Shown here one piece after another: positions 1 through 64,000 of a stretch of 64,000 nt of DNA. The notes under the pieces were generated by a model. That model was given only the letters and a program-made list of their open reading frames with translations. It ran no database searches and had not been told where the DNA came from. The DNA comes from Ruminococcus bromii. GTDB taxonomy: Bacteria > Bacillota > Clostridia > Oscillospirales > Acutalibacteraceae. The stretch lies in NCBI RefSeq assembly GCF_002834225.1, contig NZ_NNSR01000072.1, positions 90,251 through 154,250 on the forward strand, read 5' to 3'. Positions within the stretch are counted from its first letter, which is position 1. Each line of letters opens with the position of its first letter. Both the position numbers and the translations under genes were made by a program.

Positions 1-58
1 TATTCCTTACAAATAATCACTGAGGACTACTAACTAACATATACGGAGGTAATATATA

Positions 59-409
59 ATGGCACGAGTAAAAGGTGCGATGATGACTCGCAAAAGAAGA
101 AAAAAGACATTAAAGCTTGCTAAGGGCTACTGGGGTGCAAAATCAAGACACTTTAAAATGGCTAAACAGGCTGTTATGAAGTCCGGCAACTATGCATATA
201 TCGGTCGTAAGCAGAGAAAAAGAGATTTCCGTCGTCTTTGGATCACTCGTATTTCAGCCGCTTGCAAGGCGAACGGCACAAACTATTCAACTTTTATGAA
301 CGGCTTGAAGAAAGCTGGCATTGCTCTTAACCGTAAGATGCTCTCTGAAATTGCAATTTCAGACCCTGCTGCTTTTACTTCACTTGTTGAACAGGCTAAA
401 AACGCTTAA
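59..409 (+). CDS. rplT: 50S ribosomal protein L20
   Basis: Binds 23S rRNA early in large-subunit assembly. The 116-residue product has the usual L20 length and the basic N-terminal extension (MARVKGAM followed by an Arg/Lys-rich stretch), then the globular C-terminal domain. A GGAGG ribosome site lies 7 bases before the ATG. It is probably the last gene of an infC-rpmI-rplT operon whose start lies left of the window, because a strong terminator follows directly. In other Firmicutes L20 represses its own operon through the leader; that leader would be outside this window. Confidence 0.98.
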
Positions 410-424
410 TTTAACTTACTTTGT

Positions 425-460
425 AATTGCGTTTGGGTTATCCCAAACGCAATTGTTTTT
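425..460 (+). terminator. Intrinsic terminator after rplT
   Basis: A 13-bp perfect stem (AATTGCGTTTGGG with its complement, loop TTAT) is followed by a run of T. It closes the L20 operon. Confidence 0.9.
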
Positions 461-481
461 TACAAGGATTTGGACGGTTTT

Positions 482-1264
482 ATGACTATACTTTCAAGCA
501 AGGATAATTCTAACATAAAAAATGCCGTAAGGCTCAGAAAAAGTGCAAAACACAGGCGTGAATCCGGACTTTTTATTGCAGAGGGTGTTCGCATTTGTAT
601 AGATGCAATGCTCAGCAAAGCAGATATAGATACCTTTTTTGCAAGCGAAAAGGCTGCGGCAAAATATGCCTATGAATTTGAACAATTGCGAAAATATTCG
701 GCTAAAGCCTTTGTTGTGTCTGATAAAATATTCAATCAAATCTGCGATACCGAGTCACCGCAAGGTTTTCTTTGTGTAATAAAAGCACTTGACAAAAGCG
801 GCTCTTTTGATAAAATAAAAACTGGTGACAAATTTTTGGCACTTGATAATTTGCAGGATCCAAGCAATTTGGGTACGATTTTAAGAACTGCCGAGGCTTT
901 AAATGTTACGGGAGTTGTTCTTTCTGACGATTGTTGTGATATTTACAGCCCAAAGGTTGTACGGGGCAGTATGGGTGCTGTTTTCAGACTTCCTTTTGTT
1001 GTTTCAACCTCAATTGCGGAGTATTTGAATACCCATTCCGAGCTTGAATCGTATGCGGCAGTTGTGTCTTCATCTGCTGATAAGATTACAGAAACCTCTT
1101 TTGCTTCGCCTTGTATTGTTGCCGTAGGCAACGAGGGCAACGGACTTAAAGAGGATACAATAAGTGCCTGTAAGCATAAAATTACTATTCCTATGACAGG
1201 AAGAGCAGAGTCTCTCAATGCCGCCGTTGCGGCGTCAATAATAATGTGGGAAATGATGAAATGA
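482..1264 (+). CDS. TrmH/SpoU-family RNA 2'-O-methyltransferase
   Basis: Transfers methyl from SAM to a ribose 2'-OH of rRNA or tRNA. The 260-residue protein has an N-terminal L30e-like substrate-binding domain (about residues 1-100) and a C-terminal SPOUT knot with the family motifs DNLQDPSNLGTILRTAEA, AVGNEGNG and IPMTGRAESLNAAVAAS. I place the start at ATG 482; a TTG at 470 is in frame but sits only one base from the AAGGA site. The product resembles the RlmB/TsnR/YsgA group next to pheST or rplT in Firmicutes; the exact target nucleotide cannot be told. The stop overlaps the next gene (ATGA). Confidence 0.9.
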   Translation: MTILSSKDNSNIKNAVRLRKSAKHRRESGLFIAEGVRICIDAMLSKADIDTFFASEKAAAKYAYEFEQLRKYSAKAFVVSDKIFNQICDTESPQGFLCVIKALDKSGSFDKIKTGDKFLALDNLQDPSNLGTILRTAEALNVTGVVLSDDCCDIYSPKVVRGSMGAVFRLPFVVSTSIAEYLNTHSELESYAAVVSSSADKITETSFASPCIVAVGNEGNGLKEDTISACKHKITIPMTGRAESLNAAVAASIIMWEMMK

Positions 1265-2517
1265 TTTCGCGAAATGCCTGTTACTGGATTTGGATTACAC
1301 TTTCGATAGGCTATAATAATCCAAAGGTAAAGAGAATATCCGAAATGTATTCCGATGTGTCTGCCTTTTATTACGGCGGTATCTCGGAATGGCGTCTTTG
1401 CGGAATTTTCTCACAGAGAGAACTTGAAAAATTTTCTTCAACAAGGCTTGAAGACGCTCAGAAAATCATAGACAGGTGCATTGAATGTAATTACTCGATA
1501 ATATGTATTGATGATAAGTTGTTTCCAACCTGCCTTTATAATATCGAATGTCCCCCTGCCCTAATATATGTAAACGGCACTATGCCTGATGTTGACAATA
1601 CTTTTTCAATCGGTATTGTCGGTACGCGCAGAGCAACTAAGTATGGAATAGAAAATTCCTACCGCTTTGCATATGCACTTTCAAAATACGGGACAATTAT
1701 AGTCAGCGGAGGCGCATTGGGTGTTGACGGCGCGTCACACCGAGGAGCTCTTGCAACAGACGGAATTACAATTTGTGTCAGAGGGTGCGGACTTAATTGT
1801 TCATATCTCAGGGAAAATTCAGATATCAGAAGCACAATTCCAAAACGGGGTGCAGTAATCTCGGAATATCCGCCTGATGAAACACCGAGGAATTACTATT
1901 TTCCTGCCCGCAACAGAATTATAGCCGCCCTGTCTGACGGCTTGCTTGTTATGGAAGCAGGAAAGAAGAGCGGTTCGCTGATTACCGCTAATCTTGCCGC
2001 AGAACAAGGCAAAACGATTTTCGCTTTACTCGGCAATAACAGCCCTCAAAACGAAGGCTCAAACACTCTTATAAAAGAAGGTCTTGCAATACCTGTTACG
2101 GATTTTATGGATATACTCTGTGAATTTGATAATCTGTATGCAACCGATGATGAGCTTGATATTGATAATATTTCTCTTGCCGATACCGGCAATTTTCCTG
2201 TAAAGGGCATAAGAAAGCAAGCTCCTGCAAGAATTTATGTCAATAAACAAAACGATGAACAGACTGTTGTAACAGAAAAATCAACTGTTCCTAAAAATGC
2301 GGAAGCTGCCGCGTCAAAGCCTGTTCATAAAGAAAACTTAAATTTGCCCCAAACAGCTCAGGATGTGTATGAATACATCGGCAATGAGCCTGTGCATATA
2401 GATAAAATTTCAGCCGATTTGAACATTCCTGTGTTCAAGGTGCTGACAGCCCTTACCATGCTTGAAATGAAAGGTCTTGTTTCGGCATTGCAGGGAAGAA
2501 ATTACATTTTAAAATGA
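1261..2517 (+). CDS. dprA: DNA-processing protein DprA
   Basis: DprA (Smf) binds incoming single-stranded DNA and loads RecA in natural transformation; it also occurs in bacteria not known to be competent. The 418-residue protein has the Rossmann-like DNA_processg_A domain with GTRRATKYG, SGGALGVDGASHRGAL and the GSLITANLAAEQGK motif (about residues 110-290), a low-complexity linker and a C-terminal winged-helix domain (about 355-418). ATG 1261 overlaps the methyltransferase stop as ATGA and is preferred over the in-frame GTG at 1246. It lies upstream of topA, the usual Firmicutes order. No com genes are visible here. Confidence 0.95.
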   Translation: MISRNACYWIWITLSIGYNNPKVKRISEMYSDVSAFYYGGISEWRLCGIFSQRELEKFSSTRLEDAQKIIDRCIECNYSIICIDDKLFPTCLYNIECPPALIYVNGTMPDVDNTFSIGIVGTRRATKYGIENSYRFAYALSKYGTIIVSGGALGVDGASHRGALATDGITICVRGCGLNCSYLRENSDIRSTIPKRGAVISEYPPDETPRNYYFPARNRIIAALSDGLLVMEAGKKSGSLITANLAAEQGKTIFALLGNNSPQNEGSNTLIKEGLAIPVTDFMDILCEFDNLYATDDELDIDNISLADTGNFPVKGIRKQAPARIYVNKQNDEQTVVTEKSTVPKNAEAAASKPVHKENLNLPQTAQDVYEYIGNEPVHIDKISADLNIPVFKVLTALTMLEMKGLVSALQGRNYILK

Positions 2518-2524
2518 TATTTAT

Positions 2525-2607
2525 CGAATAGCTTTATTCGTTAATCTATATTCTGTTGTCCTTGAAGAATGCAATGTGTAAAAAGGACAGAAAGGCAGTG
2601 AAAACAT
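2525..2607 (+). promoter_or_regulatory. dprA-topA gap with two small hairpins
   Basis: CGAATA/TATTCG (2525-2540) forms a perfect six-bp hairpin with a GCTT loop and only a weak T run. Further on GTCCTT (2558-2563) can pair with AAGGAC (2583-2588), which lies just before the second purine-rich stretch used as the topA ribosome site. No good promoter is seen. Pairing could lower topA translation, but this is inference. Confidence 0.3.
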
Positions 2608-4698
2608 ATGTCAGATTTAGTAATCGTTGAGTCGCCCGCTAAGGCGAAAACAATTAAAAAATATCTTGGCAGCGGCTATGAAGTTGTTGCTTCAATGGGT
2701 CATGTCCGTGACCTCCCAAAGTCAAGATTAAGCGTTGATATAAAAAAGAATTTTGCACCAAAGTATGAGATTATAAAAGGAAAAGAAAAACTTGTTGACG
2801 ATTTAAAATCAGCCGCCGAAAAAAGCGAGCATATTTATCTTGCAACCGACCCTGACCGTGAGGGAGAGGCAATTTCATGGCATCTTGCCTATATTCTCGG
2901 TTTGCCCACAGATGAAACTAACCGTGTTGAATTTAATGAAATCACAAAATCAGGTGTTACAAACGGTATGAGTCATCCGAGATCAATCAATATTGACCTT
3001 GTAAATGCTCAGCAGGCAAGAAGGATTCTTGACAGACTTGTCGGTTATAAGCTCAGTCCGTTTATTTCGCAGAAAATAAGAAGAGGTCTTTCCGCAGGTC
3101 GGGTTCAGTCTGTTGCCGTTAGAATTATTGTTGACAGAGAAGAGGAAATCAGAAAATTTAAGCCTGAGGAATACTGGTCGATTGACGCTAAGTTTATTCC
3201 AAAGGGCAGCAGAAAGTCTTTTTCTGCATCTTTATATTCCGATGAAAACGGAAAAATAAAAATCACAAACGGTGAACAGGCTGATAAAATTGAGGCTGAT
3301 TTACAGGATGCCGAGTATGTAATTACTAAGGTTAAGAACGGTACAAGAAAGAAATCTCCTGCACCTCCGTTTATAACTTCAACTCTCCAGCAGGAAGCGT
3401 CAAGAAAACTCGGTTTCCAGTCAAGAAGAACAATGAAGGTTGCTCAGGAGCTGTACGAAGGCGTTGATATTGAGGGTATGGGTGCAACCGGTCTTATCAC
3501 ATATATGAGAACCGACTCACTCAGAATCTCAAATGTTGCAATTGAAGAAGTAACCGAATATATAAAAAATGCCTATGGTGAAAAATTCCTTCCGCCAAAG
3601 CCAAGATTTTTTAAATCAAGAAGCAACGCACAGGACGGTCATGAAGCAATCAGACCGTCAATGCCCTCTCTTACTCCCGACAGCGTAAAGGCAAGCCTTA
3701 CATCCGATCAGTATAAGCTGTATAAGCTTATTTGGAACAGATTTACTGCGTCACAAATGGCTGACTGTATCCAGAAAACAACACAGGCTGATATTGTTGC
3801 CAACGGTTATACATTTAAGGCTTCGGGCTACAGAGTTGATTTTGAAGGCTTTACAACACTCTATGTGGAAAGCAAGGATGTTGAAGAAGAAAAGACTACA
3901 CAGCTTCCGCCGCTTGAAAAGGATATGATTGTAAGATGTAAAGAGTTGAAGAAAAATCAGCACTTTACACAGCCGCCGGCAAGATATACCGAAGCGTCAC
4001 TTATCAAAGCACTCGAGGAGTACGGCATCGGCAGACCGTCAACATATGCCGCAACAATTACAACAATTACAAGCCATGAATATGTTAAGCGTGAGGGCAA
4101 AAGCCTTGTTCCCACAGAACTCGGCGAGGTTACAACCAACCTTATGAAAGAGCGTTTTCCGAAGATTGTAAATGTAAAGTTTACAAATCAGATGGAGGAA
4201 GACCTTGATAAGGTTGAAAAGGGAACAGAAGAATGGCACGCTCTGCTTAATGAATTTTACGGCGATTTTGATAAAACTCTTAAAAAAGCAAAAGCGGATA
4301 TGGAAGGTGTAAAGCTTCACTTAAAAGAAGACGAAACCGATATTATATGTGACAAGTGCGGCCGTCAGATGGTTGTAAAAGTCGGCAGATACGGTAAATT
4401 TATCGCCTGCCCCGGATATCCTGAATGTAAAAATATTATTAAATATGTAGAAAAAACGGGGGTAAAATGTCCGAAGTGCGGCGGCGATGTTATTATCAAG
4501 CGTACAAAGACAAAGAGAATTTTTTACGGCTGTTCCAATTATCCCGAGTGTGATTTTGTAAGCTGGAACGAGCCGACAAACGAGAAGTGTCCGCAGTGCG
4601 GAGGAATCCTTTTCAAGAAAAAAGGCAAAAAGCCGACATTGTTCTGTGCAACAGAGGGATGCGGTTATACTAAAACAGCAGATACGGATGATAAATAA
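2608..4698 (+). CDS. topA: DNA topoisomerase I
   Basis: Type IA topoisomerase that relaxes negative supercoils by cutting one strand through a 5'-phosphotyrosine. The 696-residue protein begins with the Toprim domain (LVIVESPAKAKTI; acidic DPDREGEAISWHL), continues with the cap and hinge domains, and has the active-site tyrosine in LITYMRTDSLRIS (about residue 300). The C-terminus holds three topoisomerase C4 zinc ribbons (CDKCG...CPGYPEC, CPKCG...CSNYPEC, CPQCG...CATEGC). Length fits Clostridia enzymes. The stop overlaps trmFO by one base (TAATG), implying co-translation. Confidence 0.98.
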   Translation: MSDLVIVESPAKAKTIKKYLGSGYEVVASMGHVRDLPKSRLSVDIKKNFAPKYEIIKGKEKLVDDLKSAAEKSEHIYLATDPDREGEAISWHLAYILGLPTDETNRVEFNEITKSGVTNGMSHPRSINIDLVNAQQARRILDRLVGYKLSPFISQKIRRGLSAGRVQSVAVRIIVDREEEIRKFKPEEYWSIDAKFIPKGSRKSFSASLYSDENGKIKITNGEQADKIEADLQDAEYVITKVKNGTRKKSPAPPFITSTLQQEASRKLGFQSRRTMKVAQELYEGVDIEGMGATGLITYMRTDSLRISNVAIEEVTEYIKNAYGEKFLPPKPRFFKSRSNAQDGHEAIRPSMPSLTPDSVKASLTSDQYKLYKLIWNRFTASQMADCIQKTTQADIVANGYTFKASGYRVDFEGFTTLYVESKDVEEEKTTQLPPLEKDMIVRCKELKKNQHFTQPPARYTEASLIKALEEYGIGRPSTYAATITTITSHEYVKREGKSLVPTELGEVTTNLMKERFPKIVNVKFTNQMEEDLDKVEKGTEEWHALLNEFYGDFDKTLKKAKADMEGVKLHLKEDETDIICDKCGRQMVVKVGRYGKFIACPGYPECKNIIKYVEKTGVKCPKCGGDVIIKRTKTKRIFYGCSNYPECDFVSWNEPTNEKCPQCGGILFKKKGKKPTLFCATEGCGYTKTADTDDK

Positions 4699-6005
4699 TG
4701 CATATTAATGTAATCGGTGCAGGACTTGCAGGTTGTGAGGCGGCAATGCAGATTGCCTCTCACGGAATAGAAGTGCATCTTTATGAAATGAAACCGAATA
4801 AAAAAACGCCTGCTCATCATACGGATAAGTACGCTGAACTGGTTTGTTCAAATTCTCTTAAAGCCATGCGTGTTGAAAGTGCCGCAGGACTTTTGAAAGA
4901 GGAAATGCGCAGACTTGATTCTTTCCTTATGAAGTGTGCGGATGCCTGCAAGGTTCCGGCAGGCGGAGCGCTTGCCGTTGACAGAGATATTTTTTCTTCT
5001 CTTGCAACGGAAGGTATAAAGAATAATAAGCTTATTAAGGTTTGTGAAGAAGAAGTTTGTGAAATTCCGAAAGATGAAATCACGGTTGTGGCAAGCGGAC
5101 CGCTTACCTCTGAACCGCTTGCCGAATATATAAGAGGAATGTTCGGTTCTTCCCTTTCGTTTTTTGATGCCGCCGCTCCTATTGTAACTGCCGAAAGCAT
5201 TGATATGGAGTACGCTTTTTGTGCGTCAAGATACGACAAGGGCGATGGTGACGATTATATCAACTGTCCGATGAATAAAGAGGAATATGAAATCTTTTAC
5301 AATGCACTCATATCGGCAGAAAGAGCGCCTTTGCATGACTGCGATGTCAGCAATCCGAAGGTGTATGAGGGCTGTATGCCTGTTGAGGTAATGGCTCAGA
5401 GGGGCGAGGGAACACTTCGCTTTGGACCTATGAAACCTGTCGGTCTTGTGAATCCAAAGACAGGTCACAGACCTTGGGCGGTTCTTCAGCTCAGAAAAGA
5501 AAACAAAGCCGGTAATATGTACAATCTTGTAGGATTTCAGACCAATCTAAAATTTCCCGAACAGAAAAGGGTGTTTTCACTGATTCCTGCACTTCATAAC
5601 GCTGAATTTGTCCGCTACGGTGTTATGCACAGAAATACTTTTCTTGATTCGCCGAGAATACTTAACAGCGATTTTTCTGTTAAGGATAATCCTAACCTTT
5701 TCTTTGCAGGTCAGATTACAGGCGTTGAGGGGTATATGGAATCAGCCGCATCGGGAATTATGGCAGGTATAAATGCTTGCCGAGCTGCCGAGAAAAAAAG
5801 CACAATTACATTGCCAAATGATACAATGATTGGCGCACTTTCGGCATACATCTCTGATTCGTCGGTCAAAAAGTTTCAGCCAATGGGAGCAAATTTCGGA
5901 GTTTTGCCGGAGCTTGAAAACCGACCGAGAGATAAAAAAGAGCGTGGTGCGGCGTATTCCGCAAGAGCGTTGGATAGCTTGGATAACTATTTAAAGAATA
6001 TTTAA
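4698..6005 (+). CDS. trmFO: Folate-dependent tRNA U54 methyltransferase TrmFO
   Basis: Uses FAD and methylenetetrahydrofolate to make ribothymidine at tRNA position 54. The 435-residue protein opens with the FAD-binding motif GAGLAGCEAA, has the family signature around the catalytic cysteine (ELVCSNSLKAM) and ends with LFFAGQITGVEGYMESAASG. The size is typical. topA-trmFO is a classic Firmicutes pair (topA-gid). It starts inside the topA stop codon. Confidence 0.98.
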   Translation: MHINVIGAGLAGCEAAMQIASHGIEVHLYEMKPNKKTPAHHTDKYAELVCSNSLKAMRVESAAGLLKEEMRRLDSFLMKCADACKVPAGGALAVDRDIFSSLATEGIKNNKLIKVCEEEVCEIPKDEITVVASGPLTSEPLAEYIRGMFGSSLSFFDAAAPIVTAESIDMEYAFCASRYDKGDGDDYINCPMNKEEYEIFYNALISAERAPLHDCDVSNPKVYEGCMPVEVMAQRGEGTLRFGPMKPVGLVNPKTGHRPWAVLQLRKENKAGNMYNLVGFQTNLKFPEQKRVFSLIPALHNAEFVRYGVMHRNTFLDSPRILNSDFSVKDNPNLFFAGQITGVEGYMESAASGIMAGINACRAAEKKSTITLPNDTMIGALSAYISDSSVKKFQPMGANFGVLPELENRPRDKKERGAAYSARALDSLDNYLKNI

Positions 6006-6015
6006 GGTGAATGGA

Positions 6016-6996
6016 ATGAACATAATTGTTGACGCATTCGGCGGTGACAACGCACCCTTGGAAATTATCAAAGGCTGCGTTGAGGCAGTTGCCGAATATA
6101 ACATAAACATAACCCTGACAGGTGACGAAACCGAGATTAAAAATGTATTTTCGGAAAACTCACTGTCAATGAATAATATTGAAATCTGCCATTGCACACA
6201 GAAAATTACAATGGAAGATTCTGCGGAGTCTGTTCTCAAAGAAAAAAAGGACAGCTCTATGGCTGTAGGTCTTCGCTTGCTTAACGAGGGCAAGGGCGAC
6301 GCATTTGTCAGCGCAGGAAACAGCGGCGCATTGTGTGTTGGTGCAACTCTTGCAATAAAGAGAATTAAAGGAATAAAACGCCCTGCGTTCGCTCCTGTTA
6401 TGCCGTCCGAAAACGGATTTTTTATGCTTATGGACGGCGGCGCAAATGTTGAGTGTCGTCCCGAGATGCTGTATCAGTTTGCTGTTATGGGTTCAATATA
6501 TATGGAAAAGGTTATGGGTATCAAAAACCCCCGTGTCGGACTTGCCAATGTCGGTGCAGAAGAACACAAGGGAACAGAACTTTACAGAAATACGCATGAA
6601 CTTCTTCAGAACAGCAAATTGAATTTCATCGGAAATGTAGAAGGCAGGGATATTCCGAACGGAGTATGTGATGTTGTAGTTTGTGACGGATTTACAGGCA
6701 ACTTGATTCTCAAAACATATGAGGGCGTTGCTCTTGTAATGATGAAACAAATCAAAAATATGTTTATGGGCAGTGTCAAAGGCAAGCTTGCCGCAGGTCT
6801 TGTTATGAAGGACCTCAAAAATATGAAAACACATTTTGATTACAACAGATACGGCGGTGCGCCTATTCTCGGTGCATCAAAGCCTGTGTTCAAAGCACAC
6901 GGAAGTGCCAAGGCTGTTACAGTTAAGAATGCTATCAGACTTTCTGTTGAATATGTAAAAGCAAATGCTATTGAAGCGATTTCTTCATCACTTTAA
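6016..6996 (+). CDS. plsX: Phosphate acyltransferase PlsX
   Basis: Converts acyl-ACP to acyl-phosphate, the first step of phosphatidic acid synthesis with PlsY in Gram-positive bacteria; a peripheral membrane enzyme. The 326-residue product starts MNIIVDAFGGDNAP and carries the phosphate-binding core VSAGNSGALC and the C-terminal YGGAPILG motif. I choose ATG 6016 because AAGGTG lies 6 bases upstream; a GTG at 6007 would be part of that site. No fabD or acpP follows; rnc is next, so acpP has been lost from the usual plsX-fabD-fabG-acpP-rnc order. Confidence 0.96.
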   Translation: MNIIVDAFGGDNAPLEIIKGCVEAVAEYNINITLTGDETEIKNVFSENSLSMNNIEICHCTQKITMEDSAESVLKEKKDSSMAVGLRLLNEGKGDAFVSAGNSGALCVGATLAIKRIKGIKRPAFAPVMPSENGFFMLMDGGANVECRPEMLYQFAVMGSIYMEKVMGIKNPRVGLANVGAEEHKGTELYRNTHELLQNSKLNFIGNVEGRDIPNGVCDVVVCDGFTGNLILKTYEGVALVMMKQIKNMFMGSVKGKLAAGLVMKDLKNMKTHFDYNRYGGAPILGASKPVFKAHGSAKAVTVKNAIRLSVEYVKANAIEAISSSL

Positions 6997-7030
6997 TTTT
7001 TGCAAATAATGTCGCTTTAGGAGTTTTATA

Positions 7031-7708
7031 ATGGAAGATTTACAAAAGAGAATCGGCTATACATTTAAAAATACAGATTTGCTTACAGAGGCACTTACTC
7101 ATTCTTCTTATGCAAATGAACATAAAGCCAAGCATATAAAATATAACGAAAGACTTGAATTTCTCGGTGATGCAGTACTTTCAATTGTCGTTTCCGATTA
7201 CATTTTTAAGCATTGTCCGGAACTTCCCGAGGGTGAACTGACAAAGCTCAGAGCGTCACTTGTCTGCGAGAAAACTTTGTTTGAATTTGCAAAGCAGATT
7301 GAACTCGGAAAGTATCTTGTGTTAAGTAAAGGCGAAAGAAACAACGGCGGCGCAGAACGACCGTCAATTCTTTCCGATGCCTTTGAGGCTTTGATTGCAG
7401 CAATTTATATTGACGGCGGCATTGAGCCTGCGTCGAAACACATTCTTAATTTTGTAATTCCTGCAATCAAGAACTCAAAGAAGAAGAAGCTTAACGATTA
7501 TAAAACCGCTCTGCAGGAGATTATCCAGAAGAATCCTGGCGAACAGCTTGAATATGTTCTCGTTGGTGAAAGCGGTCCTGACCACAACAAGCACTTTGTT
7601 GTTGAAGTCCATCTCAACAGCAATGTAATAGGAAAAGGCGGCGGCAGAAGTAAAAAAGAGGCAGAACAGCAAGCCGCCAGAGAAGCTTTGGAGCTGATGG
7701 GTTATTAA
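7031..7708 (+). CDS. rnc: Ribonuclease III
   Basis: Cuts double-stranded RNA in rRNA maturation and mRNA decay. The 225-residue protein has the signature NERLEFLGDAVL (about residues 38-49), further acidic metal ligands in SDAFEALIAAIYID, and a C-terminal dsRNA-binding domain ending GGGRSKKEAEQQAAREAL. An AGGAG site lies at the right distance. The last codons overlap the probable start of the radical SAM gene. Confidence 0.98.
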   Translation: MEDLQKRIGYTFKNTDLLTEALTHSSYANEHKAKHIKYNERLEFLGDAVLSIVVSDYIFKHCPELPEGELTKLRASLVCEKTLFEFAKQIELGKYLVLSKGERNNGGAERPSILSDAFEALIAAIYIDGGIEPASKHILNFVIPAIKNSKKKKLNDYKTALQEIIQKNPGEQLEYVLVGESGPDHNKHFVVEVHLNSNVIGKGGGRSKKEAEQQAAREALELMGY

Positions 7709-8696
7709 ACACAGTAATGTATCAATTTTTATTCCGCACAACGGTTGTCCGCATATGTGCAGTTTTTGCAATCAAAATAAGATAACAGGTCAGGCATATC
7801 AGCCGACTCCCTTTGAGGTTGAACGGATACTTGATAAAGCGGCTTCTGATTTGGGCGAACGCACCAAAAATGCAGAAATTGCATTTTTTGGCGGAAGTTT
7901 TACAGCTATTGACAGAACCTATATGTTATCTCTCCTTGATGCAGCTAAAAAGTTCAGAGATAAATTTTGCGGAATAAGAATTTCTACCCGTCCCGATTAT
8001 ATTGACAAAGAAATTCTTGATATTTTGAAAAGCTATGGCGTGACATCAATTGAACTTGGTGCGCAATCTATGTCAGACGATGTACTGCTTGCAAACGACA
8101 GAGGACATAGTGCAGAGGATGTTTTCAAATCCTCACAGCTTATTAAAAGTTACGGCATTTCGCTTGGCTTGCAGATGATGACGGGACTGTATAAATCAGA
8201 TATTCAAAAGGATTTATACACAGCCGAAACATTTGTGAAAATAAATCCCGATACCGTAAGAATCTATCCTACGGTCATTATGAAAGATACAAAGCTTGCC
8301 GAACTTTATCTTAACGGAGAATACATCCCGTACTGTCTTGAAAAGTCCGTCAACCTTTGTTCAAAGCTGATTGAACTTTTTGAAAAGAACAATATAAAAA
8401 TTATAAGGCTCGGACTTCATTATTCCGACAGCCTTGTAAATAACAGCTACGGTGACAACTATCACCCGGCTTTTAAGGAATTGTGTGAAAACAAGCTTTT
8501 TTATGATAAGTTTATCGAAAAAGCAAATGAGTTTTCTAACCCGAATGAAATTAAAGAGGTTATCGTCAATTCTAAATCTCTGTCAAAATTTCTCGGACAA
8601 AGAAAAAGTAATGTAAAAAAATTAAATGAACTCGGATATAATTTTTCGGTTTGTTTTGACGATACTTTGCAGAAATATGAATTATATTTAAAATAG
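7704..8696 (+). CDS. Radical SAM protein, Elp3/YhcC-like, probable ATT start
   Basis: Radical SAM enzyme family commonly found between rnc and smc in Clostridia; substrate unknown. The cluster-binding motif is CPHMCSFC (CxxxCxxC), followed by FFGGSFTAID and ELGAQSMSD as in the Elp3-type SAM domain. The first usable ATG (7755) lies inside that motif and would remove the first cysteine. Reading upstream in frame gives a conserved-looking leader, KHSNVSIFIPHNGCPH, that begins at ATT 7704, after a stop at 7695. GGAG at 7690 sits 10 bases before it. I therefore place the start at ATT, giving 330 residues, overlapping the rnc stop. ATT initiation is rare (known for infC) and is inferred, not shown. 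Confidence 0.85.
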   Translation: MKHSNVSIFIPHNGCPHMCSFCNQNKITGQAYQPTPFEVERILDKAASDLGERTKNAEIAFFGGSFTAIDRTYMLSLLDAAKKFRDKFCGIRISTRPDYIDKEILDILKSYGVTSIELGAQSMSDDVLLANDRGHSAEDVFKSSQLIKSYGISLGLQMMTGLYKSDIQKDLYTAETFVKINPDTVRIYPTVIMKDTKLAELYLNGEYIPYCLEKSVNLCSKLIELFEKNNIKIIRLGLHYSDSLVNNSYGDNYHPAFKELCENKLFYDKFIEKANEFSNPNEIKEVIVNSKSLSKFLGQRKSNVKKLNELGYNFSVCFDDTLQKYELYLK

Positions 8697-8706
8697 GAGC
8701 TTGCTG

Positions 8707-11700
8707 ATGCGATTAAAGTCTTTGGAAATTCAAGGTTTCAAGACCTTTCCCGATAAAACTAAATTATCCTTTGAACAGGGAATCACCTCTGTTGTAGGTC
8801 CTAACGGTTCAGGCAAAAGTAACATCAGCGACGCTATCCGCTGGGTTCTCGGTGAACAGTCGCCGAAGAGCCTTCGTTGTGCCAAAATGGAGGATGTTGT
8901 CTTTAACGGCACAGACAAGCGTAAAAGACAGGGCTATGCCGAAGTTACTCTGAATATCGACAACAAAGACCGTGCTCTTGATTTTAACGGTGATGACATA
9001 GCTGTTACAAGAAGATACTATAGAAGCGGTGAAAGCGAATATCTTATCAATAAAGCGGCTGTTCGTCTTAAAGACATCAACGAACTCTTTATGGACACAG
9101 GCCTCGGTCGTGACGGTTATTCAATGATCGGACAGGGTAAGATTGACAGCATTGTTTCTTCAAAAGGTGAGGACAGACGAGAAATTTTTGAAGAAGCCGC
9201 GGGTATTTCCCGTTACAGATACAGAAAAATTGACGCTGAGAGAAAGCTGAAAAGTACGGAGGACAACCTTTTAAGACTTCGTGATATTGTAACCGAACTT
9301 GAGGAAAGAGTAGGTCCTCTTGAAAAGCAGTCTGAAAAAGCTCAAAAATTTCTTGAATATTCGGAAGAAAAAAGAGGTCTTGAAATTGCACTCTGGCTTT
9401 TAACTCTTGACCGTTCACAAAATGAATTAAAGGTTCAGGATGAGAAAATTTCAATTGCAAAATCTCAATATGATGACGCAGAAACCGCACTTGAACAAAT
9501 TCAGACCGAAAGTGAAGAAATTTACATAAGAAACGGTGAGTATTCTTCTAAAATAGAAAATATCAGAACCGAAATCACGGATATTGAATCGCAGATTTCC
9601 GAAAAGCGTTCTCTTGTGTCTGTTGCAGAGAACGATATTCTGCATAACAATGATAATATTGACAGAATAAAAAATGATATTGCACAGTTTGATGTAAATT
9701 CCGATGAACTTGAAAAGCGAATTGCGTATAAAGAAAAAGAGATTTCGGAGCTTGACGCGGATATAATCGCCAAAAAGAAAAAGTACAGCGAGCTTTCGGA
9801 GCAGCTTAACGAAATTAATACGACTTCAGGCAAAAGCAGTGATGTTTTGCAGGAAATTACTGCCGAGCTTTCTGTTCTTACTTCAAAGTTGGCTGATGCA
9901 AGAGTTACCGAGATGACTGCCGAAAGCACGGTTTCGGAGCTTAATTCAAGAATAGAATCTTTAATTTCATCTAATGACGAAAAGAAAACGCAGTCTGAAG
10001 AGCTTGCCGATATTTCAAAAGATTACGAAAATAAAATCGGTGCTGCAAAAGAAAAAATTGAATCACTGAAAAATACAATAGACGGTTTACAGCTTAAACT
10101 GTCTTCAAAAGAAAAGAAAAAAGACGAACTCCGTGAAGAAAGCAACAAACTTATGCTTGACGTCAAGGAGCATATGAGAAAAATTTCATTCCTTGAAAAT
10201 CTTGAGCGTAATCTTGAGGGCTTTTCAAAGAGCGTAAAAACAGTTGTCAATGCTCAAAGTCACGGCAAGGTCCACGGAATATGTGGTCCTGTTTCGCGAG
10301 TGATTTCAGTTCCGAAAGAATACGGAGTTGCAATTGAAACAGCTCTCGGTGCGGCTATGCAAAATATCGTAACCGAAACCGATGAGGACGCAAAGCAGGC
10401 AATCAGATATCTTAAATCCGTTGACGGAGGTAGGGCAACATTTCTTCCGCTTAACACAATCAAGCCGAGAGAACTCCGTGAAAACGGTCTTGAAGATTGC
10501 TACGGATTTGTAGGGGTTGCCGCAAATCTTTGTTCATGCGACAGTAAATACAACGGAATCCTGTATTCCTTACTCGGAAAAATTGTAATTGCAGAGGATT
10601 TGAACTGCGCAACAACAATTGCTAAGAAATATTCTTACAGATTTAAAATTGTAACCCTTGACGGTCAGGTTGTTAATGCCGGCGGTTCGCTCACAGGCGG
10701 TTCGCTTAACAGAAACACAGGACTTCTCAGCAGAGCAAGTGAGATTGAAACACTCAAAAAGCAGACAACTGTTCTTGAACAGAAATCAAAGGATGCAGAA
10801 AACAGAAGTGTTGAAATTTCTCGTGAATATTCGGCATTTGAAGCTCAGCTTCTCGGTTCACAGGCAGACCTTTCAAATCTTCGACAAGACCTTGTAAGAC
10901 TCGAGGCTGAAAAGAGAGCCTGCGACAATGAGCTTGCAAACGCGGGTGCTTCTGTTGAAAACGCAATGAATGAAATTACAAATTGCCGACGGAGAATTGA
11001 AATTCTTGAAAAAGATAAAAATTCTGCGAAACAGCTCCTTGTTGAACTCAATAAGAAAATCCTTGCTGCCGAAGAAAAGGTAAATGAACTTACGGGCAGC
11101 AGAGCAGAGCTTACAAAAAAGCGTGAAGAAATTTCTTTGCAGTTACAGAATCTGCGACTGGAAATCGTTTCTTCACAAAAGGATATTGACGCTCTTAATT
11201 CTGATATTGTTTTTGCAAAATCAACAGGCAATGAAAACCTTGAAAGAAAGGCAGAACTAAATCAAGAGATTGAGAGAATCAAAAGTGTTATTCTTGAAAA
11301 AACAGCACTTATCGAATCTGCAAATGCGGAAATTGAAAGGCTGATTGCAAATCAGAACGAACGCTCAAAGGCTATTGAAAAAATCAATGCCGACAGAGAA
11401 CAACTTGAAAAACGCAGTGCCGAAATCAGAACGGTTGAGCGTGATAAAACATCAGAGCGTGAAACCTCAGGCAGAGAGCTTGCAAGACTTGAAGAGAGAA
11501 AAATCAACATTCAGAAGCAGTATGATGATATTATCTCGAAGCTTTGGGAAGAATATGAGTTGACAAGACGAGAGGCAGAAAATTGTGCCGTTGAAATTGA
11601 TGACTCAAAACAGGCGCAGAGGCGACTTAACGAGCTTAAACAAAAAATCAGGTCTTTGGGAAATGTAAATGTATCCGCTATTGAAGAGTACAAAGAGGTT

Positions 11701-12282
11701 TCCGAAAGATATGAATTTATGAGCGCACAGGTAAATGATGTTGAGAAGTCAAAGAAAGAGATTGAAAAGCTTATTACTGACCTCACAAAGCAGATGAAGG
11801 AAGTGTTTGTGGAGAGCTTTGATCAGATTAATAAGAACTTTACCTACACCTTCAAAGAACTTTTCGGCGGCGGTACAGCCTCGCTTTCGCTTGCAGATCC
11901 GGAAAATATTCTGACAAGCGGAATTGATATTCTTGTCCATCCGCCCGGTAAGATTGTTATAAATCTTGAGGCATTGTCAGGCGGCGAAAAAGCACTTGTT
12001 GCAATTGCACTCTATTTTGCTATAATGAAAGTAAGACCTGCTCCGTTCTGCGTAATGGATGAGATTGAGGCGGCTCTTGATGATGTAAATGTTTACCGTT
12101 TTGCCGCATATCTTCGCAGAATGACAGATAATACACAGTTTATTCTCATTACGCATCGCCGTGGTACAATGGAAGAAGCCGATGTGCTTTACGGTGTTAC
12201 AATGCAGGATGAGGGCATTTCAAAATTACTCGAGCTTCGTTCAACCGAAGTTGCTGAAAAACTCGGTATAGATTCAAAGTAA
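8707..12282 (+). CDS. smc: Chromosome segregation protein SMC
   Basis: Core ATPase of bacterial condensin, working with ScpA and ScpB (not in this window). The 1191-residue protein has an N-terminal head with Walker A GPNGSGKSN, long coiled coils (about residues 165-510 and 660-1010), a hinge near 515-640, and a C-terminal head with signature LSGGEKALVAIAL and Walker B FCVMDEIEAALDD. ATG 8707 is used because AGGAG lies 6 bases before it; the in-frame TTG 8701 is too close. Followed by ftsY after 19 bases, as in other Firmicutes. Confidence 0.98.
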   Translation: MRLKSLEIQGFKTFPDKTKLSFEQGITSVVGPNGSGKSNISDAIRWVLGEQSPKSLRCAKMEDVVFNGTDKRKRQGYAEVTLNIDNKDRALDFNGDDIAVTRRYYRSGESEYLINKAAVRLKDINELFMDTGLGRDGYSMIGQGKIDSIVSSKGEDRREIFEEAAGISRYRYRKIDAERKLKSTEDNLLRLRDIVTELEERVGPLEKQSEKAQKFLEYSEEKRGLEIALWLLTLDRSQNELKVQDEKISIAKSQYDDAETALEQIQTESEEIYIRNGEYSSKIENIRTEITDIESQISEKRSLVSVAENDILHNNDNIDRIKNDIAQFDVNSDELEKRIAYKEKEISELDADIIAKKKKYSELSEQLNEINTTSGKSSDVLQEITAELSVLTSKLADARVTEMTAESTVSELNSRIESLISSNDEKKTQSEELADISKDYENKIGAAKEKIESLKNTIDGLQLKLSSKEKKKDELREESNKLMLDVKEHMRKISFLENLERNLEGFSKSVKTVVNAQSHGKVHGICGPVSRVISVPKEYGVAIETALGAAMQNIVTETDEDAKQAIRYLKSVDGGRATFLPLNTIKPRELRENGLEDCYGFVGVAANLCSCDSKYNGILYSLLGKIVIAEDLNCATTIAKKYSYRFKIVTLDGQVVNAGGSLTGGSLNRNTGLLSRASEIETLKKQTTVLEQKSKDAENRSVEISREYSAFEAQLLGSQADLSNLRQDLVRLEAEKRACDNELANAGASVENAMNEITNCRRRIEILEKDKNSAKQLLVELNKKILAAEEKVNELTGSRAELTKKREEISLQLQNLRLEIVSSQKDIDALNSDIVFAKSTGNENLERKAELNQEIERIKSVILEKTALIESANAEIERLIANQNERSKAIEKINADREQLEKRSAEIRTVERDKTSERETSGRELARLEERKINIQKQYDDIISKLWEEYELTRREAENCAVEIDDSKQAQRRLNELKQKIRSLGNVNVSAIEEYKEVSERYEFMSAQVNDVEKSKKEIEKLITDLTKQMKEVFVESFDQINKNFTYTFKELFGGGTASLSLADPENILTSGIDILVHPPGKIVINLEALSGGEKALVAIALYFAIMKVRPAPFCVMDEIEAALDDVNVYRFAAYLRRMTDNTQFILITHRRGTMEEADVLYGVTMQDEGISKLLELRSTEVAEKLGIDSK

Positions 12283-12301
12283 TTATAAGGAAAGTGATAA
12301 T

Positions 12302-13216
12302 ATGGGATTTTTTAAAAAGATTAAAGAGGGACTGAAAAAAACTCGTGATGCGGTTGTTGGTCAGATTGACTCAATGCTCAAATCCTTTACAAAAATTGAT
12401 GATGAGCTTTTTGAAGAGCTTGAAGAACTGCTCGTTATGGGTGATGTAGGTGTTCCGACAGCCGAAAAAATTTGTAAAGAACTCAGAGAAAGGGTAAAAA
12501 AGGAAGGTATAAAAGATCCGTCCGAAATTACTTCGCTTCTCAAAGAAATTATTGCCGATATGCTCAGGGGCGGTGAAGAGCTTGACCTTGCAACATCTCC
12601 GTCAATTATTCTTGTAATCGGAGTAAACGGTGTAGGAAAGACAACTACAATCGGCAAGCTTGCAAATGCACTTTCAAAAGAGGGCAAAAAGGTTATTCTT
12701 GCCGCAGCCGATACATTCAGAGCTGCCGCAATTGAACAGCTTGAAATTTGGGCAGACAGAAGCAAGTGTGAAATTATTAAGCAGAAAGAAGGCAGTGATC
12801 CTGCTGCTGTGATTTATGATGCAATTTCAGCCGCAAAGGCAAGACAGGCAGATGTAATAATCTGCGATACTGCGGGCAGACTTCACAACAAAAAGCACCT
12901 TATGGACGAGCTTTCAAAAATTAACCGTGTAATTGACCGTGAGCTTCCGGATGCGTCAAAAGAAAAGCTTCTTGTTCTTGATGCGACAACAGGTCAGAAT
13001 GCGGTTAATCAGGCTGAACAGTTCAGAGAGGCAACGGGAATTACGGGTATTGTTCTTACAAAGCTTGACGGCACGGCAAAGGGCGGTGTGGTTCTTGCAA
13101 TTAAGGACGGTCTTGGAATCCCTGTTAAATATATCGGCGTCGGTGAGCAGATTGACGACTTACAGCCGTTCAATCCCGATGCTTTTGCAGATGCACTTTT
13201 CAGCGTTAAGGAATGA
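12302..13216 (+). CDS. ftsY: Signal recognition particle receptor FtsY
   Basis: GTPase receptor that docks the SRP-ribosome complex on the membrane for co-translational insertion. The 304-residue protein has the short N-terminal acidic/helical region, an NG domain with G1 GVNGVGKTTTIGKLA, the RQADVIICDTAGRLHNK G3 region and TKLDGTAKGG. It lacks the long acidic A domain, as usual for Firmicutes. ffh does not follow here, unlike Bacillus subtilis. Confidence 0.98.
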   Translation: MGFFKKIKEGLKKTRDAVVGQIDSMLKSFTKIDDELFEELEELLVMGDVGVPTAEKICKELRERVKKEGIKDPSEITSLLKEIIADMLRGGEELDLATSPSIILVIGVNGVGKTTTIGKLANALSKEGKKVILAAADTFRAAAIEQLEIWADRSKCEIIKQKEGSDPAAVIYDAISAAKARQADVIICDTAGRLHNKKHLMDELSKINRVIDRELPDASKEKLLVLDATTGQNAVNQAEQFREATGITGIVLTKLDGTAKGGVVLAIKDGLGIPVKYIGVGEQIDDLQPFNPDAFADALFSVKE

Positions 13217-13221
13217 TGAAT

Positions 13222-13818
13222 ATGAAGTTTATAATTGCAAGTAATAACAAAAAGAAGCTTGCCGAACTTGAAAGAATACTTAATCCGCTCGGAATAAATG
13301 CTGTTACTCCGAAAGAAGAGGGAATATCTCTTGATGATGTAGAGGAGAACGGGACAACCTTTGCCGAGAATGCTTTTCTTAAAGCTAATGCGGCTTATTT
13401 AAAAACGGGACTTCCTGCCATTGCCGATGATTCGGGTTTGTGTGTAGATGCTCTTAGCGGCAGACCCGGTGTTTATACGGCACGCTATGGCGGTGAAGGC
13501 TTGACAGATGAAGAAAGATACATTAAACTTCTTGATGAGATGAAAAATGTCGATGATGACAAGCGTTCCGCTCATTTTACTTCTTCAATCTGCTGTATTC
13601 TTCCAGACGGTTCAAAGATAACAGCCGAGGGTATTTGTAAAGGTAAAATTGGTTATGAGCCAATCGGCAAAGACGGATTTGGCTATGATCCGATTTTTAT
13701 GTTTGGCGACAAGAGTTTTGCAGAGCTTTCAGCGGAAGAAAAGGATGCAGTAAGTCATCGCGGAAAAGCGTTAAGAGAGCTTAAAGCAAAACTGGAATAC
13801 TATTTCAAAAACAACTGA
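13222..13818 (+). CDS. XTP/dITP diphosphatase (RdgB/HAM1)
   Basis: Hydrolyses non-canonical purine triphosphates (XTP, dITP) to keep them out of DNA and RNA. The 198-residue protein has SNNKKKLAEL near the N-terminus, the metal/base site ADDSGLCVDAL, the substrate loop GKDGFGYDPIF and SHRGKAL near the end. Three in-frame ATGs lie close together (13213, 13216, 13222); 13222 is favoured by the AAGGA site 9 bases upstream and the family start MKFIIAS. The first ATG overlaps the ftsY stop. Confidence 0.96.
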   Translation: MKFIIASNNKKKLAELERILNPLGINAVTPKEEGISLDDVEENGTTFAENAFLKANAAYLKTGLPAIADDSGLCVDALSGRPGVYTARYGGEGLTDEERYIKLLDEMKNVDDDKRSAHFTSSICCILPDGSKITAEGICKGKIGYEPIGKDGFGYDPIFMFGDKSFAELSAEEKDAVSHRGKALRELKAKLEYYFKNN

Positions 13819-13836
13819 TTTGAAAGGATTTAAAAT

Positions 13837-14139
13837 ATGTTAAACAGCAAACAGAGAGCATTTCTCAGAGGACTTGCGAATCGTATTGACACAATTCTTA
13901 TTGTCGGCAAGGGCGAAATTACGGATAATATCATCAAACAGGCAGACGATGCTCTTACGGCAAGGGAAATTATAAAAGGTAAGGTTCTTGAAAACAGTGC
14001 ATATTCCTCAAGAGAGGCCGCCGAAGCTATTGCAGAAAAATGTTCTGCGGATGTTGTTCAGGTAATCGGCTCAAAATTTGTGCTTTACAGAAGAAACGAT
14101 GACGAGCCTGTTATTGAGCTTCCGAAGGCAAAGAAGTAA
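13837..14139 (+). CDS. yhbY: YhbY-family RNA-binding protein
   Basis: Single CRS1-YhbY (CRM) domain of 100 residues, associated with pre-50S ribosomal particles. It starts MLNSKQRAFLRGLAN and carries the domain's glycine-rich VGKGEIT loop. It is two bases from nadD, and the yhbY-nadD-yqeK-rsfS order matches Bacillus (yqeI-nadD-yqeK-rsfS). Confidence 0.95.
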   Translation: MLNSKQRAFLRGLANRIDTILIVGKGEITDNIIKQADDALTAREIIKGKVLENSAYSSREAAEAIAEKCSADVVQVIGSKFVLYRRNDDEPVIELPKAKK

Positions 14140-14141
14140 TT

Positions 14142-14744
14142 ATGAAAACAGGTGTTTTCGGCGGAACCTTTAATCCGGTTCACAAGGGTCACATAATGCT
14201 TGCGGAATATTGTATGGACAGCGTTGGACTTGACCGCATTATTATGATACCTACGGCTGTTCCGCCGCACAAAATAAGCAATAATCTTGCAAGCGAAAAT
14301 GACCGTCTTAATATGTGTAAGCTTGCGTGCAGGGGTAAAGAAAACTTTTTTGTGTCTGATATTGAAATTAAAAGGCAGGGAAAAAGCTATACTTATGAAA
14401 CCCTTACACAATTGAAAGAAATTTATCCTGATGATCATTTATACACAATAATGGGTGCGGATATGTTTCTTACACTCAACAGGTGGAAAAATCCTGAAAT
14501 TATATTTGAAAAATCGTCAATAATAACAATTCCCCGTGATGAAGAAAACAAGCATGAACTTGAGAACTTTTACAATAAGGTTTTGAAAGCTATGGGAGCA
14601 AGTTCGGTTATTCTTCCAAATCCCGTAATGAGCGTGTCCTCAACATTTATAAGGGAAAATCTTGACAATTTTAATTTGATAAGCAATATGCTTGATAAAG
14701 GCGTTTACGATTATATAATAAAAAACAATTTATATCGGAAGTGA
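14142..14744 (+). CDS. nadD: Nicotinate-nucleotide adenylyltransferase
   Basis: Makes deamido-NAD from nicotinate mononucleotide and ATP. The 200-residue protein has the nucleotidyltransferase motif GGTFNPVHKGH at the N-terminus, TIMGADMFLTLNRW in the middle and the SSTFIREN ATP-binding motif near the end. It is tightly packed between yhbY and yqeK. Confidence 0.97.
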   Translation: MKTGVFGGTFNPVHKGHIMLAEYCMDSVGLDRIIMIPTAVPPHKISNNLASENDRLNMCKLACRGKENFFVSDIEIKRQGKSYTYETLTQLKEIYPDDHLYTIMGADMFLTLNRWKNPEIIFEKSSIITIPRDEENKHELENFYNKVLKAMGASSVILPNPVMSVSSTFIRENLDNFNLISNMLDKGVYDYIIKNNLYRK

Positions 14745-14749
14745 GAGCT

Positions 14750-15337
14750 TTGAATATATCTGATTATAAAAAAATAATTAGTGAAAGAATGGGTGATTAC
14801 AGATTTAATCACAGCGTAAATGTTGCGAAAGAGGCCAAAAAGCTTGCAAGGCGTTACGGCGGCGACGAAGAAAAGGCTGAGATTGCCGGTATTCTTCACG
14901 ATATAACAAAAGAAATGCCAAAAGAACAGCAGTTGCAAATTATTATTGACAGTGGTATAATTTTAGACAATGTTCAACTTCATGCTCCAAAGCTATGGCA
15001 CGGAATGAGCGGCAGCATTGTTGTCCGTGATGAACTTGGCATTGACGATGAGGATATACTCAACGCAATAAGGTACCACACAACAGGACGAGCAGGAATG
15101 AGTTTGTTGGAAAAAATAATTTTTACGGCAGATTTCACTTCCGAGGAGCGTACATACAGCGGTGTGGCAACAATGAGAAAGAAATCAAAAAAGAGCCTTG
15201 AAGAGGCTATGCTCTACGGCTATCAGTTTACATTCAAGGATCTTTCTAAAAGGCAGCTTGCAATTCATCCCGATGAGGTTGCCTGCTATAATGAAATTGT
15301 TCTGCAAATATCCCAAACGAAAGGAAAAAACAAATGA
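14750..15337 (+). CDS. yqeK: HD-domain phosphohydrolase YqeK (Ap4A hydrolase)
   Basis: Family members are symmetrical diadenosine tetraphosphate hydrolases with an HD fold. The product (about 195 residues) has FNHSVNVAKEAKKLA, the metal-binding GILHDITKEMP and a second histidine region HGMSGSIV with IRYHTTGRAGM. The start is uncertain: GTG 14741 overlaps nadD, but TTG 14750 has GGAAG 8 bases upstream and is preferred. The stop overlaps rsfS (ATGA). Confidence 0.94.
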   Translation: MNISDYKKIISERMGDYRFNHSVNVAKEAKKLARRYGGDEEKAEIAGILHDITKEMPKEQQLQIIIDSGIILDNVQLHAPKLWHGMSGSIVVRDELGIDDEDILNAIRYHTTGRAGMSLLEKIIFTADFTSEERTYSGVATMRKKSKKSLEEAMLYGYQFTFKDLSKRQLAIHPDEVACYNEIVLQISQTKGKNK

Positions 15338-15687
15338 GTTCTTACGATGAAGCAATACTTGCAGCAAAAGCCCTGAGTTCAAAAAAGGGACTTGATATTC
15401 AGATTATAAAAATTGCCGATGTTTCTGTTCTTGCCGACTATATGGTAATTGCAACAGGTACAAGCTCAACCCATGTAAAGGCGCTTGCCGATGAGGTTGA
15501 ATACAAGCTTGATCAGGCAGGAATTTCGGTAAGTCATATAGAAGGTTACAGATCTAATTCATGGATTCTCCTTGACTACATTGATGTTATAGTCAATGTG
15601 TTTGATGATGAAGCCCGTGACTTTTATGATCTTGAAAGACTTTGGCAGGACGGCGAAAGCGTTGACCTGGCAGGTATCGTTGACTAA
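15334..15687 (+). CDS. rsfS: Ribosome silencing factor RsfS
   Basis: Binds L14 and blocks subunit joining when nutrients run low. The 117-residue protein has the family core [41 protein letters not shown] and an ERLWQDG-like end. It follows yqeK with a 4-base overlap. Confidence 0.97.
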
Positions 15688-15704
15688 TTGCAGGAGGGTT
15701 TACT

Positions 15705-18116
15705 TTGAAATACAATCATAAAGCCGTAGAAGAAAAATGGCAAAAAATTTGGGAAGATAAGGGTGTGTTCCACGCAAGTGAGGACACAGAAAAAGAAAAA
15801 TTCTATGCTCTTATCGAGTTCCCGTACCCGTCGGGACAGGGTCTTCATGTAGGTCATCCCCGTCCGTACACAGCACTTGATACAGTTGCAAGAAAACGCA
15901 GACTTGAGGGCTACAATGTCCTTTATCCTATCGGATGGGACGCTTTCGGTCTTCCTACCGAGAACTATGCAATCAAAAATCACATTCACCCTGAAATCGT
16001 AACAAAGAAGAATATTGCCCGTTTTAAAAAGCAGATTCAGTCACTCGGTATTTCTTTTGACTGGAGCAGAGAAATCAATACGACAGATCCCGAATACTAC
16101 AAGTGGACGCAGTGGATTTTTATTCAGCTTTATAAGCACGGTCTTGCTTATAAAAAAGAGATGAATGTAAACTGGTGTACTTCATGCAAGTGCGTTCTTG
16201 CAAACGAAGAGGTAGTAAACGGCGTTTGTGAGCGTTGCGGAAGTGAAGTTGTTCACAAGGTTAAGTCACAGTGGATGCTTAAAATCACAGAATATGCTGA
16301 CAGACTTATCAATGACCTTGACCTTGTAAATTATCCTGACAGAGTAAAAGCACAGCAGAAGAACTGGATCGGCAGAAGTAAGGGTGCTGAGGTTGATTTT
16401 ACAACTACAACAGGCGACACACTTACAATTTATACAACTCGTGCCGATACACTTTACGGTGCTACATATATGGTAATTTCTCCTGAACACCCAATGATTG
16501 AAAAGTGGGCTGACAAGATTTCAAATATGGACGAAATCAAGAAGTATCAGGAGGCTGCCGCGCGTAAGTCTGACTTTGAAAGAACAGAGGTAGCAAAGGA
16601 AAAGACGGGCGTAAGAATTGACGGCGTTAATGCTATAAACCCTGTAAACAATAAGGAAATCCCGATTTTTATTTCTGACTATGTCCTTGTATCATACGGT
16701 ACAGGTGCTATTATGGCTGTTCCTGCTCACGATACCCGTGACTGGGAATTTGCAAAAAAATTCGACCTTCCTATTATTGAAGTTGTTAAGGGCGGCAATG
16801 TTCAGGAAGAGGCTTACACAGATTGTGCCAAGGGCATTATGGTCAACTCGGGAATGCTTGACGGTCTTACTGTTGATGAAGCAAAGAAAAAAATTATTGA
16901 TTGGCTCACAAGTGAGGGCAAAGGTCATTCAAAGGTAAATTACAAGCTCCGTGACTGGGTATTCTCCCGTCAGCGTTATTGGGGCGAGCCTATTCCGATG
17001 GTATATTGCGAGAAGTGCGGTTATGTTCCTCTTGATGAAAAAGACCTTCCGCTCAGACTGCCTATGGTTGAGTCATATGAACCGACTGATAACGGCGAAT
17101 CTCCGCTTGCAAAGATGACAGACTGGATTAACACAACCTGTCCTTGCTGCGGCGGTAAGGCTAAGAGAGAAACCGATACAATGCCTCAGTGGGCAGGCTC
17201 ATCGTGGTACTATCTCAGATATATGGACCCGCACAATAAAAATGCCATTGCATCAAAAGAGGCTCTTAACTACTGGTCACCTGTTGATTGGTACAACGGC
17301 GGTATGGAGCATACAACTCTCCACCTTCTTTACAGCCGTTTCTGGCATAAGTTCCTCTATGATATCGGTGTTGTTCCTACTCCGGAACCATACGCTAAGC
17401 GTACTTCACACGGTATGATTCTCGGTGAAAACGGCGAGAAGATGAGTAAATCAAGAGGCAATGTCGTAAATCCTGATGAAATCGTTGACGAATACGGTGC
17501 AGATACAATGCGTTTATATGAAATGTTCATCGGTGACTTTGAAAAGGCTGCTCCGTGGAGTAAGGCAAGCATCAGAGGTTGCCGCAGATTCGTTGAGCGC
17601 TATTGGAACCTTCAGAATGTTCTCATTGACGGTGACAAAATCAGACCCGAGCTTGAGAGTGCGTTTAACAAGGCAATCAAAAAGGTTGGCGAGGATATTG
17701 AAAATATCAAGTTCAATACCGCCATCGCAACTCTTATGGCTTTAATCAACGATATTTCAAATGTAAAGTCAATCAATAAGGAAGAACTCAGAATTTTCTC
17801 AATTCTCCTTAATCCGTTTGCTCCTCATGTTACGGAAGAAGTTTACGAGGCTTGTAAGCTTGGCAATGGTATTCTTGCCGAAGCTGAATGGCCTGAATAT
17901 GACGAGTCAAAATGTGTTGATGAAAGCGTGGAAATCGTCGTTCAGGTAAACGGCAAAATTAAGACTAAACTCAATATCCCTGTTGACGCTGACAAGGATA
18001 CAGTTCTTGAGCTTGCCAAAAATGACGAGAATGTTAGGAAAGCAATTGACGGAATGAATATTATTAAGGAGATTGTTGTTCCTAAAAAACTTGTAAATCT
18101 TGTTGTTAAGCCATAA
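15705..18116 (+). CDS. leuS: Leucyl-tRNA synthetase
   Basis: Class I aminoacyl-tRNA synthetase of 803 residues. It shows the HIGH-type motif [12 protein letters not shown] (about residues 40-51), a CP1 editing domain, a zinc-type CTSCK/CERCG knuckle, the tail KMSKS motif [10 protein letters not shown] (about residue 575) and the anticodon-binding and C-terminal domains. The start is TTG 15705 with AGGAGGG 6 bases upstream. Only 17 bases separate it from rsfS, so there is no T-box leader; expression is by operon read-through. Confidence 0.98.
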
Positions 18117-18159
18117 TTCAACTCTTAAAATAAATTTAACCTAAATTTCTACAATGCTA

Positions 18160-18188
18160 TTGACATTATTCGAGTGATAATGTATAAT
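18160..18188 (+). promoter_or_regulatory. Consensus sigma-A promoter for rpsU
   Basis: Perfect TTGACA (18160-18165), 17-base spacer, perfect TATAAT (18183-18188). It is the best-matching promoter in the window and would make rpsU very strongly transcribed, independent of leuS. Confidence 0.9.
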
Positions 18189-18191
18189 AAC

Positions 18192-18239
18192 ATTTGCAAT
18201 TATATGCAAATTACCCATGCCCGGTGGCAGATGGGAGGG
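18192..18239 (+). promoter_or_regulatory. rpsU leader with two stem-loops, one covering the SD
   Basis: ATTTGCA/TGCAAAT (18192-18198 with 18205-18211) forms the first hairpin right after the -10 box. The second pairs CCCAT with ATGGG (18214-18218 with 18231-18235) and GCC with GGC (18219-18221 with 18226-18228). The ATGGG arm is part of the GGGAGGG ribosome site, so folding would hide it. It may be a feedback site for S21 or simple leader structure; I know no named family it matches. Confidence 0.45.
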
Positions 18240-18246
18240 AAGATAG

Positions 18247-18423
18247 ATGGCAGAGATTAGACTTAAAGAGAATGAATCCCTTGAAAGTGCTTTAAGAAGA
18301 TTCAAGAAGCAGTGTGCCAGAGCTGGCGTTATTGCTGAGGTTCGCAAAAGAGAAGCTTATGAAAAGCCCTCTGTAAAGCGTAAGAAAAAATCCGAAGCAG
18401 CTCGCAAACGCAAATACAGGTAA
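18247..18423 (+). CDS. rpsU: 30S ribosomal protein S21
   Basis: A 58-residue protein beginning [19 protein letters not shown] and ending in the usual Lys/Arg-rich tail ([15 protein letters not shown]). S21 takes part in initiation on the 30S subunit. A strong GGGAGGG site precedes the ATG. It has its own promoter and terminator and is thus a single-gene unit, unlike the rpsU-dnaG-rpoD arrangement of enterobacteria. Confidence 0.97.
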
Positions 18424-18431
18424 TCAAACAG

Positions 18432-18464
18432 GCGGACAGAGCATTCTGTCCGCTTTTTGTTTTA
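18432..18464 (+). terminator. Intrinsic terminator after rpsU
   Basis: Nine-bp stem GCGGACAGA/TCTGTCCGC with loop GCAT, then T5GT4. Confidence 0.92.
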
Positions 18465-18495
18465 TCTTCATATTTCTTTGAAAAAAGGTGACACT

Positions 18496-18927
18496 ATGAA
18501 AAAGATTCTTATTATACTCGGACCTAACCTCAATATGGTAGGCGTCCGTGAAAAGGGAATATACGGTGAAGAAACTGCCTCTGATATTGAAAAGCAGATT
18601 ATTTCATACGCTGAAAGCAACGGCTTTTCTGCCGAAGTTTTTCAGTCAAATCACGAAGGAGATCTTATTGATAAAATTCATTCGGCAAAGGGCAGCTTTG
18701 ACGGTGTTGTAATTAACGCAGGTGCGCTCACTCACTATAGCTATGCTTTAAGAGATGCCATTGCTTGCGTGAAGATTCCTTTCGTAGAGGTTCATATGTC
18801 TAATATTCACGCAAGAGAAGAGTTCAGACATACATCTGTAATTGCACCTGTTTGTGTCGGTCAGATTGCAGGCTTTGGCAAGAACAGCTACTTCCTTGCT
18901 ATCAATGCATTAAAGGACTTGATGTGA
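18496..18927 (+). CDS. aroQ: Type II 3-dehydroquinate dehydratase
   Basis: Third step of the shikimate pathway. The 143-residue product shows LGPNLNMVGVRE near the N-terminus, IYG with the catalytic tyrosine, QSNHEGDLID, INAGALTHYSYAL and the C-terminal VEVHMSNIHAREEFRH. ATG 18496 is chosen for its AAGGTG site. The remaining shikimate genes are not in the window. The stop overlaps the peptidase start by one base. Confidence 0.97.
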   Translation: MKKILIILGPNLNMVGVREKGIYGEETASDIEKQIISYAESNGFSAEVFQSNHEGDLIDKIHSAKGSFDGVVINAGALTHYSYALRDAIACVKIPFVEVHMSNIHAREEFRHTSVIAPVCVGQIAGFGKNSYFLAINALKDLM

Positions 18928-20018
18928 TGCAAAATGCTTTATTTGAGCAAAGGCTTGAAAATTTAAAGACGGTTATTGACAGTAACAATCAGGCTCTTCT
19001 GATTACTAATGAAAAAAATATCGGCTATTTTTGCGGATTTTTTCACAGCGAAGGCTATTTGCTTGTAACTGAAAATGAAACGGTTCTTTTCGTTGATTTT
19101 CGATACTATGAGGCTGCACTAAAAAAATCAAGCTGCTGTAAAGTGGTTTGCTTTACAAAGCTTTTTAAAGACCTTATAAGCGAGGTTAAGAACAATTCTG
19201 TTGTGAAGGTGCTTTTTGAGGCTTCAAATATTACGGTTGAAAAATACAGCCGTTTTAAAAAAGCTTTTTCCGAAAACGGCATTGATTGTATCTGCAACAG
19301 TATTCTTGATGATAAGATAGATAATATCAGGTGTATCAAAGACAAGTCCGAAATTACTAAGATTGCCAAAGCTCAGGAGATAACCGAAAAGTCATATCTT
19401 GAGGTGTTGAATTACCTAAAACCCGGTGTCAGCGAACGCAGGGTTGCACTTGAGCTTGAACACCTCATAAAGCTTAACGGCGGCGAGGGCGTTTCATTTG
19501 ACCTTATTACGATTACAGGTAAAAAGACTTCATTGCCACACGGAGTTCCGTCAGATGATATTGTCAGTGAGGGAGATTTCTTTACTTTTGATATCGGCTC
19601 AATTTTTGAGGGTTATCACAGCGATACTACGCGTACGGTAGCAATCAAGTCGGCTGACGAAGAAATGAAAAAGGTTTATGACATCGTATTAAAAGCTCAG
19701 CTTGCTGTACTTGACAGCGTAAAACCAGGAGCAAAATGTTCTGATGTCGATAAAATTGCAAGAGATATAATCTCGGAAAACGGTTACGGAAAATATTTCG
19801 GTCATGCAACCGGTCACGGTGTAGGACTTGATATCCACGAATCTCCCGTTGTATCTCCGAGAAGTGAAACAATGCTGAAAAAAGGTATGATAATAACCGA
19901 TGAACCGGGAATATATCTGCCGGGTAAATTCGGTGTTCGCATTGAAGATATGCTTTGCGTGACTGATACAGGTTACAAAAACTTTGTTTCACTCCCCAAA
20001 GAACTCATTATTGTGTAA
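18927..20018 (+). CDS. M24 aminopeptidase P-like (Xaa-Pro peptidase)
   Basis: Predicted cytoplasmic metallopeptidase that removes an N-terminal residue before proline. The 363-residue protein has a creatinase-type N-terminal domain and a pita-bread C-terminal domain with metal ligands visible in FDIGSIFEGYHSDTTRT, GHATGHGVGLDIHESP, TDEPGIY and GVRIEDM. The aroQ-pepP-efp order is conserved in Clostridia and Bacillus (yqhS-yqhT-efp). Start at ATG 18927, inside the aroQ stop. Confidence 0.95.
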   Translation: MQNALFEQRLENLKTVIDSNNQALLITNEKNIGYFCGFFHSEGYLLVTENETVLFVDFRYYEAALKKSSCCKVVCFTKLFKDLISEVKNNSVVKVLFEASNITVEKYSRFKKAFSENGIDCICNSILDDKIDNIRCIKDKSEITKIAKAQEITEKSYLEVLNYLKPGVSERRVALELEHLIKLNGGEGVSFDLITITGKKTSLPHGVPSDDIVSEGDFFTFDIGSIFEGYHSDTTRTVAIKSADEEMKKVYDIVLKAQLAVLDSVKPGAKCSDVDKIARDIISENGYGKYFGHATGHGVGLDIHESPVVSPRSETMLKKGMIITDEPGIYLPGKFGVRIEDMLCVTDTGYKNFVSLPKELIIV

Positions 20019-20026
20019 TAAAAGTC

Positions 20027-20055
20027 TTGCATTTTTTGTCATTGTTATGTATAAT
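20027..20055 (+). promoter_or_regulatory. Sigma-A promoter for efp
   Basis: TTGCAT (20027-20032), 17-base spacer, TATAAT (20050-20055), about 60 bases before the efp start. Confidence 0.8.
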
Positions 20056-20122
20056 GTAAATTGTTATATTACGGCATACATTACCGTATTTCCGTATGAA
20101 AGATAATTAGGAGGTATTACTA

Positions 20123-20680
20123 ATGATATCAGCAGGTGATTTCAGAAACGGCGTTACATTTGAAATGGACGGTCAGGTTGTATCAATCATTGAATTCCAG
20201 CATGTAAAGCCAGGTAAGGGTGCTGCATTTGTAAGAACTAAAATCAGAAATGTTATTACAGGCGCAGTAGTTGAAAAAACTTTCAACCCGAACGATAAGT
20301 ATCCCACAGCTTTCATTGACAGAAAGGATATGGAATACAGCTATTCAGACGGCGATCTTTACTACTTCATGGATACAGAAACATGGGAGCAGATCCCGAT
20401 TAACAAGAGCGTTCTCGGCGACAGCTTTAAGTTTGTTAAGGAAAATATGGTGTGCAAGGTTCTTTCTTACAAGGGCAATGTATTCGGTATTGAGCCTCCG
20501 AACTTTGTTGAACTTAAGGTTACAAAGACAGATCCCGGCTTTAAGGGTGACACAGCAACTAACGCTACAAAGCCTGCAACTCTTGAAACAGGTGCTGAAA
20601 TTAAGGTTCCCCTCTTCATTGACGAGGGCGAGGTTATTCAGATTGACACAAGAACAGGCGAATATATGGGCAGAGCTTAA
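20123..20680 (+). CDS. efp: Translation elongation factor P
   Basis: Relieves ribosome stalling at proline runs. The 185-residue protein has the three beta-barrel domains, with the loop that carries the modified residue in [12 protein letters not shown] and a C-terminal signature ending [20 protein letters not shown] site precedes the ATG. Lysine at the loop tip is visible; whether it is modified here cannot be said. Confidence 0.98.
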
Positions 20681-20700
20681 TCTCTGCAGGAGAATCTGTT

Positions 20701-21189
20701 ATGAATCTTACTGAAAAAATTTCTTACATTCGCGGTCTTTGCGACGGCCTTGAGCTTGATGAGTCAAAACCTGAAGTAAAGGTTATTAACGCAATCGTTG
20801 ATCTTCTTGATGATATGGCTTTTGAAGTATCCGATATGGAGGAGCTTTACGATGAGTTAAGCGCTCAGGTTGACGAAATTGATCAGGATCTTGCTGATGT
20901 TGAGTCTGATGTTTACGATGACGAGGACTATGACATTGAAGATTATGACGATGAAGATGACGACTATGATTTTGATGATGAAGAGAATCCTTTTTATGAG
21001 GTAACTTGCGATTCATGCGGTCAGAAGCTTAATGTTTCCGAAGATGTCCTTCTTGAAGGCGAAATCGAATGTCCAAACTGCGGTGAAAACCTCGAGTTTG
21101 ATTTTTCAAATCTCTTCAGTGATGAGGAAGATGACGACTGTGATGTCGATTGTGCATCATGCGGCGGTTGTTCGGACACAGAAGAATAA
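20701..21189 (+). CDS. CD1247-type acidic zinc-ribbon protein with CxxxCxxCGGC tail
   Basis: The 162-residue protein has an N-terminal helical domain that I recognise as the CD1247 N-terminal domain of Clostridia (starting MNLTEKISYIRGLCDGLELD), a strongly acidic central stretch (about residues 60-95), a four-cysteine zinc ribbon (CDSCG ... CPNCG) and a short C-terminal tail with cysteines spaced CxxxCxxCGGC. Function is unknown. It follows efp by 20 bases, probably in one transcript. The tail spacing is the same as in the YlbF protein at 23398. Confidence 0.85.
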   Translation: MNLTEKISYIRGLCDGLELDESKPEVKVINAIVDLLDDMAFEVSDMEELYDELSAQVDEIDQDLADVESDVYDDEDYDIEDYDDEDDDYDFDDEENPFYEVTCDSCGQKLNVSEDVLLEGEIECPNCGENLEFDFSNLFSDEEDDDCDVDCASCGGCSDTEE

Positions 21190-21200
21190 TTAACAAAACA

Positions 21201-21236
21201 AACACCCTTCGTATAGTATATACGAGGGGTGTTTTT
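21201..21236 (+). terminator. Terminator hairpin that includes the yunB ribosome site
   Basis: A 14-bp stem (ACACCCTTCGTATA with a complement having one G-T pair) with a 3-base loop is followed by T5. The right arm contains AGGGGTG, which is also the only candidate ribosome site for the ATG at 21237. Confidence 0.85.
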
Positions 21237-21890
21237 ATGTTGTACAGAAAAAGATGTAAAAGAAAATTTGTTCTTTTAAAGAAAATACTTCTTACTGTTG
21301 TTTTACTGATTATCGGTGTTACTGTTTTCTGCGAAGTGCATTTGTCAGATTTCAGACCGGAGTACATAAGAATTCAGGCTGAAATATTGTCTGTAAATTC
21401 TGTCTGTGACGCAGTGAACAATACACTTGACAAGCTTAATTATTCTTACAGCGATATTGCAAAGATCAATTGTGATACAAACGGAAATGTGCAGTCCATT
21501 GAAACGGATTCATTCAAAATCAACAGAATTAAAGCCGACATCACGAAAGCTGTTCAGAAGGAAATAGCTAAGGTATATGACAATGAAATTGAAATACCTC
21601 TCGGTGCATTTACGAATATTACAATACTCTCAAATGTCGGACCTTGCATTCCCGTGAATTTTAACCTTACAGGAAGCTTTTCCTCGGAGGTTATAAGTAC
21701 ATTTGAACAAGCGGGAATAAATCAGACAATCCACCATATAAAGCTTTTGTTTACCTCAAAAATAATGACAACCTCGCTTGATTATTCAGGCAAAATAACA
21801 TTTACTACCGATTTTGAAATTGCACAATCCGTAATAGTCGGTAATATACCGTCCGGATACGGTTCTCTGTTTCAGACTTATAAGAAGTAA
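21237..21890 (+). CDS. yunB: Sporulation protein YunB
   Basis: In Bacillus subtilis YunB is made in the mother cell under sigma-E and is needed for normal spore formation. The 217-residue protein has a basic N-terminus (LYRKRCKRK), one membrane segment (about residues 15-35) and an external domain with the family core IPLGAFTNITILSNVGPCIPVNF. ATG 21237 begins right after the hairpin T run. Its presence suggests the organism can sporulate or descends from spore formers. Confidence 0.85.
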   Translation: MLYRKRCKRKFVLLKKILLTVVLLIIGVTVFCEVHLSDFRPEYIRIQAEILSVNSVCDAVNNTLDKLNYSYSDIAKINCDTNGNVQSIETDSFKINRIKADITKAVQKEIAKVYDNEIEIPLGAFTNITILSNVGPCIPVNFNLTGSFSSEVISTFEQAGINQTIHHIKLLFTSKIMTTSLDYSGKITFTTDFEIAQSVIVGNIPSGYGSLFQTYKK

Positions 21891-21914
21891 ATTTTGAAAA
21901 ACCTGTGAAAAACA

Positions 21915-21943
21915 TTGAAAAACCGTATATCTTGTGTTATAAT
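21915..21943 (+). promoter_or_regulatory. Sigma-A promoter for miaB
   Basis: TTGAAA (21915-21920), 17-base spacer, TATAAT (21938-21943). Confidence 0.8.
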
Positions 21944-21978
21944 CTAACAGTTAATACAATGGGTTAGGAGGCATTTCT

Positions 21979-23382
21979 TTGCCTGACAGTCAGAAAATTT
22001 CCGAAAAACAATCGGAGTATATGAATTTAATAGCTGAAATTATGGATATCCGCAAAAGAGGAGAGAAGCCTGTTGCGTATATCAGAACATACGGCTGCCA
22101 GCAGAATGTGGCGGATAGTGAAAAAATCAAAGGTATGCTTGAACAGTCAGGATTTGAGTTTGCAGACGAACCCGACAATGCGGATTTCATACTTTTTAAT
22201 ACCTGTGCCGTAAGAGAACACGCCGAGGACAGAGTGTTCGGCAATGTCGGTGCGTTAAAAAATCTCAAGCGTAAGCATCCCCAGATCCTCATTGCTTTGT
22301 GCGGTTGTATGATGGAGCAGGAGCATATTGCAAACAGAATTTACAAGAGCTTTCCTTTTGTGGGACTTGTGTTCGGTACTCATTCATTGCACCATTTTCC
22401 TGAGCTTATGTATAACGCTCTTCTTGACGGAAAGAGAGTGTTTGAAAGAGGTAATGACGATAACCTGCTTTATGAGGGCTTTCCTGTTAAGCGTGACGGC
22501 ACTTTTAAGGGTTGGTTACCGATTATGTACGGCTGCAACAACTTCTGTACATATTGCGTTGTGCCTTATGTAAGAGGCAGAGAACGCAGCCGTGAAAAGA
22601 ATATTATTGTTTCTGAGGCTAAAAATATGATTGAGTCCGGTTACAAAGATATTACCCTTCTCGGTCAGAATGTAAATTCCTACGGAAAAGGTCTTTCCGA
22701 GAAAGTAAACTTTTCACAGCTTTTGCGTGAGGTCGATTCAATTGACGGCGATTACTGGCTTCGCTTTATGACATCGCATCCAAAGGATTGTTCTAAGGAG
22801 CTTATTGATGCAATTGCGTCGGGTACTCATATAAGCAAGCATCTTCACCTTCCGTTTCAATGCGGTTCGGACAGAGTGCTTAAGGCAATGAACCGTCATT
22901 ATGACCGCAGAAAGTATCTTGAAATAATCAATTATGCAAAAGAAAAAATTGACGGTCTTTCACTTACAAGTGATATTATTGTAGGCTTTCCCGGCGAAAC
23001 ATATGAAGATTTCAAAGAAACTTTATCCCTCATCCGTGAGGTTGAGTTCACATCGCTCTTTACTTTTATTTTCTCGCCAAGAGTCGGTACTCCTGCGGCT
23101 AAAATGGACGATCCTATTCCGGCGGAAGAAAAATCAAAGTGGTTCCGTGAGCTTCTTGATGTTCAGGAAGAAATTGCGGCAAAGCGTTGTTCTTCAATGG
23201 TCGGCAAAACAGAAAAGGTGCTTATTGAAAGTGAAAACGATAAGAACGGTGAATTGTGCGGCCGTACAAGCGGCAACATAATTGTTGAGCTTGAAGGATC
23301 AAAGGACTGTATCGGAACATTCAAAAATGTAAAAATAACAAAGGCTCGCAACTGGATATTAAAGGGCGAGCTTGTAAAATAA
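21979..23382 (+). CDS. miaB: tRNA methylthiotransferase MiaB
   Basis: Radical SAM enzyme with two [4Fe-4S] clusters that adds a methylthio group to i6A37 of tRNA. The 467-residue protein has the N-terminal UPF0004 domain (RTYGCQQNVADSE and two more cysteines in FNTCAVRE and ALCGCMME), the SAM cluster motif GCNNFCTYCVVP and a C-terminal TRAM domain. The start is TTG 21979, with TAGGAGG 7 bases upstream. Its substrate is made by MiaA, encoded at 28607. Confidence 0.97.
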   Translation: MPDSQKISEKQSEYMNLIAEIMDIRKRGEKPVAYIRTYGCQQNVADSEKIKGMLEQSGFEFADEPDNADFILFNTCAVREHAEDRVFGNVGALKNLKRKHPQILIALCGCMMEQEHIANRIYKSFPFVGLVFGTHSLHHFPELMYNALLDGKRVFERGNDDNLLYEGFPVKRDGTFKGWLPIMYGCNNFCTYCVVPYVRGRERSREKNIIVSEAKNMIESGYKDITLLGQNVNSYGKGLSEKVNFSQLLREVDSIDGDYWLRFMTSHPKDCSKELIDAIASGTHISKHLHLPFQCGSDRVLKAMNRHYDRRKYLEIINYAKEKIDGLSLTSDIIVGFPGETYEDFKETLSLIREVEFTSLFTFIFSPRVGTPAAKMDDPIPAEEKSKWFRELLDVQEEIAAKRCSSMVGKTEKVLIESENDKNGELCGRTSGNIIVELEGSKDCIGTFKNVKITKARNWILKGELVK

Positions 23383-23397
23383 TCGGAGGTTAAAACT

Positions 23398-23805
23398 ATG
23401 GATATCATTGAGAAGGCAAGGGAACTCGGAAGACTCATTCAGGAAGAAGAATCATATAAAAAATTACAGGACGCTCAGAAGAATGCAGATGCAGATATGG
23501 AGCTTCAGCGTCTTATCGGTGAATTTAATCTTAAGAGAATGTCAATCAACAATGAGGCATCTAAAAAAGAAAGAGATCAGGAAAAGCTTTCTAAGCTTAA
23601 TACTGAGATGAGAGAGGCATATTCTCAGATTATGTCAAACGAGAATATGATTGCCTACAATGATGCAAAGGCAGCCTTTGATGTTGTTGCAAACAGAGTT
23701 CTCGCAATTGTTCAGCAGTCTGCCGAGGGTGCAGACCCTGAAACAGCCGATTACAGCCAGTCATCTTGCTCGGGAAGCTGTGCTACCTGCGGCGGCTGCG
23801 GCTGA
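23398..23805 (+). CDS. YlbF/YmcA-family protein with CxxxCxxCGGC tail
   Basis: YlbF-type helical proteins act with YmcA and YaaT in Bacillus as a complex that carries Fe-S clusters and affects Spo0A phosphorylation and RNase Y. The 135-residue product has the typical charged helices and ends with four cysteines spaced CxxxCxxCGGC. It sits between miaB and mutS; ymcA-miaB-mutS is also the Bacillus order, so YmcA-like is the closest match by context. Confidence 0.88.
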   Translation: MDIIEKARELGRLIQEEESYKKLQDAQKNADADMELQRLIGEFNLKRMSINNEASKKERDQEKLSKLNTEMREAYSQIMSNENMIAYNDAKAAFDVVANRVLAIVQQSAEGADPETADYSQSSCSGSCATCGGCG

Positions 23806-23827
23806 TAAACGGTTCGATAAACGGTTC
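23804..23827 (+). repeat. Tandem duplication of a 12-bp unit
   Basis: GATAAACGGTTC occurs twice without a gap across the stop codon of the YlbF gene. Probably a replication-slippage duplication; no function seen. Confidence 0.8.
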
Positions 23828-23853
23828 TAAATTTTGTTAAGGAAGTGAAACAA

Positions 23854-26451
23854 ATGGCGGAGTTATCTCCAATGATGCAGCAGTATTTCAAAATAAAAGA
23901 AGAAAACAAAGACAGCATTTTATTCTTCCGACTTGGAGATTTCTACGAAATGTTTTACGATGACGCAAAGCTTGCATCAAAGGAACTTGAACTTACTCTT
24001 ACAGGAAGGGATTGCGGACAGGCCGAGCGTGCTCCCATGTGCGGAGTGCCGTTTCACAGCTGTGAGGGTTACATTGCAAGACTTGTTGCAAAGGGCTATA
24101 AGGTTGCAATTTGTGAGCAGACCGAAGACCCCGCAAAGGCAAAAGGTCTTGTAAAGCGTGATATTATTCGAGTAATTACTCCCGGTACCGTAATGGAATC
24201 GAGTATGCTTGATGAAAGCAAAAATAACTACATTTGCTGTATGTTTTCCAAAAATAAAGCTATAGGACTTTGCTTTTGTGATATTTCCACAGGAGAATTA
24301 TACGCTACGGAAATCAAAGGTAATGACAGCTATAATGTTCTTACCAATCAGCTTACAAGCTATAATCCCCGTGAAATTCTCATCGGCGGTGATATTGTAA
24401 AGCTGAAAGAACTGCCAAAGTTCATTAAAGCGAAGCTTTCGGCAGGAGTTGAAATGCTCGAGGATGAAAAATTTGACGAATCGGTATGTACTGATGTTGT
24501 AAAATCACAGTTTGAGGATGAATACAAAACTGTATCGGACAAGCCTGTTGTTGTAAGCGTTTTGGGTGCGTTGCTTTCATATCTTCGTGATACCCAGAAA
24601 ACGGGACTTGAAAGAATAAATCACATTGAGTTCTATAAAGAAAATCAGTATATGAGCCTTGATTACAACACACAGCGTAATCTTGAACTCACGCAGACAA
24701 TGCTGACAAAGGATAAGAAGGGTTCGCTTTTGTGGGTGCTTGACAAGACAAAAACCGCAATGGGCAAACGCCTTATGCGTTCATGGCTTGAACATCCTTT
24801 GCTTAACATAACTTCAATCAATAACCGCCAAAGTGCGGTTGAAGAGCTTGTAAACGATAATATGCTCCGTATGGATATTACGGACGCTCTTTCGGGCATA
24901 TTTGATATTGAAAGACTTATGACAAGAATTGTTTACGGCTCTGCAAACGCAAGAGATTTGCGTTCACTCTGCGGTGCAATTCAGAATCTTCCGCAGATTT
25001 CGGATTTACTCGTTGATTGCAAATCGGTTTATTTGAAATATATTTACAAAAGCATTGATAAGCTTGAGGACATTCATTCTCTTATTGATTCTGCAATAGT
25101 TGAAGAACCTCCTTTTACAGTCCGTGAAGGCGGTATGATTAAGAGAGGCTATAACGAAGAACTTGATTCCGTGACAGGCGATATGAATGACTCAAAGGGG
25201 ATTCTTGCTCGTATTGAGGCTGAACAGCGAGAGGCTACGGGAATCCCTAAGCTTAAAGTCGGCTATAACAGAGTATTCGGATATTATATAGAGGTTTCAA
25301 ACTCATATAAATCCATGGTACCCGAAACATACATAAGAAAGCAGACCCTCACCAATTGCGAAAGATATATTACTCAGGATTTGAAAGATGTAGAGGGCAG
25401 AATCCTCGGTGCAAAAGACAGATCCGTTGCTCTTGAATATAATCTTTTTGACGATGTGAGGAAGGCTGTTTCCGATAAGCTTGAAAGGATTCAAAATACA
25501 GCAAAAGCAATTGCAAATCTTGATGTCATTACATCACTTGCAAATGTGGCGGCTGACAACAGATACATAAGACCTGATGTAAACCTTTCAACTGCTATAA
25601 GAATTAAGGATTCAAGACATCCTGTTGTTGAGGCTCTATTAAAGGATGCACCGTTTGTTCCGAATGATGTCAGCCTTGATTCTGCCAATGACAGAGTAGC
25701 AATTATTACCGGCCCCAATATGGCAGGTAAGTCAACATATATGCGCCAGATTGCCATTATTGTTCTTATGGCGCAGATAGGCAGTTTTGTTCCGGCGTCT
25801 TCTGCCGAAATCGGAGTTGTTGACAGCATTTTTACCCGTGTAGGTGCTTCCGATGATCTTGCTTCGGGACAGTCAACCTTTATGGTTGAAATGAGCGAGG
25901 TTGCCAATATCATAAAAAATGCAACCTCAAAAAGCTTGCTTATTCTTGACGAAATCGGCAGAGGTACTTCGACCTTTGACGGTATGAGCATTGCAAGAGC
26001 TGTACTTGAATTTTGTGCCGACAGGAAAAAACTCGGTGCAAAAACACTTTTTGCAACTCATTATCACGAACTCACGGTTATGGAACAACTTCTTGACGGT
26101 GTAAAGAACTATAACATAGCCGTTAAAAAGCGTGGCGATGATATTACCTTTCTGCGAAGAATTGTTCCCGGTGGAGCAGATGACAGCTACGGAATCGAGG
26201 TTGCAAAGCTTGCAGGTATTCCGCAGTCTGTAATTTCAAGAGCAAAAGAAATTTTAAAAGACCTTGAACACGGTAAATATAAAAACGAGAACGCCAGTAT
26301 TCAAAAGCAGGATAATTCAGACAATATGCAGCTTTCACTTATAGGTGCGGCTGAAAGCCCTGTGGTTGAAAGGCTGAAAAATACAGATATAAATACTCTT
26401 ACTCCAATCGAAGCAATGAACTTGCTTTATGAACTTAAGGGTATGATTTAA
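23854..26451 (+). CDS. mutS: DNA mismatch repair protein MutS
   Basis: Recognises mismatches. The 865-residue protein has the mismatch-binding Phe-x-Glu motif region near the N-terminus (FFRLGDFYEMFYDDA), the connector, lever and clamp domains, and a C-terminal ABC-type ATPase with Walker A GPNMAGKST, signature SGQSTFMVEM and Walker B LLILDEIGRGTSTFDG. ATG 23854 has AAGGAAG 8 bases upstream; the GTG at 23845 is within that site. Followed by mutL after 18 bases. Confidence 0.98.
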   Translation: MAELSPMMQQYFKIKEENKDSILFFRLGDFYEMFYDDAKLASKELELTLTGRDCGQAERAPMCGVPFHSCEGYIARLVAKGYKVAICEQTEDPAKAKGLVKRDIIRVITPGTVMESSMLDESKNNYICCMFSKNKAIGLCFCDISTGELYATEIKGNDSYNVLTNQLTSYNPREILIGGDIVKLKELPKFIKAKLSAGVEMLEDEKFDESVCTDVVKSQFEDEYKTVSDKPVVVSVLGALLSYLRDTQKTGLERINHIEFYKENQYMSLDYNTQRNLELTQTMLTKDKKGSLLWVLDKTKTAMGKRLMRSWLEHPLLNITSINNRQSAVEELVNDNMLRMDITDALSGIFDIERLMTRIVYGSANARDLRSLCGAIQNLPQISDLLVDCKSVYLKYIYKSIDKLEDIHSLIDSAIVEEPPFTVREGGMIKRGYNEELDSVTGDMNDSKGILARIEAEQREATGIPKLKVGYNRVFGYYIEVSNSYKSMVPETYIRKQTLTNCERYITQDLKDVEGRILGAKDRSVALEYNLFDDVRKAVSDKLERIQNTAKAIANLDVITSLANVAADNRYIRPDVNLSTAIRIKDSRHPVVEALLKDAPFVPNDVSLDSANDRVAIITGPNMAGKSTYMRQIAIIVLMAQIGSFVPASSAEIGVVDSIFTRVGASDDLASGQSTFMVEMSEVANIIKNATSKSLLILDEIGRGTSTFDGMSIARAVLEFCADRKKLGAKTLFATHYHELTVMEQLLDGVKNYNIAVKKRGDDITFLRRIVPGGADDSYGIEVAKLAGIPQSVISRAKEILKDLEHGKYKNENASIQKQDNSDNMQLSLIGAAESPVVERLKNTDINTLTPIEAMNLLYELKGMI

Positions 26452-26469
26452 TGTTAGGAGGTGACACAA

Positions 26470-28602
26470 ATGGGTGTAATCAATGTGCTTGACAAGCATG
26501 TCGCAGAGCTTATTGCGGCAGGCGAGGTTGTTGAAAGACCGGCATCAGTTATCAAGGAACTTGTTGAAAACTCAATTGACGCAGGTGCAAAGCATATTAC
26601 AGTTGAGATAAAAAACGGCGGTACAACATTCATGCGTGTTGCCGATGACGGCTGCGGTATTTTCCGTGACGACATCAAAGTTGCCTTTTTGCGACACGCA
26701 ACCAGTAAAGTTAAGGTTGAATCCGATCTTGACAGTATTTCTACGCTCGGATTCAGAGGAGAGGCTCTTGCATCAATTTGTGCGGTGTCACGATTACAGC
26801 TTATTACAAGGAATGTAAATGAAGAAATCGGAACTTCATACGAAATTGACGGCGGCGAGGAACAGAGCTTTGATGACGCAGGTTGTCCTGTCGGCACAAC
26901 CTTTGTTATCAGAGATTTGTTCTACAACATTCCTGCCCGTGCAAAATTTTTGAAAAAGGATGTTTCGGAGGGTAACGCAGTTTCAAATATAATCGACAAA
27001 ACTGCTTTGTCACATCCCGAAATTGCATTTACATACATTAAAGACGGTAAGCAGGTTCTTCGCACATTCGGCGACGGAAAGCTTATTTCTACAATATATT
27101 CGGTTTTTGGCAAGGATTTTGCGAACGGTCTTATTCCTGTTGAATATCAGCTTGGCGCAATAAGAGTTTGCGGATACATTTCAAAGCCCGAACATTCAAG
27201 ACCTAACCGTAATATGCAAAATTTCTTCATTAACGGAAGGTACATCAAAACCAGAACGGCTATGGTTGCACTTGAGGAGGCTTTTAAGGGCTCAATTATG
27301 GTCGGAAAATTTCCGTCGTGTGTTCTTAATATCGAATTGCCGTGTGAAATTATTGATGTAAATGTTCATCCTTCAAAGCTTGAGGTCAGATTTATAAATG
27401 AAAGACCTGTTTTCGATGCAATTTATCATGCTGTAAAATCTTCGCTTATGAAGTATGACAGCCGTAAAAAAGCATCGTTTAAAAAGGAAACAGCTTTCAA
27501 TGAAGTGCAGAACAAGTTTAATCCGTTTAATAATGCACCTGCAATTTTAAATAAACCCGTTTCAAATGCTTCCGAACAAAAACTTATTCAGGAACCAAAG
27601 CGGTTTGTCCCTCAGAAAACGGAAAGACAAAAAAACGAAGTTGCAGAACCTGACGCTTTACAAGCAAAATCCGATGATTTTAATCCTTTTTCCGATGTTG
27701 CATTTAATGATGTAAAAACAGGTGAAAATAAGCCGGCTGTATCTGTGCCTGAATCAATTGATGATATTAAGGTTGCCGATGTAACAAATCCCTTTAATAT
27801 ATTCAGCAGGCAGGCAATAAACAATTCTAAAGAAGAAAAATCTTTTAAACCAACTGTTAAATCTGAAACTGTTCAAACATCTCCTCACGCTTTGGATAAA
27901 TATGAGAAATCTGATAATACAGAAAAAATCTCTGAGAAAAATTCAATCAGTAAGCCTAAAGAGGTTGATGTAATTGTTTCTGAGGAATCTATCGAAAAAT
28001 CTAAAGAGCCTGTACTTGTCAACAACAGCCGGACAAGTATAAGATATATCGGAGAGGCCTTTAGCACATACATTATTGCAGAAAAAAATAATAAAGAAAT
28101 TATTTTAATAGACAAGCACGCGGCACATGAAAGGATAATTTACGAGAAGCTTAAATCAGAACGAACCGCCGATAACAGGCAGATTTTGCTCTCTCCTGTT
28201 GCTGTCAGCCTCGGTAAGACCGAATATGACGCGGCAATAAACAATCTTAATATGTTTGCTGACTGCGGCTTTGAGGTTGAAGATTTCGGCAACAGTACAG
28301 TTATTGTCAGATGCTCGCCGCAGTATATTCCTGCCGCTGAAATCAGTGATTGTATCACTGAGATGGCAGATTATATAGCTCAGGGAAAAAATGATATTTT
28401 TACTGAAAAAATGGAGTGGTTTTACTGCAATGTTGCGTGCCGTTCCGCTATTAAAGCAGGAAACAAAAGCACTCCTGAGGAGCTTATCGGAATTGTAAAA
28501 CATCTTGAGGAACATCCCGAAATAAAGTATTGCCCTCACGGAAGACCGATTTGCATTGTGCTGACAAAGGGTGAAATTGAAAAACAGTTTGGCAGGGTGT
28601 GA
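26470..28602 (+). CDS. mutL: DNA mismatch repair protein MutL
   Basis: The 710-residue protein has the GHKL ATPase domain (VIKELVENSIDAGA, DDGCGI, TLGFRGEAL), a long low-complexity linker (about residues 335-520) and a dimerisation/endonuclease domain. The endonuclease motif is present as DKHAAHERIIYE, with Lys where most have Gln or Met, and CPHGRP follows near the end, so it is likely a nicking MutL as expected in bacteria without MutH. AGGAGGTG sits 6 bases before ATG 26470. Confidence 0.97.
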   Translation: MGVINVLDKHVAELIAAGEVVERPASVIKELVENSIDAGAKHITVEIKNGGTTFMRVADDGCGIFRDDIKVAFLRHATSKVKVESDLDSISTLGFRGEALASICAVSRLQLITRNVNEEIGTSYEIDGGEEQSFDDAGCPVGTTFVIRDLFYNIPARAKFLKKDVSEGNAVSNIIDKTALSHPEIAFTYIKDGKQVLRTFGDGKLISTIYSVFGKDFANGLIPVEYQLGAIRVCGYISKPEHSRPNRNMQNFFINGRYIKTRTAMVALEEAFKGSIMVGKFPSCVLNIELPCEIIDVNVHPSKLEVRFINERPVFDAIYHAVKSSLMKYDSRKKASFKKETAFNEVQNKFNPFNNAPAILNKPVSNASEQKLIQEPKRFVPQKTERQKNEVAEPDALQAKSDDFNPFSDVAFNDVKTGENKPAVSVPESIDDIKVADVTNPFNIFSRQAINNSKEEKSFKPTVKSETVQTSPHALDKYEKSDNTEKISEKNSISKPKEVDVIVSEESIEKSKEPVLVNNSRTSIRYIGEAFSTYIIAEKNNKEIILIDKHAAHERIIYEKLKSERTADNRQILLSPVAVSLGKTEYDAAINNLNMFADCGFEVEDFGNSTVIVRCSPQYIPAAEISDCITEMADYIAQGKNDIFTEKMEWFYCNVACRSAIKAGNKSTPEELIGIVKHLEEHPEIKYCPHGRPICIVLTKGEIEKQFGRV

Positions 28603-28606
28603 TTTT

Positions 28607-29545
28607 TTGGAAAATTCAATTAAGGTTGTTTCAATTGTCGGACCTACCGCGTCAGGCAAGACAAAGCTTTCGGTTGAACTTGCAAAGCATTTTAACGGTG
28701 AAATAGTTTCTGCCGACTCAATGCAAATTTACAGCGGTATGCAGATTGCCACAGCCAAACCGACAAAGGCTGAAATGGACGGAGTTCCTCATCATATGAT
28801 GGGCTTTCTCCCGCCTGACAAAACATATTCTGTTGCTTCGTATGTAAATGACGCGTCGAAGTGCATCGCCGATATTCACTCAAGAGGAATGCTTCCGTTT
28901 ATTGTAGGAGGCACAGGACTTTATGTTGATTCTCTTTTGAACAATATTTCTTTTAGCGATGATAAGCGAGATGAAGAGTATTGCTCAAGGCTTCGTAAAA
29001 TCGGAGAAGAAGACGGAACTGACAGGCTGCTTGATATGCTTTCTGAATTTGACCCTGAATCGGCGCAAAGACTTCGTGGGGGAAGAAATATAAAAAGAAT
29101 AATCCGTGCTATTGAATTTTATAAAACGACAGGCAAAACAATTACGGAACAAATTAAAGAATCGCATAATATTCCGTCACCGTATTCTGCGGTTAAGCTT
29201 GGACTTAACTGTCGTGACAGGCAGGTGCTTTATGACAGAATTAACAGGCGTGTCGATATTATGCTTGATGAAGGATTGCTTGAGGAGGCTCAAAGAGTTA
29301 TCAACTCCGAATTGAGCTATACATCGGTAAAGGCGATAGGCTATAAGGAGCTTATTCCTTATTTTAAGGGCAGCAAAAGCTTAAATGATTGTGTTGAAAA
29401 ATTGAAAATGGAAACCCGCAGATATGCCAAAAGGCAAATTACTTGGTTTAAGCGGGATACAGAGATTAACTGGATTTATATTGATGAATATAATTCATTT
29501 GAAGAAATATACAGCTATGCAAAGGCTGTAATTGAAAGAGGCTGA
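28607..29545 (+). CDS. miaA: tRNA dimethylallyltransferase MiaA
   Basis: Adds the isopentenyl group to A37 of tRNAs, giving the substrate of MiaB. The 312-residue protein has the P-loop GPTASGKTKLS, SADSMQIYSGM and GGTGLYVDSLL. TTG 28607 is used with AGGGTG about 8 bases upstream; a GTG at 28571 lies in frame but deep inside mutL. hfq, usual after miaA in many Firmicutes, is not present here. Confidence 0.96.
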   Translation: MENSIKVVSIVGPTASGKTKLSVELAKHFNGEIVSADSMQIYSGMQIATAKPTKAEMDGVPHHMMGFLPPDKTYSVASYVNDASKCIADIHSRGMLPFIVGGTGLYVDSLLNNISFSDDKRDEEYCSRLRKIGEEDGTDRLLDMLSEFDPESAQRLRGGRNIKRIIRAIEFYKTTGKTITEQIKESHNIPSPYSAVKLGLNCRDRQVLYDRINRRVDIMLDEGLLEEAQRVINSELSYTSVKAIGYKELIPYFKGSKSLNDCVEKLKMETRRYAKRQITWFKRDTEINWIYIDEYNSFEEIYSYAKAVIERG

Positions 29546-29549
29546 CTTT

Positions 29550-30833
29550 ATGGATAAATTGCTTTTCAGACGCATTTTAATGATTGCATTGTCGGTGCTT
29601 GCGGTAGTGTATGCCGCATATTTGCTGATAAGCACAAACTTTAAAATGTATCCGACTGAAAATGCTGTTCAGACAACTGTGTCCGATAAAATATATTCAA
29701 ACGGTTTTATAATTCGAGATGAGAATATAATTAGGAACAATACCCCGGGAGTGCTTTCCTACACTGTACACGACGGTGACGAAGTAAAAGCAGGCGGTGA
29801 GATTGCAAAGACATATGCAAGTGATGATGATGCGGCATCACAGTCAAAAATCAGCGCCCTGCAAGAGCAGCTCACCGATTTGCAGACATTGCAGAAAACA
29901 AGCACCGCCGGAAATATCGGTATTGACACCATAAACAACAATATAAATAATAACATCATTTTACATATAAAAAGTGTCAACGACGGTAATTTGTCTGATA
30001 TTGACGATGTTACAAATGATTTGCTTTACTCAATAAATCAGCGACAAATTTATACCGGAAAGATAACTAATTTTAACGACAGAATATCAGAACTCCAGAG
30101 CGAAATAACAACTCTGGAAAGCAAGGCAGGAAAGTCAACAGGTGCAATAACTACAGAGAAAGCAGGCTACTTTCTCTCACATTGTGACGGCTATGAAAAT
30201 GCTCTTGATTACAATAATCTTGACCGTTTGACTGTTTCTGACCTCGAAAATGTTAAACAGACTAAGGTATCCGATAATGTTGCGGGAAAGGTTGTCAGTG
30301 GGCTAAAATGGTATGTAGCCTGCAAGGTTACTGCCGATGAGGCAACAAGACTTTCTCTTTGGGACGGTTCCGCAACTGTATTGTTTTCCGATGCGTCATC
30401 AGAAAGCATTCCTGCCGTTATCAAAAGAATATATCAGAAAACGAAGAACAGCGACGCACTTCTTATCCTTGAATGTGACTATATGAATTCTGACCTTGCG
30501 CAGGCAAGACAGGAACCCATTGAAATTGGTCTTGGAACTTACACCGGACTTAGAATCAGCAAAAAAGCTATTCATGATGACTATGTAACAAAGACAACTT
30601 ATGACGAAAATGACAACAAACACACTGAACAGGTTAAGGTTCAGGGCGTTTATGTACTTCACGGAAGTGAAGTAAGATTCAGACAGATTTCAATTCTGTA
30701 TGCTGATGATGATTATGTAATATGCGATCCCGATCCGGACAGTAAGGAACTGGTTAACGGCACAACGGTTGAATTGTACGATCGGGTAATTCTTGAGGGA
30801 GATGATTTATATGACGGAAAAGTTATTAACTGA
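29550..30833 (+). CDS. HlyD-like membrane-anchored protein
   Basis: The 427-residue protein has one N-terminal membrane helix (about residues 5-27), a split barrel-sandwich/lipoyl-like domain (GFIIRDENII, TPGVLSYTVHDGDEVKAGGEIAKTYA), a coiled-coil insert (about 90-190) and a beta-barrel part with a conserved tail ending in a GxxVELYDRVILEGDDLYDGKVIN-like strand. It resembles HlyD-family adaptors often placed before yggS and sepF in Clostridia, where no efflux pump is adjacent. Role unknown; a division or envelope role is inference from location. Its 3' end overlaps ylmE by 23 bases. Confidence 0.8.
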   Translation: MDKLLFRRILMIALSVLAVVYAAYLLISTNFKMYPTENAVQTTVSDKIYSNGFIIRDENIIRNNTPGVLSYTVHDGDEVKAGGEIAKTYASDDDAASQSKISALQEQLTDLQTLQKTSTAGNIGIDTINNNINNNIILHIKSVNDGNLSDIDDVTNDLLYSINQRQIYTGKITNFNDRISELQSEITTLESKAGKSTGAITTEKAGYFLSHCDGYENALDYNNLDRLTVSDLENVKQTKVSDNVAGKVVSGLKWYVACKVTADEATRLSLWDGSATVLFSDASSESIPAVIKRIYQKTKNSDALLILECDYMNSDLAQARQEPIEIGLGTYTGLRISKKAIHDDYVTKTTYDENDNKHTEQVKVQGVYVLHGSEVRFRQISILYADDDYVICDPDPDSKELVNGTTVELYDRVILEGDDLYDGKVIN

Positions 30834-31524
30834 TGTTGAATATAATTACAAATACATTGATGAGAGGATTGCAGAGGCGGCTGAAAAATCCGGAAGAAAG
30901 CGTGAAGATATCACATTTCTTGCCGCAACAAAAATGGTTGAGCCTGAGGTTATTAACCACGCAATTTCACTTGGACTTGACCACATAGGTGAAAACAAGG
31001 TTCAGGAGCTTTTGTCAAAGTATGATAAGTATAACCTTGACAACTGTTCTCTTCAGTTTATCGGTCATTTGCAGACAAATAAGGTCAGACAGATTATTGA
31101 TAAAGTCGATCTTATCCAGTCTGTTGATTCGATTAAGCTTGCCGGTGAAATTTCCAAACAGGCGCTTAAAATCAACAGGAAATGCGATGTTCTTGTTGAA
31201 GTTAATATCGGCAGAGAAGAGAATAAGTCAGGGGTAATGCCCGAGCAGCTTGAAGAATTGCTTTGTCAAATTGCCGAGTTGGACGGTGTTTCGGTAAAGG
31301 GACTTATGGCAATCCCCCCAATTTGTGAATCTTCACAGAAAATTTCCGAATTTTTTAATAAAATGCATAATATATTTATTGACATCTCGCAAAAAAAATT
31401 AGATAATATATGTATGAATATTCTTTCAATGGGTATGTCTGCCGATTATTATGAGGCTATACTTGCAGGTGCAAATATGGTCAGGGTAGGATCGGCGTTA
31501 TTCGGTGCAAGGAATTATACATAA
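30811..31524 (+). CDS. ylmE: YggS/YlmE-family PLP homeostasis protein
   Basis: Binds pyridoxal phosphate and balances vitamin B6 and amino-acid pools; no catalytic reaction known. The 237-residue protein has the PLP lysine in FLAATKMVEP, then HIGENKVQEL, FIGHLQTNKVR, LVEVNIGREENKSG and a C-terminal LSMGMSADYYEAI and VRVGSALFG. ATG 30811 has GAGGGAG upstream. The ylmE-sepF pairing matches the Bacillus division cluster. Confidence 0.96.
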   Translation: MTEKLLTDVEYNYKYIDERIAEAAEKSGRKREDITFLAATKMVEPEVINHAISLGLDHIGENKVQELLSKYDKYNLDNCSLQFIGHLQTNKVRQIIDKVDLIQSVDSIKLAGEISKQALKINRKCDVLVEVNIGREENKSGVMPEQLEELLCQIAELDGVSVKGLMAIPPICESSQKISEFFNKMHNIFIDISQKKLDNICMNILSMGMSADYYEAILAGANMVRVGSALFGARNYT

Positions 31525-31542
31525 TTTTAGGAGGACTATATA

Positions 31543-32010
31543 ATGGCTGGTTTTGTAGATAAGTTTAAACGCATGTGGGACGCTCCCGATGATGAGTATG
31601 AGTACGATGAGTACGGTTATGCAGATGAAGGTGCAGAAGAGGACTACAAAGAAGAACCTGTAAGAAACGCTAAAAAAGAAAGAGATCTCGGCGGCGGAAA
31701 CAAGGTTGTTAATATCAATGCTACTACCAACCTTCAGGTAGGCTTGTTCAAACCCGAGCGTTTCGGTGAAGAAACCCGCACAATTGCCGATGAGCTTATG
31801 AAGGCTCACACAGTTGTACTTAATCTTGAAGATACAAATAAGGATATGGCAAGAAGAATCCTTGATTTTCTCAGCGGCGTTGCATATGCCAACCGCGGCA
31901 AAATCAAGCGTGTTGCTACCAATACATATATTATTATTCCGAGCAATGTTGACCTGACAGGCGACGATTTACTCGATGAGCTTGAGAACAACGGTGTTTA
32001 CTTCGGATGA
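31543..32010 (+). CDS. sepF: Cell division protein SepF
   Basis: Bundles FtsZ filaments and tethers them to the membrane. The 155-residue protein has an N-terminal amphipathic stretch (MAGFVDKFKRMW), an acidic linker rich in Asp, Glu and Tyr, and the DUF552 core with LNLEDTNKDMARRILDFLSG. TAGGAGG precedes the ATG. Its 3' end overlaps the next gene by 35 bases. Confidence 0.97.
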   Translation: MAGFVDKFKRMWDAPDDEYEYDEYGYADEGAEEDYKEEPVRNAKKERDLGGGNKVVNINATTNLQVGLFKPERFGEETRTIADELMKAHTVVLNLEDTNKDMARRILDFLSGVAYANRGKIKRVATNTYIIIPSNVDLTGDDLLDELENNGVYFG

Positions 32011-32743
32011 TGATAAACAGCTGGTTGCTCAGCTTAATGACGGTATTGATCTTTGTCTGACAAGGCAGAAGCCCTATTTTATGCCTTTTATGAGTGAAAG
32101 AAAACAGGCTGTGCTTTTTTCTGAGCTTAAAAAAGCTTATTTTGATAACTACCTTTTCTTTGGCGGTTACGGCAATTCGGAAAGGAAAATGCTCGGTTTG
32201 TTTTTTGATGAGCCGTGCGAAGACTGTTTTCCGATATCTGCTGTTGAATTTTCTTTCAGAAAATGCGATAAACTTACCCACCGTGATTTTCTCGGTGCTC
32301 TGATGTCGCTGGGCATTGAAAGGGAAACAGTGGGAGATATTCTTGTTGAGGACGGACGGGCTGTCGTGTTTGTTAAAACAGAATTGTCCGATTATATAAT
32401 GTCGCAGATATCAAAAGTAGGCAGAGTCGGAGTTAAGGTTTCCTGTGCCGATTTGTCAAAACTTCCGCAGGGAAGAGGCTTTGAAGAAAAAACATACATT
32501 GTTTCTTCTTTAAGACTTGACAATATCGTTGCTGCCGTATGCAGGCTGTCGCGGGAAAAGACAAGAACCGTTATTATGGCTGACAGCGTATGCGTTAATT
32601 TTGAAGAAACTAAAAATGTCAGTCTTAACCTTAAGGAAGATGATGTTTTTACAATTCGAGGAAAGGGCAAATTTGTTTTAAAAAGCATTCTTGGTACTAC
32701 AGGAAAAGGTCGAATAAGAATTTCAGTTATTCATTATAAATAA
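31976..32743 (+). CDS. ylmH: S4-domain RNA-binding protein YlmH
   Basis: YlmH is an S4-domain protein of the division cluster, recently linked to rescue of stalled 50S subunits. The product (up to 255 residues) has a family N-terminal domain with GGYGNSERKMLGLF and the S4 domain at about residues 180-250 (VCVNFEETKNVSLNLKEDDVFTIRGKGKF). The start is uncertain: ATG 31976 lies inside sepF with a poor ribosome site, and GTG 31994 is also in frame. ylmG, normally between sepF and ylmH, is missing. Confidence 0.93.
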   Translation: MSLRTTVFTSDDDKQLVAQLNDGIDLCLTRQKPYFMPFMSERKQAVLFSELKKAYFDNYLFFGGYGNSERKMLGLFFDEPCEDCFPISAVEFSFRKCDKLTHRDFLGALMSLGIERETVGDILVEDGRAVVFVKTELSDYIMSQISKVGRVGVKVSCADLSKLPQGRGFEEKTYIVSSLRLDNIVAAVCRLSREKTRTVIMADSVCVNFEETKNVSLNLKEDDVFTIRGKGKFVLKSILGTTGKGRIRISVIHYK

Positions 32744-32756
32744 GGAGTGTAGATAA

Positions 32757-33434
32757 ATGCTTACAATTGATGAAATTAAAAATATAAGCTTCAGAAAAGC
32801 CAACCTCAACAACGGCTACAGAGCTGAAGATGTTGACTCATTCATTGATGAAGTAATTGTTTCATTTGAACAGTTAAAAAAAGAAAAAACTAACCTTGTA
32901 CATAAGATTGATGTTCTTGCTACAAGAGTTGAACAGTACAGAGCAGATGAGGAAACTGTAAGAAACGCCTTGCTTGCTTCACAGAAGGTTGCTGATGCCT
33001 GCATCAGAGAAGCAAAGGAAAAGGCTGCAAAGATTGTTCGTGACGCTGAAACAAAGGCTCAGGCACTTCTTGTAGACGCAAACAATATGACAGCGGCTGA
33101 GAAAGAGCATTATTTGCAGCTTCAGTCAGATGCTGCCGACCTCAGAAATGAGCTTATTTCACTTTACAGTAAGCATATCAAATCAATTGATGATCTTCCG
33201 TCAAGCTCTGATGTTGAAGCGTCAAAAGCAGAGCTTGATAAGAAGTATCCTACCGAGGATATGACAGCTCCTGCTCAGCCTAAGGCTGAAGAGGATGTAA
33301 AAATTGCTGTTCCTTCAGAGATTAAAGCTGAGCCTGTTGAAGAACCTGAAAACGATATTACGGCTCATGCAAAAAGGCAGAGTAAATTCAGTCATCTTAA
33401 GTTTGGCGATAACTATGATGTAACTGCCGACTGA
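32757..33434 (+). CDS. divIVA: DivIVA-domain cell division protein
   Basis: Coiled-coil protein that marks negatively curved membrane at poles and septum. The 225-residue product starts with the DivIVA lipid-binding domain (TIDEIKNISFRKA, GYRAEDVDSFIDEVI), continues as coiled coil to about residue 140, then a Pro/Glu/Ala-rich disordered tail ending FSHLKFGDNYDVTAD. AAGGAG precedes the ATG. It follows ylmH as in Bacillus. Confidence 0.95.
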   Translation: MLTIDEIKNISFRKANLNNGYRAEDVDSFIDEVIVSFEQLKKEKTNLVHKIDVLATRVEQYRADEETVRNALLASQKVADACIREAKEKAAKIVRDAETKAQALLVDANNMTAAEKEHYLQLQSDAADLRNELISLYSKHIKSIDDLPSSSDVEASKAELDKKYPTEDMTAPAQPKAEEDVKIAVPSEIKAEPVEEPENDITAHAKRQSKFSHLKFGDNYDVTAD

Positions 33435-33471
33435 TTTAAATTTAGATTTTAGATATTGGAGAGAATATAAA

Positions 33472-36237
33472 ATGTCCCAAGATTATAATTCAACACTTAA
33501 TCTTCCAAAGACAGATTTCCCTATGAGAGCAGGTCTTCCGAAAAGCGAACCTGTTACACTTCAGAACTGGGAAGACGAAAAGGTTTATGAAAACCTTATG
33601 AAAGCAAACGAGGGCAAGCCTCTGTTCATTCTGCACGACGGTCCTCCGTATGCAAACGGTGATATTCACCTTGGTCACGCACTCAACAAGATTCTCAAAG
33701 ATTTTATTGTGAGATACAAGAATATGGCAGGCTTTAAAGCTCCGTATGTTCCCGGTTGGGATACGCACGGTCTTCCGACAGAGCTTAAAGCCAGAAAGAA
33801 AGCCGGTATCGGTAATTCTGCCGAAATTTCAGTTGTTGAACTTCGTAAGATGTGCGAAGAGTTCGTAAAAGGCTACATTAACGATCAGCGTACACAGTTT
33901 AAAAGACTCGGTGTAATCGGTGAGTGGGATAAGCCTTACATTACTCTTAATCACGAGTTTGAAGCAGAGCAAATCAGAGTATTTGCTGAAATGGCTACAA
34001 AGGGTTATATCTACAAGGGATTGAAGCCTGTTTACTGGTGTCCTGAATGTAAGACTGCTCTTGCAGAAGCTGAAATTGAGTATGCAGAAGATCCTTGCCA
34101 TTCAATCTATGTGAAGTTTAATGTAACCGATGATAAAGGCGTATTCTCAAATATGGGAATTGACCCCTCAAAGGTTAAGTTTGTAATCTGGACAACTACT
34201 ACTTGGACGCTTCCTGCAAATGTCGCAATTTGCGTAGGTCCGAGATTCGAATATTCCGTAATCAAAACAGGCGATGAATACCTTGTAATGGCGTCTGAGC
34301 TTTATAAATCTGCTCTTGATGAAGCAGGCATTACCGATTTTGAAGTTGTTGCAACGGTAAAGGGCAGCGAACTTGAATATATTAAAACTGCCCATCCGTT
34401 CCTCGACAGGGAGTCACTTGTTATCGTTGGTGAGCATGTAACTCTTGAAAGCGGTACAGGTTGTGTACACACAGCTCCCGGACACGGTGTTGACGACTAC
34501 AATGTATGTCAGAATTATCCTGAGATTCCGATTATTTGTCCCGTTGATTCTAACGGTGTTCTTACCGAAGAAGCAGGTCAGTTTGCCGGTCTTACAACTG
34601 ATGAGGCTAACAAAAAAATTGCTGCTTATCTTGAAGAAAACGGTTCTCTCTTTGCGTTAAAGAAAATTGTCCATCAGTATCCTCATTGCTGGAGATGTAA
34701 AACTCCTATCCTTTTCAGAGCAACAGATCAGTGGTTCTGTTCGGTTGACGATTTCAAGGATGAGGCTGTTGACGCTATCAACACTGTTAAGTGGATTCCT
34801 GCATGGGGCAAGGACAGAATTACATCAATGGTAAGAGAAAGAAAGGATTGGTGTATCTCTCGTCAGAGAAAATGGGGTGTCCCGATTCCGATTTTCTTCT
34901 GTAAGGATTGCGGAGAGGCTCTTATTGATAAGGATGCAATGCTTGCTGTTGCGGATTTGTTCGGCAAAGAAGGCTCAAACGCTTGGTACAATCACACAGC
35001 CGCAGAAATTCTTCCTGCCGGTACAAAGTGTAAGAAGTGCGGTTGTACTGAATTTGAAAAAGAAAAAGATATTATGGATGTTTGGTTCGACAGCGGCTCA
35101 TCTCACGCAGCTGTTCTTGAACAGCGTGATAATCTTGAGTCACCTGCAGACCTCTATCTTGAGGGCAACGACCAGTACAGAGGTTGGTTCCAGTCATCAC
35201 TTCTGACTTCTGTTGCCACAAGAGGAAGAGCACCTTATAAGGCTGTTCTTACTCATGGTATGATTCTTGATGATGAGTCAAGAAAGATGAGCAAGTCCCT
35301 TGGCAACGGCATCAGTCCACAGGAGGTTATTCAGCAGTACGGCGCAGATGTTCTTAGACTTTGGGTTGCATCAACCGACTACCAGACTGATGTTCATATT
35401 TCAAAGGATATTCTCAAGCAGATTTCTGAGTCATACAGAAAAATCAGAAATACTGCAAGATATATTCTCGGCAACATTTCAGACTTCAACCCCGATACCG
35501 ATATGGTTGACTTTGAAAAGGTGCTGCCAATTGATAAATGGGCGCTTGCAAAGCTTAATGACCTTATCACAAAGGTTAGAGCTTCATACGATAATTATGA
35601 GTTCCATATTGTATATCACAGCATTCATAACTTCTGTGTTGTTGATATGTCTAACTTCTATCTTGATGTTCTAAAGGACAGACTTTACACAGAAAAAGCA
35701 GACAGCATTTCAAGAAGAGCTGCTCAGACTGTAATTTATGTTATTCTTGACGCAATGACAAGAATGATTGCTCCGCTCCTTGCGTATACTTCAGACGAAA
35801 TCTGGAAGTATATGCCTCACTCATCAAAGGAAAATGCAGAACATGTTATCTTTAATGAGATTCCCGAAAACATCGCTATTGATGTTGACGACAAATTTAT
35901 GGCTTTCTGGGACAAAATTCACGAACTCCGTGACAGTGTTAAAAAGTCGCTTGAAGCTCTTATTAAGGATAAGACGATTAAGAGTTCGCTTGAAGCAAAG
36001 GTAACACTTTGTGCCGGCGGTGAAACACTTGAATTTCTTAAAAAGGCTGAACCTGAGCTTTGTGCCGCATTCATTGTTTCAGAGGTGGAAATCGTTGATA
36101 ACGGCGGTGAGCTTGAAATCAAGCCTGAGAAGGCAGAGGGTGAAAAATGCGAACGCTGTTGGGCTGTCAGTAAGACAGTAGGTCAGTGTGCAGAACATCC
36201 GACAATCTGCTTCCGCTGTGTTCAGAATCTTAAATAA
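33472..36237 (+). CDS. ileS: Isoleucyl-tRNA synthetase
   Basis: Class I synthetase of 921 residues with HIGH-type PPYANGDIHLGHALNK, the CP1 editing domain (TTTTWTLPAN, GTGCVHTAPGHG), KMSKS in SRKMSKSLGNG and a C-terminal zinc site (CERCWAV ... CFRCVQNL). The gap to divIVA is only 37 bases, so there is no T-box. The zinc-containing C-terminus marks the common bacterial form. Confidence 0.98.
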   Translation: MSQDYNSTLNLPKTDFPMRAGLPKSEPVTLQNWEDEKVYENLMKANEGKPLFILHDGPPYANGDIHLGHALNKILKDFIVRYKNMAGFKAPYVPGWDTHGLPTELKARKKAGIGNSAEISVVELRKMCEEFVKGYINDQRTQFKRLGVIGEWDKPYITLNHEFEAEQIRVFAEMATKGYIYKGLKPVYWCPECKTALAEAEIEYAEDPCHSIYVKFNVTDDKGVFSNMGIDPSKVKFVIWTTTTWTLPANVAICVGPRFEYSVIKTGDEYLVMASELYKSALDEAGITDFEVVATVKGSELEYIKTAHPFLDRESLVIVGEHVTLESGTGCVHTAPGHGVDDYNVCQNYPEIPIICPVDSNGVLTEEAGQFAGLTTDEANKKIAAYLEENGSLFALKKIVHQYPHCWRCKTPILFRATDQWFCSVDDFKDEAVDAINTVKWIPAWGKDRITSMVRERKDWCISRQRKWGVPIPIFFCKDCGEALIDKDAMLAVADLFGKEGSNAWYNHTAAEILPAGTKCKKCGCTEFEKEKDIMDVWFDSGSSHAAVLEQRDNLESPADLYLEGNDQYRGWFQSSLLTSVATRGRAPYKAVLTHGMILDDESRKMSKSLGNGISPQEVIQQYGADVLRLWVASTDYQTDVHISKDILKQISESYRKIRNTARYILGNISDFNPDTDMVDFEKVLPIDKWALAKLNDLITKVRASYDNYEFHIVYHSIHNFCVVDMSNFYLDVLKDRLYTEKADSISRRAAQTVIYVILDAMTRMIAPLLAYTSDEIWKYMPHSSKENAEHVIFNEIPENIAIDVDDKFMAFWDKIHELRDSVKKSLEALIKDKTIKSSLEAKVTLCAGGETLEFLKKAEPELCAAFIVSEVEIVDNGGELEIKPEKAEGEKCERCWAVSKTVGQCAEHPTICFRCVQNLK

Positions 36238-36255
36238 AAACAATTGTTATTATAA

Positions 36256-36290
36256 TAAATCGGTGTGACAAAACGCACCGATTTATATTT
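36256..36290 (+). terminator. Possible terminator between ileS and lspA
   Basis: Ten-bp stem TAAATCGGTG/CACCGATTTA with a 10-base loop, followed only by ATATTT. The weak T run suggests partial termination or an mRNA-processing hairpin. Confidence 0.5.
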
Positions 36291-36302
36291 ATGGAGGGTA
36301 AA

Positions 36303-36785
36303 ATGCCTGTAATCGCGCTTATAATCGGTGCACTCTTAGCTGTTGCCGATCAGGTTATCAAATATTTTGTGCTGACTCATCTGCAGCCCGTCGGCTCAGT
36401 AACAGTTATTGACGGCTTGCTTGATTTAAAATATGTTGAAAACAGAGGCGTAGCTTTTGGAATGTTTTCTGATATGAGATGGTTCTTTGTCGTTGTAACG
36501 GCAATTCTTATCGGAATAATTATATTTATTATGTTCAAAAAGAAACCGACAGGCAAGATCTTTTATATTTCGGCTGCACTTATAATCGGAGGCGGAATCG
36601 GAAATTTAATTGACAGAGTTTTTTACGGCTTTGTTGTCGATTATCTCAGTCTTTCATTCTTTCCGCCGGTTTGTAATTTTGCCGATTATTGCATAACTGC
36701 GGGTACAATTTTACTCGTTATTTATGTTCTGTTTTTTTCTAATACTATAAAATCTGAAAAAAGGGTCAGCAAGAGCGATGAATGA
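36303..36785 (+). CDS. lspA: Lipoprotein signal peptidase
   Basis: Membrane aspartic peptidase that cleaves lipoprotein signal peptides, such as that of the TlpA-like protein at 53840. The 160-residue protein has four membrane helices and the catalytic aspartates in GNLIDRVFYGFVVDYL and NFADYCITAG. ATG 36303 has GGAGGG just upstream; an ATG at 36291 overlaps that site. The 3' end overlaps the pseudouridine synthase gene by 8 bases. Confidence 0.96.
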   Translation: MPVIALIIGALLAVADQVIKYFVLTHLQPVGSVTVIDGLLDLKYVENRGVAFGMFSDMRWFFVVVTAILIGIIIFIMFKKKPTGKIFYISAALIIGGGIGNLIDRVFYGFVVDYLSLSFFPPVCNFADYCITAGTILLVIYVLFFSNTIKSEKRVSKSDE

Positions 36786-37698
36786 GTTTAAGTTAAATTG
36801 TGAAACAAGCGGAGCAAGACTTGATAAGTTTATTTCGGACTCAAACATTGATTTGTCACGCTCAGCCGCGGTAAACCTTATTGAGAACGGCGCTGTTCTT
36901 GTAAACGGTTTAATTGTTTCAAAAAAATATAAGCTTTCTCAGGGCGATGTTGTGGTAGTTAATGTTCCTGATCCGATGCCTTATGAGGCTAAAGCGGAAA
37001 ATATTCCTCTTGATATAGTTTATGAAGATGAATACTTGCTTGTTGTGAATAAGCCAAAGGGAATGGTTGTTCATCCTGCCGCCGGAAATTATGACGGTAC
37101 TCTTGTAAATGCTTTGCTTTATCATTGCGGCGACAGCCTTTCGGGAATTAACGGTGTGCTCCGTCCGGGCATTGTTCACCGTATTGACAAGGATACAAGT
37201 GGTCTTTTGATTGTTGCAAAAAATGATTTTGCTCACCGTTCTCTTGCAGAGCAGATTAAAGAACATTCATTTACAAGAGAATATGAATCAATTGTTTTCG
37301 GCAATCTAAAAAATGACAGCGGAACGGTTGACGCTCCAATCGGTAGGAATCCAAAAGACAGAAAGAAAATGTGCGTTACCGAAAAGAACAGCAAAAATGC
37401 CGTTACTCATTATTCGGTGATAACAAGATACAAGGGCTACACACACATAAAATGTAAGCTTGAAACAGGCCGTACTCATCAGATAAGAGTTCATATGGCT
37501 TACATAGGTCATCCCGTATCCGGTGACAAGGTTTATGGCATTAAGAGTGAAAGGGTTGATTTTGAAGGTCAGTGCTTACACGCAAGAAAGATTGGCTTTA
37601 TTCATCCGAAAACAAATGAATACATTGAATTTACCTCTGAGCTGCCTGATTATTTTAAAAAATATCTTACAAAGCTTCAAAACATATCTTTCTGTTGA
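36778..37698 (+). CDS. RluA-family pseudouridine synthase (RluD-like)
   Basis: Converts uridine to pseudouridine in rRNA, probably 23S. The 306-residue protein has an N-terminal S4 domain (RLDKFISDSNIDLSRSAAVNLI) and the catalytic domain with HRIDKDTSGLLIVAK, holding the catalytic Asp, and LETGRTHQIRVHMAYIGHPVSGD. lspA-rluD is a standard Firmicutes pair (lspA-ylyB). Confidence 0.96.
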   Translation: MNEFKLNCETSGARLDKFISDSNIDLSRSAAVNLIENGAVLVNGLIVSKKYKLSQGDVVVVNVPDPMPYEAKAENIPLDIVYEDEYLLVVNKPKGMVVHPAAGNYDGTLVNALLYHCGDSLSGINGVLRPGIVHRIDKDTSGLLIVAKNDFAHRSLAEQIKEHSFTREYESIVFGNLKNDSGTVDAPIGRNPKDRKKMCVTEKNSKNAVTHYSVITRYKGYTHIKCKLETGRTHQIRVHMAYIGHPVSGDKVYGIKSERVDFEGQCLHARKIGFIHPKTNEYIEFTSELPDYFKKYLTKLQNISFC

Positions 37699-37749
37699 TT
37701 TTGCTTTCAAATGTATATTCCGATTTTTTGAACTAAATTTAAAAAACAC

Positions 37750-37778
37750 TTGCATTATGATTCTATATGTGGTATTAT
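37750..37778 (+). promoter_or_regulatory. Sigma-A promoter for rplS
   Basis: TTGCAT (37750-37755), 17-base spacer, TATTAT (37773-37778). Confidence 0.75.
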
Positions 37779-37784
37779 ATTAAA

Positions 37785-37890
37785 GCATTTGAAACCGTCG
37801 TTACTCTCGACGAGGTTCAAATAACGGTTTAACCGTCATTTTGATGTGACAGTCCGCTGCTCAAATGAGTAAGAATGTCGGAAAAATAAG
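37785..37890 (+). promoter_or_regulatory. Structured rplS leader, candidate L19 leader
   Basis: About 110 bases of 5' leader contain three hairpins: ATTTGAA..CC/GG..TTCAAAT (37787-37796 with 37814-37822) capped by GTCG/CGAC; ACGGTT/AACCGT (37824-37829 with 37831-37836); and GACA/TGTC (37848-37851 with 37876-37879) enclosing CTC/GAG. Position and size match the L19 leaders known in low-GC Gram-positives. I cannot confirm the family without a covariance search. Confidence 0.55.
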
Positions 37891-37900
37891 GAGGATAAAA

Positions 37901-38248
37901 ATGGACGCATTAAAGACTATTGCTGCATCAAGCGTGAAGGAAACAACACCTGAATTCAGCGTAGGTGATACTGTTAAGGTATCAGTAAACATTCGTGAAG
38001 GCGAAAGAGAAAGAATCCAGATGTTTGAAGGTACAGTTATTGCCAAAAGAGGCAGTGGCGTAGCTGAAACATTTACTGTAAGAAGAGTAGCTTACGGCGT
38101 TGGTGTTGAAAGAGTATTCCCTCTCCACTCACCCAATGTTAAAGATGTACAGGTTGTTCGTTACGGTAAGGTTCGCAGAAGTAAGCTCTACTATCTCCGT
38201 GACAGAGTTGGTAAGGCTGCTAAGGTTAAAGAGCAGATTCGTAAGTAA
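37901..38248 (+). CDS. rplS: 50S ribosomal protein L19
   Basis: The 115-residue protein sits at the 30S-50S interface. It shows [26 protein letters not shown], then [10 protein letters not shown] and [22 protein letters not shown] lies 6 bases before ATG 37901. It stands apart from rpsP-rimM-trmD, with its own promoter, leader and terminator. Confidence 0.98.
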
Positions 38249-38258
38249 TTCACGAGTT

Positions 38259-38287
38259 TAAAAGGGACTTTTTAAGTCCCTTTTTTT
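38259..38287 (+). terminator. Intrinsic terminator after rplS
   Basis: AAAGGGACTT/AAGTCCCTTT stem with a 3-base loop, followed by T4. Confidence 0.92.
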
Positions 38288-38316
38288 ACTATTTTTCTTT
38301 ATAGCAGGTGACAAAG

Positions 38317-38994
38317 TTGAAGAAAATCAAAAATAATGTCAATGAGGCTAATATGGCTGTGTTGCAGCCGGAGGGTGTGAACGATTCTTCTGACATCAAT
38401 CCTGAAATGTATGTTGACAAGAAACCTTCAATTTCCGAAAAACAGTTTCTTGTTGCAAAAGAAGAGGGCGGAATGTCCGGCTTCTACGACTGGATTAGGT
38501 GCGTACTTTTTGCAATTTCGGTTGTTGTAATTTGTCTTGTTTTTTTGTTCCGCCTTGTTGATGTTGAGGGCAGATCAATGAATAATACTCTTGCCACGAA
38601 TGATAAGGTTATTGTAACAAACTTTTTCTATACGCCTAAGGACAAGGATATTGTTGTTATTTCCCACGGTGCGGAGTACAGCAGTCCGATTATCAAGCGT
38701 GTTATAGCCGTTGCAGGACAGACTGTAAAAGTAGATTATGATAATGACCGCATTATTGTGGACGGTGTTGTTCTTGATGAACCGTATATAGAAGGCTCAA
38801 CCTTCGGCAACAATATCGGTGATAATGAGATTCCTGAGGTTATTCCCGAAGGTAAGATTTTTGTAATGGGTGATAACAGAAAAGATTCTATGGACAGCAG
38901 AAGTACAAAAATCGGTCTTATAGATGTTGACGATGTAATCGGAAAGGCTCAGTTTGTTATTTTTCCGCTTGATCACTTTGGTTATTTGTACTGA
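38317..38994 (+). CDS. lepB: Type I signal peptidase (first copy)
   Basis: Cleaves Sec and Tat signal peptides outside the membrane. The protein (about 225 residues) has a long cytoplasmic N-terminus (about 70 residues, longer than in copy two), one membrane helix (about 70-92), the catalytic serine in GRSMNNTL, the catalytic lysine in IIKRVIAVAGQ and the conserved FVMGDNRKDSMDSR box. TTG 38317 is chosen because AGGTG lies 6 bases upstream; GTG 38308 is the alternative. It begins about 30 bases after a strong terminator with no promoter visible between. Confidence 0.95.
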   Translation: MKKIKNNVNEANMAVLQPEGVNDSSDINPEMYVDKKPSISEKQFLVAKEEGGMSGFYDWIRCVLFAISVVVICLVFLFRLVDVEGRSMNNTLATNDKVIVTNFFYTPKDKDIVVISHGAEYSSPIIKRVIAVAGQTVKVDYDNDRIIVDGVVLDEPYIEGSTFGNNIGDNEIPEVIPEGKIFVMGDNRKDSMDSRSTKIGLIDVDDVIGKAQFVIFPLDHFGYLY

Positions 38995-39037
38995 TAATTA
39001 AAGCTTGCAAATTTTAATGGTAATTTGAATTTTGATA

Positions 39038-39066
39038 TTGTTAAAAGCTTATTTCTGTTTTATAAT
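39038..39066 (+). promoter_or_regulatory. Possible promoter overlapping a terminator, before second lepB
   Basis: TTGTTA (39038-39043), 17-base spacer, TATAAT (39061-39066). The -10 box lies in the loop of the terminator stem described next. Confidence 0.55.
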
Positions 39067-39087
39067 TAGAAATAAGCTTTATTTTTT
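39044..39087 (+). terminator. Terminator between the two lepB genes
   Basis: A 13-bp perfect stem AAAGCTTATTTCT/AGAAATAAGCTTT (39044-39056 with 39068-39080), 11-base loop, then AT6. It ends 12 bases before the next start. Confidence 0.85.
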
Positions 39088-39099
39088 GTGGAGGCTTTT

Positions 39100-39675
39100 A
39101 TGCCGAAAAAATCAAAAGGACAAAAATTCATATTTAAGGTAAATGACAAAAAAATTACTGATTATATGTTTGAACTCACACGAACCGTTATATTTGTATT
39201 TGCATTTATGTCGGTTATATTTACATTTGTTATAAGAGATGCAAATGTGGTAGGCAATTCTATGCTTGACACTCTTCATAGTGAAGACAAGATTCTTATG
39301 TCTAACTTTATGTATAAACCAAAATGCGGTGATATTGTAGCCATAAATGCAGAAAATCGGATAGAAAAACGAATTGTAAAGCGTGTAATAGCTACCGAGG
39401 GACAGACTCTTGTGGTTGATTACAGCAGAAATGCGGTATATGTAGACGGAATACAGATTGATGAGCCGTATGCCTCTTCAATTACAAGAGAGCCTTCAAA
39501 TCCGTTGCAGATTCCGTATGTAATTCCCGAAGGGTATATTTTTGTAATGGGTGACAACAGAATTATTTCTCTTGACAGCCGTGATAAAAGTATAGGACTT
39601 GTTTCGGTTGATGATGTTATAGGCAAAGCACAATTCATTGTTTTTCCGTTTGACAGGTTTACATATTTGTATTGA
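39100..39675 (+). CDS. lepB: Type I signal peptidase (second copy)
   Basis: The 191-residue protein is a paralogue of the gene before it, sharing GKAQF(V/I)(I/V)FP at the end, FVMGDNR, and the serine (GNSMLDTL) and lysine (IVKRVIATEGQ) motifs. It has a shorter N-terminus and a membrane helix at about residues 25-47. GGAGG sits 5 bases before ATG 39100. Tandem lepB genes are common in Gram-positives and may divide substrates. Confidence 0.95.
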   Translation: MPKKSKGQKFIFKVNDKKITDYMFELTRTVIFVFAFMSVIFTFVIRDANVVGNSMLDTLHSEDKILMSNFMYKPKCGDIVAINAENRIEKRIVKRVIATEGQTLVVDYSRNAVYVDGIQIDEPYASSITREPSNPLQIPYVIPEGYIFVMGDNRIISLDSRDKSIGLVSVDDVIGKAQFIVFPFDRFTYLY

Positions 39676-39699
39676 TGAAAAGTAAAGGATGTTTAATAT

Positions 39700-40572
39700 A
39701 TGAGTGAAATGCAGACTATACAATGGTTTCCGGGTCATATGACCAAGACAAAAAGACAGATTCAGTCCAGCCTTAAGCTTGTTGACGCTGTTGCTGAAAT
39801 TATTGACGCGAGGATTCCTGTAAGCAGCCGTAATCCGGATCTTGCAAAACTTGTTCAAAACAAGCCGAGGGTAATTCTTCTCAATAAATGTGATATGGCT
39901 AATCAAACAGCCACAAAATTGTGGATTGATTATTTCAAAAAGCAAAATCTTGTTGCAATTCCGGTTGACTGTAAAAGCGGCAGAGGTCTTGATAAATTTG
40001 CTCCTGCCGTAAATACGGTTATGAGCAAAAGAATTGCAAAATTAAAGGAAAAAGGAATGGTAAATCCAACAATCAGAATTATGATTGTCGGTATTCCGAA
40101 TGTAGGCAAATCTTCTTTTATCAATAAAATGGTAAAGAAAAACCGTGCAAGGGTTGAGGACAGACCGGGCGTTACAAGAGGCAATCAATGGTACACAATT
40201 GCAAAGAACCTTGAAATGCTCGACACTCCGGGTGTACTCTGGCCAAAGTTTGACGATAAAGTTGTCGGAGAGCATCTTGCGTTCACAGGTGCGGTTAAAG
40301 ACCAAATTCTTGATATTGAACTCTTGGCGGTAAGACTTCTTGATTTTCTCAAAGAGCTTAAGCCTGCCGATTTTTTGGCAAGGTTCAAATTAGAAAATGA
40401 GGATATCGACAATATAGAATCATACGAACTTCTTAAAATGATTGGCAAAAAGAGAGGTATGCTTGTTTCCGGCGGTGAGATAGATACCGAAAGAGCTGCA
40501 ATTATGCTGCTTGACGAATTTAGAAGTGCAAAGCTTGGCAGAATTACCGTTGAAATGCCGCAGGGGAGATAA
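39700..40572 (+). CDS. rbgA: Ribosome biogenesis GTPase RbgA (YlqF)
   Basis: Circularly permuted GTPase needed for late 50S assembly. In its 290 residues the G4 motif comes first (LLNKCDM), then G1 [12 protein letters not shown] and G3 DTPGVLWP, and the family start QWFPGHMTK is present. Its place between rplS and rnhB matches Bacillus. Confidence 0.97.
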
Positions 40573-40574
40573 CA

Positions 40575-41180
40575 ATGGATTGGCTTGAATATGAGAATAA
40601 AAATAATGCAAGAGGTTTTCTGAATGTTTGCGGTGTTGACGAAGCAGGCAGAGGACCGCTTGCCGGACCTGTATGTGCAGCGGCTGTCATATTGCCTGAA
40701 AATACGGTTATAGAAGGCGTGAACGATTCAAAAAAGCTTTCTGAAAAAAAGAGAGAGGCTTTGTTTGATGTAATAAAGGAACAGGCTTTGGCATACAGTA
40801 TCGCATTTGCAAGTGTTGAAGAAATTGAAGAATTGAACATACTCAACGCAACAATGCTTGCTATGAAAAGAGCGGTTGAGGGTCTTGAACCGAAAGCAGA
40901 TTATGCAATGATTGACGGCAACAGAATGCCTCCGTTGTCAATTGAAGGCGAATGTATTGTAAAAGGCGACGCAAAATCAATGTCAATTGCCTGTGCTTCA
41001 ATTCTTGCCAAGGTATCAAGGGATAGACTTCTTTATGAATATGACAAAGAGTTTCCTCAGTATCTTTTTGCAAAGCATAAAGGCTACGGAACAAAGGCTC
41101 ATATTGAAGCACTTCTTAAATACGGTCCGTGTAAGTATCACAGACCGAGTTTCTTGAAGAAAATATATAATAAGAAATGA
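40575..41180 (+). CDS. rnhB: Ribonuclease HII
   Basis: Removes RNA from RNA-DNA hybrids, including single ribonucleotides. The 201-residue protein shows [14 protein letters not shown] with the first two catalytic acids, [26 protein letters not shown] and HKGYGTKAH. The stop overlaps yraN. Confidence 0.98.
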
Positions 41181-41539
41181 TTTTTACTACTAAACAAACA
41201 GGTGATAAGGGAGAGGCTTATGCCGCAAAATATCTAAAAAAGCATAAGTATAAAATTATTGCCAGAAATTATAAAAAGCCTTACGGCGAAATAGATATCA
41301 TAGCTGAAAATAAAGAAGTAATTGCTTTTGTTGAGGTTAAAACAAGGAAAGAAAATTCCCTTACGCAACCAATTGACGCTGTTAATCGTAAAAAGCAAAT
41401 GAGAATTTCAAAAACAGCCGATGCGTATATGTATGAAAATAATATAGAAAAGCCCTGCCGCTTTGATGTTTGCGAAGTTTTTGTCAATAGTGATAATCTT
41501 AAGCTTGTCGGCATTAACTATATTGAAGATGCATTCTAA
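41177..41539 (+). CDS. YraN/UPF0102 family nuclease-like protein
   Basis: A 120-residue protein of the Holliday-junction-resolvase-like fold, with [23 protein letters not shown] and VEVKTRK, which carry the usual Asp, Glu-x-Lys residues. Function in cells is not established. It overlaps rnhB by 4 bases, as in many bacteria. Confidence 0.93.
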
Positions 41540-41551
41540 TGGGAGGCTGCT

Positions 41552-42490
41552 ATGAATTTTTTTGACTTGCATTGCGACACACTCTATAAGGCGGTAACCG
41601 AAAAGTCCGAACTTGATAATCCCTTATATGAAGTGAAATTAAATAACGATTCCGAATTCCACAAGTTACAGTGCTATGCTATATGGCTGCCCGACGAACT
41701 TGATGGTAATGAGGCGGAAAAATTATTTTTTAAATCGGCAGAATACTTAAAATCCGAATGTAACCGACTTGGAATTGAACTGTTCGGCATTGGCGAATTT
41801 TTAGACAATGCTTTTTCAAAGCATCGAAACTCAGCGTTTTTTACAGTCGAAAACGGAAAAGCATTGAACGGTAAAATTGAAAATGTAAAGAGATTCGCAG
41901 AACTCGGTGTAAGAATAATGACTCTCACATGGAATGACAATAATGAAATCGGTTCTGGCGTCTTGTCAAAGGATAAATGCGGTTTAACAGACTTTGGAAA
42001 GCTTGCCATTTCAGAAATGGAAAAGTACGGTATCGTAATTGATATATCTCACGCAGGTGACGAATTGTTTTATGATGTTGTTAATCAGACAAATAAACCG
42101 TTTATTGCAACTCATTCAGATTCACGGACAATTACTCAAAATCCGAGAAATCTTACAGATGAGCAGATTAAAATTATAATCAGCAGAGGCGGAATTATAG
42201 GTCTTAATTTGCATAACGCCTTTCTGAATAACAATCCCGACAAAGCCTGTACGGAAGATATTTTACGGCATTGTGAGTATATGCTGTCGCTCGGATGTGA
42301 AAATTTTCTTTGCTTCGGCACTGATTTTGACGGTTGTGATTTGCCCAAGGATATTGTCGGAAGTGACTCAATAGGCGGAATTTATGAACTATTTCTCAAA
42401 AATAACTACAATGAAAGCATTTTAAAAAAGATTTTTTACGAAAATGCGTATAAATTCTTTGAAAACTTTGACAATCAGCGAATAATGTAG
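41552..42490 (+). CDS. M19 membrane-dipeptidase-like enzyme
   Basis: Zinc dipeptidase family protein of 312 residues. Metal ligands appear in FDLHCDTLY, FFTVENGKAL, DISHAGDE and THSDSR; FGTDFDG near the end is also conserved. No signal peptide is seen, so it is cytoplasmic. GGAGG precedes the ATG. Likely a D- or L-dipeptidase; substrate not defined by sequence. Confidence 0.92.
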   Translation: MNFFDLHCDTLYKAVTEKSELDNPLYEVKLNNDSEFHKLQCYAIWLPDELDGNEAEKLFFKSAEYLKSECNRLGIELFGIGEFLDNAFSKHRNSAFFTVENGKALNGKIENVKRFAELGVRIMTLTWNDNNEIGSGVLSKDKCGLTDFGKLAISEMEKYGIVIDISHAGDELFYDVVNQTNKPFIATHSDSRTITQNPRNLTDEQIKIIISRGGIIGLNLHNAFLNNNPDKACTEDILRHCEYMLSLGCENFLCFGTDFDGCDLPKDIVGSDSIGGIYELFLKNNYNESILKKIFYENAYKFFENFDNQRIM

Positions 42491-42496
42491 TAAAAT
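42468..42496 (+). promoter_or_regulatory. Sigma-A promoter for thrC
   Basis: TTGACA (42468-42473), 17-base spacer, TAAAAT (42491-42496). It overlaps the last codons of the dipeptidase gene. Confidence 0.75.
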
Positions 42497-42532
42497 ACTT
42501 GATGTTTAAAGCAATTTGAAAGGAAGATTTCA

Positions 42533-44041
42533 ATGTTATACAACAGCACACAAAATGCCAAGGAAGTTGTTTCTGCGGCACAGGCCATTGCACAGGGTAT
42601 TTCAAAGGACGGCGGTCTTTTTGTACCGCAGGAATTTCCTAAGTACGATGAAAATACCTTCAAGGCACTTTTGAAGACAGATTACAAAGGCAGAGCAAAG
42701 AAAGTATTCTCTGATTTTCTTTCTGATTTTACAGAAGAGGAAATTAACGATTGCGTAGAAAAGGCATATACCGCTCAGAAATTCGGCGGTGAAAATCCTG
42801 CTCCTATTTCATATTGTAATCTTGACGGAACAACCCTGAATATTCTTGAACTCTGGCACGGTCCCACATGTGCGTTTAAGGATATGGCACTCCAGATTCT
42901 CCCTCATCTTCTCACAAAGTCACTCAAAAAGAAATATGACGGCAAAACTGCTGTAATCCTCGTTGCTACATCAGGCGATACAGGCAAGGCTGCTCTTGAA
43001 GGCTTTAAGGATGTTGACCACACAAAGATTGTGGTTTTCTATCCTGTTGACGGTGTAAGTCCGATGCAGAAGCATCAGATGAATACTCAGGAGGGCAGCA
43101 ATGTTCGTGTTTGTGCAATCAAGGGTAACTTTGATGACGCACAGACAGGTGTTAAGAAAATATTTACAACACCTTCGGTTGCAGAAAAACTTGCTGAAAA
43201 TAATATGCTTTTCTCTTCGGCAAACTCAATTAACTGGGGCAGACTTCTTCCACAGATTGTTTACTATATTTCAGCTTACTGCGATCTCGTAAATGACGGT
43301 AAAATCGAGCTTGGTGATAAAATCAATGTTGTTGTTCCGACAGGTAACTTCGGTAACATCCTTGCATCATACTATGCAAGTCTCATGGGACTTCCAATCA
43401 ACAAGTTCATCTGTGCGTCAAACTCTAATAATGTTCTTACAGATTTTATCAAAACAGGCGTTTATGATAAGAACAGAAATTTCTATACAACAATTTCTCC
43501 TTCAATGGATATCCTTGTATCAAGCAACCTTGAAAGACTTCTTTACAAGCTTTCAGGCGATAACGACGAGGTTACAAGGGGCTGGATGAATGCGCTCAAA
43601 TCTGAGGGCAAATACGAAGTAAGCGACAATGTAAAGGCTGTTATTAACGACAGATTCTACGGTGGATTCTGTGATGATAAGAATACAGAGGCTACAATTC
43701 ATGAGCTGTTTGAGCAGGATAAGTATCTTTGTGATACTCACACGGCTGTTGCAATCAATGTGTACAAACAGTATGTTGAAGAAACCGGCGACAGTACTCC
43801 GTCTGTAATTGCGTCTACTGCAAGTCCGTACAAATTCTCTAAGGCTGTTCTTGAAGCTGTTGAGCCAAACACGGCACTCCCCGAAACAGAGTTTGATATG
43901 GTAGAAGAGCTTCATAAGATTTCGGGCGTTGAGGTTCCCGCTCCTCTTGCAAGCCTTAAAAATAAGGTTGTGCGCTTCTCTGATGTTACTGAGGTAAACG
44001 CTATGGAGGATTATGTTCTCGGAGCACTCGGTATAGAATAA
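42533..44041 (+). CDS. thrC: Threonine synthase
   Basis: PLP enzyme that makes threonine from O-phosphohomoserine. The 502-residue length marks the long (fungal/E. coli-like) class. The PLP lysine lies in CAFKDMALQ; phosphate-binding VPTGNFGNILASYYA and ATSGDTGKAAL are visible. hom and thrB are not adjacent. The stop overlaps the following gene (TAATG). Confidence 0.96.
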   Translation: MLYNSTQNAKEVVSAAQAIAQGISKDGGLFVPQEFPKYDENTFKALLKTDYKGRAKKVFSDFLSDFTEEEINDCVEKAYTAQKFGGENPAPISYCNLDGTTLNILELWHGPTCAFKDMALQILPHLLTKSLKKKYDGKTAVILVATSGDTGKAALEGFKDVDHTKIVVFYPVDGVSPMQKHQMNTQEGSNVRVCAIKGNFDDAQTGVKKIFTTPSVAEKLAENNMLFSSANSINWGRLLPQIVYYISAYCDLVNDGKIELGDKINVVVPTGNFGNILASYYASLMGLPINKFICASNSNNVLTDFIKTGVYDKNRNFYTTISPSMDILVSSNLERLLYKLSGDNDEVTRGWMNALKSEGKYEVSDNVKAVINDRFYGGFCDDKNTEATIHELFEQDKYLCDTHTAVAINVYKQYVEETGDSTPSVIASTASPYKFSKAVLEAVEPNTALPETEFDMVEELHKISGVEVPAPLASLKNKVVRFSDVTEVNAMEDYVLGALGIE

Positions 44042-44730
44042 TGGCATTGTTTGCTATTGCAGATTTACATCTTTCACTCGGTGAAGATAAGCCTATGGAT
44101 ATTTTTGCAGGCTGGAGCGATTATGTTTCAAGACTTGAAAATAACTGGAAAAAGGTTGTTGCCGATAATGATACCGTTGTGGTGTCGGGCGATATTTCCT
44201 GGGCAATGAAGCTTGAAGAAACGCTCACGGATTTTACTTTCGTACAAAATCTTCCGGGTAAGAAAATTTTTCTCAAGGGCAACCATGATTATTGGTGGAG
44301 CACCAAGACTAAAATGGATGTATTTCTGAAAAACAATTCACTTGATACGATATCCATCCTTTTCAATAACTCTTATGTCGTTGACGGTTACGCAATTTGC
44401 GGTACAAGAGGATGGTTTCTTGATAATGAATCTCAGAATGATATAAAAGTCCTTAACAGGGAAGTCGGCAGACTTGAAACATCAATACAGTCGGCTGTTA
44501 AAACAGGTAAAGAGCCTATAGTGTTTCTGCACTATCCGCCTGTTTACGGAACGACAAAATGTGATGAGATTTTTAATGTTCTTTTAAAATATAACATCAA
44601 AAAATGTTACTATGGGCATCTTCACGGTAAGAAGAATATGAGGTTTGCTGTTGAGGGTGAATATGAAGGTATTGATTTTAAGCTGATTTCTTGTGACAGG
44701 CTGTCATTTATGCCAATCTTGGTCAGATAA
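44041..44730 (+). CDS. Calcineurin-like metallophosphoesterase
   Basis: The 229-residue protein has the motif set ADLHLS, SGDISW, GNHDYWW and YGHLHG of two-metal phosphoesterases. The substrate is unknown. It overlaps the thrC stop by one base but has no obvious functional link. Confidence 0.9.
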   Translation: MALFAIADLHLSLGEDKPMDIFAGWSDYVSRLENNWKKVVADNDTVVVSGDISWAMKLEETLTDFTFVQNLPGKKIFLKGNHDYWWSTKTKMDVFLKNNSLDTISILFNNSYVVDGYAICGTRGWFLDNESQNDIKVLNREVGRLETSIQSAVKTGKEPIVFLHYPPVYGTTKCDEIFNVLLKYNIKKCYYGHLHGKKNMRFAVEGEYEGIDFKLISCDRLSFMPILVR

Positions 44731-44745
44731 ATTCTGCATTTTCTA

Positions 44746-44774
44746 TTGGCAAAATCATTTTGTTGTGATATAAT
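44746..44774 (+). promoter_or_regulatory. Sigma-A promoter for tig-clpPX
   Basis: TTGGCA (44746-44751), 17-base spacer, TATAAT (44769-44774). No CIRCE or CtsR box is seen near it. Confidence 0.8.
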
Positions 44775-44820
44775 AAGATGATTTCTTGATTTTGAATTTA
44801 AACTTTGGAGGAATATTAAA

Positions 44821-46101
44821 ATGGCATTAAAGGAATGTACAAAAAAGGAACAGGCTAATTCATATGAGTTAGAGGTTAATGTTGACGGTGATACCTTCGG
44901 TAACGCTGTTAACAGAGTTTATAAAAAACAGGTTAAAAGCATCAATATCCCGGGCTTCAGAAAGGGCAAAGCTCCCCGTCATGTAATTGAGAAGATGTAC
45001 GGCTCGGAAGTGTTCTATGAGGACGCTATGCAGGACTGCTATCCCGACGCTCTTTATGAGGCTGCTAAGGAAGCAGGAATCAAGATTGTTTCTGTTGAAA
45101 CACTTGAGGCTATTGAAGCAAGCAAAGAGGGATTCTCGTTTAAGGCTAATGTTGTTGTTGAGCCTGAAATGGAAATCAGCAACTATCTCGGCATTGAAGT
45201 TACAAAGAAGTCAACAGAGGTTACAGACGAACTCGTTGACGAAGAAATTGAGAAGGTTCGTGAACGCAACTCAAGAATGGTAACCGTTGAAGACAGAGCA
45301 GCTCAGAACGATGATGTAGCTGTTATTGACTTTGAGGGTTTTGTTGACGGTGAAGCATTTGAAGGCGGCAAGGCTGAAAACTACAATCTCAAGCTTGGTT
45401 CCGGCAACTTTATCCCGGGCTTTGAGGAGCAGATTGTAGGTCACAAGACAGGTGAAGAGTTTACAATCACAGTTAAGTTCCCGGATGATTATCAGGCTGA
45501 GGAGCTCAAGGGTAAGGAAGCTGAATTTAAAATCAACCTTCACGAAATTAAAGCTACGGAGCTTCCGGAGGTTGACGATGAGTTTGTAAAGGATGTTTCT
45601 GATAAAGAAACACTTGAAGAGTACAAGGCTGAGCTTAAAGAAACTGTTGCCAAACGCCTTCAGGATGAGGCTGACAAGGATGTTGACAACCAGATTGCCG
45701 AAAAGCTTATGGAAAACCTTGAGGGTGAAATTCCCGAGGCAATGTATGACAATCAGGCTAACGAGATGATAAGAGAATTTGATATGCGTCTTCGTTCGCA
45801 GGGCCTTGATATGAAGACATATATGCAGTACATGGGTATGGATGCAAACGCACTCAAGGATATGTATAAAGACGAGGCTGAAAAGAGAGTTAAGTTAAGA
45901 CTTGCTCTTGAAGCAGTTGCAAGAAAAGAAAATATTGAAGTTACAGAGGCTGACCTTGATGCTGAATACGGCAAGATGGCAGAGGCTTACAAGATGGATG
46001 TTGATAAGGTTAAGGAGGCTGTTCCTGCTGAATCACTCTCAGAGGATGTTAAGGTTGAAAAGGCTCTTAACCTCGTAAAGGACAAAGCTGTTATAAAGTA
46101 A
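44821..46101 (+). CDS. tig: Trigger factor
   Basis: Ribosome-bound chaperone with prolyl isomerase activity. The 426-residue protein has the ribosome-binding signature PGFRKGKAPRHVIEKMYG, an FKBP domain (about residues 150-240; FEGFVDGEAFEGGKAENY and GFEEQIVGHKTGEEF) and the helical C-terminal domain. tig-clpP-clpX is one likely transcript. Confidence 0.98.
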   Translation: MALKECTKKEQANSYELEVNVDGDTFGNAVNRVYKKQVKSINIPGFRKGKAPRHVIEKMYGSEVFYEDAMQDCYPDALYEAAKEAGIKIVSVETLEAIEASKEGFSFKANVVVEPEMEISNYLGIEVTKKSTEVTDELVDEEIEKVRERNSRMVTVEDRAAQNDDVAVIDFEGFVDGEAFEGGKAENYNLKLGSGNFIPGFEEQIVGHKTGEEFTITVKFPDDYQAEELKGKEAEFKINLHEIKATELPEVDDEFVKDVSDKETLEEYKAELKETVAKRLQDEADKDVDNQIAEKLMENLEGEIPEAMYDNQANEMIREFDMRLRSQGLDMKTYMQYMGMDANALKDMYKDEAEKRVKLRLALEAVARKENIEVTEADLDAEYGKMAEAYKMDVDKVKEAVPAESLSEDVKVEKALNLVKDKAVIK

Positions 46102-46155
46102 TTTGAATATTTTTCTTATATTTGTTAATCACTATTTAAGAAAGGTTATGATTAA

Positions 46156-46737
46156 ATGGCATTAGTACCATATGTTATCGAACAGTCAAGCAGGGGCGAA
46201 CGCTCGTTTGATATCTATTCCCGTCTTCTTGAGGACAGAATTGTTATGCTTAATGAAGAGGTAAACAGCGCAAGTGCAAGTGTTGTAGTTGCCCAGCTGC
46301 TTTATCTTGAAAGTAAAGATCCTACAAAGGATATCAGTCTTTACATCAACAGCCCCGGTGGTAGCGTAACAGACGGCTTTGCTATTTTTGATACAATGAA
46401 TTACATCAAGTGTGATGTTTCCACTATCTGTATGGGTATGGCTGCAAGTATGGGCGCATTCCTTCTTGCTGCCGGTGCTAAGGGCAAGCGTCTTGCACTT
46501 CCTAACAGTGACATTATGATTCACCAGCCTTCAGGCGGCGCTCAGGGTCAGGCTACTGATATGGAAATTCACACAAGACACATTCTTGATATGAAAAAAC
46601 GACTCAATCAAATTCTTGCCGACAACACCGGTCAGCCGATTGATGTTATTGCAAGAGATACCAATCGTGATAACTTTATGACTGCACAGCAGGCACTCGA
46701 ATACGGTTTGATTGATAAGGTTATCGAAAAGAGATAA
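46156..46737 (+). CDS. clpP: ATP-dependent Clp protease subunit ClpP
   Basis: Serine peptidase that forms the tetradecameric barrel used by ClpX. The 193-residue protein shows the catalytic serine in [11 protein letters not shown], histidine in IMIHQPSGG and the C-terminal Asp region in RDTNRDNFM. clpX follows after 16 bases. Confidence 0.98.
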
Positions 46738-46753
46738 AAGGTGAGGTAAACTG

Positions 46754-48094
46754 ATGGCTAACAAAAATAACGAAGATATTTATTGCTCTTTCTGCGGAAA
46801 ACCGCAGGAAATGGCAGGCAGACTTATTGCCGGCAACGGTGTCTACATTTGTGACCAGTGTGTTGAGCTATGTATGAATATCCTTCGCGAATCAGGTGAG
46901 CTTGAACATGAAAATGAGAATAGGCTTTCTAAGCCCGGTGATTCTCATACTCCCGTACTGTCTGTTGATGAGCTTTTAAAGCCTAAAGAAATCAAAGCTA
47001 TTCTTGACGAATATGTTATTGGACAGGATCATGCAAAAGTAACACTGAGCGTTGCTGTTTACAATCACTATAAGCGTGCCTTTTCAAACGATGACAGCGT
47101 AGATTTTGCAAAGAGTAATGTACTGCTCCTTGGTCCTACGGGCGTAGGCAAAACATTACTTGCTCAAACTCTTGCAAAGGCTCTTGATGTGCCTTTTGCA
47201 ATTGCCGATGCGACTACGCTGACAGAAGCAGGCTATGTCGGTGAGGATGTAGAAAATATTCTCTTAAAACTCATTCAGGCAGCCGATTTTGATATTGAAA
47301 AGGCAGAGCACGGCATAATTTACATTGATGAAATTGATAAAATTGCGAGAAAATCCGAAAACCCCTCTATTACACGAGATGTAAGCGGTGAGGGAGTTCA
47401 GCAGGCTTTGCTTAAAATTGTTGAAGGAACTGTTTCAAATGTTCCTCCTCAGGGCGGCAGAAAGCATCCTCAGCAGGAATATCTTCAAATTAACACAAAG
47501 AATATTCTTTTTATCTGCGGCGGTGCTTTTGACGGCCTTGAAAAGATAGTTGAAAAGCGTAAGGGTTCTTCCGTTATCGGCTTTGAATCTCTTGTTCAGT
47601 CAAAGCAGGAGCTTGATTCGACTGATTGGATGAAGGATGTTACGGCTCATGACCTTGTTAAGTACGGAATTATTCCTGAGCTTATCGGCCGTTTGCCTGT
47701 AATTACCGCGTTGAGCGGTCTGGATACGGACGCACTTGTCAGGATTCTTACTGTACCGAAGAACTCAATTGTTCAGCAGTACAAGAAGCTTTTTGAGCTT
47801 GACGGTGTTGAGCTTCTCTTTGAAGAAGAGGCGCTCAAAGCCATTGCACAGCAGGCACAGGATCAGCACACCGGTGCAAGAGGACTTCGCGGCATTATGG
47901 AAGGTATTTTAACCGACCTTATGTTTGAAGCTCCGTCAGATCCTACAATTGATAAGATTATCATTACTGAGGATGTTATCAAAAACGGAGCGGCTCCGCA
48001 AATCACTCGCAAAAAGGAGTTGTCTTCGACAGCTTCCGTAAAATTAACTCAGAAAGATGCAAAGAAGCGTCAGAAGCGCAGCACAGCGTCTTGA
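46754..48094 (+). CDS. clpX: ClpX ATPase subunit
   Basis: Hexameric unfoldase for ClpP. The 446-residue protein has an N-terminal four-cysteine zinc domain (CSFCGKPQ ... CDQCVELC), Walker [12 protein letters not shown], Walker [12 protein letters not shown], the ClpP-binding IGF loop (SSVIGFES) and a sensor-2 region [10 protein letters not shown]. Confidence 0.98.
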
Positions 48095-48105
48095 TATTGT
48101 GAATT

Positions 48106-48138
48106 AAAGCTGTATTGCAATTACAATACAGCTTTTTG
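48106..48138 (+). terminator. Intrinsic terminator after clpX
   Basis: Twelve-bp perfect stem AAAGCTGTATTG/CAATACAGCTTT with a 6-base loop, then TTGCTTTT. It separates tig-clpPX from lon, though no separate lon promoter is evident. Confidence 0.88.
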
Positions 48139-48158
48139 CTTTTATGAAAGGAACTTTA

Positions 48159-50570
48159 ATGGATTTTGATATGCAAAAAAATCTGACCCTTCCGGTTCTT
48201 CCTTTAAGAGGGTTGGTAGTTTTTCCAAAATCACTTATTCATTTTGATGTTGGACGAAAAAAAAGTATTACGGCTATAAATAAAGCAATGAAAGCTGATC
48301 AGCTTGTTTTTCTTACCTCTCAGAAGGATGCGGCTATGAACGATCCGGACATTTTTGATGTATACAATACGGGTGTTATTGCAAAAGTAGTTCAGGTTTT
48401 GAAACAGCCTGAAAACACTACAAGGATTGTTATCGAGGGTCAGTGCAGAGCCACAATTATCAATCCTGTTTTTGATGAAAAATGTCTTGTTGCAGAGGTT
48501 AAGCCGTACGAGGAAGAAACTGAATATTATACGGCGAGAGATTCGGCTCTTATGAGAACCGTAAAAAATGAATTTGACAAGTATCTTGAAATTTCTCCAA
48601 AGATGCCGTCGGATATAATTTTTAAGGTTGCTCTCTGCAAAAGACCGGGCGAATTAGCTGACTTTATAACTGCTAATCTTATTCTTGATTATAGGGTAAA
48701 ACAGTCGATTCTTGAAACCTTTCCCGAGTCAGAAAGACTTGAAGCTGTCCTTGATGTGCTTGTCAATGAGAATTTCGTCTTAAAATTAGAGGATGAAATT
48801 TCTCAGAAGGCAAAAATGAGAATTGACGAAAATCAGCGTGATTACTTTCTGCGTGAGCAGAAAAGGGCGATTGAGGAGGAGCTCGGCGAGGATGACTCCC
48901 CGATGGATGACGCTGAAAATTACGCTGATAAAATTGATAAGCTTAATCTCGACGAAAAATCCGCAGATATACTATATAAGGAATGCAGAAAGCTCAGCAA
49001 GATGCCTTACGGCAGTCAGGAAGCCGCTGTAATTCGTACATATCTTGATACGGTTTTTGACTTACCGTGGAACAAGTCATCTAAAGACAAAATCGTTATA
49101 CCTAAAGTTCAAAAGGCTCTTGATAAGACTCACTATGGACTTGATAAGGTTAAAAAAAGAATCATTGAACAGCTTGCTGTCCGCGTCTTGAGCGAAAAGC
49201 AAAAGGGACAGATTATCTGTCTTGCAGGACCTCCCGGAGTCGGAAAAACTTCAATCGCTCAGTCAATTGCAAAAGCTATTGGCAGAAAGAGTGAGAGAAT
49301 TGCCCTTGGCGGTGTTCGTGACGAGGCTGAAATCAGAGGTCACAGAAAGACATATATCGGTTCAATGCCCGGCAGAATTATCAATGCTTTGCAGCACGCC
49401 GGTACTAATAATCCTGTTCTCATCCTTGATGAAATAGATAAACTTGCGGCAGATTATAAGGGCGATCCTACATCAGCACTGCTTGAAGTGCTTGATATTG
49501 AGCAAAACAATAAGTTTGTCGACCACTACATTGAGCTTCCGTTTGACTTGTCAAATGTGATGTTTATTACAACTGCAAATGATATTTCAACCATTCCCGC
49601 TCCGCTTCGTGACAGAATGGAAATTATAGAAATCAGCAGTTATACAAGAGAGGAAAAGTTCCACATTGCGAAAAAGCATCTCATTCCGAAACAGCTTGAG
49701 GAATGCGGCTTTACTTCAAAGGAGCTTAAATTTACTCAGAAGGCAGTATACGCTTTAATTGATTTTTATACAAGAGAAGCAGGCGTAAGAACTCTTGAAA
49801 GACTTATTGCTTCGGTTATGAGAAAGTGTGCCGTAGTAAAGCTTACAGAGGGTACGGAAATATTTAAGATTGATGAAAAAGAGATAGAAAGGCTTTTAGG
49901 ACATAAAAAGTTTATTCCGGATTCGCTTGCGAAAACAGATGAAATCGGAATTGTAAACGGTCTTGCATGGACTTCTGTCGGCGGTGAAATTTTACCGATT
50001 GAAGTTGCTGTTATGGAAGGAACAGGTAAGCTTGAACTTACAGGTTCTCTCGGTGATGTTATGCAGGAGTCAGCTAAAGCGGCTGTTACCTGCATAAGAA
50101 GTCATGCGTCAGCCTTAGGAATTGATTCGGATTTTTACAAGAATAAGGATATTCACATTCATGCTCCCGAGGGTGCCGTTCCCAAGGACGGACCGTCTGC
50201 CGGCATCACAATGGCTACTGCAATATACTCGGCTTTAACCTTAAAGCCTGTAAGACACGATGTGGCTATGACAGGTGAAATTACTCTCAGAGGTAATATT
50301 CTTCCCATAGGCGGTTTAAAAGAAAAAAGTATGGCTGCTTTTAAAAACGGAATAACAACCGTAATCATTCCAAAGGATAACGAACCCGACCTTGAAGATG
50401 TTGATAAGACTGTTTTTGACAAGGTGAAGTTTATTCCTGTTCGCAATTTTTCGGAAGCGGTTGCAATTGCGGTAAACAATACCGTGAGAATTACCGATAA
50501 CCAATGGAACGGAATTGATATGTCGGCTGTTCGTTCTGCTTCCAAAACGGCAAATATAGTTAAACAGTGA
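48159..50570 (+). CDS. lon: ATP-dependent protease Lon
   Basis: The 803-residue protein has the N-terminal substrate domain (LPVLPLRGLVVFPKS), the AAA module with GPPGVGKTS and LILDEIDKL, and the protease domain with the Ser-Lys dyad in PKDGPSAGITMATA and GGLKEKSMAA. ATG 48159 has AAAGGA 6 bases upstream; ATG 48144 would overlap that site. lon-engB is the usual Firmicutes order. Confidence 0.98.
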   Translation: MDFDMQKNLTLPVLPLRGLVVFPKSLIHFDVGRKKSITAINKAMKADQLVFLTSQKDAAMNDPDIFDVYNTGVIAKVVQVLKQPENTTRIVIEGQCRATIINPVFDEKCLVAEVKPYEEETEYYTARDSALMRTVKNEFDKYLEISPKMPSDIIFKVALCKRPGELADFITANLILDYRVKQSILETFPESERLEAVLDVLVNENFVLKLEDEISQKAKMRIDENQRDYFLREQKRAIEEELGEDDSPMDDAENYADKIDKLNLDEKSADILYKECRKLSKMPYGSQEAAVIRTYLDTVFDLPWNKSSKDKIVIPKVQKALDKTHYGLDKVKKRIIEQLAVRVLSEKQKGQIICLAGPPGVGKTSIAQSIAKAIGRKSERIALGGVRDEAEIRGHRKTYIGSMPGRIINALQHAGTNNPVLILDEIDKLAADYKGDPTSALLEVLDIEQNNKFVDHYIELPFDLSNVMFITTANDISTIPAPLRDRMEIIEISSYTREEKFHIAKKHLIPKQLEECGFTSKELKFTQKAVYALIDFYTREAGVRTLERLIASVMRKCAVVKLTEGTEIFKIDEKEIERLLGHKKFIPDSLAKTDEIGIVNGLAWTSVGGEILPIEVAVMEGTGKLELTGSLGDVMQESAKAAVTCIRSHASALGIDSDFYKNKDIHIHAPEGAVPKDGPSAGITMATAIYSALTLKPVRHDVAMTGEITLRGNILPIGGLKEKSMAAFKNGITTVIIPKDNEPDLEDVDKTVFDKVKFIPVRNFSEAVAIAVNNTVRITDNQWNGIDMSAVRSASKTANIVKQ

Positions 50571-50583
50571 GGGAGGGGATTTT

Positions 50584-51186
50584 ATGAATTTTAATGAGGT
50601 CGCTTTTGAATTTGCGGCAGGTCGTGTTGATCAGCTGCCTGAATCCGATATGCCTGAAATTGTATTTTCAGGTCATTCAAATGTAGGAAAATCCTCTCTT
50701 ATCAATAAACTTGTTCAGAGAAAAGCCCTTGCAAGGGTAAGTGCTCAGCCGGGTAAAACGGCTACTATCAATTTTTATAAGCTTAAAGAGTTTCGTATGG
50801 TTGATTTGCCGGGCTACGGTTATGCAAAGGTATCAAAAGCAGAAAAAGACAGATGGGCGAAGCTTGTGGAAGGCTATTTTGCACAGGACAGACAGCGTCC
50901 GCTCGTTATTCAGATTCTTGATTTGCGTCATCCTCCTACTGACGATGACTTGCATATGATAGACTTTCTTTACAGAGGCGGATTTAACTTTGCCGCAGTT
51001 CTCACAAAGAGCGATAAACTCAAAAAAACTGCGTTTGAAAAGCAGATTGAGTATTACAAGGAAATTTTCAGTACAATTGAACATGTTCCGCTGATACCGT
51101 TTTCTGCACAGACAGGCTTAGGAAATGATGAGATAAGGAAACTTATAGAAGCTTCAATAGCAAATTTTAAAAATACGGAGGTATGA
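50584..51186 (+). CDS. engB: Ribosome biogenesis GTPase EngB (YsxC/YihA)
   Basis: Needed for 50S assembly. The 200-residue protein has G1 GHSNVGKSSLIN, G2 region GKTATINFY, G3 DLPGYGYAK and G4 LTKSDK. GAGGGAGG precedes ATG 50584. Fourteen bases after lon. Confidence 0.98.
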   Translation: MNFNEVAFEFAAGRVDQLPESDMPEIVFSGHSNVGKSSLINKLVQRKALARVSAQPGKTATINFYKLKEFRMVDLPGYGYAKVSKAEKDRWAKLVEGYFAQDRQRPLVIQILDLRHPPTDDDLHMIDFLYRGGFNFAAVLTKSDKLKKTAFEKQIEYYKEIFSTIEHVPLIPFSAQTGLGNDEIRKLIEASIANFKNTEV

Positions 51187-51191
51187 GTAAA

Positions 51192-52490
51192 ATGTTCGTT
51201 AGCGAATGTCTTAATGTGAACAATGAGGGTCATCTTACAATCGGCGGTTGCGATACACTCGAACTTGCCAAAGAATTTGGTACACCCTTATATGTTCTTG
51301 ACGAAACAACAATCAGAAATGTGTGCAAGGCTTATGTGAAGTCCTTTGAAAAGTATTACCACGGTAACGGTATGCCGTTGTATGCAAGTAAGGCTCTTTC
51401 CTGTAAGGAACTTTGCAGAATTGCAAAGGAAGAGGGACTCGGTCTTGATGTAGTATCAGGCGGTGAGATTTATACAGCCGTACAGGCAGGCTTTCCGATG
51501 GAAAAGGTTCACTTCCACGGAAACAATAAAACTGCTGATGAAATCAGATTTGCACTTGAATCTAATGTAGGAAAGTTCGTTGTTGATAATCTTTACGAAC
51601 TTGAACTCCTCAATGAAATTTGCGGCGAAATGGGTAAGAAAGCTAATATTTCTTTCAGAATCAAGCCCGGTGTAGATGCTCATACTCATAACTTTATCAG
51701 AACAGGTCAGATTGATTCAAAATTTGGTTTTGCTCTTGAAACAGGCGAAGCTTTTGAGGCAGTTAAAAAGGCACAGATGTATGATAATGTAAATCTTACG
51801 GAACTTCATTGCCACATCGGTTCACAGATTTTTGATATTGATCCGTTTGTCACTGCTGCTGAAATTATGCTTGACTTTATGGGCAAGATTCACGATGAAC
51901 TCGGAATCGTTATTTCAGAGCTTAACCTCGGCGGCGGATTCGGTATTATGTACACAAAGGATGATGAACCTGTTCCTTACGAAAACTATATGGAAAAGGT
52001 TTCTGAGGCTGTTAAGGCAAAGGCTAAGGAACACGGACTTCCTGTTCCGTATATCTTTATTGAGCCGGGTCGTTCAATTGTCGGCGAAGCAGGTATTACG
52101 CTCTACAAAGTTGGCGGAAAAAAGGAAATTCCTAATGTAAGAACATATGTATCCGTTGACGGTGGTATGACAGATAACATCAGATATGCACTTTATCAGT
52201 CTGCTTATACCGTAGTAAATGCAGGTAAGGCTGACAAAGAGCCTGATGAAATCGTAACGGTAGCAGGTAAGTGTTGCGAGAGCGGCGACCTCGTTCAGGA
52301 GCATACAAAGGTTGCTAAGGTTGAAGTAGGCGATACACTTGCTGTTCTTTCAACAGGTGCTTACAACTATTCTATGGCATCAAATTACAACAGAATCCCT
52401 CGTCCTGCAATCGTAATGGTTAAAGACGGCAAGGCAAGGATTGTTGTTAAGCGTGAAAGCTACGAGGATATAGTGAAGAACGATATCTGA
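51192..52490 (+). CDS. lysA: Diaminopimelate decarboxylase
   Basis: PLP enzyme that makes lysine from meso-diaminopimelate. The 432-residue protein has the PLP lysine in YASKALSCKE, HCHIGSQ, GGGFGI, EPGRSIVGEAG and the CCESGD active-site segment. ATG 51192 is favoured since GGAGG lies 10 bases upstream; ATG 51183 overlaps the engB stop but is one base from that site. Lysine genes are not clustered here. Confidence 0.96.
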   Translation: MFVSECLNVNNEGHLTIGGCDTLELAKEFGTPLYVLDETTIRNVCKAYVKSFEKYYHGNGMPLYASKALSCKELCRIAKEEGLGLDVVSGGEIYTAVQAGFPMEKVHFHGNNKTADEIRFALESNVGKFVVDNLYELELLNEICGEMGKKANISFRIKPGVDAHTHNFIRTGQIDSKFGFALETGEAFEAVKKAQMYDNVNLTELHCHIGSQIFDIDPFVTAAEIMLDFMGKIHDELGIVISELNLGGGFGIMYTKDDEPVPYENYMEKVSEAVKAKAKEHGLPVPYIFIEPGRSIVGEAGITLYKVGGKKEIPNVRTYVSVDGGMTDNIRYALYQSAYTVVNAGKADKEPDEIVTVAGKCCESGDLVQEHTKVAKVEVGDTLAVLSTGAYNYSMASNYNRIPRPAIVMVKDGKARIVVKRESYEDIVKNDI

Positions 52491-52515
52491 TAATTGAATT
52501 TTAATTATTGTGCAT

Positions 52516-52550
52516 CACCGAGCCGCTGAATTGTGTTCGGTGTTGTGTTG
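52516..52550 (+). terminator. Weak hairpin after lysA
   Basis: CACCGA/TCGGTG (52516-52521 with 52537-52542), 15-base loop, followed by TGTGTTG with few T. Possible weak terminator. Confidence 0.3.
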
Positions 52551-52584
52551 CGTAGATTAGCACATAGGTTCGGAGTTGAGTATT

Positions 52585-53277
52585 GTGTTTAGGATAAGAA
52601 GTTTTTTTAAGGAACTTGAGCCGACACGACAGATGTCTGAGGCATTTAGGAATTGCATATTTCTTGCGTTATCAGGCGGATTTCAGGATGCGTATACATA
52701 TTTTACCCGTGACGGAGTATTTGCAAATGCACAGACGGGTAACGTTGTGCTTATGAGTACAAATTTTATGACAGGAAAGTGGGAAGAGGGACTTAAATAT
52801 CTTTTTCCTATTCTTGCGTTTGCGTTAGGTGTTCTTGTTGCTGATTTGATACAGAAAAAGTTCAAGTATTCAAAAAAGATACATTGGCGGCAGGGGATAC
52901 TTTTGTTTGAAATTCTCATATTATTTGCAGTCGGTTTTATGCCGAAGAGTATGAATACTATTGCGGCGGTAATTGTATCCTTCTCCTGTGCAATGCAGGT
53001 ACAGACCTTCAGAAAGGTCAGAGGATATTCTTATGCAAGCACAATGTGCATAGGCAATTTGAGAAGCGGTACGGCAGCTTTGTCGGGTTTTATACACGAT
53101 AGAAAGCCGGAACAGCTCAGACAGGCAATGTATTATTTCGGAGTAATATTTTTCTTTGCCCTTGGTGCAGGTTTGGGCGGAAATCTTTCGTTATCGTTTG
53201 GAATGCATATAATCTGGATTTCATGCGGACTGCTTCTTGTAAGCTTTCTGATGATGTTCAAGGAAAAAATTCAATAA
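52585..53277 (+). CDS. YoaK/DUF1275 family membrane protein
   Basis: The 230-residue protein has six predicted membrane segments and family motifs GGFQDAYTYFTRDGVFANAQTGNVV and CAMQVQTFRKVRGYSYASTMCIGNLRSG. The DUF1275 family is widespread and its transported substrate or role is unknown. GTG 52585 has CGGAG 9 bases upstream; the TTG at 52576 abuts that site. Confidence 0.9.
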   Translation: MFRIRSFFKELEPTRQMSEAFRNCIFLALSGGFQDAYTYFTRDGVFANAQTGNVVLMSTNFMTGKWEEGLKYLFPILAFALGVLVADLIQKKFKYSKKIHWRQGILLFEILILFAVGFMPKSMNTIAAVIVSFSCAMQVQTFRKVRGYSYASTMCIGNLRSGTAALSGFIHDRKPEQLRQAMYYFGVIFFFALGAGLGGNLSLSFGMHIIWISCGLLLVSFLMMFKEKIQ

Positions 53278-53291
53278 ATAAATTTATATAC

Positions 53292-53337
53292 AACACAGCC
53301 GTCAATGCTCACTGAGTAATTGGCGGCTGTGTTTTTA
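53292..53337 (+). terminator. Intrinsic terminator after the DUF1275 gene
   Basis: A 14-bp stem (ACACAGCCG plus TCAAT with its complement, one G-T pair), 12-base loop, then T5. It marks the right end of the housekeeping block. Confidence 0.9.
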
Positions 53338-53363
53338 AAATTTATCTGTATTTTTCTGAGTAA

Positions 53364-53576
53364 GTTATTGAATTTGCCGTAGCTCTATGCTATACTATAA
53401 TTAATTGATTGATTAGTTAATAAAAGGAAGCGAACTTTATGAGGACAACAGAGGAACAGCACAACGAGCGTAAGAGGGAAATGATGGAAAAATGCTTTGA
53501 ATGCTATGCTGAAAACGGATTGACCGGTACGGGCATCAAGGCTTTGGCGGCAGCGTGCGGCTGTACAACGGGAATT
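53364..53576 (+). repeat. Left copy of TetR promoter/5'-gene direct repeat
   Basis: About 212 bases match 57919-58131 in the same orientation, covering promoter, operator-like AT-rich region, ribosome site and the first 45 codons of the TetR gene. The match ends abruptly after ACAACGGGA. Confidence 0.9.
53368..53396 (+). promoter_or_regulatory. Promoter of the left TetR copy
   Basis: TTGAAT (53368-53373), 17-base spacer, TATACT (53391-53396). An imperfect palindrome centred on ATTGATTGATTAGTTAA (about 53401-53420) lies just after it and may be the TetR operator. Confidence 0.6.
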
Positions 53577-53609
53577 TTAATGCTTGAACAGAATACAAAT
53601 TTATTGTGA
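53439..53609 (+). pseudogene. Truncated TetR-family regulator (N-terminal fragment)
   Basis: Reads MRTTEEQHNERKREMM onward and is identical in protein to the TetR gene at 57994 for 45 residues, then turns into an unrelated 11-residue tail and stops (56 residues total). The break falls inside the recognition helix (TTGNLYSYF in the intact copy becomes TTGILMLEQ), and the ligand domain is absent. In 135 bases I count 7 differences from the intact copy, all silent. The 560-base stretch 53278-53839 otherwise holds the two terminators on either side of this fragment and nothing else that I recognise. Confidence 0.85.
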
Positions 53610-53685
53610 TGATAAACAGCTTTACAGCTATGTAAAAATTTTTATAGAGATATAATGATGAAATATAAAATATCGAAATAAGAAT

Positions 53686-53728
53686 AAACCTCCTGCACAG
53701 AGTAAAATCCGTTGCGGGAGGTTTTGTT
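53686..53728. terminator. Bidirectional terminator between TetR remnant and tlpA-like gene
   Basis: Twelve-bp stem AAACCTCCTGCA with a complement containing one G-T pair and a 15-base loop. T-rich sequence follows on both strands (TTTTGTTGT on plus; TTTATTCTTATTT on minus), so it can end the minus-strand redox operon. Confidence 0.75.
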
Positions 53729-53839
53729 GTACGAAAAATTATATGGGCTTAATTATTGGCATATTTGTTGGAATCTATATGTAAAATTTACAGAACCTGA
53801 AAATATGCATTATTGATACTTTGTCGGGACAGGTACACA

Positions 53840-54805
53840 TCAGTTCTTGCTGTTTGCAATTGCCTGATCAATCAACTTTTGCAGCTTTTCAGACTGCTTT
53901 TCGGAGGTTATTGCACCGACAATCGGCTCTCCTACAATATTACCGTTTTTATCAACAACATAAGTTGTGGGGTAGGAGTACAATCCGGATGTGAATTCTC
54001 CGGCTTTACTTTTTGAATCAAACCAAATGTTTTTGTAGGTCACACCCTTTTTTGCCAGAATATTCTTTGCGTCAGAGATAGCCGTTTTGTCACCGTCAAG
54101 TGTAAATGAATTGATTCCGACTACTGCTCCGCCTTTTTTTGCAAGCTGTTTATTCAGAGCTTCCAGGTCGGCAAGTTCTTCCACGCAGGGATTGCAGGTG
54201 GTAAACCAGAAGTTTACTACAGTAACGGTATTTTTTGCAAAAAGCATACTGCTCTTAACTTCGTTTCCGTCAAGATCCTTGCCGTCAAATGTCGGGAATT
54301 TCTTCAGATTATCCTTTTCGATGGGCTTACCGTTTTCCGCCGGAACGCTCATATCTCCATCAGACGGTTTTTGTCCGCATCCGGGAAATTTTTGTTCCAA
54401 AATCGTCAGCTTTCCTTCAATTTTCTTAATCTCTTCGGCGCTTTCATTAAGCAGCTTCAACTCATCTGCACTGAACTGATCCTTGATACCGTCAATCGTT
54501 TTCAGAAGAAAATCACCGTAGTTTCCGCCGTCCTCAATCATCGCCATACCCTTATCGGCTGAAATAAATACCTTTTCCCAAAGTTCGCTGTTTTCGGAAA
54601 GAATAGCATTTTCCTGTGCCATCAGTTTTTGATGCAGGTCGGCGGCCTCGTCTTTTGTGTTTGGATTCACAGCTGTCAGCATAGCCGTTTCACTTTTCTT
54701 ATTTGCGGTAGTATTCGTCGTATTGCCTTTGTTTGTGCCACAGGCGGCAAAGCTTAACAACATCATCAAGGCAGTCAGTAAGGTTAAAATTTTTGTTGTT
54801 TTCAT
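53840..54805 (-). CDS. TlpA-like thioredoxin-fold lipoprotein
   Basis: Predicted extracytoplasmic thiol-disulfide protein. The 321-residue product has a lipoprotein signal peptide with lipobox LSFAAC (Cys22), a Ser/Thr/Asn-rich linker, a helical domain (about residues 50-140) with no recognised family, and a C-terminal AhpC/TSA-TlpA domain with the redox motif WFTTCNPC (Cys204, Cys207) and cis-proline in SYPTTYVV. A GGAG site in the upstream gene's last codons precedes the ATG. It is the last gene of a minus-strand operon with the polyferredoxin; electrons likely reach the CNPC pair from that protein (inference). Confidence 0.92.
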   Translation of the reverse strand: MKTTKILTLLTALMMLLSFAACGTNKGNTTNTTANKKSETAMLTAVNPNTKDEAADLHQKLMAQENAILSENSELWEKVFISADKGMAMIEDGGNYGDFLLKTIDGIKDQFSADELKLLNESAEEIKKIEGKLTILEQKFPGCGQKPSDGDMSVPAENGKPIEKDNLKKFPTFDGKDLDGNEVKSSMLFAKNTVTVVNFWFTTCNPCVEELADLEALNKQLAKKGGAVVGINSFTLDGDKTAISDAKNILAKKGVTYKNIWFDSKSKAGEFTSGLYSYPTTYVVDKNGNIVGEPIVGAITSEKQSEKLQKLIDQAIANSKN

Positions 54806-54810
54806 GGTGT

Positions 54811-55794
54811 TTACTCCTTTTCTGTTTCAATTTCTGTTTCAATTTCTGTTTCAATTTTTTGTTTTGCTGTTTCCGCTTTTTCAGCGGGACAATCATTTTC
54901 TTTTCCTTTGCCAAAGCCGTAGCGAAAGCTGACCGCCTTGGCAGGACAGGCACGGATACACTTACCACAGCGTATGCATTCGGTGTGGTCGGGAGTTTTG
55001 GTTACATCTACATCCATCTTGCATACTTTGGCACACTTTCCGCAGGAAATGCATTTGTGTTTGTCTACTTTCATTCCGAAAAGCGACACCTTGTTAAGCA
55101 ATGCATAAAATGCACCGAGAGGACACAGCCACTTGCAGAACGGTCTGTAGAAAAGTACACTCAGTACGATTACCGTAATCAATATGCCTAGCTTCCATGA
55201 AAAGAGCGTACCCAGCGCGGCACGGATTCCCGAATCGACGGCGGCAAGAGGGATTGCCCCCTCGAGTACTCCTTGAGGACAAAGATACTTACAGAAAAAA
55301 GGATCTCCCATACCCACATCGTTTGTAATGAGCATTGGCAGCAAACCTACAGCAAAAAGCAAAACTGCATATTTTATGTATGTCAGCGGCTTCAGCTTTT
55401 TAGTGGAAAGCTTTTTTGTCGGTATCTTATGTAACAGTTCCTGAAGCCATCCGAACGGACACAAAAAGCCGCAGATAAAACGCCCGAGCAGAACTCCTAT
55501 CAATATGAGGAATCCTGTGATATAATATGAAAAACTGAATTTTGACGAACCCACTACGGCCTGAAACGAGCCGATTGGGCATGCACCCGATGCCGCAGGG
55601 CAGGAATAGCAATTCAGTCCCGGAACGCAAACAGCCTTTCCTTTGCCTTGATAAATTCTGCCCTTCAATAAATTCGGCAGATGAATATTACTCAGCAAAG
55701 TTGCTCCTGCTTGAATAAGCCATCGAAAGCGTGAGAGAAACTGCGATACACCGCCTCTTTTTTTCTTCGGTTCTTTGTTATCCAATTCCCACAC
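54811..55794 (-). CDS. NapH/CcoG-like polyferredoxin membrane protein
   Basis: The 327-residue integral membrane protein has about five membrane segments, several cysteine motifs at membrane borders (CYSCPAASGACPIGS, CGFLCPFGW, CKYLCPQG, CKWLCPLG) and two classic [4Fe-4S] ferredoxin motifs near the C-terminus (CISCGKCAKVCK, CIRCGKCIRACP). This matches the Fer4_5 electron-transfer family that includes NapH. It likely passes electrons across the membrane to a thiol partner. It ends with a Glu-Thr-Glu-Ile repeat encoded by tandem 12-bp units. Start GTG 55794 overlaps the CXXC peptide gene; TTG 55785 is an alternative. Five bases separate it from the TlpA-like gene. Confidence 0.92.
   Translation of the reverse strand: MWELDNKEPKKKRGGVSQFLSRFRWLIQAGATLLSNIHLPNLLKGRIYQGKGKAVCVPGLNCYSCPAASGACPIGSFQAVVGSSKFSFSYYITGFLILIGVLLGRFICGFLCPFGWLQELLHKIPTKKLSTKKLKPLTYIKYAVLLFAVGLLPMLITNDVGMGDPFFCKYLCPQGVLEGAIPLAAVDSGIRAALGTLFSWKLGILITVIVLSVLFYRPFCKWLCPLGAFYALLNKVSLFGMKVDKHKCISCGKCAKVCKMDVDVTKTPDHTECIRCGKCIRACPAKAVSFRYGFGKGKENDCPAEKAETAKQKIETEIETEIETEKE
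54819..54854 (-). repeat. Three 12-bp tandem units in the polyferredoxin 3' end
   Basis: TTTCTGTTTCAA (plus strand) occurs three times without gaps. On the minus strand it codes for repeated Glu-Thr-Glu-Ile, an acidic C-terminal tail. Slippage can change the tail length in frame. Confidence 0.9.
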
Positions 55795-55924
55795 ACTCCA
55801 AACACAGCCGGATTGCCTTGCTTAACACGGTTTCTGCCTCTCCACGCAGAGCTCCGTAACACAGCATCATAATTCCGCAGATAATCAGTACGATCTGAAA
55901 TACGGCTTTTTTCTTTCGAGTCAA
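55778..55924 (-). CDS. CD1871A-family small CXXC membrane protein
   Basis: A 48-residue gene starting at TTG 55924 with AGGAGTG 6 bases upstream. The product has a basic start (MTRKKK), one membrane helix (FQIVLIICGIMMLCYGAL), the segment RGEAETVLSKAIRLCLEC and the end VGIG. The CLEC pair and closing VGIG match what I know of the CD1871A CXXC family in Clostridia, which is also encoded beside 4Fe-4S and TlpA-like genes. Its stop lies inside the start region of the polyferredoxin gene, so the two are translationally coupled. Function is unknown; a redox partner or assembly subunit is inferred. Confidence 0.82.
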   Translation of the reverse strand: MTRKKKAVFQIVLIICGIMMLCYGALRGEAETVLSKAIRLCLECVGIG

Positions 55925-55952
55925 TTCGGTCACTCCTTTCTTTTGTGCTCTC

Positions 55953-56034
55953 ATTGTAGCACAGAGGATGTAAAATCCCTGTTAAGAACGAAAACTTAAC
56001 AAAAACTTTATGTCTGAGCGATATAATGTATAAT
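55953..56034. promoter_or_regulatory. Divergent control region of redox operon and two-component system
   Basis: The minus strand has TACAAT (complement of 55953-55958) as -10 box for the redox operon with no good -35. On the plus strand TATAAT occurs at 56022-56027 and again at 56029-56034, also with poor -35 boxes. Between them GTTAAG and CTTAAC (55981-55986 and 55995-56000) form an inverted repeat with 8-base spacing next to both -35 positions. Weak -35 boxes plus a shared repeat suggest activation by the response regulator encoded at 56078. Confidence 0.55.
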
Positions 56035-56077
56035 TAAATTATCAAAGAAATATGAAAACACAACAAGGAGAGTTTCT

Positions 56078-56755
56078 ATGCGTATTTTAGTAATTGAAGA
56101 CGAGCGTGCACTGTGCGAGACAATTGTTCGCAGCCTTAAAAGATTGGCATACAGCGTTGATTTTTGTTATGACGGAAACAAAGCAAATGAGTTGCTCGGA
56201 ATAGAAAAGTACGATCTTGTTTTACTTGATCTGAATTTACCCGGTGCAGACGGGATGACGGTACTGCGAACTCTGCGACAAACCGACAGAGATACCGGAG
56301 TGTTAATTCTTTCGGCACGCTGTGAGGTTGCCGACAAGGTGGAGGGGCTGGATGCCGGAGCAAACGATTACCTGACAAAGCCTTTTCATTTGGAGGAGCT
56401 TGAGGCAAGAATACGCAGTCTGACTCGCCGTCGGTTTACACAAAACAATGTTGTTTTGAACTGTGGAAAGGTTGCTTTTGACACCAAAGCCCGTGTTGCC
56501 GTTGCTGACGGTCAGGAGCTGTCACTTACCCGAAAAGAAATCGGAATACTTGAATATTTACTTCTTAATCAAGGTCGCCCCGTCAGTCAGGAAGAACTGC
56601 TCGACCATGTTTGGGATAACAGTGTTGACAATTTCAGCAATTCAATAAGAGTACATATTTCTGCATTACGAAAGAAACTGCGTGCGGTACTCGGCTATGA
56701 CCCGATTCGCAATCGCATTGGTGAAGGATATGTTATGGAGGAAGAAAAAGTATGA
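56078..56755 (+). CDS. OmpR/PhoB-family response regulator
   Basis: The 225-residue protein has a receiver domain with acidic pocket EDE near the N-terminus, phospho-acceptor Asp51 in LVLLDLNLPGADG and the lysine in TKPFHLEELEARI, then a winged-helix DNA-binding domain with SLTRKEIGILEYLL and the closing RIGEGYVM. AAGGAG precedes the ATG. The stop overlaps the kinase start by 4 bases. It faces the redox operon and is its most likely regulator. Confidence 0.95.
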   Translation: MRILVIEDERALCETIVRSLKRLAYSVDFCYDGNKANELLGIEKYDLVLLDLNLPGADGMTVLRTLRQTDRDTGVLILSARCEVADKVEGLDAGANDYLTKPFHLEELEARIRSLTRRRFTQNNVVLNCGKVAFDTKARVAVADGQELSLTRKEIGILEYLLLNQGRPVSQEELLDHVWDNSVDNFSNSIRVHISALRKKLRAVLGYDPIRNRIGEGYVMEEEKV

Positions 56756-57894
56756 AAAAGCTATCCTTGCAATGGCGCATAACTCTGATGACTGCACTTC
56801 TTATCGGAGCCACCTGTATTTTTATGAATGTTCTTATCGGCTATTCCGGCAGCCATTATATGGATTCCATAGGCTCTTATGTTACAGGTTACGGTGATAC
56901 GGACAAAGGAGAACCTGACTTTTTCGATCCCGAACACGAAAAGCTTGATCGTGAATTGACTATTGTAATTAACGGAGCACAGGAATCCTTTATCGCTACC
57001 AATTGGTATATTACGGCGGCGGCAACATTGTTAGGCGGTGTGCTTGCGTATTTTTTAAGCGGGCATGCACTGAAGCCTCTGCGTACTTTTACCGCTCGGG
57101 TTGAAAAGGTTCAACCTAACAATTTGACGGATATGAAGATAACCGAAGAAGTTCCGCCTGAACTGAGACAGTTTGTCAAGTCGTTCAATCGGATGCTTGA
57201 CCGTCTTGATGAGGGATTTACCGCTCAACGACAGTTCACGGGAAACGCCGCACATGAGTTGCGCACGCCGCTTTCGCTTATGCAGGCACAGCTTGAACTT
57301 TTTTCGGCAGAGCATCCCGAGGTATTGCCGGAAACGGCGGAGTTTCTCCGATTGTTGCGTGAGCAGACAGAACGAATGACGCAAATGACAAAAACCCTGT
57401 TGGAAATGAGCGAGCTGCGCACAGTATCGTGTGCCGACCGCATAGAGATAGGACCTATGGTAGAAGAGATTTTCACTGACCTTGCGCCCCTTGCAGAGAA
57501 AAACAACGTTACACTTGAAAGCACGGGAGACGCTGTTATGACAGGCAGTGACACGCTGATTTACCGTTTATTATATAATCTGACCGAAAACGCTATACGC
57601 TACAACCGTTTTAACGGTACAGTGAATATTACCGTAATGCACAAAGACAATCAGCTTGTTATTACGGTTGCGGATACCGGCTACGGCATCCCCGAACAAT
57701 ACAGAGAAAGTATTTTTCAGCCCTTCTTTCGTGTGGATAAATCCCGAAGCAGAGAATACGGCGGCGTAGGATTGGGACTTTCTTTGGTGTGGGAAATCGT
57801 TGCACTGCACAATGGTAAAGTTCGTGTGGAAGAAAGTTCGGAAAATGGTACTGCTATAGCAGTAAAGTTTCCGACAGATGTGATAAAAAATTAA
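56752..57894 (+). CDS. Sensor histidine kinase
   Basis: The 380-residue protein has two membrane helices (about residues 9-30 and 84-104) enclosing a short 55-residue extracellular part, a HAMP region, a HisKA domain with the phospho-accepting His168 in NAAHELRTPLSLMQ, and a HATPase domain with NLTENAIRYN, DTGYGIP, FFRVDKSRSREYGGVGLGLSLV. The extracellular loop is acidic and lacks cysteine, so it gives no hint of direct thiol sensing. Followed by the right TetR repeat after about 25 bases. Confidence 0.94.
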   Translation: MKKLSLQWRITLMTALLIGATCIFMNVLIGYSGSHYMDSIGSYVTGYGDTDKGEPDFFDPEHEKLDRELTIVINGAQESFIATNWYITAAATLLGGVLAYFLSGHALKPLRTFTARVEKVQPNNLTDMKITEEVPPELRQFVKSFNRMLDRLDEGFTAQRQFTGNAAHELRTPLSLMQAQLELFSAEHPEVLPETAEFLRLLREQTERMTQMTKTLLEMSELRTVSCADRIEIGPMVEEIFTDLAPLAEKNNVTLESTGDAVMTGSDTLIYRLLYNLTENAIRYNRFNGTVNITVMHKDNQLVITVADTGYGIPEQYRESIFQPFFRVDKSRSREYGGVGLGLSLVWEIVALHNGKVRVEESSENGTAIAVKFPTDVIKN

Positions 57895-57918
57895 TATTTT
57901 GCGATTTTTTATTAGTTA

Positions 57919-58131
57919 ATTGTTGAAATTGCCGCAGCTCTGTGCTATACTATAATTAATTAATTGATTAGTTATCAAAAGGAAGCGAACATTATGAGAA
58001 CAACAGAGGAACAGCACAACGAGCGTAAGCGTGAAATGATGGAAAAATGCTTTGAATGCTATGCTGAAAATGGGCTGACAGGTACGGGCATCAAGGCTTT
58101 GGCGGCAGCGTGCGGCTGTACAACGGGAAAT
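57919..58131 (+). repeat. Right copy of TetR promoter/5'-gene direct repeat
   Basis: Matches 53364-53576. The two copies are 4.55 kb apart and enclose the redox operon and the two-component genes. Confidence 0.9.
57923..57951 (+). promoter_or_regulatory. Promoter of the intact TetR gene
   Basis: TTGAAA (57923-57928), 17-base spacer, TATACT (57946-57951), followed by an AT-rich ATTAATTGATTAGTTA stretch shared with the left copy that could be the operator for autorepression. Confidence 0.65.
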
Positions 58132-58596
58132 CTGTATTCCTATTTCAACAGTGTTGATGAACTGATTATTGAATCAACTGCATACTGTATGGAAAAGGTC
58201 GAGGATGATTTTATGGAAAAAGCTCCCACCGACCCGAAGGATGTTGTTCGATTTGTGAAAGAGGTTCCGTATTGGACCGCAAAGAAGCACGGCAAGAAAT
58301 ATCGGCTTATGTATCAGGTCTATACCCATCCGAAATATATTGAGCACGGCAAGAAATTTTTTGAGGGGGTGAATGAGCGCTATACCGAGTATGCCAAGCG
58401 GCTTGAGCCGAAAATCGGCATTCCGTACACGGTGATTACACCGCTGATTTTTATATTTGTCCGTGCCTGTGTACATTATGCTATGTTTGAGGATGAATAT
58501 TATTTAAAAACCCAAATGGAGGTCTTAAAACAGGGTGTTGCCCTGTTTACTGATAAATACCGTTCACAATATTTGAAAGGAGGCAATGATAAATGA
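57994..58596 (+). CDS. TetR/AcrR-family transcriptional regulator
   Basis: The 200-residue protein has an N-terminal helix-turn-helix (GLTGTGIKALAAACGCTTG, NLYSYFNS) and a helical C-terminal ligand domain of no specific type (MYQVYTHPKYIEHGKKF and HYAMFEDEYYL visible). Its stop overlaps the start of the collagen-like gene (ATGA), so both are made from one message. It probably represses its own promoter and hence that surface protein. GGAAG lies 9 bases before the ATG. Confidence 0.93.
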   Translation: MRTTEEQHNERKREMMEKCFECYAENGLTGTGIKALAAACGCTTGNLYSYFNSVDELIIESTAYCMEKVEDDFMEKAPTDPKDVVRFVKEVPYWTAKKHGKKYRLMYQVYTHPKYIEHGKKFFEGVNERYTEYAKRLEPKIGIPYTVITPLIFIFVRACVHYAMFEDEYYLKTQMEVLKQGVALFTDKYRSQYLKGGNDK

Positions 58597-60548
58597 AAAA
58601 ACGAATATACTGTATTACCACCGCACTCTGTCTTGTGCTTTGCATCGTACTTTGCATTGCATTTGCTGCCGTATGCAGCAAGGCGGAAAATAGCAAAACC
58701 CTGTTGCCGGAGGTGCGAAATAACGGCACAGCAATCCAATGGAGAGATGCCGCCGAAGAGGAATGGCACGATCTTGTAGCTCTTAACACGCTCAGAGGTG
58801 CTGTCGGAGAAAACGGCAAGGACGGAATAAACGGCACTGACGGTAAAGACGGTCTTAACGGCAAAGACGGTACTGACGGCAAAAATGGCATTGACGGAAA
58901 AGACGGTCTTAACGGCAAAGACGGTCTTAACGGCAAAGATGGTACTGACGGAAAGAACGGTCTTAACGGCAAAGATGGTACTGACGGAAAGAACGGTCTT
59001 AACGGCAAAGATGGCATTGACGGTAAAAACGGCATTGACGGCAAAGACGGTACTAATGGAAAAGACGGTATTGACGGAAAAAACGGTCTTGATGGCAAAA
59101 ACGGTGCTGACGGAAAGAACGGCACTGACGGCAAAGACGGTACTGACGGTAAAAACGGTACTGACGGAAAAGACGGTATTGACGGTAAAAACGGCGTTGA
59201 CGGAAAAGACGGTACTGACGGAATAAACGGTACTGACGGTAAAGACGGCATTGACGGCAAAAACATAGAGGTACAAAGAACAACAGAATATATACAGTGG
59301 CGCTATGAGGGAGAAGACTGGCAAAACCTTGTTGCCATTTCCGATATAAAGGGACCCACAGGGCAGAACGGTAAAGACGGAGCAAACGGAAAAACACCGG
59401 AGTTCCGTGTAAATGAAAACAATCTTCAATGGCGTTATGTCAGTGACGAAATATGGCTAAATCTTTACGACCTTTCAAATTTGAAAGGTCTTGACGGAAA
59501 AGACGGAATCGACGGAAAGAACGGTGTCGATGGTATTGACGGCAAAAACGGTGATACACCGTTCATCGGTGAAAACGGCAACTGGTGGCTCGGAGTGACC
59601 GACATTGGCGTGAAAGCCGCAGGTGTTGACGGTGAAAAAGGTGACAAGGGAGATAAAGGAGATGCCGGACAGAACGGTAAGGACGGAGCAAACGGAAAAA
59701 CACCTGAGTTCCGTGTAAATGAAAATAACCTACAGTGGCGTTATGTCGGCGATGAAATATGGCTTAACCTTTATGATCTTTCAATTTTGAAAGGTCTTGA
59801 CGGCGCAGACGGTAAGGATGGTATAAACGGCAAAGACGGTGTTGACGGTAAAGATGGTGTTGACGGCAAGGACGGTGCCGATGGTAAGGATGGAACAAAC
59901 GGACAAAACGGTTCTGACGGCAAAGACGGCAACACCCCGTTCATCGGTGAAAACGGCAACTGGTGGATTGGAACGACCGATACGGGAGTGAAAGCCACAG
60001 GAGTTGACGGTGAAAAAGGAGACAAAGGAGACATCGGTGAAAAAGGCGAAAAGGGTGACAAAGGAGATAAAGGCGACAAAGGTGACGCAGGTCAGAACGG
60101 CAGCTGTTCGGGATATTTTTACGGAGAGGCAAACGCTCCGAGGACAGTACTGAATAACAGTCGTGTCAATATTTCTGTCTACGAAAAAATAAACAAGGGC
60201 GGCTTGATTTCATCCTACAGGAATAATATTACCCTCAAAAAAGGACATATTTACAATGTCTGCTTAAGCGGTTCTCTCGAAGTTGGTTCAAACGAATTTA
60301 ACAACAGCGGCAATTACTCTATTCAGATGACAGACGGTTATGATGACGATCTGTGCAGGGAGCTTACACGAATAAAAAGAGACGGGGCAAAAATACCGTA
60401 TACCAATGATCAACATTCCTTTAATTTCAACAGAATGTATGATGCGTCAAATAAAGACATTACATTGCAGTTGTGGTTTGAAAATTCGGCATATAATACT
60501 TATCTCGGTGGCTTCAGAGGTACTATTACAATAACTGCTCTTGATTAA
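58593..60548 (+). CDS. Collagen-like Gly-X-Y surface protein
   Basis: The 651-residue protein starts with a signal peptide or anchor (MKKRIYCITTALCLVLC, then ALA-rich), followed by Gly-X-Y tracts, mainly GKDG/GTDG/GKNG, in three blocks (about residues 70-225, 295-320 and 400-445) and charged EKGDKG blocks. Four copies of a short module with consensus QWR-x(5-7)-W-x-NL-x-x(4)-L-x-G separate the blocks, two of them near-identical at the DNA level (59390-59495 and 59697-59803). Two FIGENGNWW modules also occur. The C-terminal 150 residues form a globular domain (about 500-651) that may trimerise the helix. No sortase motif is visible. Similar QWR modules occur in phage fibre and gut collagen-like proteins. 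Confidence 0.88.
   Translation: MKKRIYCITTALCLVLCIVLCIAFAAVCSKAENSKTLLPEVRNNGTAIQWRDAAEEEWHDLVALNTLRGAVGENGKDGINGTDGKDGLNGKDGTDGKNGIDGKDGLNGKDGLNGKDGTDGKNGLNGKDGTDGKNGLNGKDGIDGKNGIDGKDGTNGKDGIDGKNGLDGKNGADGKNGTDGKDGTDGKNGTDGKDGIDGKNGVDGKDGTDGINGTDGKDGIDGKNIEVQRTTEYIQWRYEGEDWQNLVAISDIKGPTGQNGKDGANGKTPEFRVNENNLQWRYVSDEIWLNLYDLSNLKGLDGKDGIDGKNGVDGIDGKNGDTPFIGENGNWWLGVTDIGVKAAGVDGEKGDKGDKGDAGQNGKDGANGKTPEFRVNENNLQWRYVGDEIWLNLYDLSILKGLDGADGKDGINGKDGVDGKDGVDGKDGADGKDGTNGQNGSDGKDGNTPFIGENGNWWIGTTDTGVKATGVDGEKGDKGDIGEKGEKGDKGDKGDKGDAGQNGSCSGYFYGEANAPRTVLNNSRVNISVYEKINKGGLISSYRNNITLKKGHIYNVCLSGSLEVGSNEFNNSGNYSIQMTDGYDDDLCRELTRIKRDGAKIPYTNDQHSFNFNRMYDASNKDITLQLWFENSAYNTYLGGFRGTITITALD
58815..59268 (+). 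repeat. Gly-X-Y coding repeat tract
   Basis: Short degenerate repeats of 9 and 18 bases built on GACGGTAAA/AACGGC units code for about 50 Gly-X-Y triplets. Such tracts are prone to in-frame length change. Confidence 0.9.
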
Positions 60549-60573
60549 ATTTATATAACGGAGGTGGCGAAAA

Positions 60574-63500
60574 ATGAAAAAACGAATACTTAGTATCCTG
60601 CTCACAATTTGTATGCTGTTCTGCCTTATGCCGATAAGCGTATTTGCCGAGGAGGTTGGGGCAGGGGGCTCTGCTGCGATACAGCTTGGCACAGACGCAC
60701 TGAATAAAACTGTAAACACAGCGAGCGCACCGACCGTGTATTTCGGGCAAAACCATGAAAATAATCCCGCTGCATGGCGAGTTATCGGCTATGACGGAAG
60801 CGGTGTTACAAGCTCACAGGGGGATATTACCCTGCTTGCGGCAGGCGCTATGGGAGTTATACCATTTGTCGATACCATATTAAACAACGAATACGCACCG
60901 AGTAATTTGAAAACCGCGATAGATGCGCTTGCAGCAAAGCTGACGACAGAAGAAAATGCTGCCGTAAAGAAACGGGCGCTTACAAGCGGAAGTTACGACG
61001 GAGAGAATACCGACTGTGTAGCGGGAGGGCAGGTGGATAACGCTGTATTCTGGCCGCTTTCCACAGCGGAAGCGTTTGCGGTAAACAACGATCTGCGTGC
61101 CTTGGAGCCTGCACATCCGAATTGGGTGACAACCGCTTGGTGGCTGCGCTCCCCCGGCTCCAATAAATATCATCTCGCCGTCGTGACTAGTGATGGTTCT
61201 GTCCAATACTCTGGGCACACTATCCTCATTTTCAATAATCATCGGACTGTTCGTCCCGCTTTTAAATTAAATATGAACTCTGTCCTTTTTGCATCTGCCG
61301 CTGTGGGCGGAAAGCCTGACGGAGGGCTGACCCCGATTCCCGAATACAGCGGAAACGAGTGGAAGCTGACGCTTTTAGATAGTAGACGCAATTTTGCCGT
61401 GACGGAAAAAACTGTCAGCGCCGCCCCCGACGATACCGTTACGCTGAATTACAAAGGGGCGACCACAGGGAAAAATGAATATATCTCTGTCATCCTGGCG
61501 GATAACAACGGCGCACAGTATTACGGCAGAGTAGCACAACCTACTGCCGAAAGCGGAACGGTTGAAATCAAAATCCCGTCTGACATTGCACCGGGCGACT
61601 ATACCATGAAGGTATTCAGCGAGCAGTATAACGGTGACTGCAAGACCGACCTTGCAAGTGCTTTTGCGGATGTCACGCTGACGGTGGAAAGTCAGCCTGA
61701 CGAACAGTTTACCCTCGCCCCTGGAGGCAGATACTATTTTGATCTGTCGGCGATGAACATCCCCGGAACGGTAAACAGCAATTTGCCTGACAGCACACTT
61801 CATTATGTGCCTTTTACCTATGTGGGCACGGTCAACGCTTATAAGCTCACATCGGAAATGGCAACCACCGAGGAGTATGCTCAGAAGAATAAATATCCCC
61901 ACAGCCTATTCATTGCGGACTATGCCGTAACGCATACGGTAAGCTGGGATGACCTGAATACCGCAGGTCTGATTTTCGGCAAAAATTATGCCAGCGGCGG
62001 CGTGGACTATACCCTGCGCACACCGTCTGTGGGAAGTGACTGTACGGGTTTAGACGATTCCCAACGCGGCGTGCCCCAAAGCAACGAATGGGACAGGATA
62101 CTGAACAAGGACAGCAGCTACATCAAAAACTGGAATGGCATATATTCGTGGGGGCAGGACACAACAAGATACAACTCGTCGCTCCGTGCGGTTCGCGGGT
62201 ACGATTCGGGCCGACGCTGGAACGACGACGATGCTACGGACTCCCTCCCGCTCGTCGGTTTCCGCCCTGTCCTTGAAGTCCTGAACCCTGACACACTGAG
62301 CTCTGACGGGCTGAAGGTCGTTACCCTCGACTTAAACGGTGGCAAGCTGGGTAATAGCTCCGAGGATATTCAAATCATCGTGAAAAGCGGCGAAAGCTTC
62401 ACCGCTCCTGCATCTGACGGTCTGACCCGCCCGGGCGGAGATACCGATAATTATTTTATGTGGCTTGACGGCAATGGCAATTCCTACGAACCCGGCGGCA
62501 GTGTTCCGGCGGACGTTACCAAGCTCACGGCGCAGTTTGTTTTATCAGAACAGTTTTCCCTTACCCCCGGCGGCAGATACTATTTTGACCTGTCGGCGAT
62601 GGATATTCCCGGCACGGCAAACAGCAATCTGCCGGACAGCACCCTGCATTATGTGCCTTTTACCTATGTGGGTACGGTCAACGCTTATAGGCTCACATCG
62701 GAAACGGCAACCACCGAGGAGTATGCTCAGAAGAATAAATATCCCCACAGCCTGTTTGTGGCGGACTATGCCGTAACGCATACGGTAAGCTGGGATAACC
62801 TGAATACCGCAGGTCTGATTTTCGGCAAGGACTATGCCGCAGGCGGCGTGGACTATACGCTGCGTGCGCCGTCTGTGGGAAGTAGTTATACAGGCTCAGG
62901 TGATTCAGAACGCGGCACGCCCAAAAGCAACGAATGGGATAAGATACTGGATAAGGACGACGGATATATCAAAAACTGGAGGGAGATGCTTTCGTGTGGA
63001 CAAGATACTACTATAAGAATTTCGGCGTCGTTCCGTGCGGTTCGCGGGTGGAAACGTTCGACCCGTTTCTGGACCAGCTACAATACTTCTTACTCGACCT
63101 TCGGCTTCCGCCCCGTCCTTGAAGTCCTGAACCCTGATACACTGGGCTCTGACGGACTGAAGGTCGTTACCCTTGACCTTGGCGGCGGAACGCTGGGTAA
63201 TAGCTCCGAGGATATTCAAATCATCGTGAAAAATGGCGAGAGCTTCACTGCACCCTCTGCCGAGGGACTGCCCCGCCCGGACGGCATTTCGGAAGACGCG
63301 CAGCTGTATTGGTCGGATGAAAATGGGAACTGCTATAAACCCGGCGATACCGTACCTGCCGATGTTTCCATGCTTTCGATCACTGGAGACTATGAGGTGA
63401 TTTACCTCCCCGGCACATACGGCGCCGGCAGTGCGGTGACGGATATGAAACCCCACAACAATATTCTTACCCTGCGCGGCGCTTTGTTCACCCGCGTGGG

Positions 63501-64000
63501 CTACACGCAAGTAGGCTGGTCAACCGTTGACGGAGGCGAAAAGGTATATGACTTTAAAGATATTTATACCAAAAACGAGGCACTGACGCTCTATCCCGTG
63601 TGGAATACGAATAAATACACAATAACCTTTGATACCAACGGCGGAAGTGAAATTGCACCCATTACTCAGGATTACGGTACGGAAATTACCGCCCCTGACA
63701 ACCCGACAAGAAAAGGTTATACCTTTAAGGGATGGGATAAGGAAATCCCCGAAACCATGCCTGCGGAGAATATAACGGTTAAAGCACAATGGGAAATCAA
63801 TCAGTACACAATAACCTTTGATACCAACGGCGGAAGTGAGATTGCACCAATTACACAGGATTACGGTACGGAAATTACCGCCCCTGACAATCCGACAAGA
63901 AAAGGTTATACCTTTAAGGGTTGGGATAAGGAAATTCCCGAAACCATGCCGTCGGAGAATATAACGGTTAAAGCACAATGGGAAATCAATCAGTACACAA
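60574..64000 (+). CDS. Large repetitive surface protein (DUF6273-like, InlB repeats), partial
   Basis: The frame is open from ATG 60574 (GGAGGTGG 6 bases upstream) to the end of the window, at least 1142 residues. It has a signal peptide (MKKRILSILLTICMLFC ... VFAEE). A first domain (about residues 35-235) resembles DUF6273, with AAWRVIGYDGSG, WWLRSPGS and VRPAFKLN. Two modules of about 282 residues follow (from 61702 and 62548), each with GGRYYFDLSAM, YVPFTYVGTVNAY, YIKNW, RAVRG and GFRPVLEVLNP. Then InlB/Listeria-Bacteroides repeats begin (YTITFDTNGGSEI ... GYTFKGWDKEI), 63 residues each. The C-terminal anchor lies beyond the window. The DNA is GC-richer than the core genes. Probably cell-surface and adhesive. 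Confidence 0.9.
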   Translation, partial: MKKRILSILLTICMLFCLMPISVFAEEVGAGGSAAIQLGTDALNKTVNTASAPTVYFGQNHENNPAAWRVIGYDGSGVTSSQGDITLLAAGAMGVIPFVDTILNNEYAPSNLKTAIDALAAKLTTEENAAVKKRALTSGSYDGENTDCVAGGQVDNAVFWPLSTAEAFAVNNDLRALEPAHPNWVTTAWWLRSPGSNKYHLAVVTSDGSVQYSGHTILIFNNHRTVRPAFKLNMNSVLFASAAVGGKPDGGLTPIPEYSGNEWKLTLLDSRRNFAVTEKTVSAAPDDTVTLNYKGATTGKNEYISVILADNNGAQYYGRVAQPTAESGTVEIKIPSDIAPGDYTMKVFSEQYNGDCKTDLASAFADVTLTVESQPDEQFTLAPGGRYYFDLSAMNIPGTVNSNLPDSTLHYVPFTYVGTVNAYKLTSEMATTEEYAQKNKYPHSLFIADYAVTHTVSWDDLNTAGLIFGKNYASGGVDYTLRTPSVGSDCTGLDDSQRGVPQSNEWDRILNKDSSYIKNWNGIYSWGQDTTRYNSSLRAVRGYDSGRRWNDDDATDSLPLVGFRPVLEVLNPDTLSSDGLKVVTLDLNGGKLGNSSEDIQIIVKSGESFTAPASDGLTRPGGDTDNYFMWLDGNGNSYEPGGSVPADVTKLTAQFVLSEQFSLTPGGRYYFDLSAMDIPGTANSNLPDSTLHYVPFTYVGTVNAYRLTSETATTEEYAQKNKYPHSLFVADYAVTHTVSWDNLNTAGLIFGKDYAAGGVDYTLRAPSVGSSYTGSGDSERGTPKSNEWDKILDKDDGYIKNWREMLSCGQDTTIRISASFRAVRGWKRSTRFWTSYNTSYSTFGFRPVLEVLNPDTLGSDGLKVVTLDLGGGTLGNSSEDIQIIVKNGESFTAPSAEGLPRPDGISEDAQLYWSDENGNCYKPGDTVPADVSMLSITGDYEVIYLPGTYGAGSAVTDMKPHNNILTLRGALFTRVGYTQVGWSTVDGGEKVYDFKDIYTKNEALTLYPVWNTNKYTITFDTNGGSEIAPITQDYGTEITAPDNPTRKGYTFKGWDKEIPETMPAENITVKAQWEINQYTITFDTNGGSEIAPITQDYGTEITAPDNPTRKGYTFKGWDKEIPETMPSENITVKAQWEINQYT
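61702..63290 (+). repeat. Two tandem modules, 846-bp period, within the surface protein
   Basis: The segment from 61702 recurs from 62548, with most residues identical (for example STLHYVPFTYVGTVNAY and EYAQKNKYPHSLF). A 41-codon patch in each copy (62134-62256 and 62980-63102) is highly divergent apart from GQDTT and RAVRG. Confidence 0.88.
63616..64000 (+). repeat. 189-bp tandem InlB-type repeats
   Basis: Units begin at 63616, 63805 and 63994, exactly 189 bases (63 residues) apart. The two full units are nearly identical, with only a few substitutions. The array continues past the window. Confidence 0.93.

Follow-up and report, generated by a model that had tools for sequence, protein, structure and literature searches.

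In the CcdA-TlpA, CcdA-ResA, CcdA-Etrx and DsbD systems, a membrane protein conveys reducing power to a thioredoxin-fold protein located outside the cytoplasm. MsrAB is a neighbor of CcdA pathways in some genomes, and the pneumococcal CcdA-Etrx-MsrAB2 pathway is the experimentally studied example, as described in the available part of PMC3914529. A second group of related proteins comprises NapH/MauN, NosR and RdhC, which share a membrane module recognized by the Fer4_5 profile and CX3CP motifs, with NapH carrying a C-terminal 2x[4Fe-4S] domain. Ferredoxin:thioredoxin reductase transfers single electrons from ferredoxin to a dithiol by way of an iron-sulfur center and is a soluble, cytoplasmic enzyme. 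Finally, NCBIfam includes a family of small proteins (NF040920, 'CD1871A family CXXC motif-containing protein') that has a name without a function. A literature search with the name 'CD1871A' returned no paper, and the only account found, among the papers examined, of an operon of the type described here is a preprint of 7 November 2025 (PMC12637426) that lists a 4Fe-4S/TlpA/CxxC operon in six Clostridia and one other Firmicute. In the accessible sections of that preprint the operon is an uncharacterized redox operon that predicts immune-related adverse events of immunotherapy, and the reduction of extracellular or cell-surface targets is raised as a possibility; these sections contain neither an anatomy of a relay nor a test of co-occurrence, and mention no fusions and no exchange with CcdA.

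Here a locus on the minus strand (53840-55924) was investigated in the window, the whole 64,000-nucleotide stretch of Ruminococcus bromii DNA that was analyzed. The locus encodes a 48-residue CXXC peptide, a polytopic iron-sulfur protein (hereafter FER) and a TlpA-like protein, whose genes recur as neighbors in gut anaerobes, and comparative analysis suggests that the three form a ferredoxin-fed, CcdA-independent transmembrane thiol reductase, a reading to which we assign a probability of about 0.68. Similar to the CcdA and DsbD systems, a membrane protein would serve an extracytoplasmic thioredoxin-fold protein and MsrAB is found nearby in some genomes; the differences are that FER is without the CcdA/DsbD transmembrane domain (PF02683), that electrons would use iron-sulfur centers instead of disulfide exchange with thioredoxin, and that a separate CXXC peptide is present. 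FER shares two CX3CP motifs and the C-terminal 2x[4Fe-4S] domain with the NapH group, but has six extra invariant cysteines, a CXXC peptide as partner and TlpA in place of NapG or NosZ. The likeness to ferredoxin:thioredoxin reductase is confined to the single-electron-to-dithiol step proposed for FER, a membrane protein, and the reductase family was absent among the Pfam matches of the window proteins. The present analysis adds the co-occurrence and fusion data, a comparison of the cysteine anatomy with that of NapH, and the observations on CcdA exchange and on the link to MsrAB.

The three-gene locus and its setting

The three genes were located where the earlier note had placed them. The peptide gene (55778-55924) starts with TTG at 55924, 8 nt downstream of the end of an AAAGGAG sequence, and stops at 55778-55780. 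The product has a K/R-rich start, a single hydrophobic segment predicted to be a transmembrane helix, and the tail KAIRLCLECVGIG; in the window the C-terminus reads K-A-I-R-L-C-L-E-C-V-G-I-G, in which CLEC (55793-55804) is predicted to face outward based on the inferred topology. The peptide belongs to NF040920, matching positions 1-38 of the 38-position profile with 62.8 bits against a curated cut-off of 32, and a Pfam search of the peptide matched no family. The earlier note expected the small gene to be missed by gene callers, which is not generally the case: a RefSeq record annotates the peptide by name in Peptoclostridium acidaminophilum, where it adjoins a '4Fe-4S binding protein', with TlpA two genes upstream. 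Its remark that the role had not been described is accurate insofar as the family name carries no function, and requires amendment in that the NCBIfam name and the 2025 preprint on the operon exist.

The gene encoding FER (54811-55794; 327 residues) starts with GTG, or alternatively with TTG at 55785, overlapping the stop of the peptide gene by 17 nt or 8 nt, respectively. The ATG of the third gene (53840-54805; 321 residues) lies 5 nt past the FER stop. The N-terminal hydrophobic stretch of the encoded protein is a predicted signal sequence ending in LSFAAC, which we take to be a near-canonical lipobox. Matches to PF00578 (56.8 bits) and PF08534 (50.2 bits), together with CNPC (54185-54196) as the CXXC active site, identify the protein as a member of the TlpA/AhpC-TSA/Redoxin superfamily, and solved ResA- and TlpA-type proteins match it by sequence. 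The scores are below the cut-offs of all three curated NCBIfam models, ResA (48.1 of 170 bits), DsbE (47.2 of 123.15) and TlpA (45.7 of 230). The single PF00578 match found in the window's genome was this protein of the operon.

Divergent from the operon, on the plus strand, are genes encoding an OmpR-type response regulator (56078-56755) and its partner, a HAMP histidine kinase (56752-57894). A divergent two-component gene occupies the same position in 22 of the 90 loci having enough upstream sequence, and the pair (56078-57894) may regulate the operon. The region from 53575 to 57905 is flanked by direct repeats of 224 nt with 92% identity. The left copy includes a truncated tetR start and the right copy runs into an intact tetR, an arrangement consistent with insertion of a cassette beside tetR. 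A plasmid search for FER matched 1 of 72,556 records, giving no sign of spread by plasmids.

Conservation and co-occurrence of the CXXC peptide and its partners

The small gene is real. Codon-level constraint, on which the earlier note had made its proposal depend, was found in 17 disjoint close pairs compared over the 34 codons 5' of the FER overlap, with a pooled pS of 0.39 and pN of 0.09; one close pair (L092/L096) showed the opposite direction, with pS 0.07 and pN 0.09. These pairs replaced an all-pairs dN/dS comparison that was mostly saturated, in which dN was less than dS in 1364 of the 1445 pairs with dS<1.5. The ratio exceeded 1 in 11 of 58 disjoint pairs, at high divergence. The 126 loci with a peptide frame, numbered with the window as L001 and with some genes present in two loci, yielded 126 frames, and the tail C-x-x-C-x-G-x-G-stop was exact in 124. 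The two exceptions differ at the very end, L093 being three residues longer and L113 one shorter. All 124 exact-tail frames have lysine at -13, and 123 have glutamate between the cysteines. Since the codons of the tail vary synonymously (the last glycine is encoded by GGA, GGC, GGG or GGT), the results indicate that the peptide is conserved and not the DNA overlap. Furthermore, the tail is unchanged in L084 and L087, where the peptide gene lies approximately 1 kb after FER without overlap. Short forms of the peptide carry a net charge of +2.0 before the transmembrane segment and approximately 0 after it, suggesting an N-in, CXXC-out orientation that is the same as for the longer forms described below. 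A divergent clade with a CxSCIG-type tail scores in part near or below the NF040920 cut-off or is missed.

In the window's order, the family search found the peptide in 42 of 297 genomes and the FER profile (E≤1e-40) found FER in 42 of the same genomes; the two sets were identical, with 47 copies of each and the same five genomes having two, a test that is partly circular since proteins encoded next to the peptide gene were the source of the FER profile used at the order level. The peptide gene is directly 5' of FER in 46 of the 47 loci, the exception being genome G008 in which the two are on different contigs. The weakest FER match was 2.3e-102 in the order and 6.0e-61 outside, and the wide gap between these values and the limit of 1e-40 makes a threshold effect unlikely. 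A survey at the level of the phylum detected the peptide in 54 of 398 genomes, a count that includes the window's genome. Outside the order, FER was present in 53 of 53 peptide-positive genomes (the window's own left out) versus 3 of 107 peptide-negative genomes, and all three of the latter encode a divergent peptide directly upstream of FER with the tail CLSCIGVQ, CLSCIGIE or CFSCIGLE. In the window's genus, 2 of 60 genomes contain the peptide, counting the window's own, results suggesting a patchy distribution of the cassette there.

A scan of named genomes with the FER profile was also conducted, covering the best 80 of 591 relatives. The loci span Clostridia, Coriobacteriia (Collinsella and others) and one Spirochaetales metagenome-assembled genome. 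Among these best 80 of 591, the peptide is present in 79 loci and directly upstream of FER in 77, and TlpA was detected near FER, within the fetched DNA, in 75. The neighborhood search thereby bears out the claim that the small gene is conserved beside the other two. The remaining locus (L103) has FER and TlpA, and a search there for the peptide found none; this locus, as well as the five of 80 where TlpA was not detected within the fetched DNA, counts against the relay. TlpA-type neighbors occur both before and after FER, and of eight divergent-clade loci that were read, five show one. Thus, the three-part system of the earlier note appears from these comparisons to be a strict unit of peptide and FER, to which TlpA (75/80 named loci) is a usual but not constant partner.

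In six of the 47 order-level loci (L031-L036), FER and TlpA are encoded as one frame of 491-536 residues, direct evidence of joint action. One hydrophobic stretch separates the ferredoxin and TlpA domains of the fusions and, if it spans the membrane, the two domains are on opposite sides. In five of the six fusion loci the peptide is the end of a frame of 255-320 residues, with four hydrophobic segments preceding the segment of the peptide itself in all five. Assuming the N-terminus is inside, the four additional segments place the CXXC on the outside in 5 of 5.

Cysteine anatomy of FER and exchange with CcdA

FER matches Pfam families Fer4_5 and Fer4. The C-terminal ferredoxin domain was identified by a profile match with two four-cysteine motifs (54946-55053; C248, C251, C254, C258 and C273, C276, C279, C283) typical of two [4Fe-4S] clusters. 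The membrane part contains two CX3CP motifs that align with those of Escherichia coli NapH, C108-x3-C112 (55459-55473) and C220-x3-C224 (55123-55137), placing FER with the NapH/NosR/RdhC membrane module. FER is not a member of the NapH/MauN family TIGR02163, scoring 70.5 bits against a cut-off of 213.05 and only over residues 198-291, and the PF02683 profile had no match in FER. Eighteen cysteines are invariant among 60 aligned homologs. Twelve are also found in E. coli NapH; the other six, C56, C62, C65, C72, C168 and C172, are absent. These form the motifs C56-x5-C62-x2-C65-x6-C72 (55579-55629) and C168-x3-C172 (55279-55293). Hence, the four membrane-border motifs described in the earlier note are more precisely one four-cysteine motif and three CX3C motifs. 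Among eight loci read from the divergent clade, C56 is missing from all and C168 from three, a departure that counts against the relay, while C62, C65, C72 and C172 are always kept, from which the common core appears to be four outer and four inner cysteines.

The AlphaFold2 models of FER (pLDDT 87.5, pTM 0.82) and of the membrane part alone (pLDDT 86.6, pTM 0.81) show helices at approximately residues 15-35, 90-103, 132-155 and 188-214. If the ferredoxin domain is cytoplasmic and the segments alternate, then C56-C72 and C168/C172 are outside and both CX3CP pairs are inside. FER is therefore predicted to be a NapH module extended by six outward-facing cysteines. Loop charges fit this topology for loops 2-4 and the N-terminus. 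Loop 1, containing C56-C72, is positive (mean 3.8 K+R and 0.3 D+E) in violation of the positive-inside rule, which counts against the relay. In fold searches with FER and with the membrane part, matches were confined to the ferredoxin domain; among the matches listed for the membrane part there was no Rnf membrane subunit or CcdA, a result that is uninformative. According to the portion of PMC5928378 that is available, the CX3CP motifs of related proteins more likely form disulfides than hold clusters, given that the iron found per NosR did not exceed 8 atoms.

The distribution of CcdA was compared with that of the cassette in the window's order. PF02683 was above the cut-off in 4 of 42 carriers versus 97 of 255 non-carriers (p = 1.7e-4 in a Fisher test, uncorrected for relatedness), and in 10 of 27 carrier genera at least one carrier lacks CcdA and at least one non-carrier has it. 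The PF02683 profile search of the window's genome gave no match. The four carriers that also have CcdA belong to three genera and count against the relay. Overall, the pattern of presence and absence suggests that peptide, FER and TlpA probably replace the usual CcdA/DsbD route.

Genes adjacent to some of the loci point to a possible acceptor. In L133, L134, L135 (the same DNA as L102), L049 and L052, the peptide, FER and TlpA genes are followed, in the same orientation, by a gene encoding MsrAB with a lipobox-like start. Three of these loci are among the 47 order-level copies and three among the 80 named loci, one being common to both sets. CcdA loci of the same order have comparable arrangements: L132 has a lipoprotein-like MsrAB in the vicinity of CcdA and of a TlpA with WCGPC, and L130 and L131 have MsrAB, with no visible signal sequence, beside a CcdA-TlpA fusion reminiscent of the FER-TlpA fusions. 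MsrA as a general acceptor was rejected, with 7 of 42 carriers versus 54 of 255 non-carriers having it and none found in the window's genome, figures that also count against the relay. The acceptor role of MsrAB is kept only for loci in which MsrAB is adjacent.

Proposed electron path and alternatives

The earlier note had proposed a ferredoxin-driven path to an outside thioredoxin-like protein as an alternative to CcdA/DsbD, a proposal that now has strong comparative support from the co-occurrence, the fusions, and the depletion of CcdA with exchange within genera. We infer the topology, cluster content, and direction and order of electron flow as follows. Single electrons from reduced ferredoxin, or from some other cytoplasmic donor of low potential, would enter the two cytoplasmic [4Fe-4S] clusters of FER and pass by the inner-face cysteines C108, C112, C220 and C224 to C62, C65, C72 and C172 at the outer face (joined in the main clade by C56 and C168). 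There, a pair of single electrons would be converted to a dithiol. The peptide, oriented N-in and C-out beside FER, would offer the C-terminal CXXC as an exchangeable dithiol and reduce CNPC of the TlpA lipoprotein, which may then reduce extracytoplasmic targets such as the MsrAB lipoprotein in some species.

A more specific version is tentative, and we regard it with some doubt. In this version, FER would be a transmembrane iron-sulfur wire that founds a third type of membrane thiol reductase, one requiring neither CcdA nor thioredoxin. The inner C108/C112/C220/C224 and the outer C62/C65/C72/C172 would each hold a membrane-embedded iron-sulfur center. The outer center would resemble that of ferredoxin:thioredoxin reductase and would charge the 48-residue CXXC peptide, itself detachable, with a dithiol, and strict anaerobes would pay for outside protein repair with ferredoxin and not NADPH.

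The role of the peptide could be otherwise. As a structural or maturation subunit, it would contribute cysteines that complete an iron-sulfur or other metal site of FER, and FER would reduce TlpA directly. The co-occurrence and near-constant adjacency of peptide and FER, steadier than that of TlpA, and an invariant tail in place of a thioredoxin fold are in accord with such a subunit, which we nonetheless consider unlikely since the CXXC has the usual spacing for thiol exchange and FER already has 18 invariant cysteines. At a greater remove is the suggestion that peptide and FER have a function of their own, such as reducing a metal or small molecule outside the cell, with TlpA a mere common neighbor. 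The five of 80 loci with no TlpA detected near FER are expected from a separate task; the covalent FER-TlpA fusions (6/47) and the TlpA-type neighbors that persist on either side of FER, including in the divergent clade, are not, and the chance of it being correct is small.

The source and direction of the electrons also have alternatives. The membrane module of FER could draw electrons from menaquinol instead of ferredoxin for transfer to peptide and TlpA, the ferredoxin domain being an internal relay or docking part. The CX3CP motifs common to NapH and the Fer4_5 matches agree with this source, as does the four-segment module common to NapH, NosR and RdhC, which is the proposed quinol oxidizer of NapH in the part of PMC5928378 that is accessible. 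The six extra invariant cysteines suggest thiol chemistry, however, and the score of FER is far under the NapH cut-off, making menaquinol an improbable donor. Inward flow, in which TlpA would oxidize thiols outside the cell and the electrons would reach an acceptor in the cytoplasm by way of FER, in a DsbB-like, disulfide-forming role, draws on the fact that direction is not fixed by anatomy alone. Thiols have a potential of approximately -0.2 V and ferredoxin approximately -0.4 V. Since transfer from thiols to ferredoxin would be uphill by these textbook values, and since outward flow is favored both by the exchange with CcdA, which is a reducing path, and by the adjacency of MsrAB, the inward direction is very improbable.

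The outward, ferredoxin-fed relay bears on how anaerobes lacking CcdA and DsbD keep surface thiols reduced. If the proposal is correct, a cassette widespread in Bacillota and Coriobacteriia would link ferredoxin directly to extracytoplasmic thiols, and a named but unexplained 48-residue family would acquire a function. It would also provide a testable mechanism for an operon that, in the accessible sections of PMC12637426, is a marker of immunotherapy toxicity.

Direct repeats and tetR flanking the operon

The operon encoding the CXXC membrane peptide, the polytopic 4Fe-4S protein FER and the thioredoxin-family protein TlpA, together with its two-component system, is flanked on both sides in the window by copies of a 224-nt direct repeat (53351-53574 and 57906-58129) that are 92% identical to each other. 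The left copy holds a truncated start of tetR (53439-53609), and the intact tetR (57991-58593) is entered from the right copy. From this layout, the cassette appears to have been inserted or duplicated next to tetR. The plus-strand gene immediately 3' of tetR (58593-60548) contains 18-nt tandem units, and its 651-aa product carries long runs of collagen-like repeat sequence (GKDGINGTDG...).

Gene content of related loci

A large divergent gene adjoins the operon upstream of the peptide in all six loci of the FER-TlpA fusion clade (L031-L036), with frames of 1244-1528 aa in five loci and 371 aa in L036. In the Peptoniphilus loci L078, L080 and L081 the operon is followed by the gene for a protein of one cluster (L078 9040-10677) starting MSMFCFQCQE, which we take to be hybrid cluster protein; TlpA was not detected when the DNA of L078 was searched. 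Among the named loci, the best 80 of 591 relatives by FER profile, only L103 (5784-8858) contained FER and TlpA with no detectable peptide, and a glutaredoxin-like gene (CPYC) is located upstream. Two loci from the window's own family (L130, L131) encode a CcdA-TlpA fusion of 448 aa close to MsrAB, on which no signal sequence was visible.

Divergent peptides and NF040920

The peptide of the divergent clade L144-L151 ends mostly in CxSCIG-x-x rather than CLECIGIG, and the FER of this clade is without C56, a cysteine otherwise invariant in 60 aligned homologues. Since these peptides score near or below the NF040920 cut-off or are missed, the model under-calls the peptide family.
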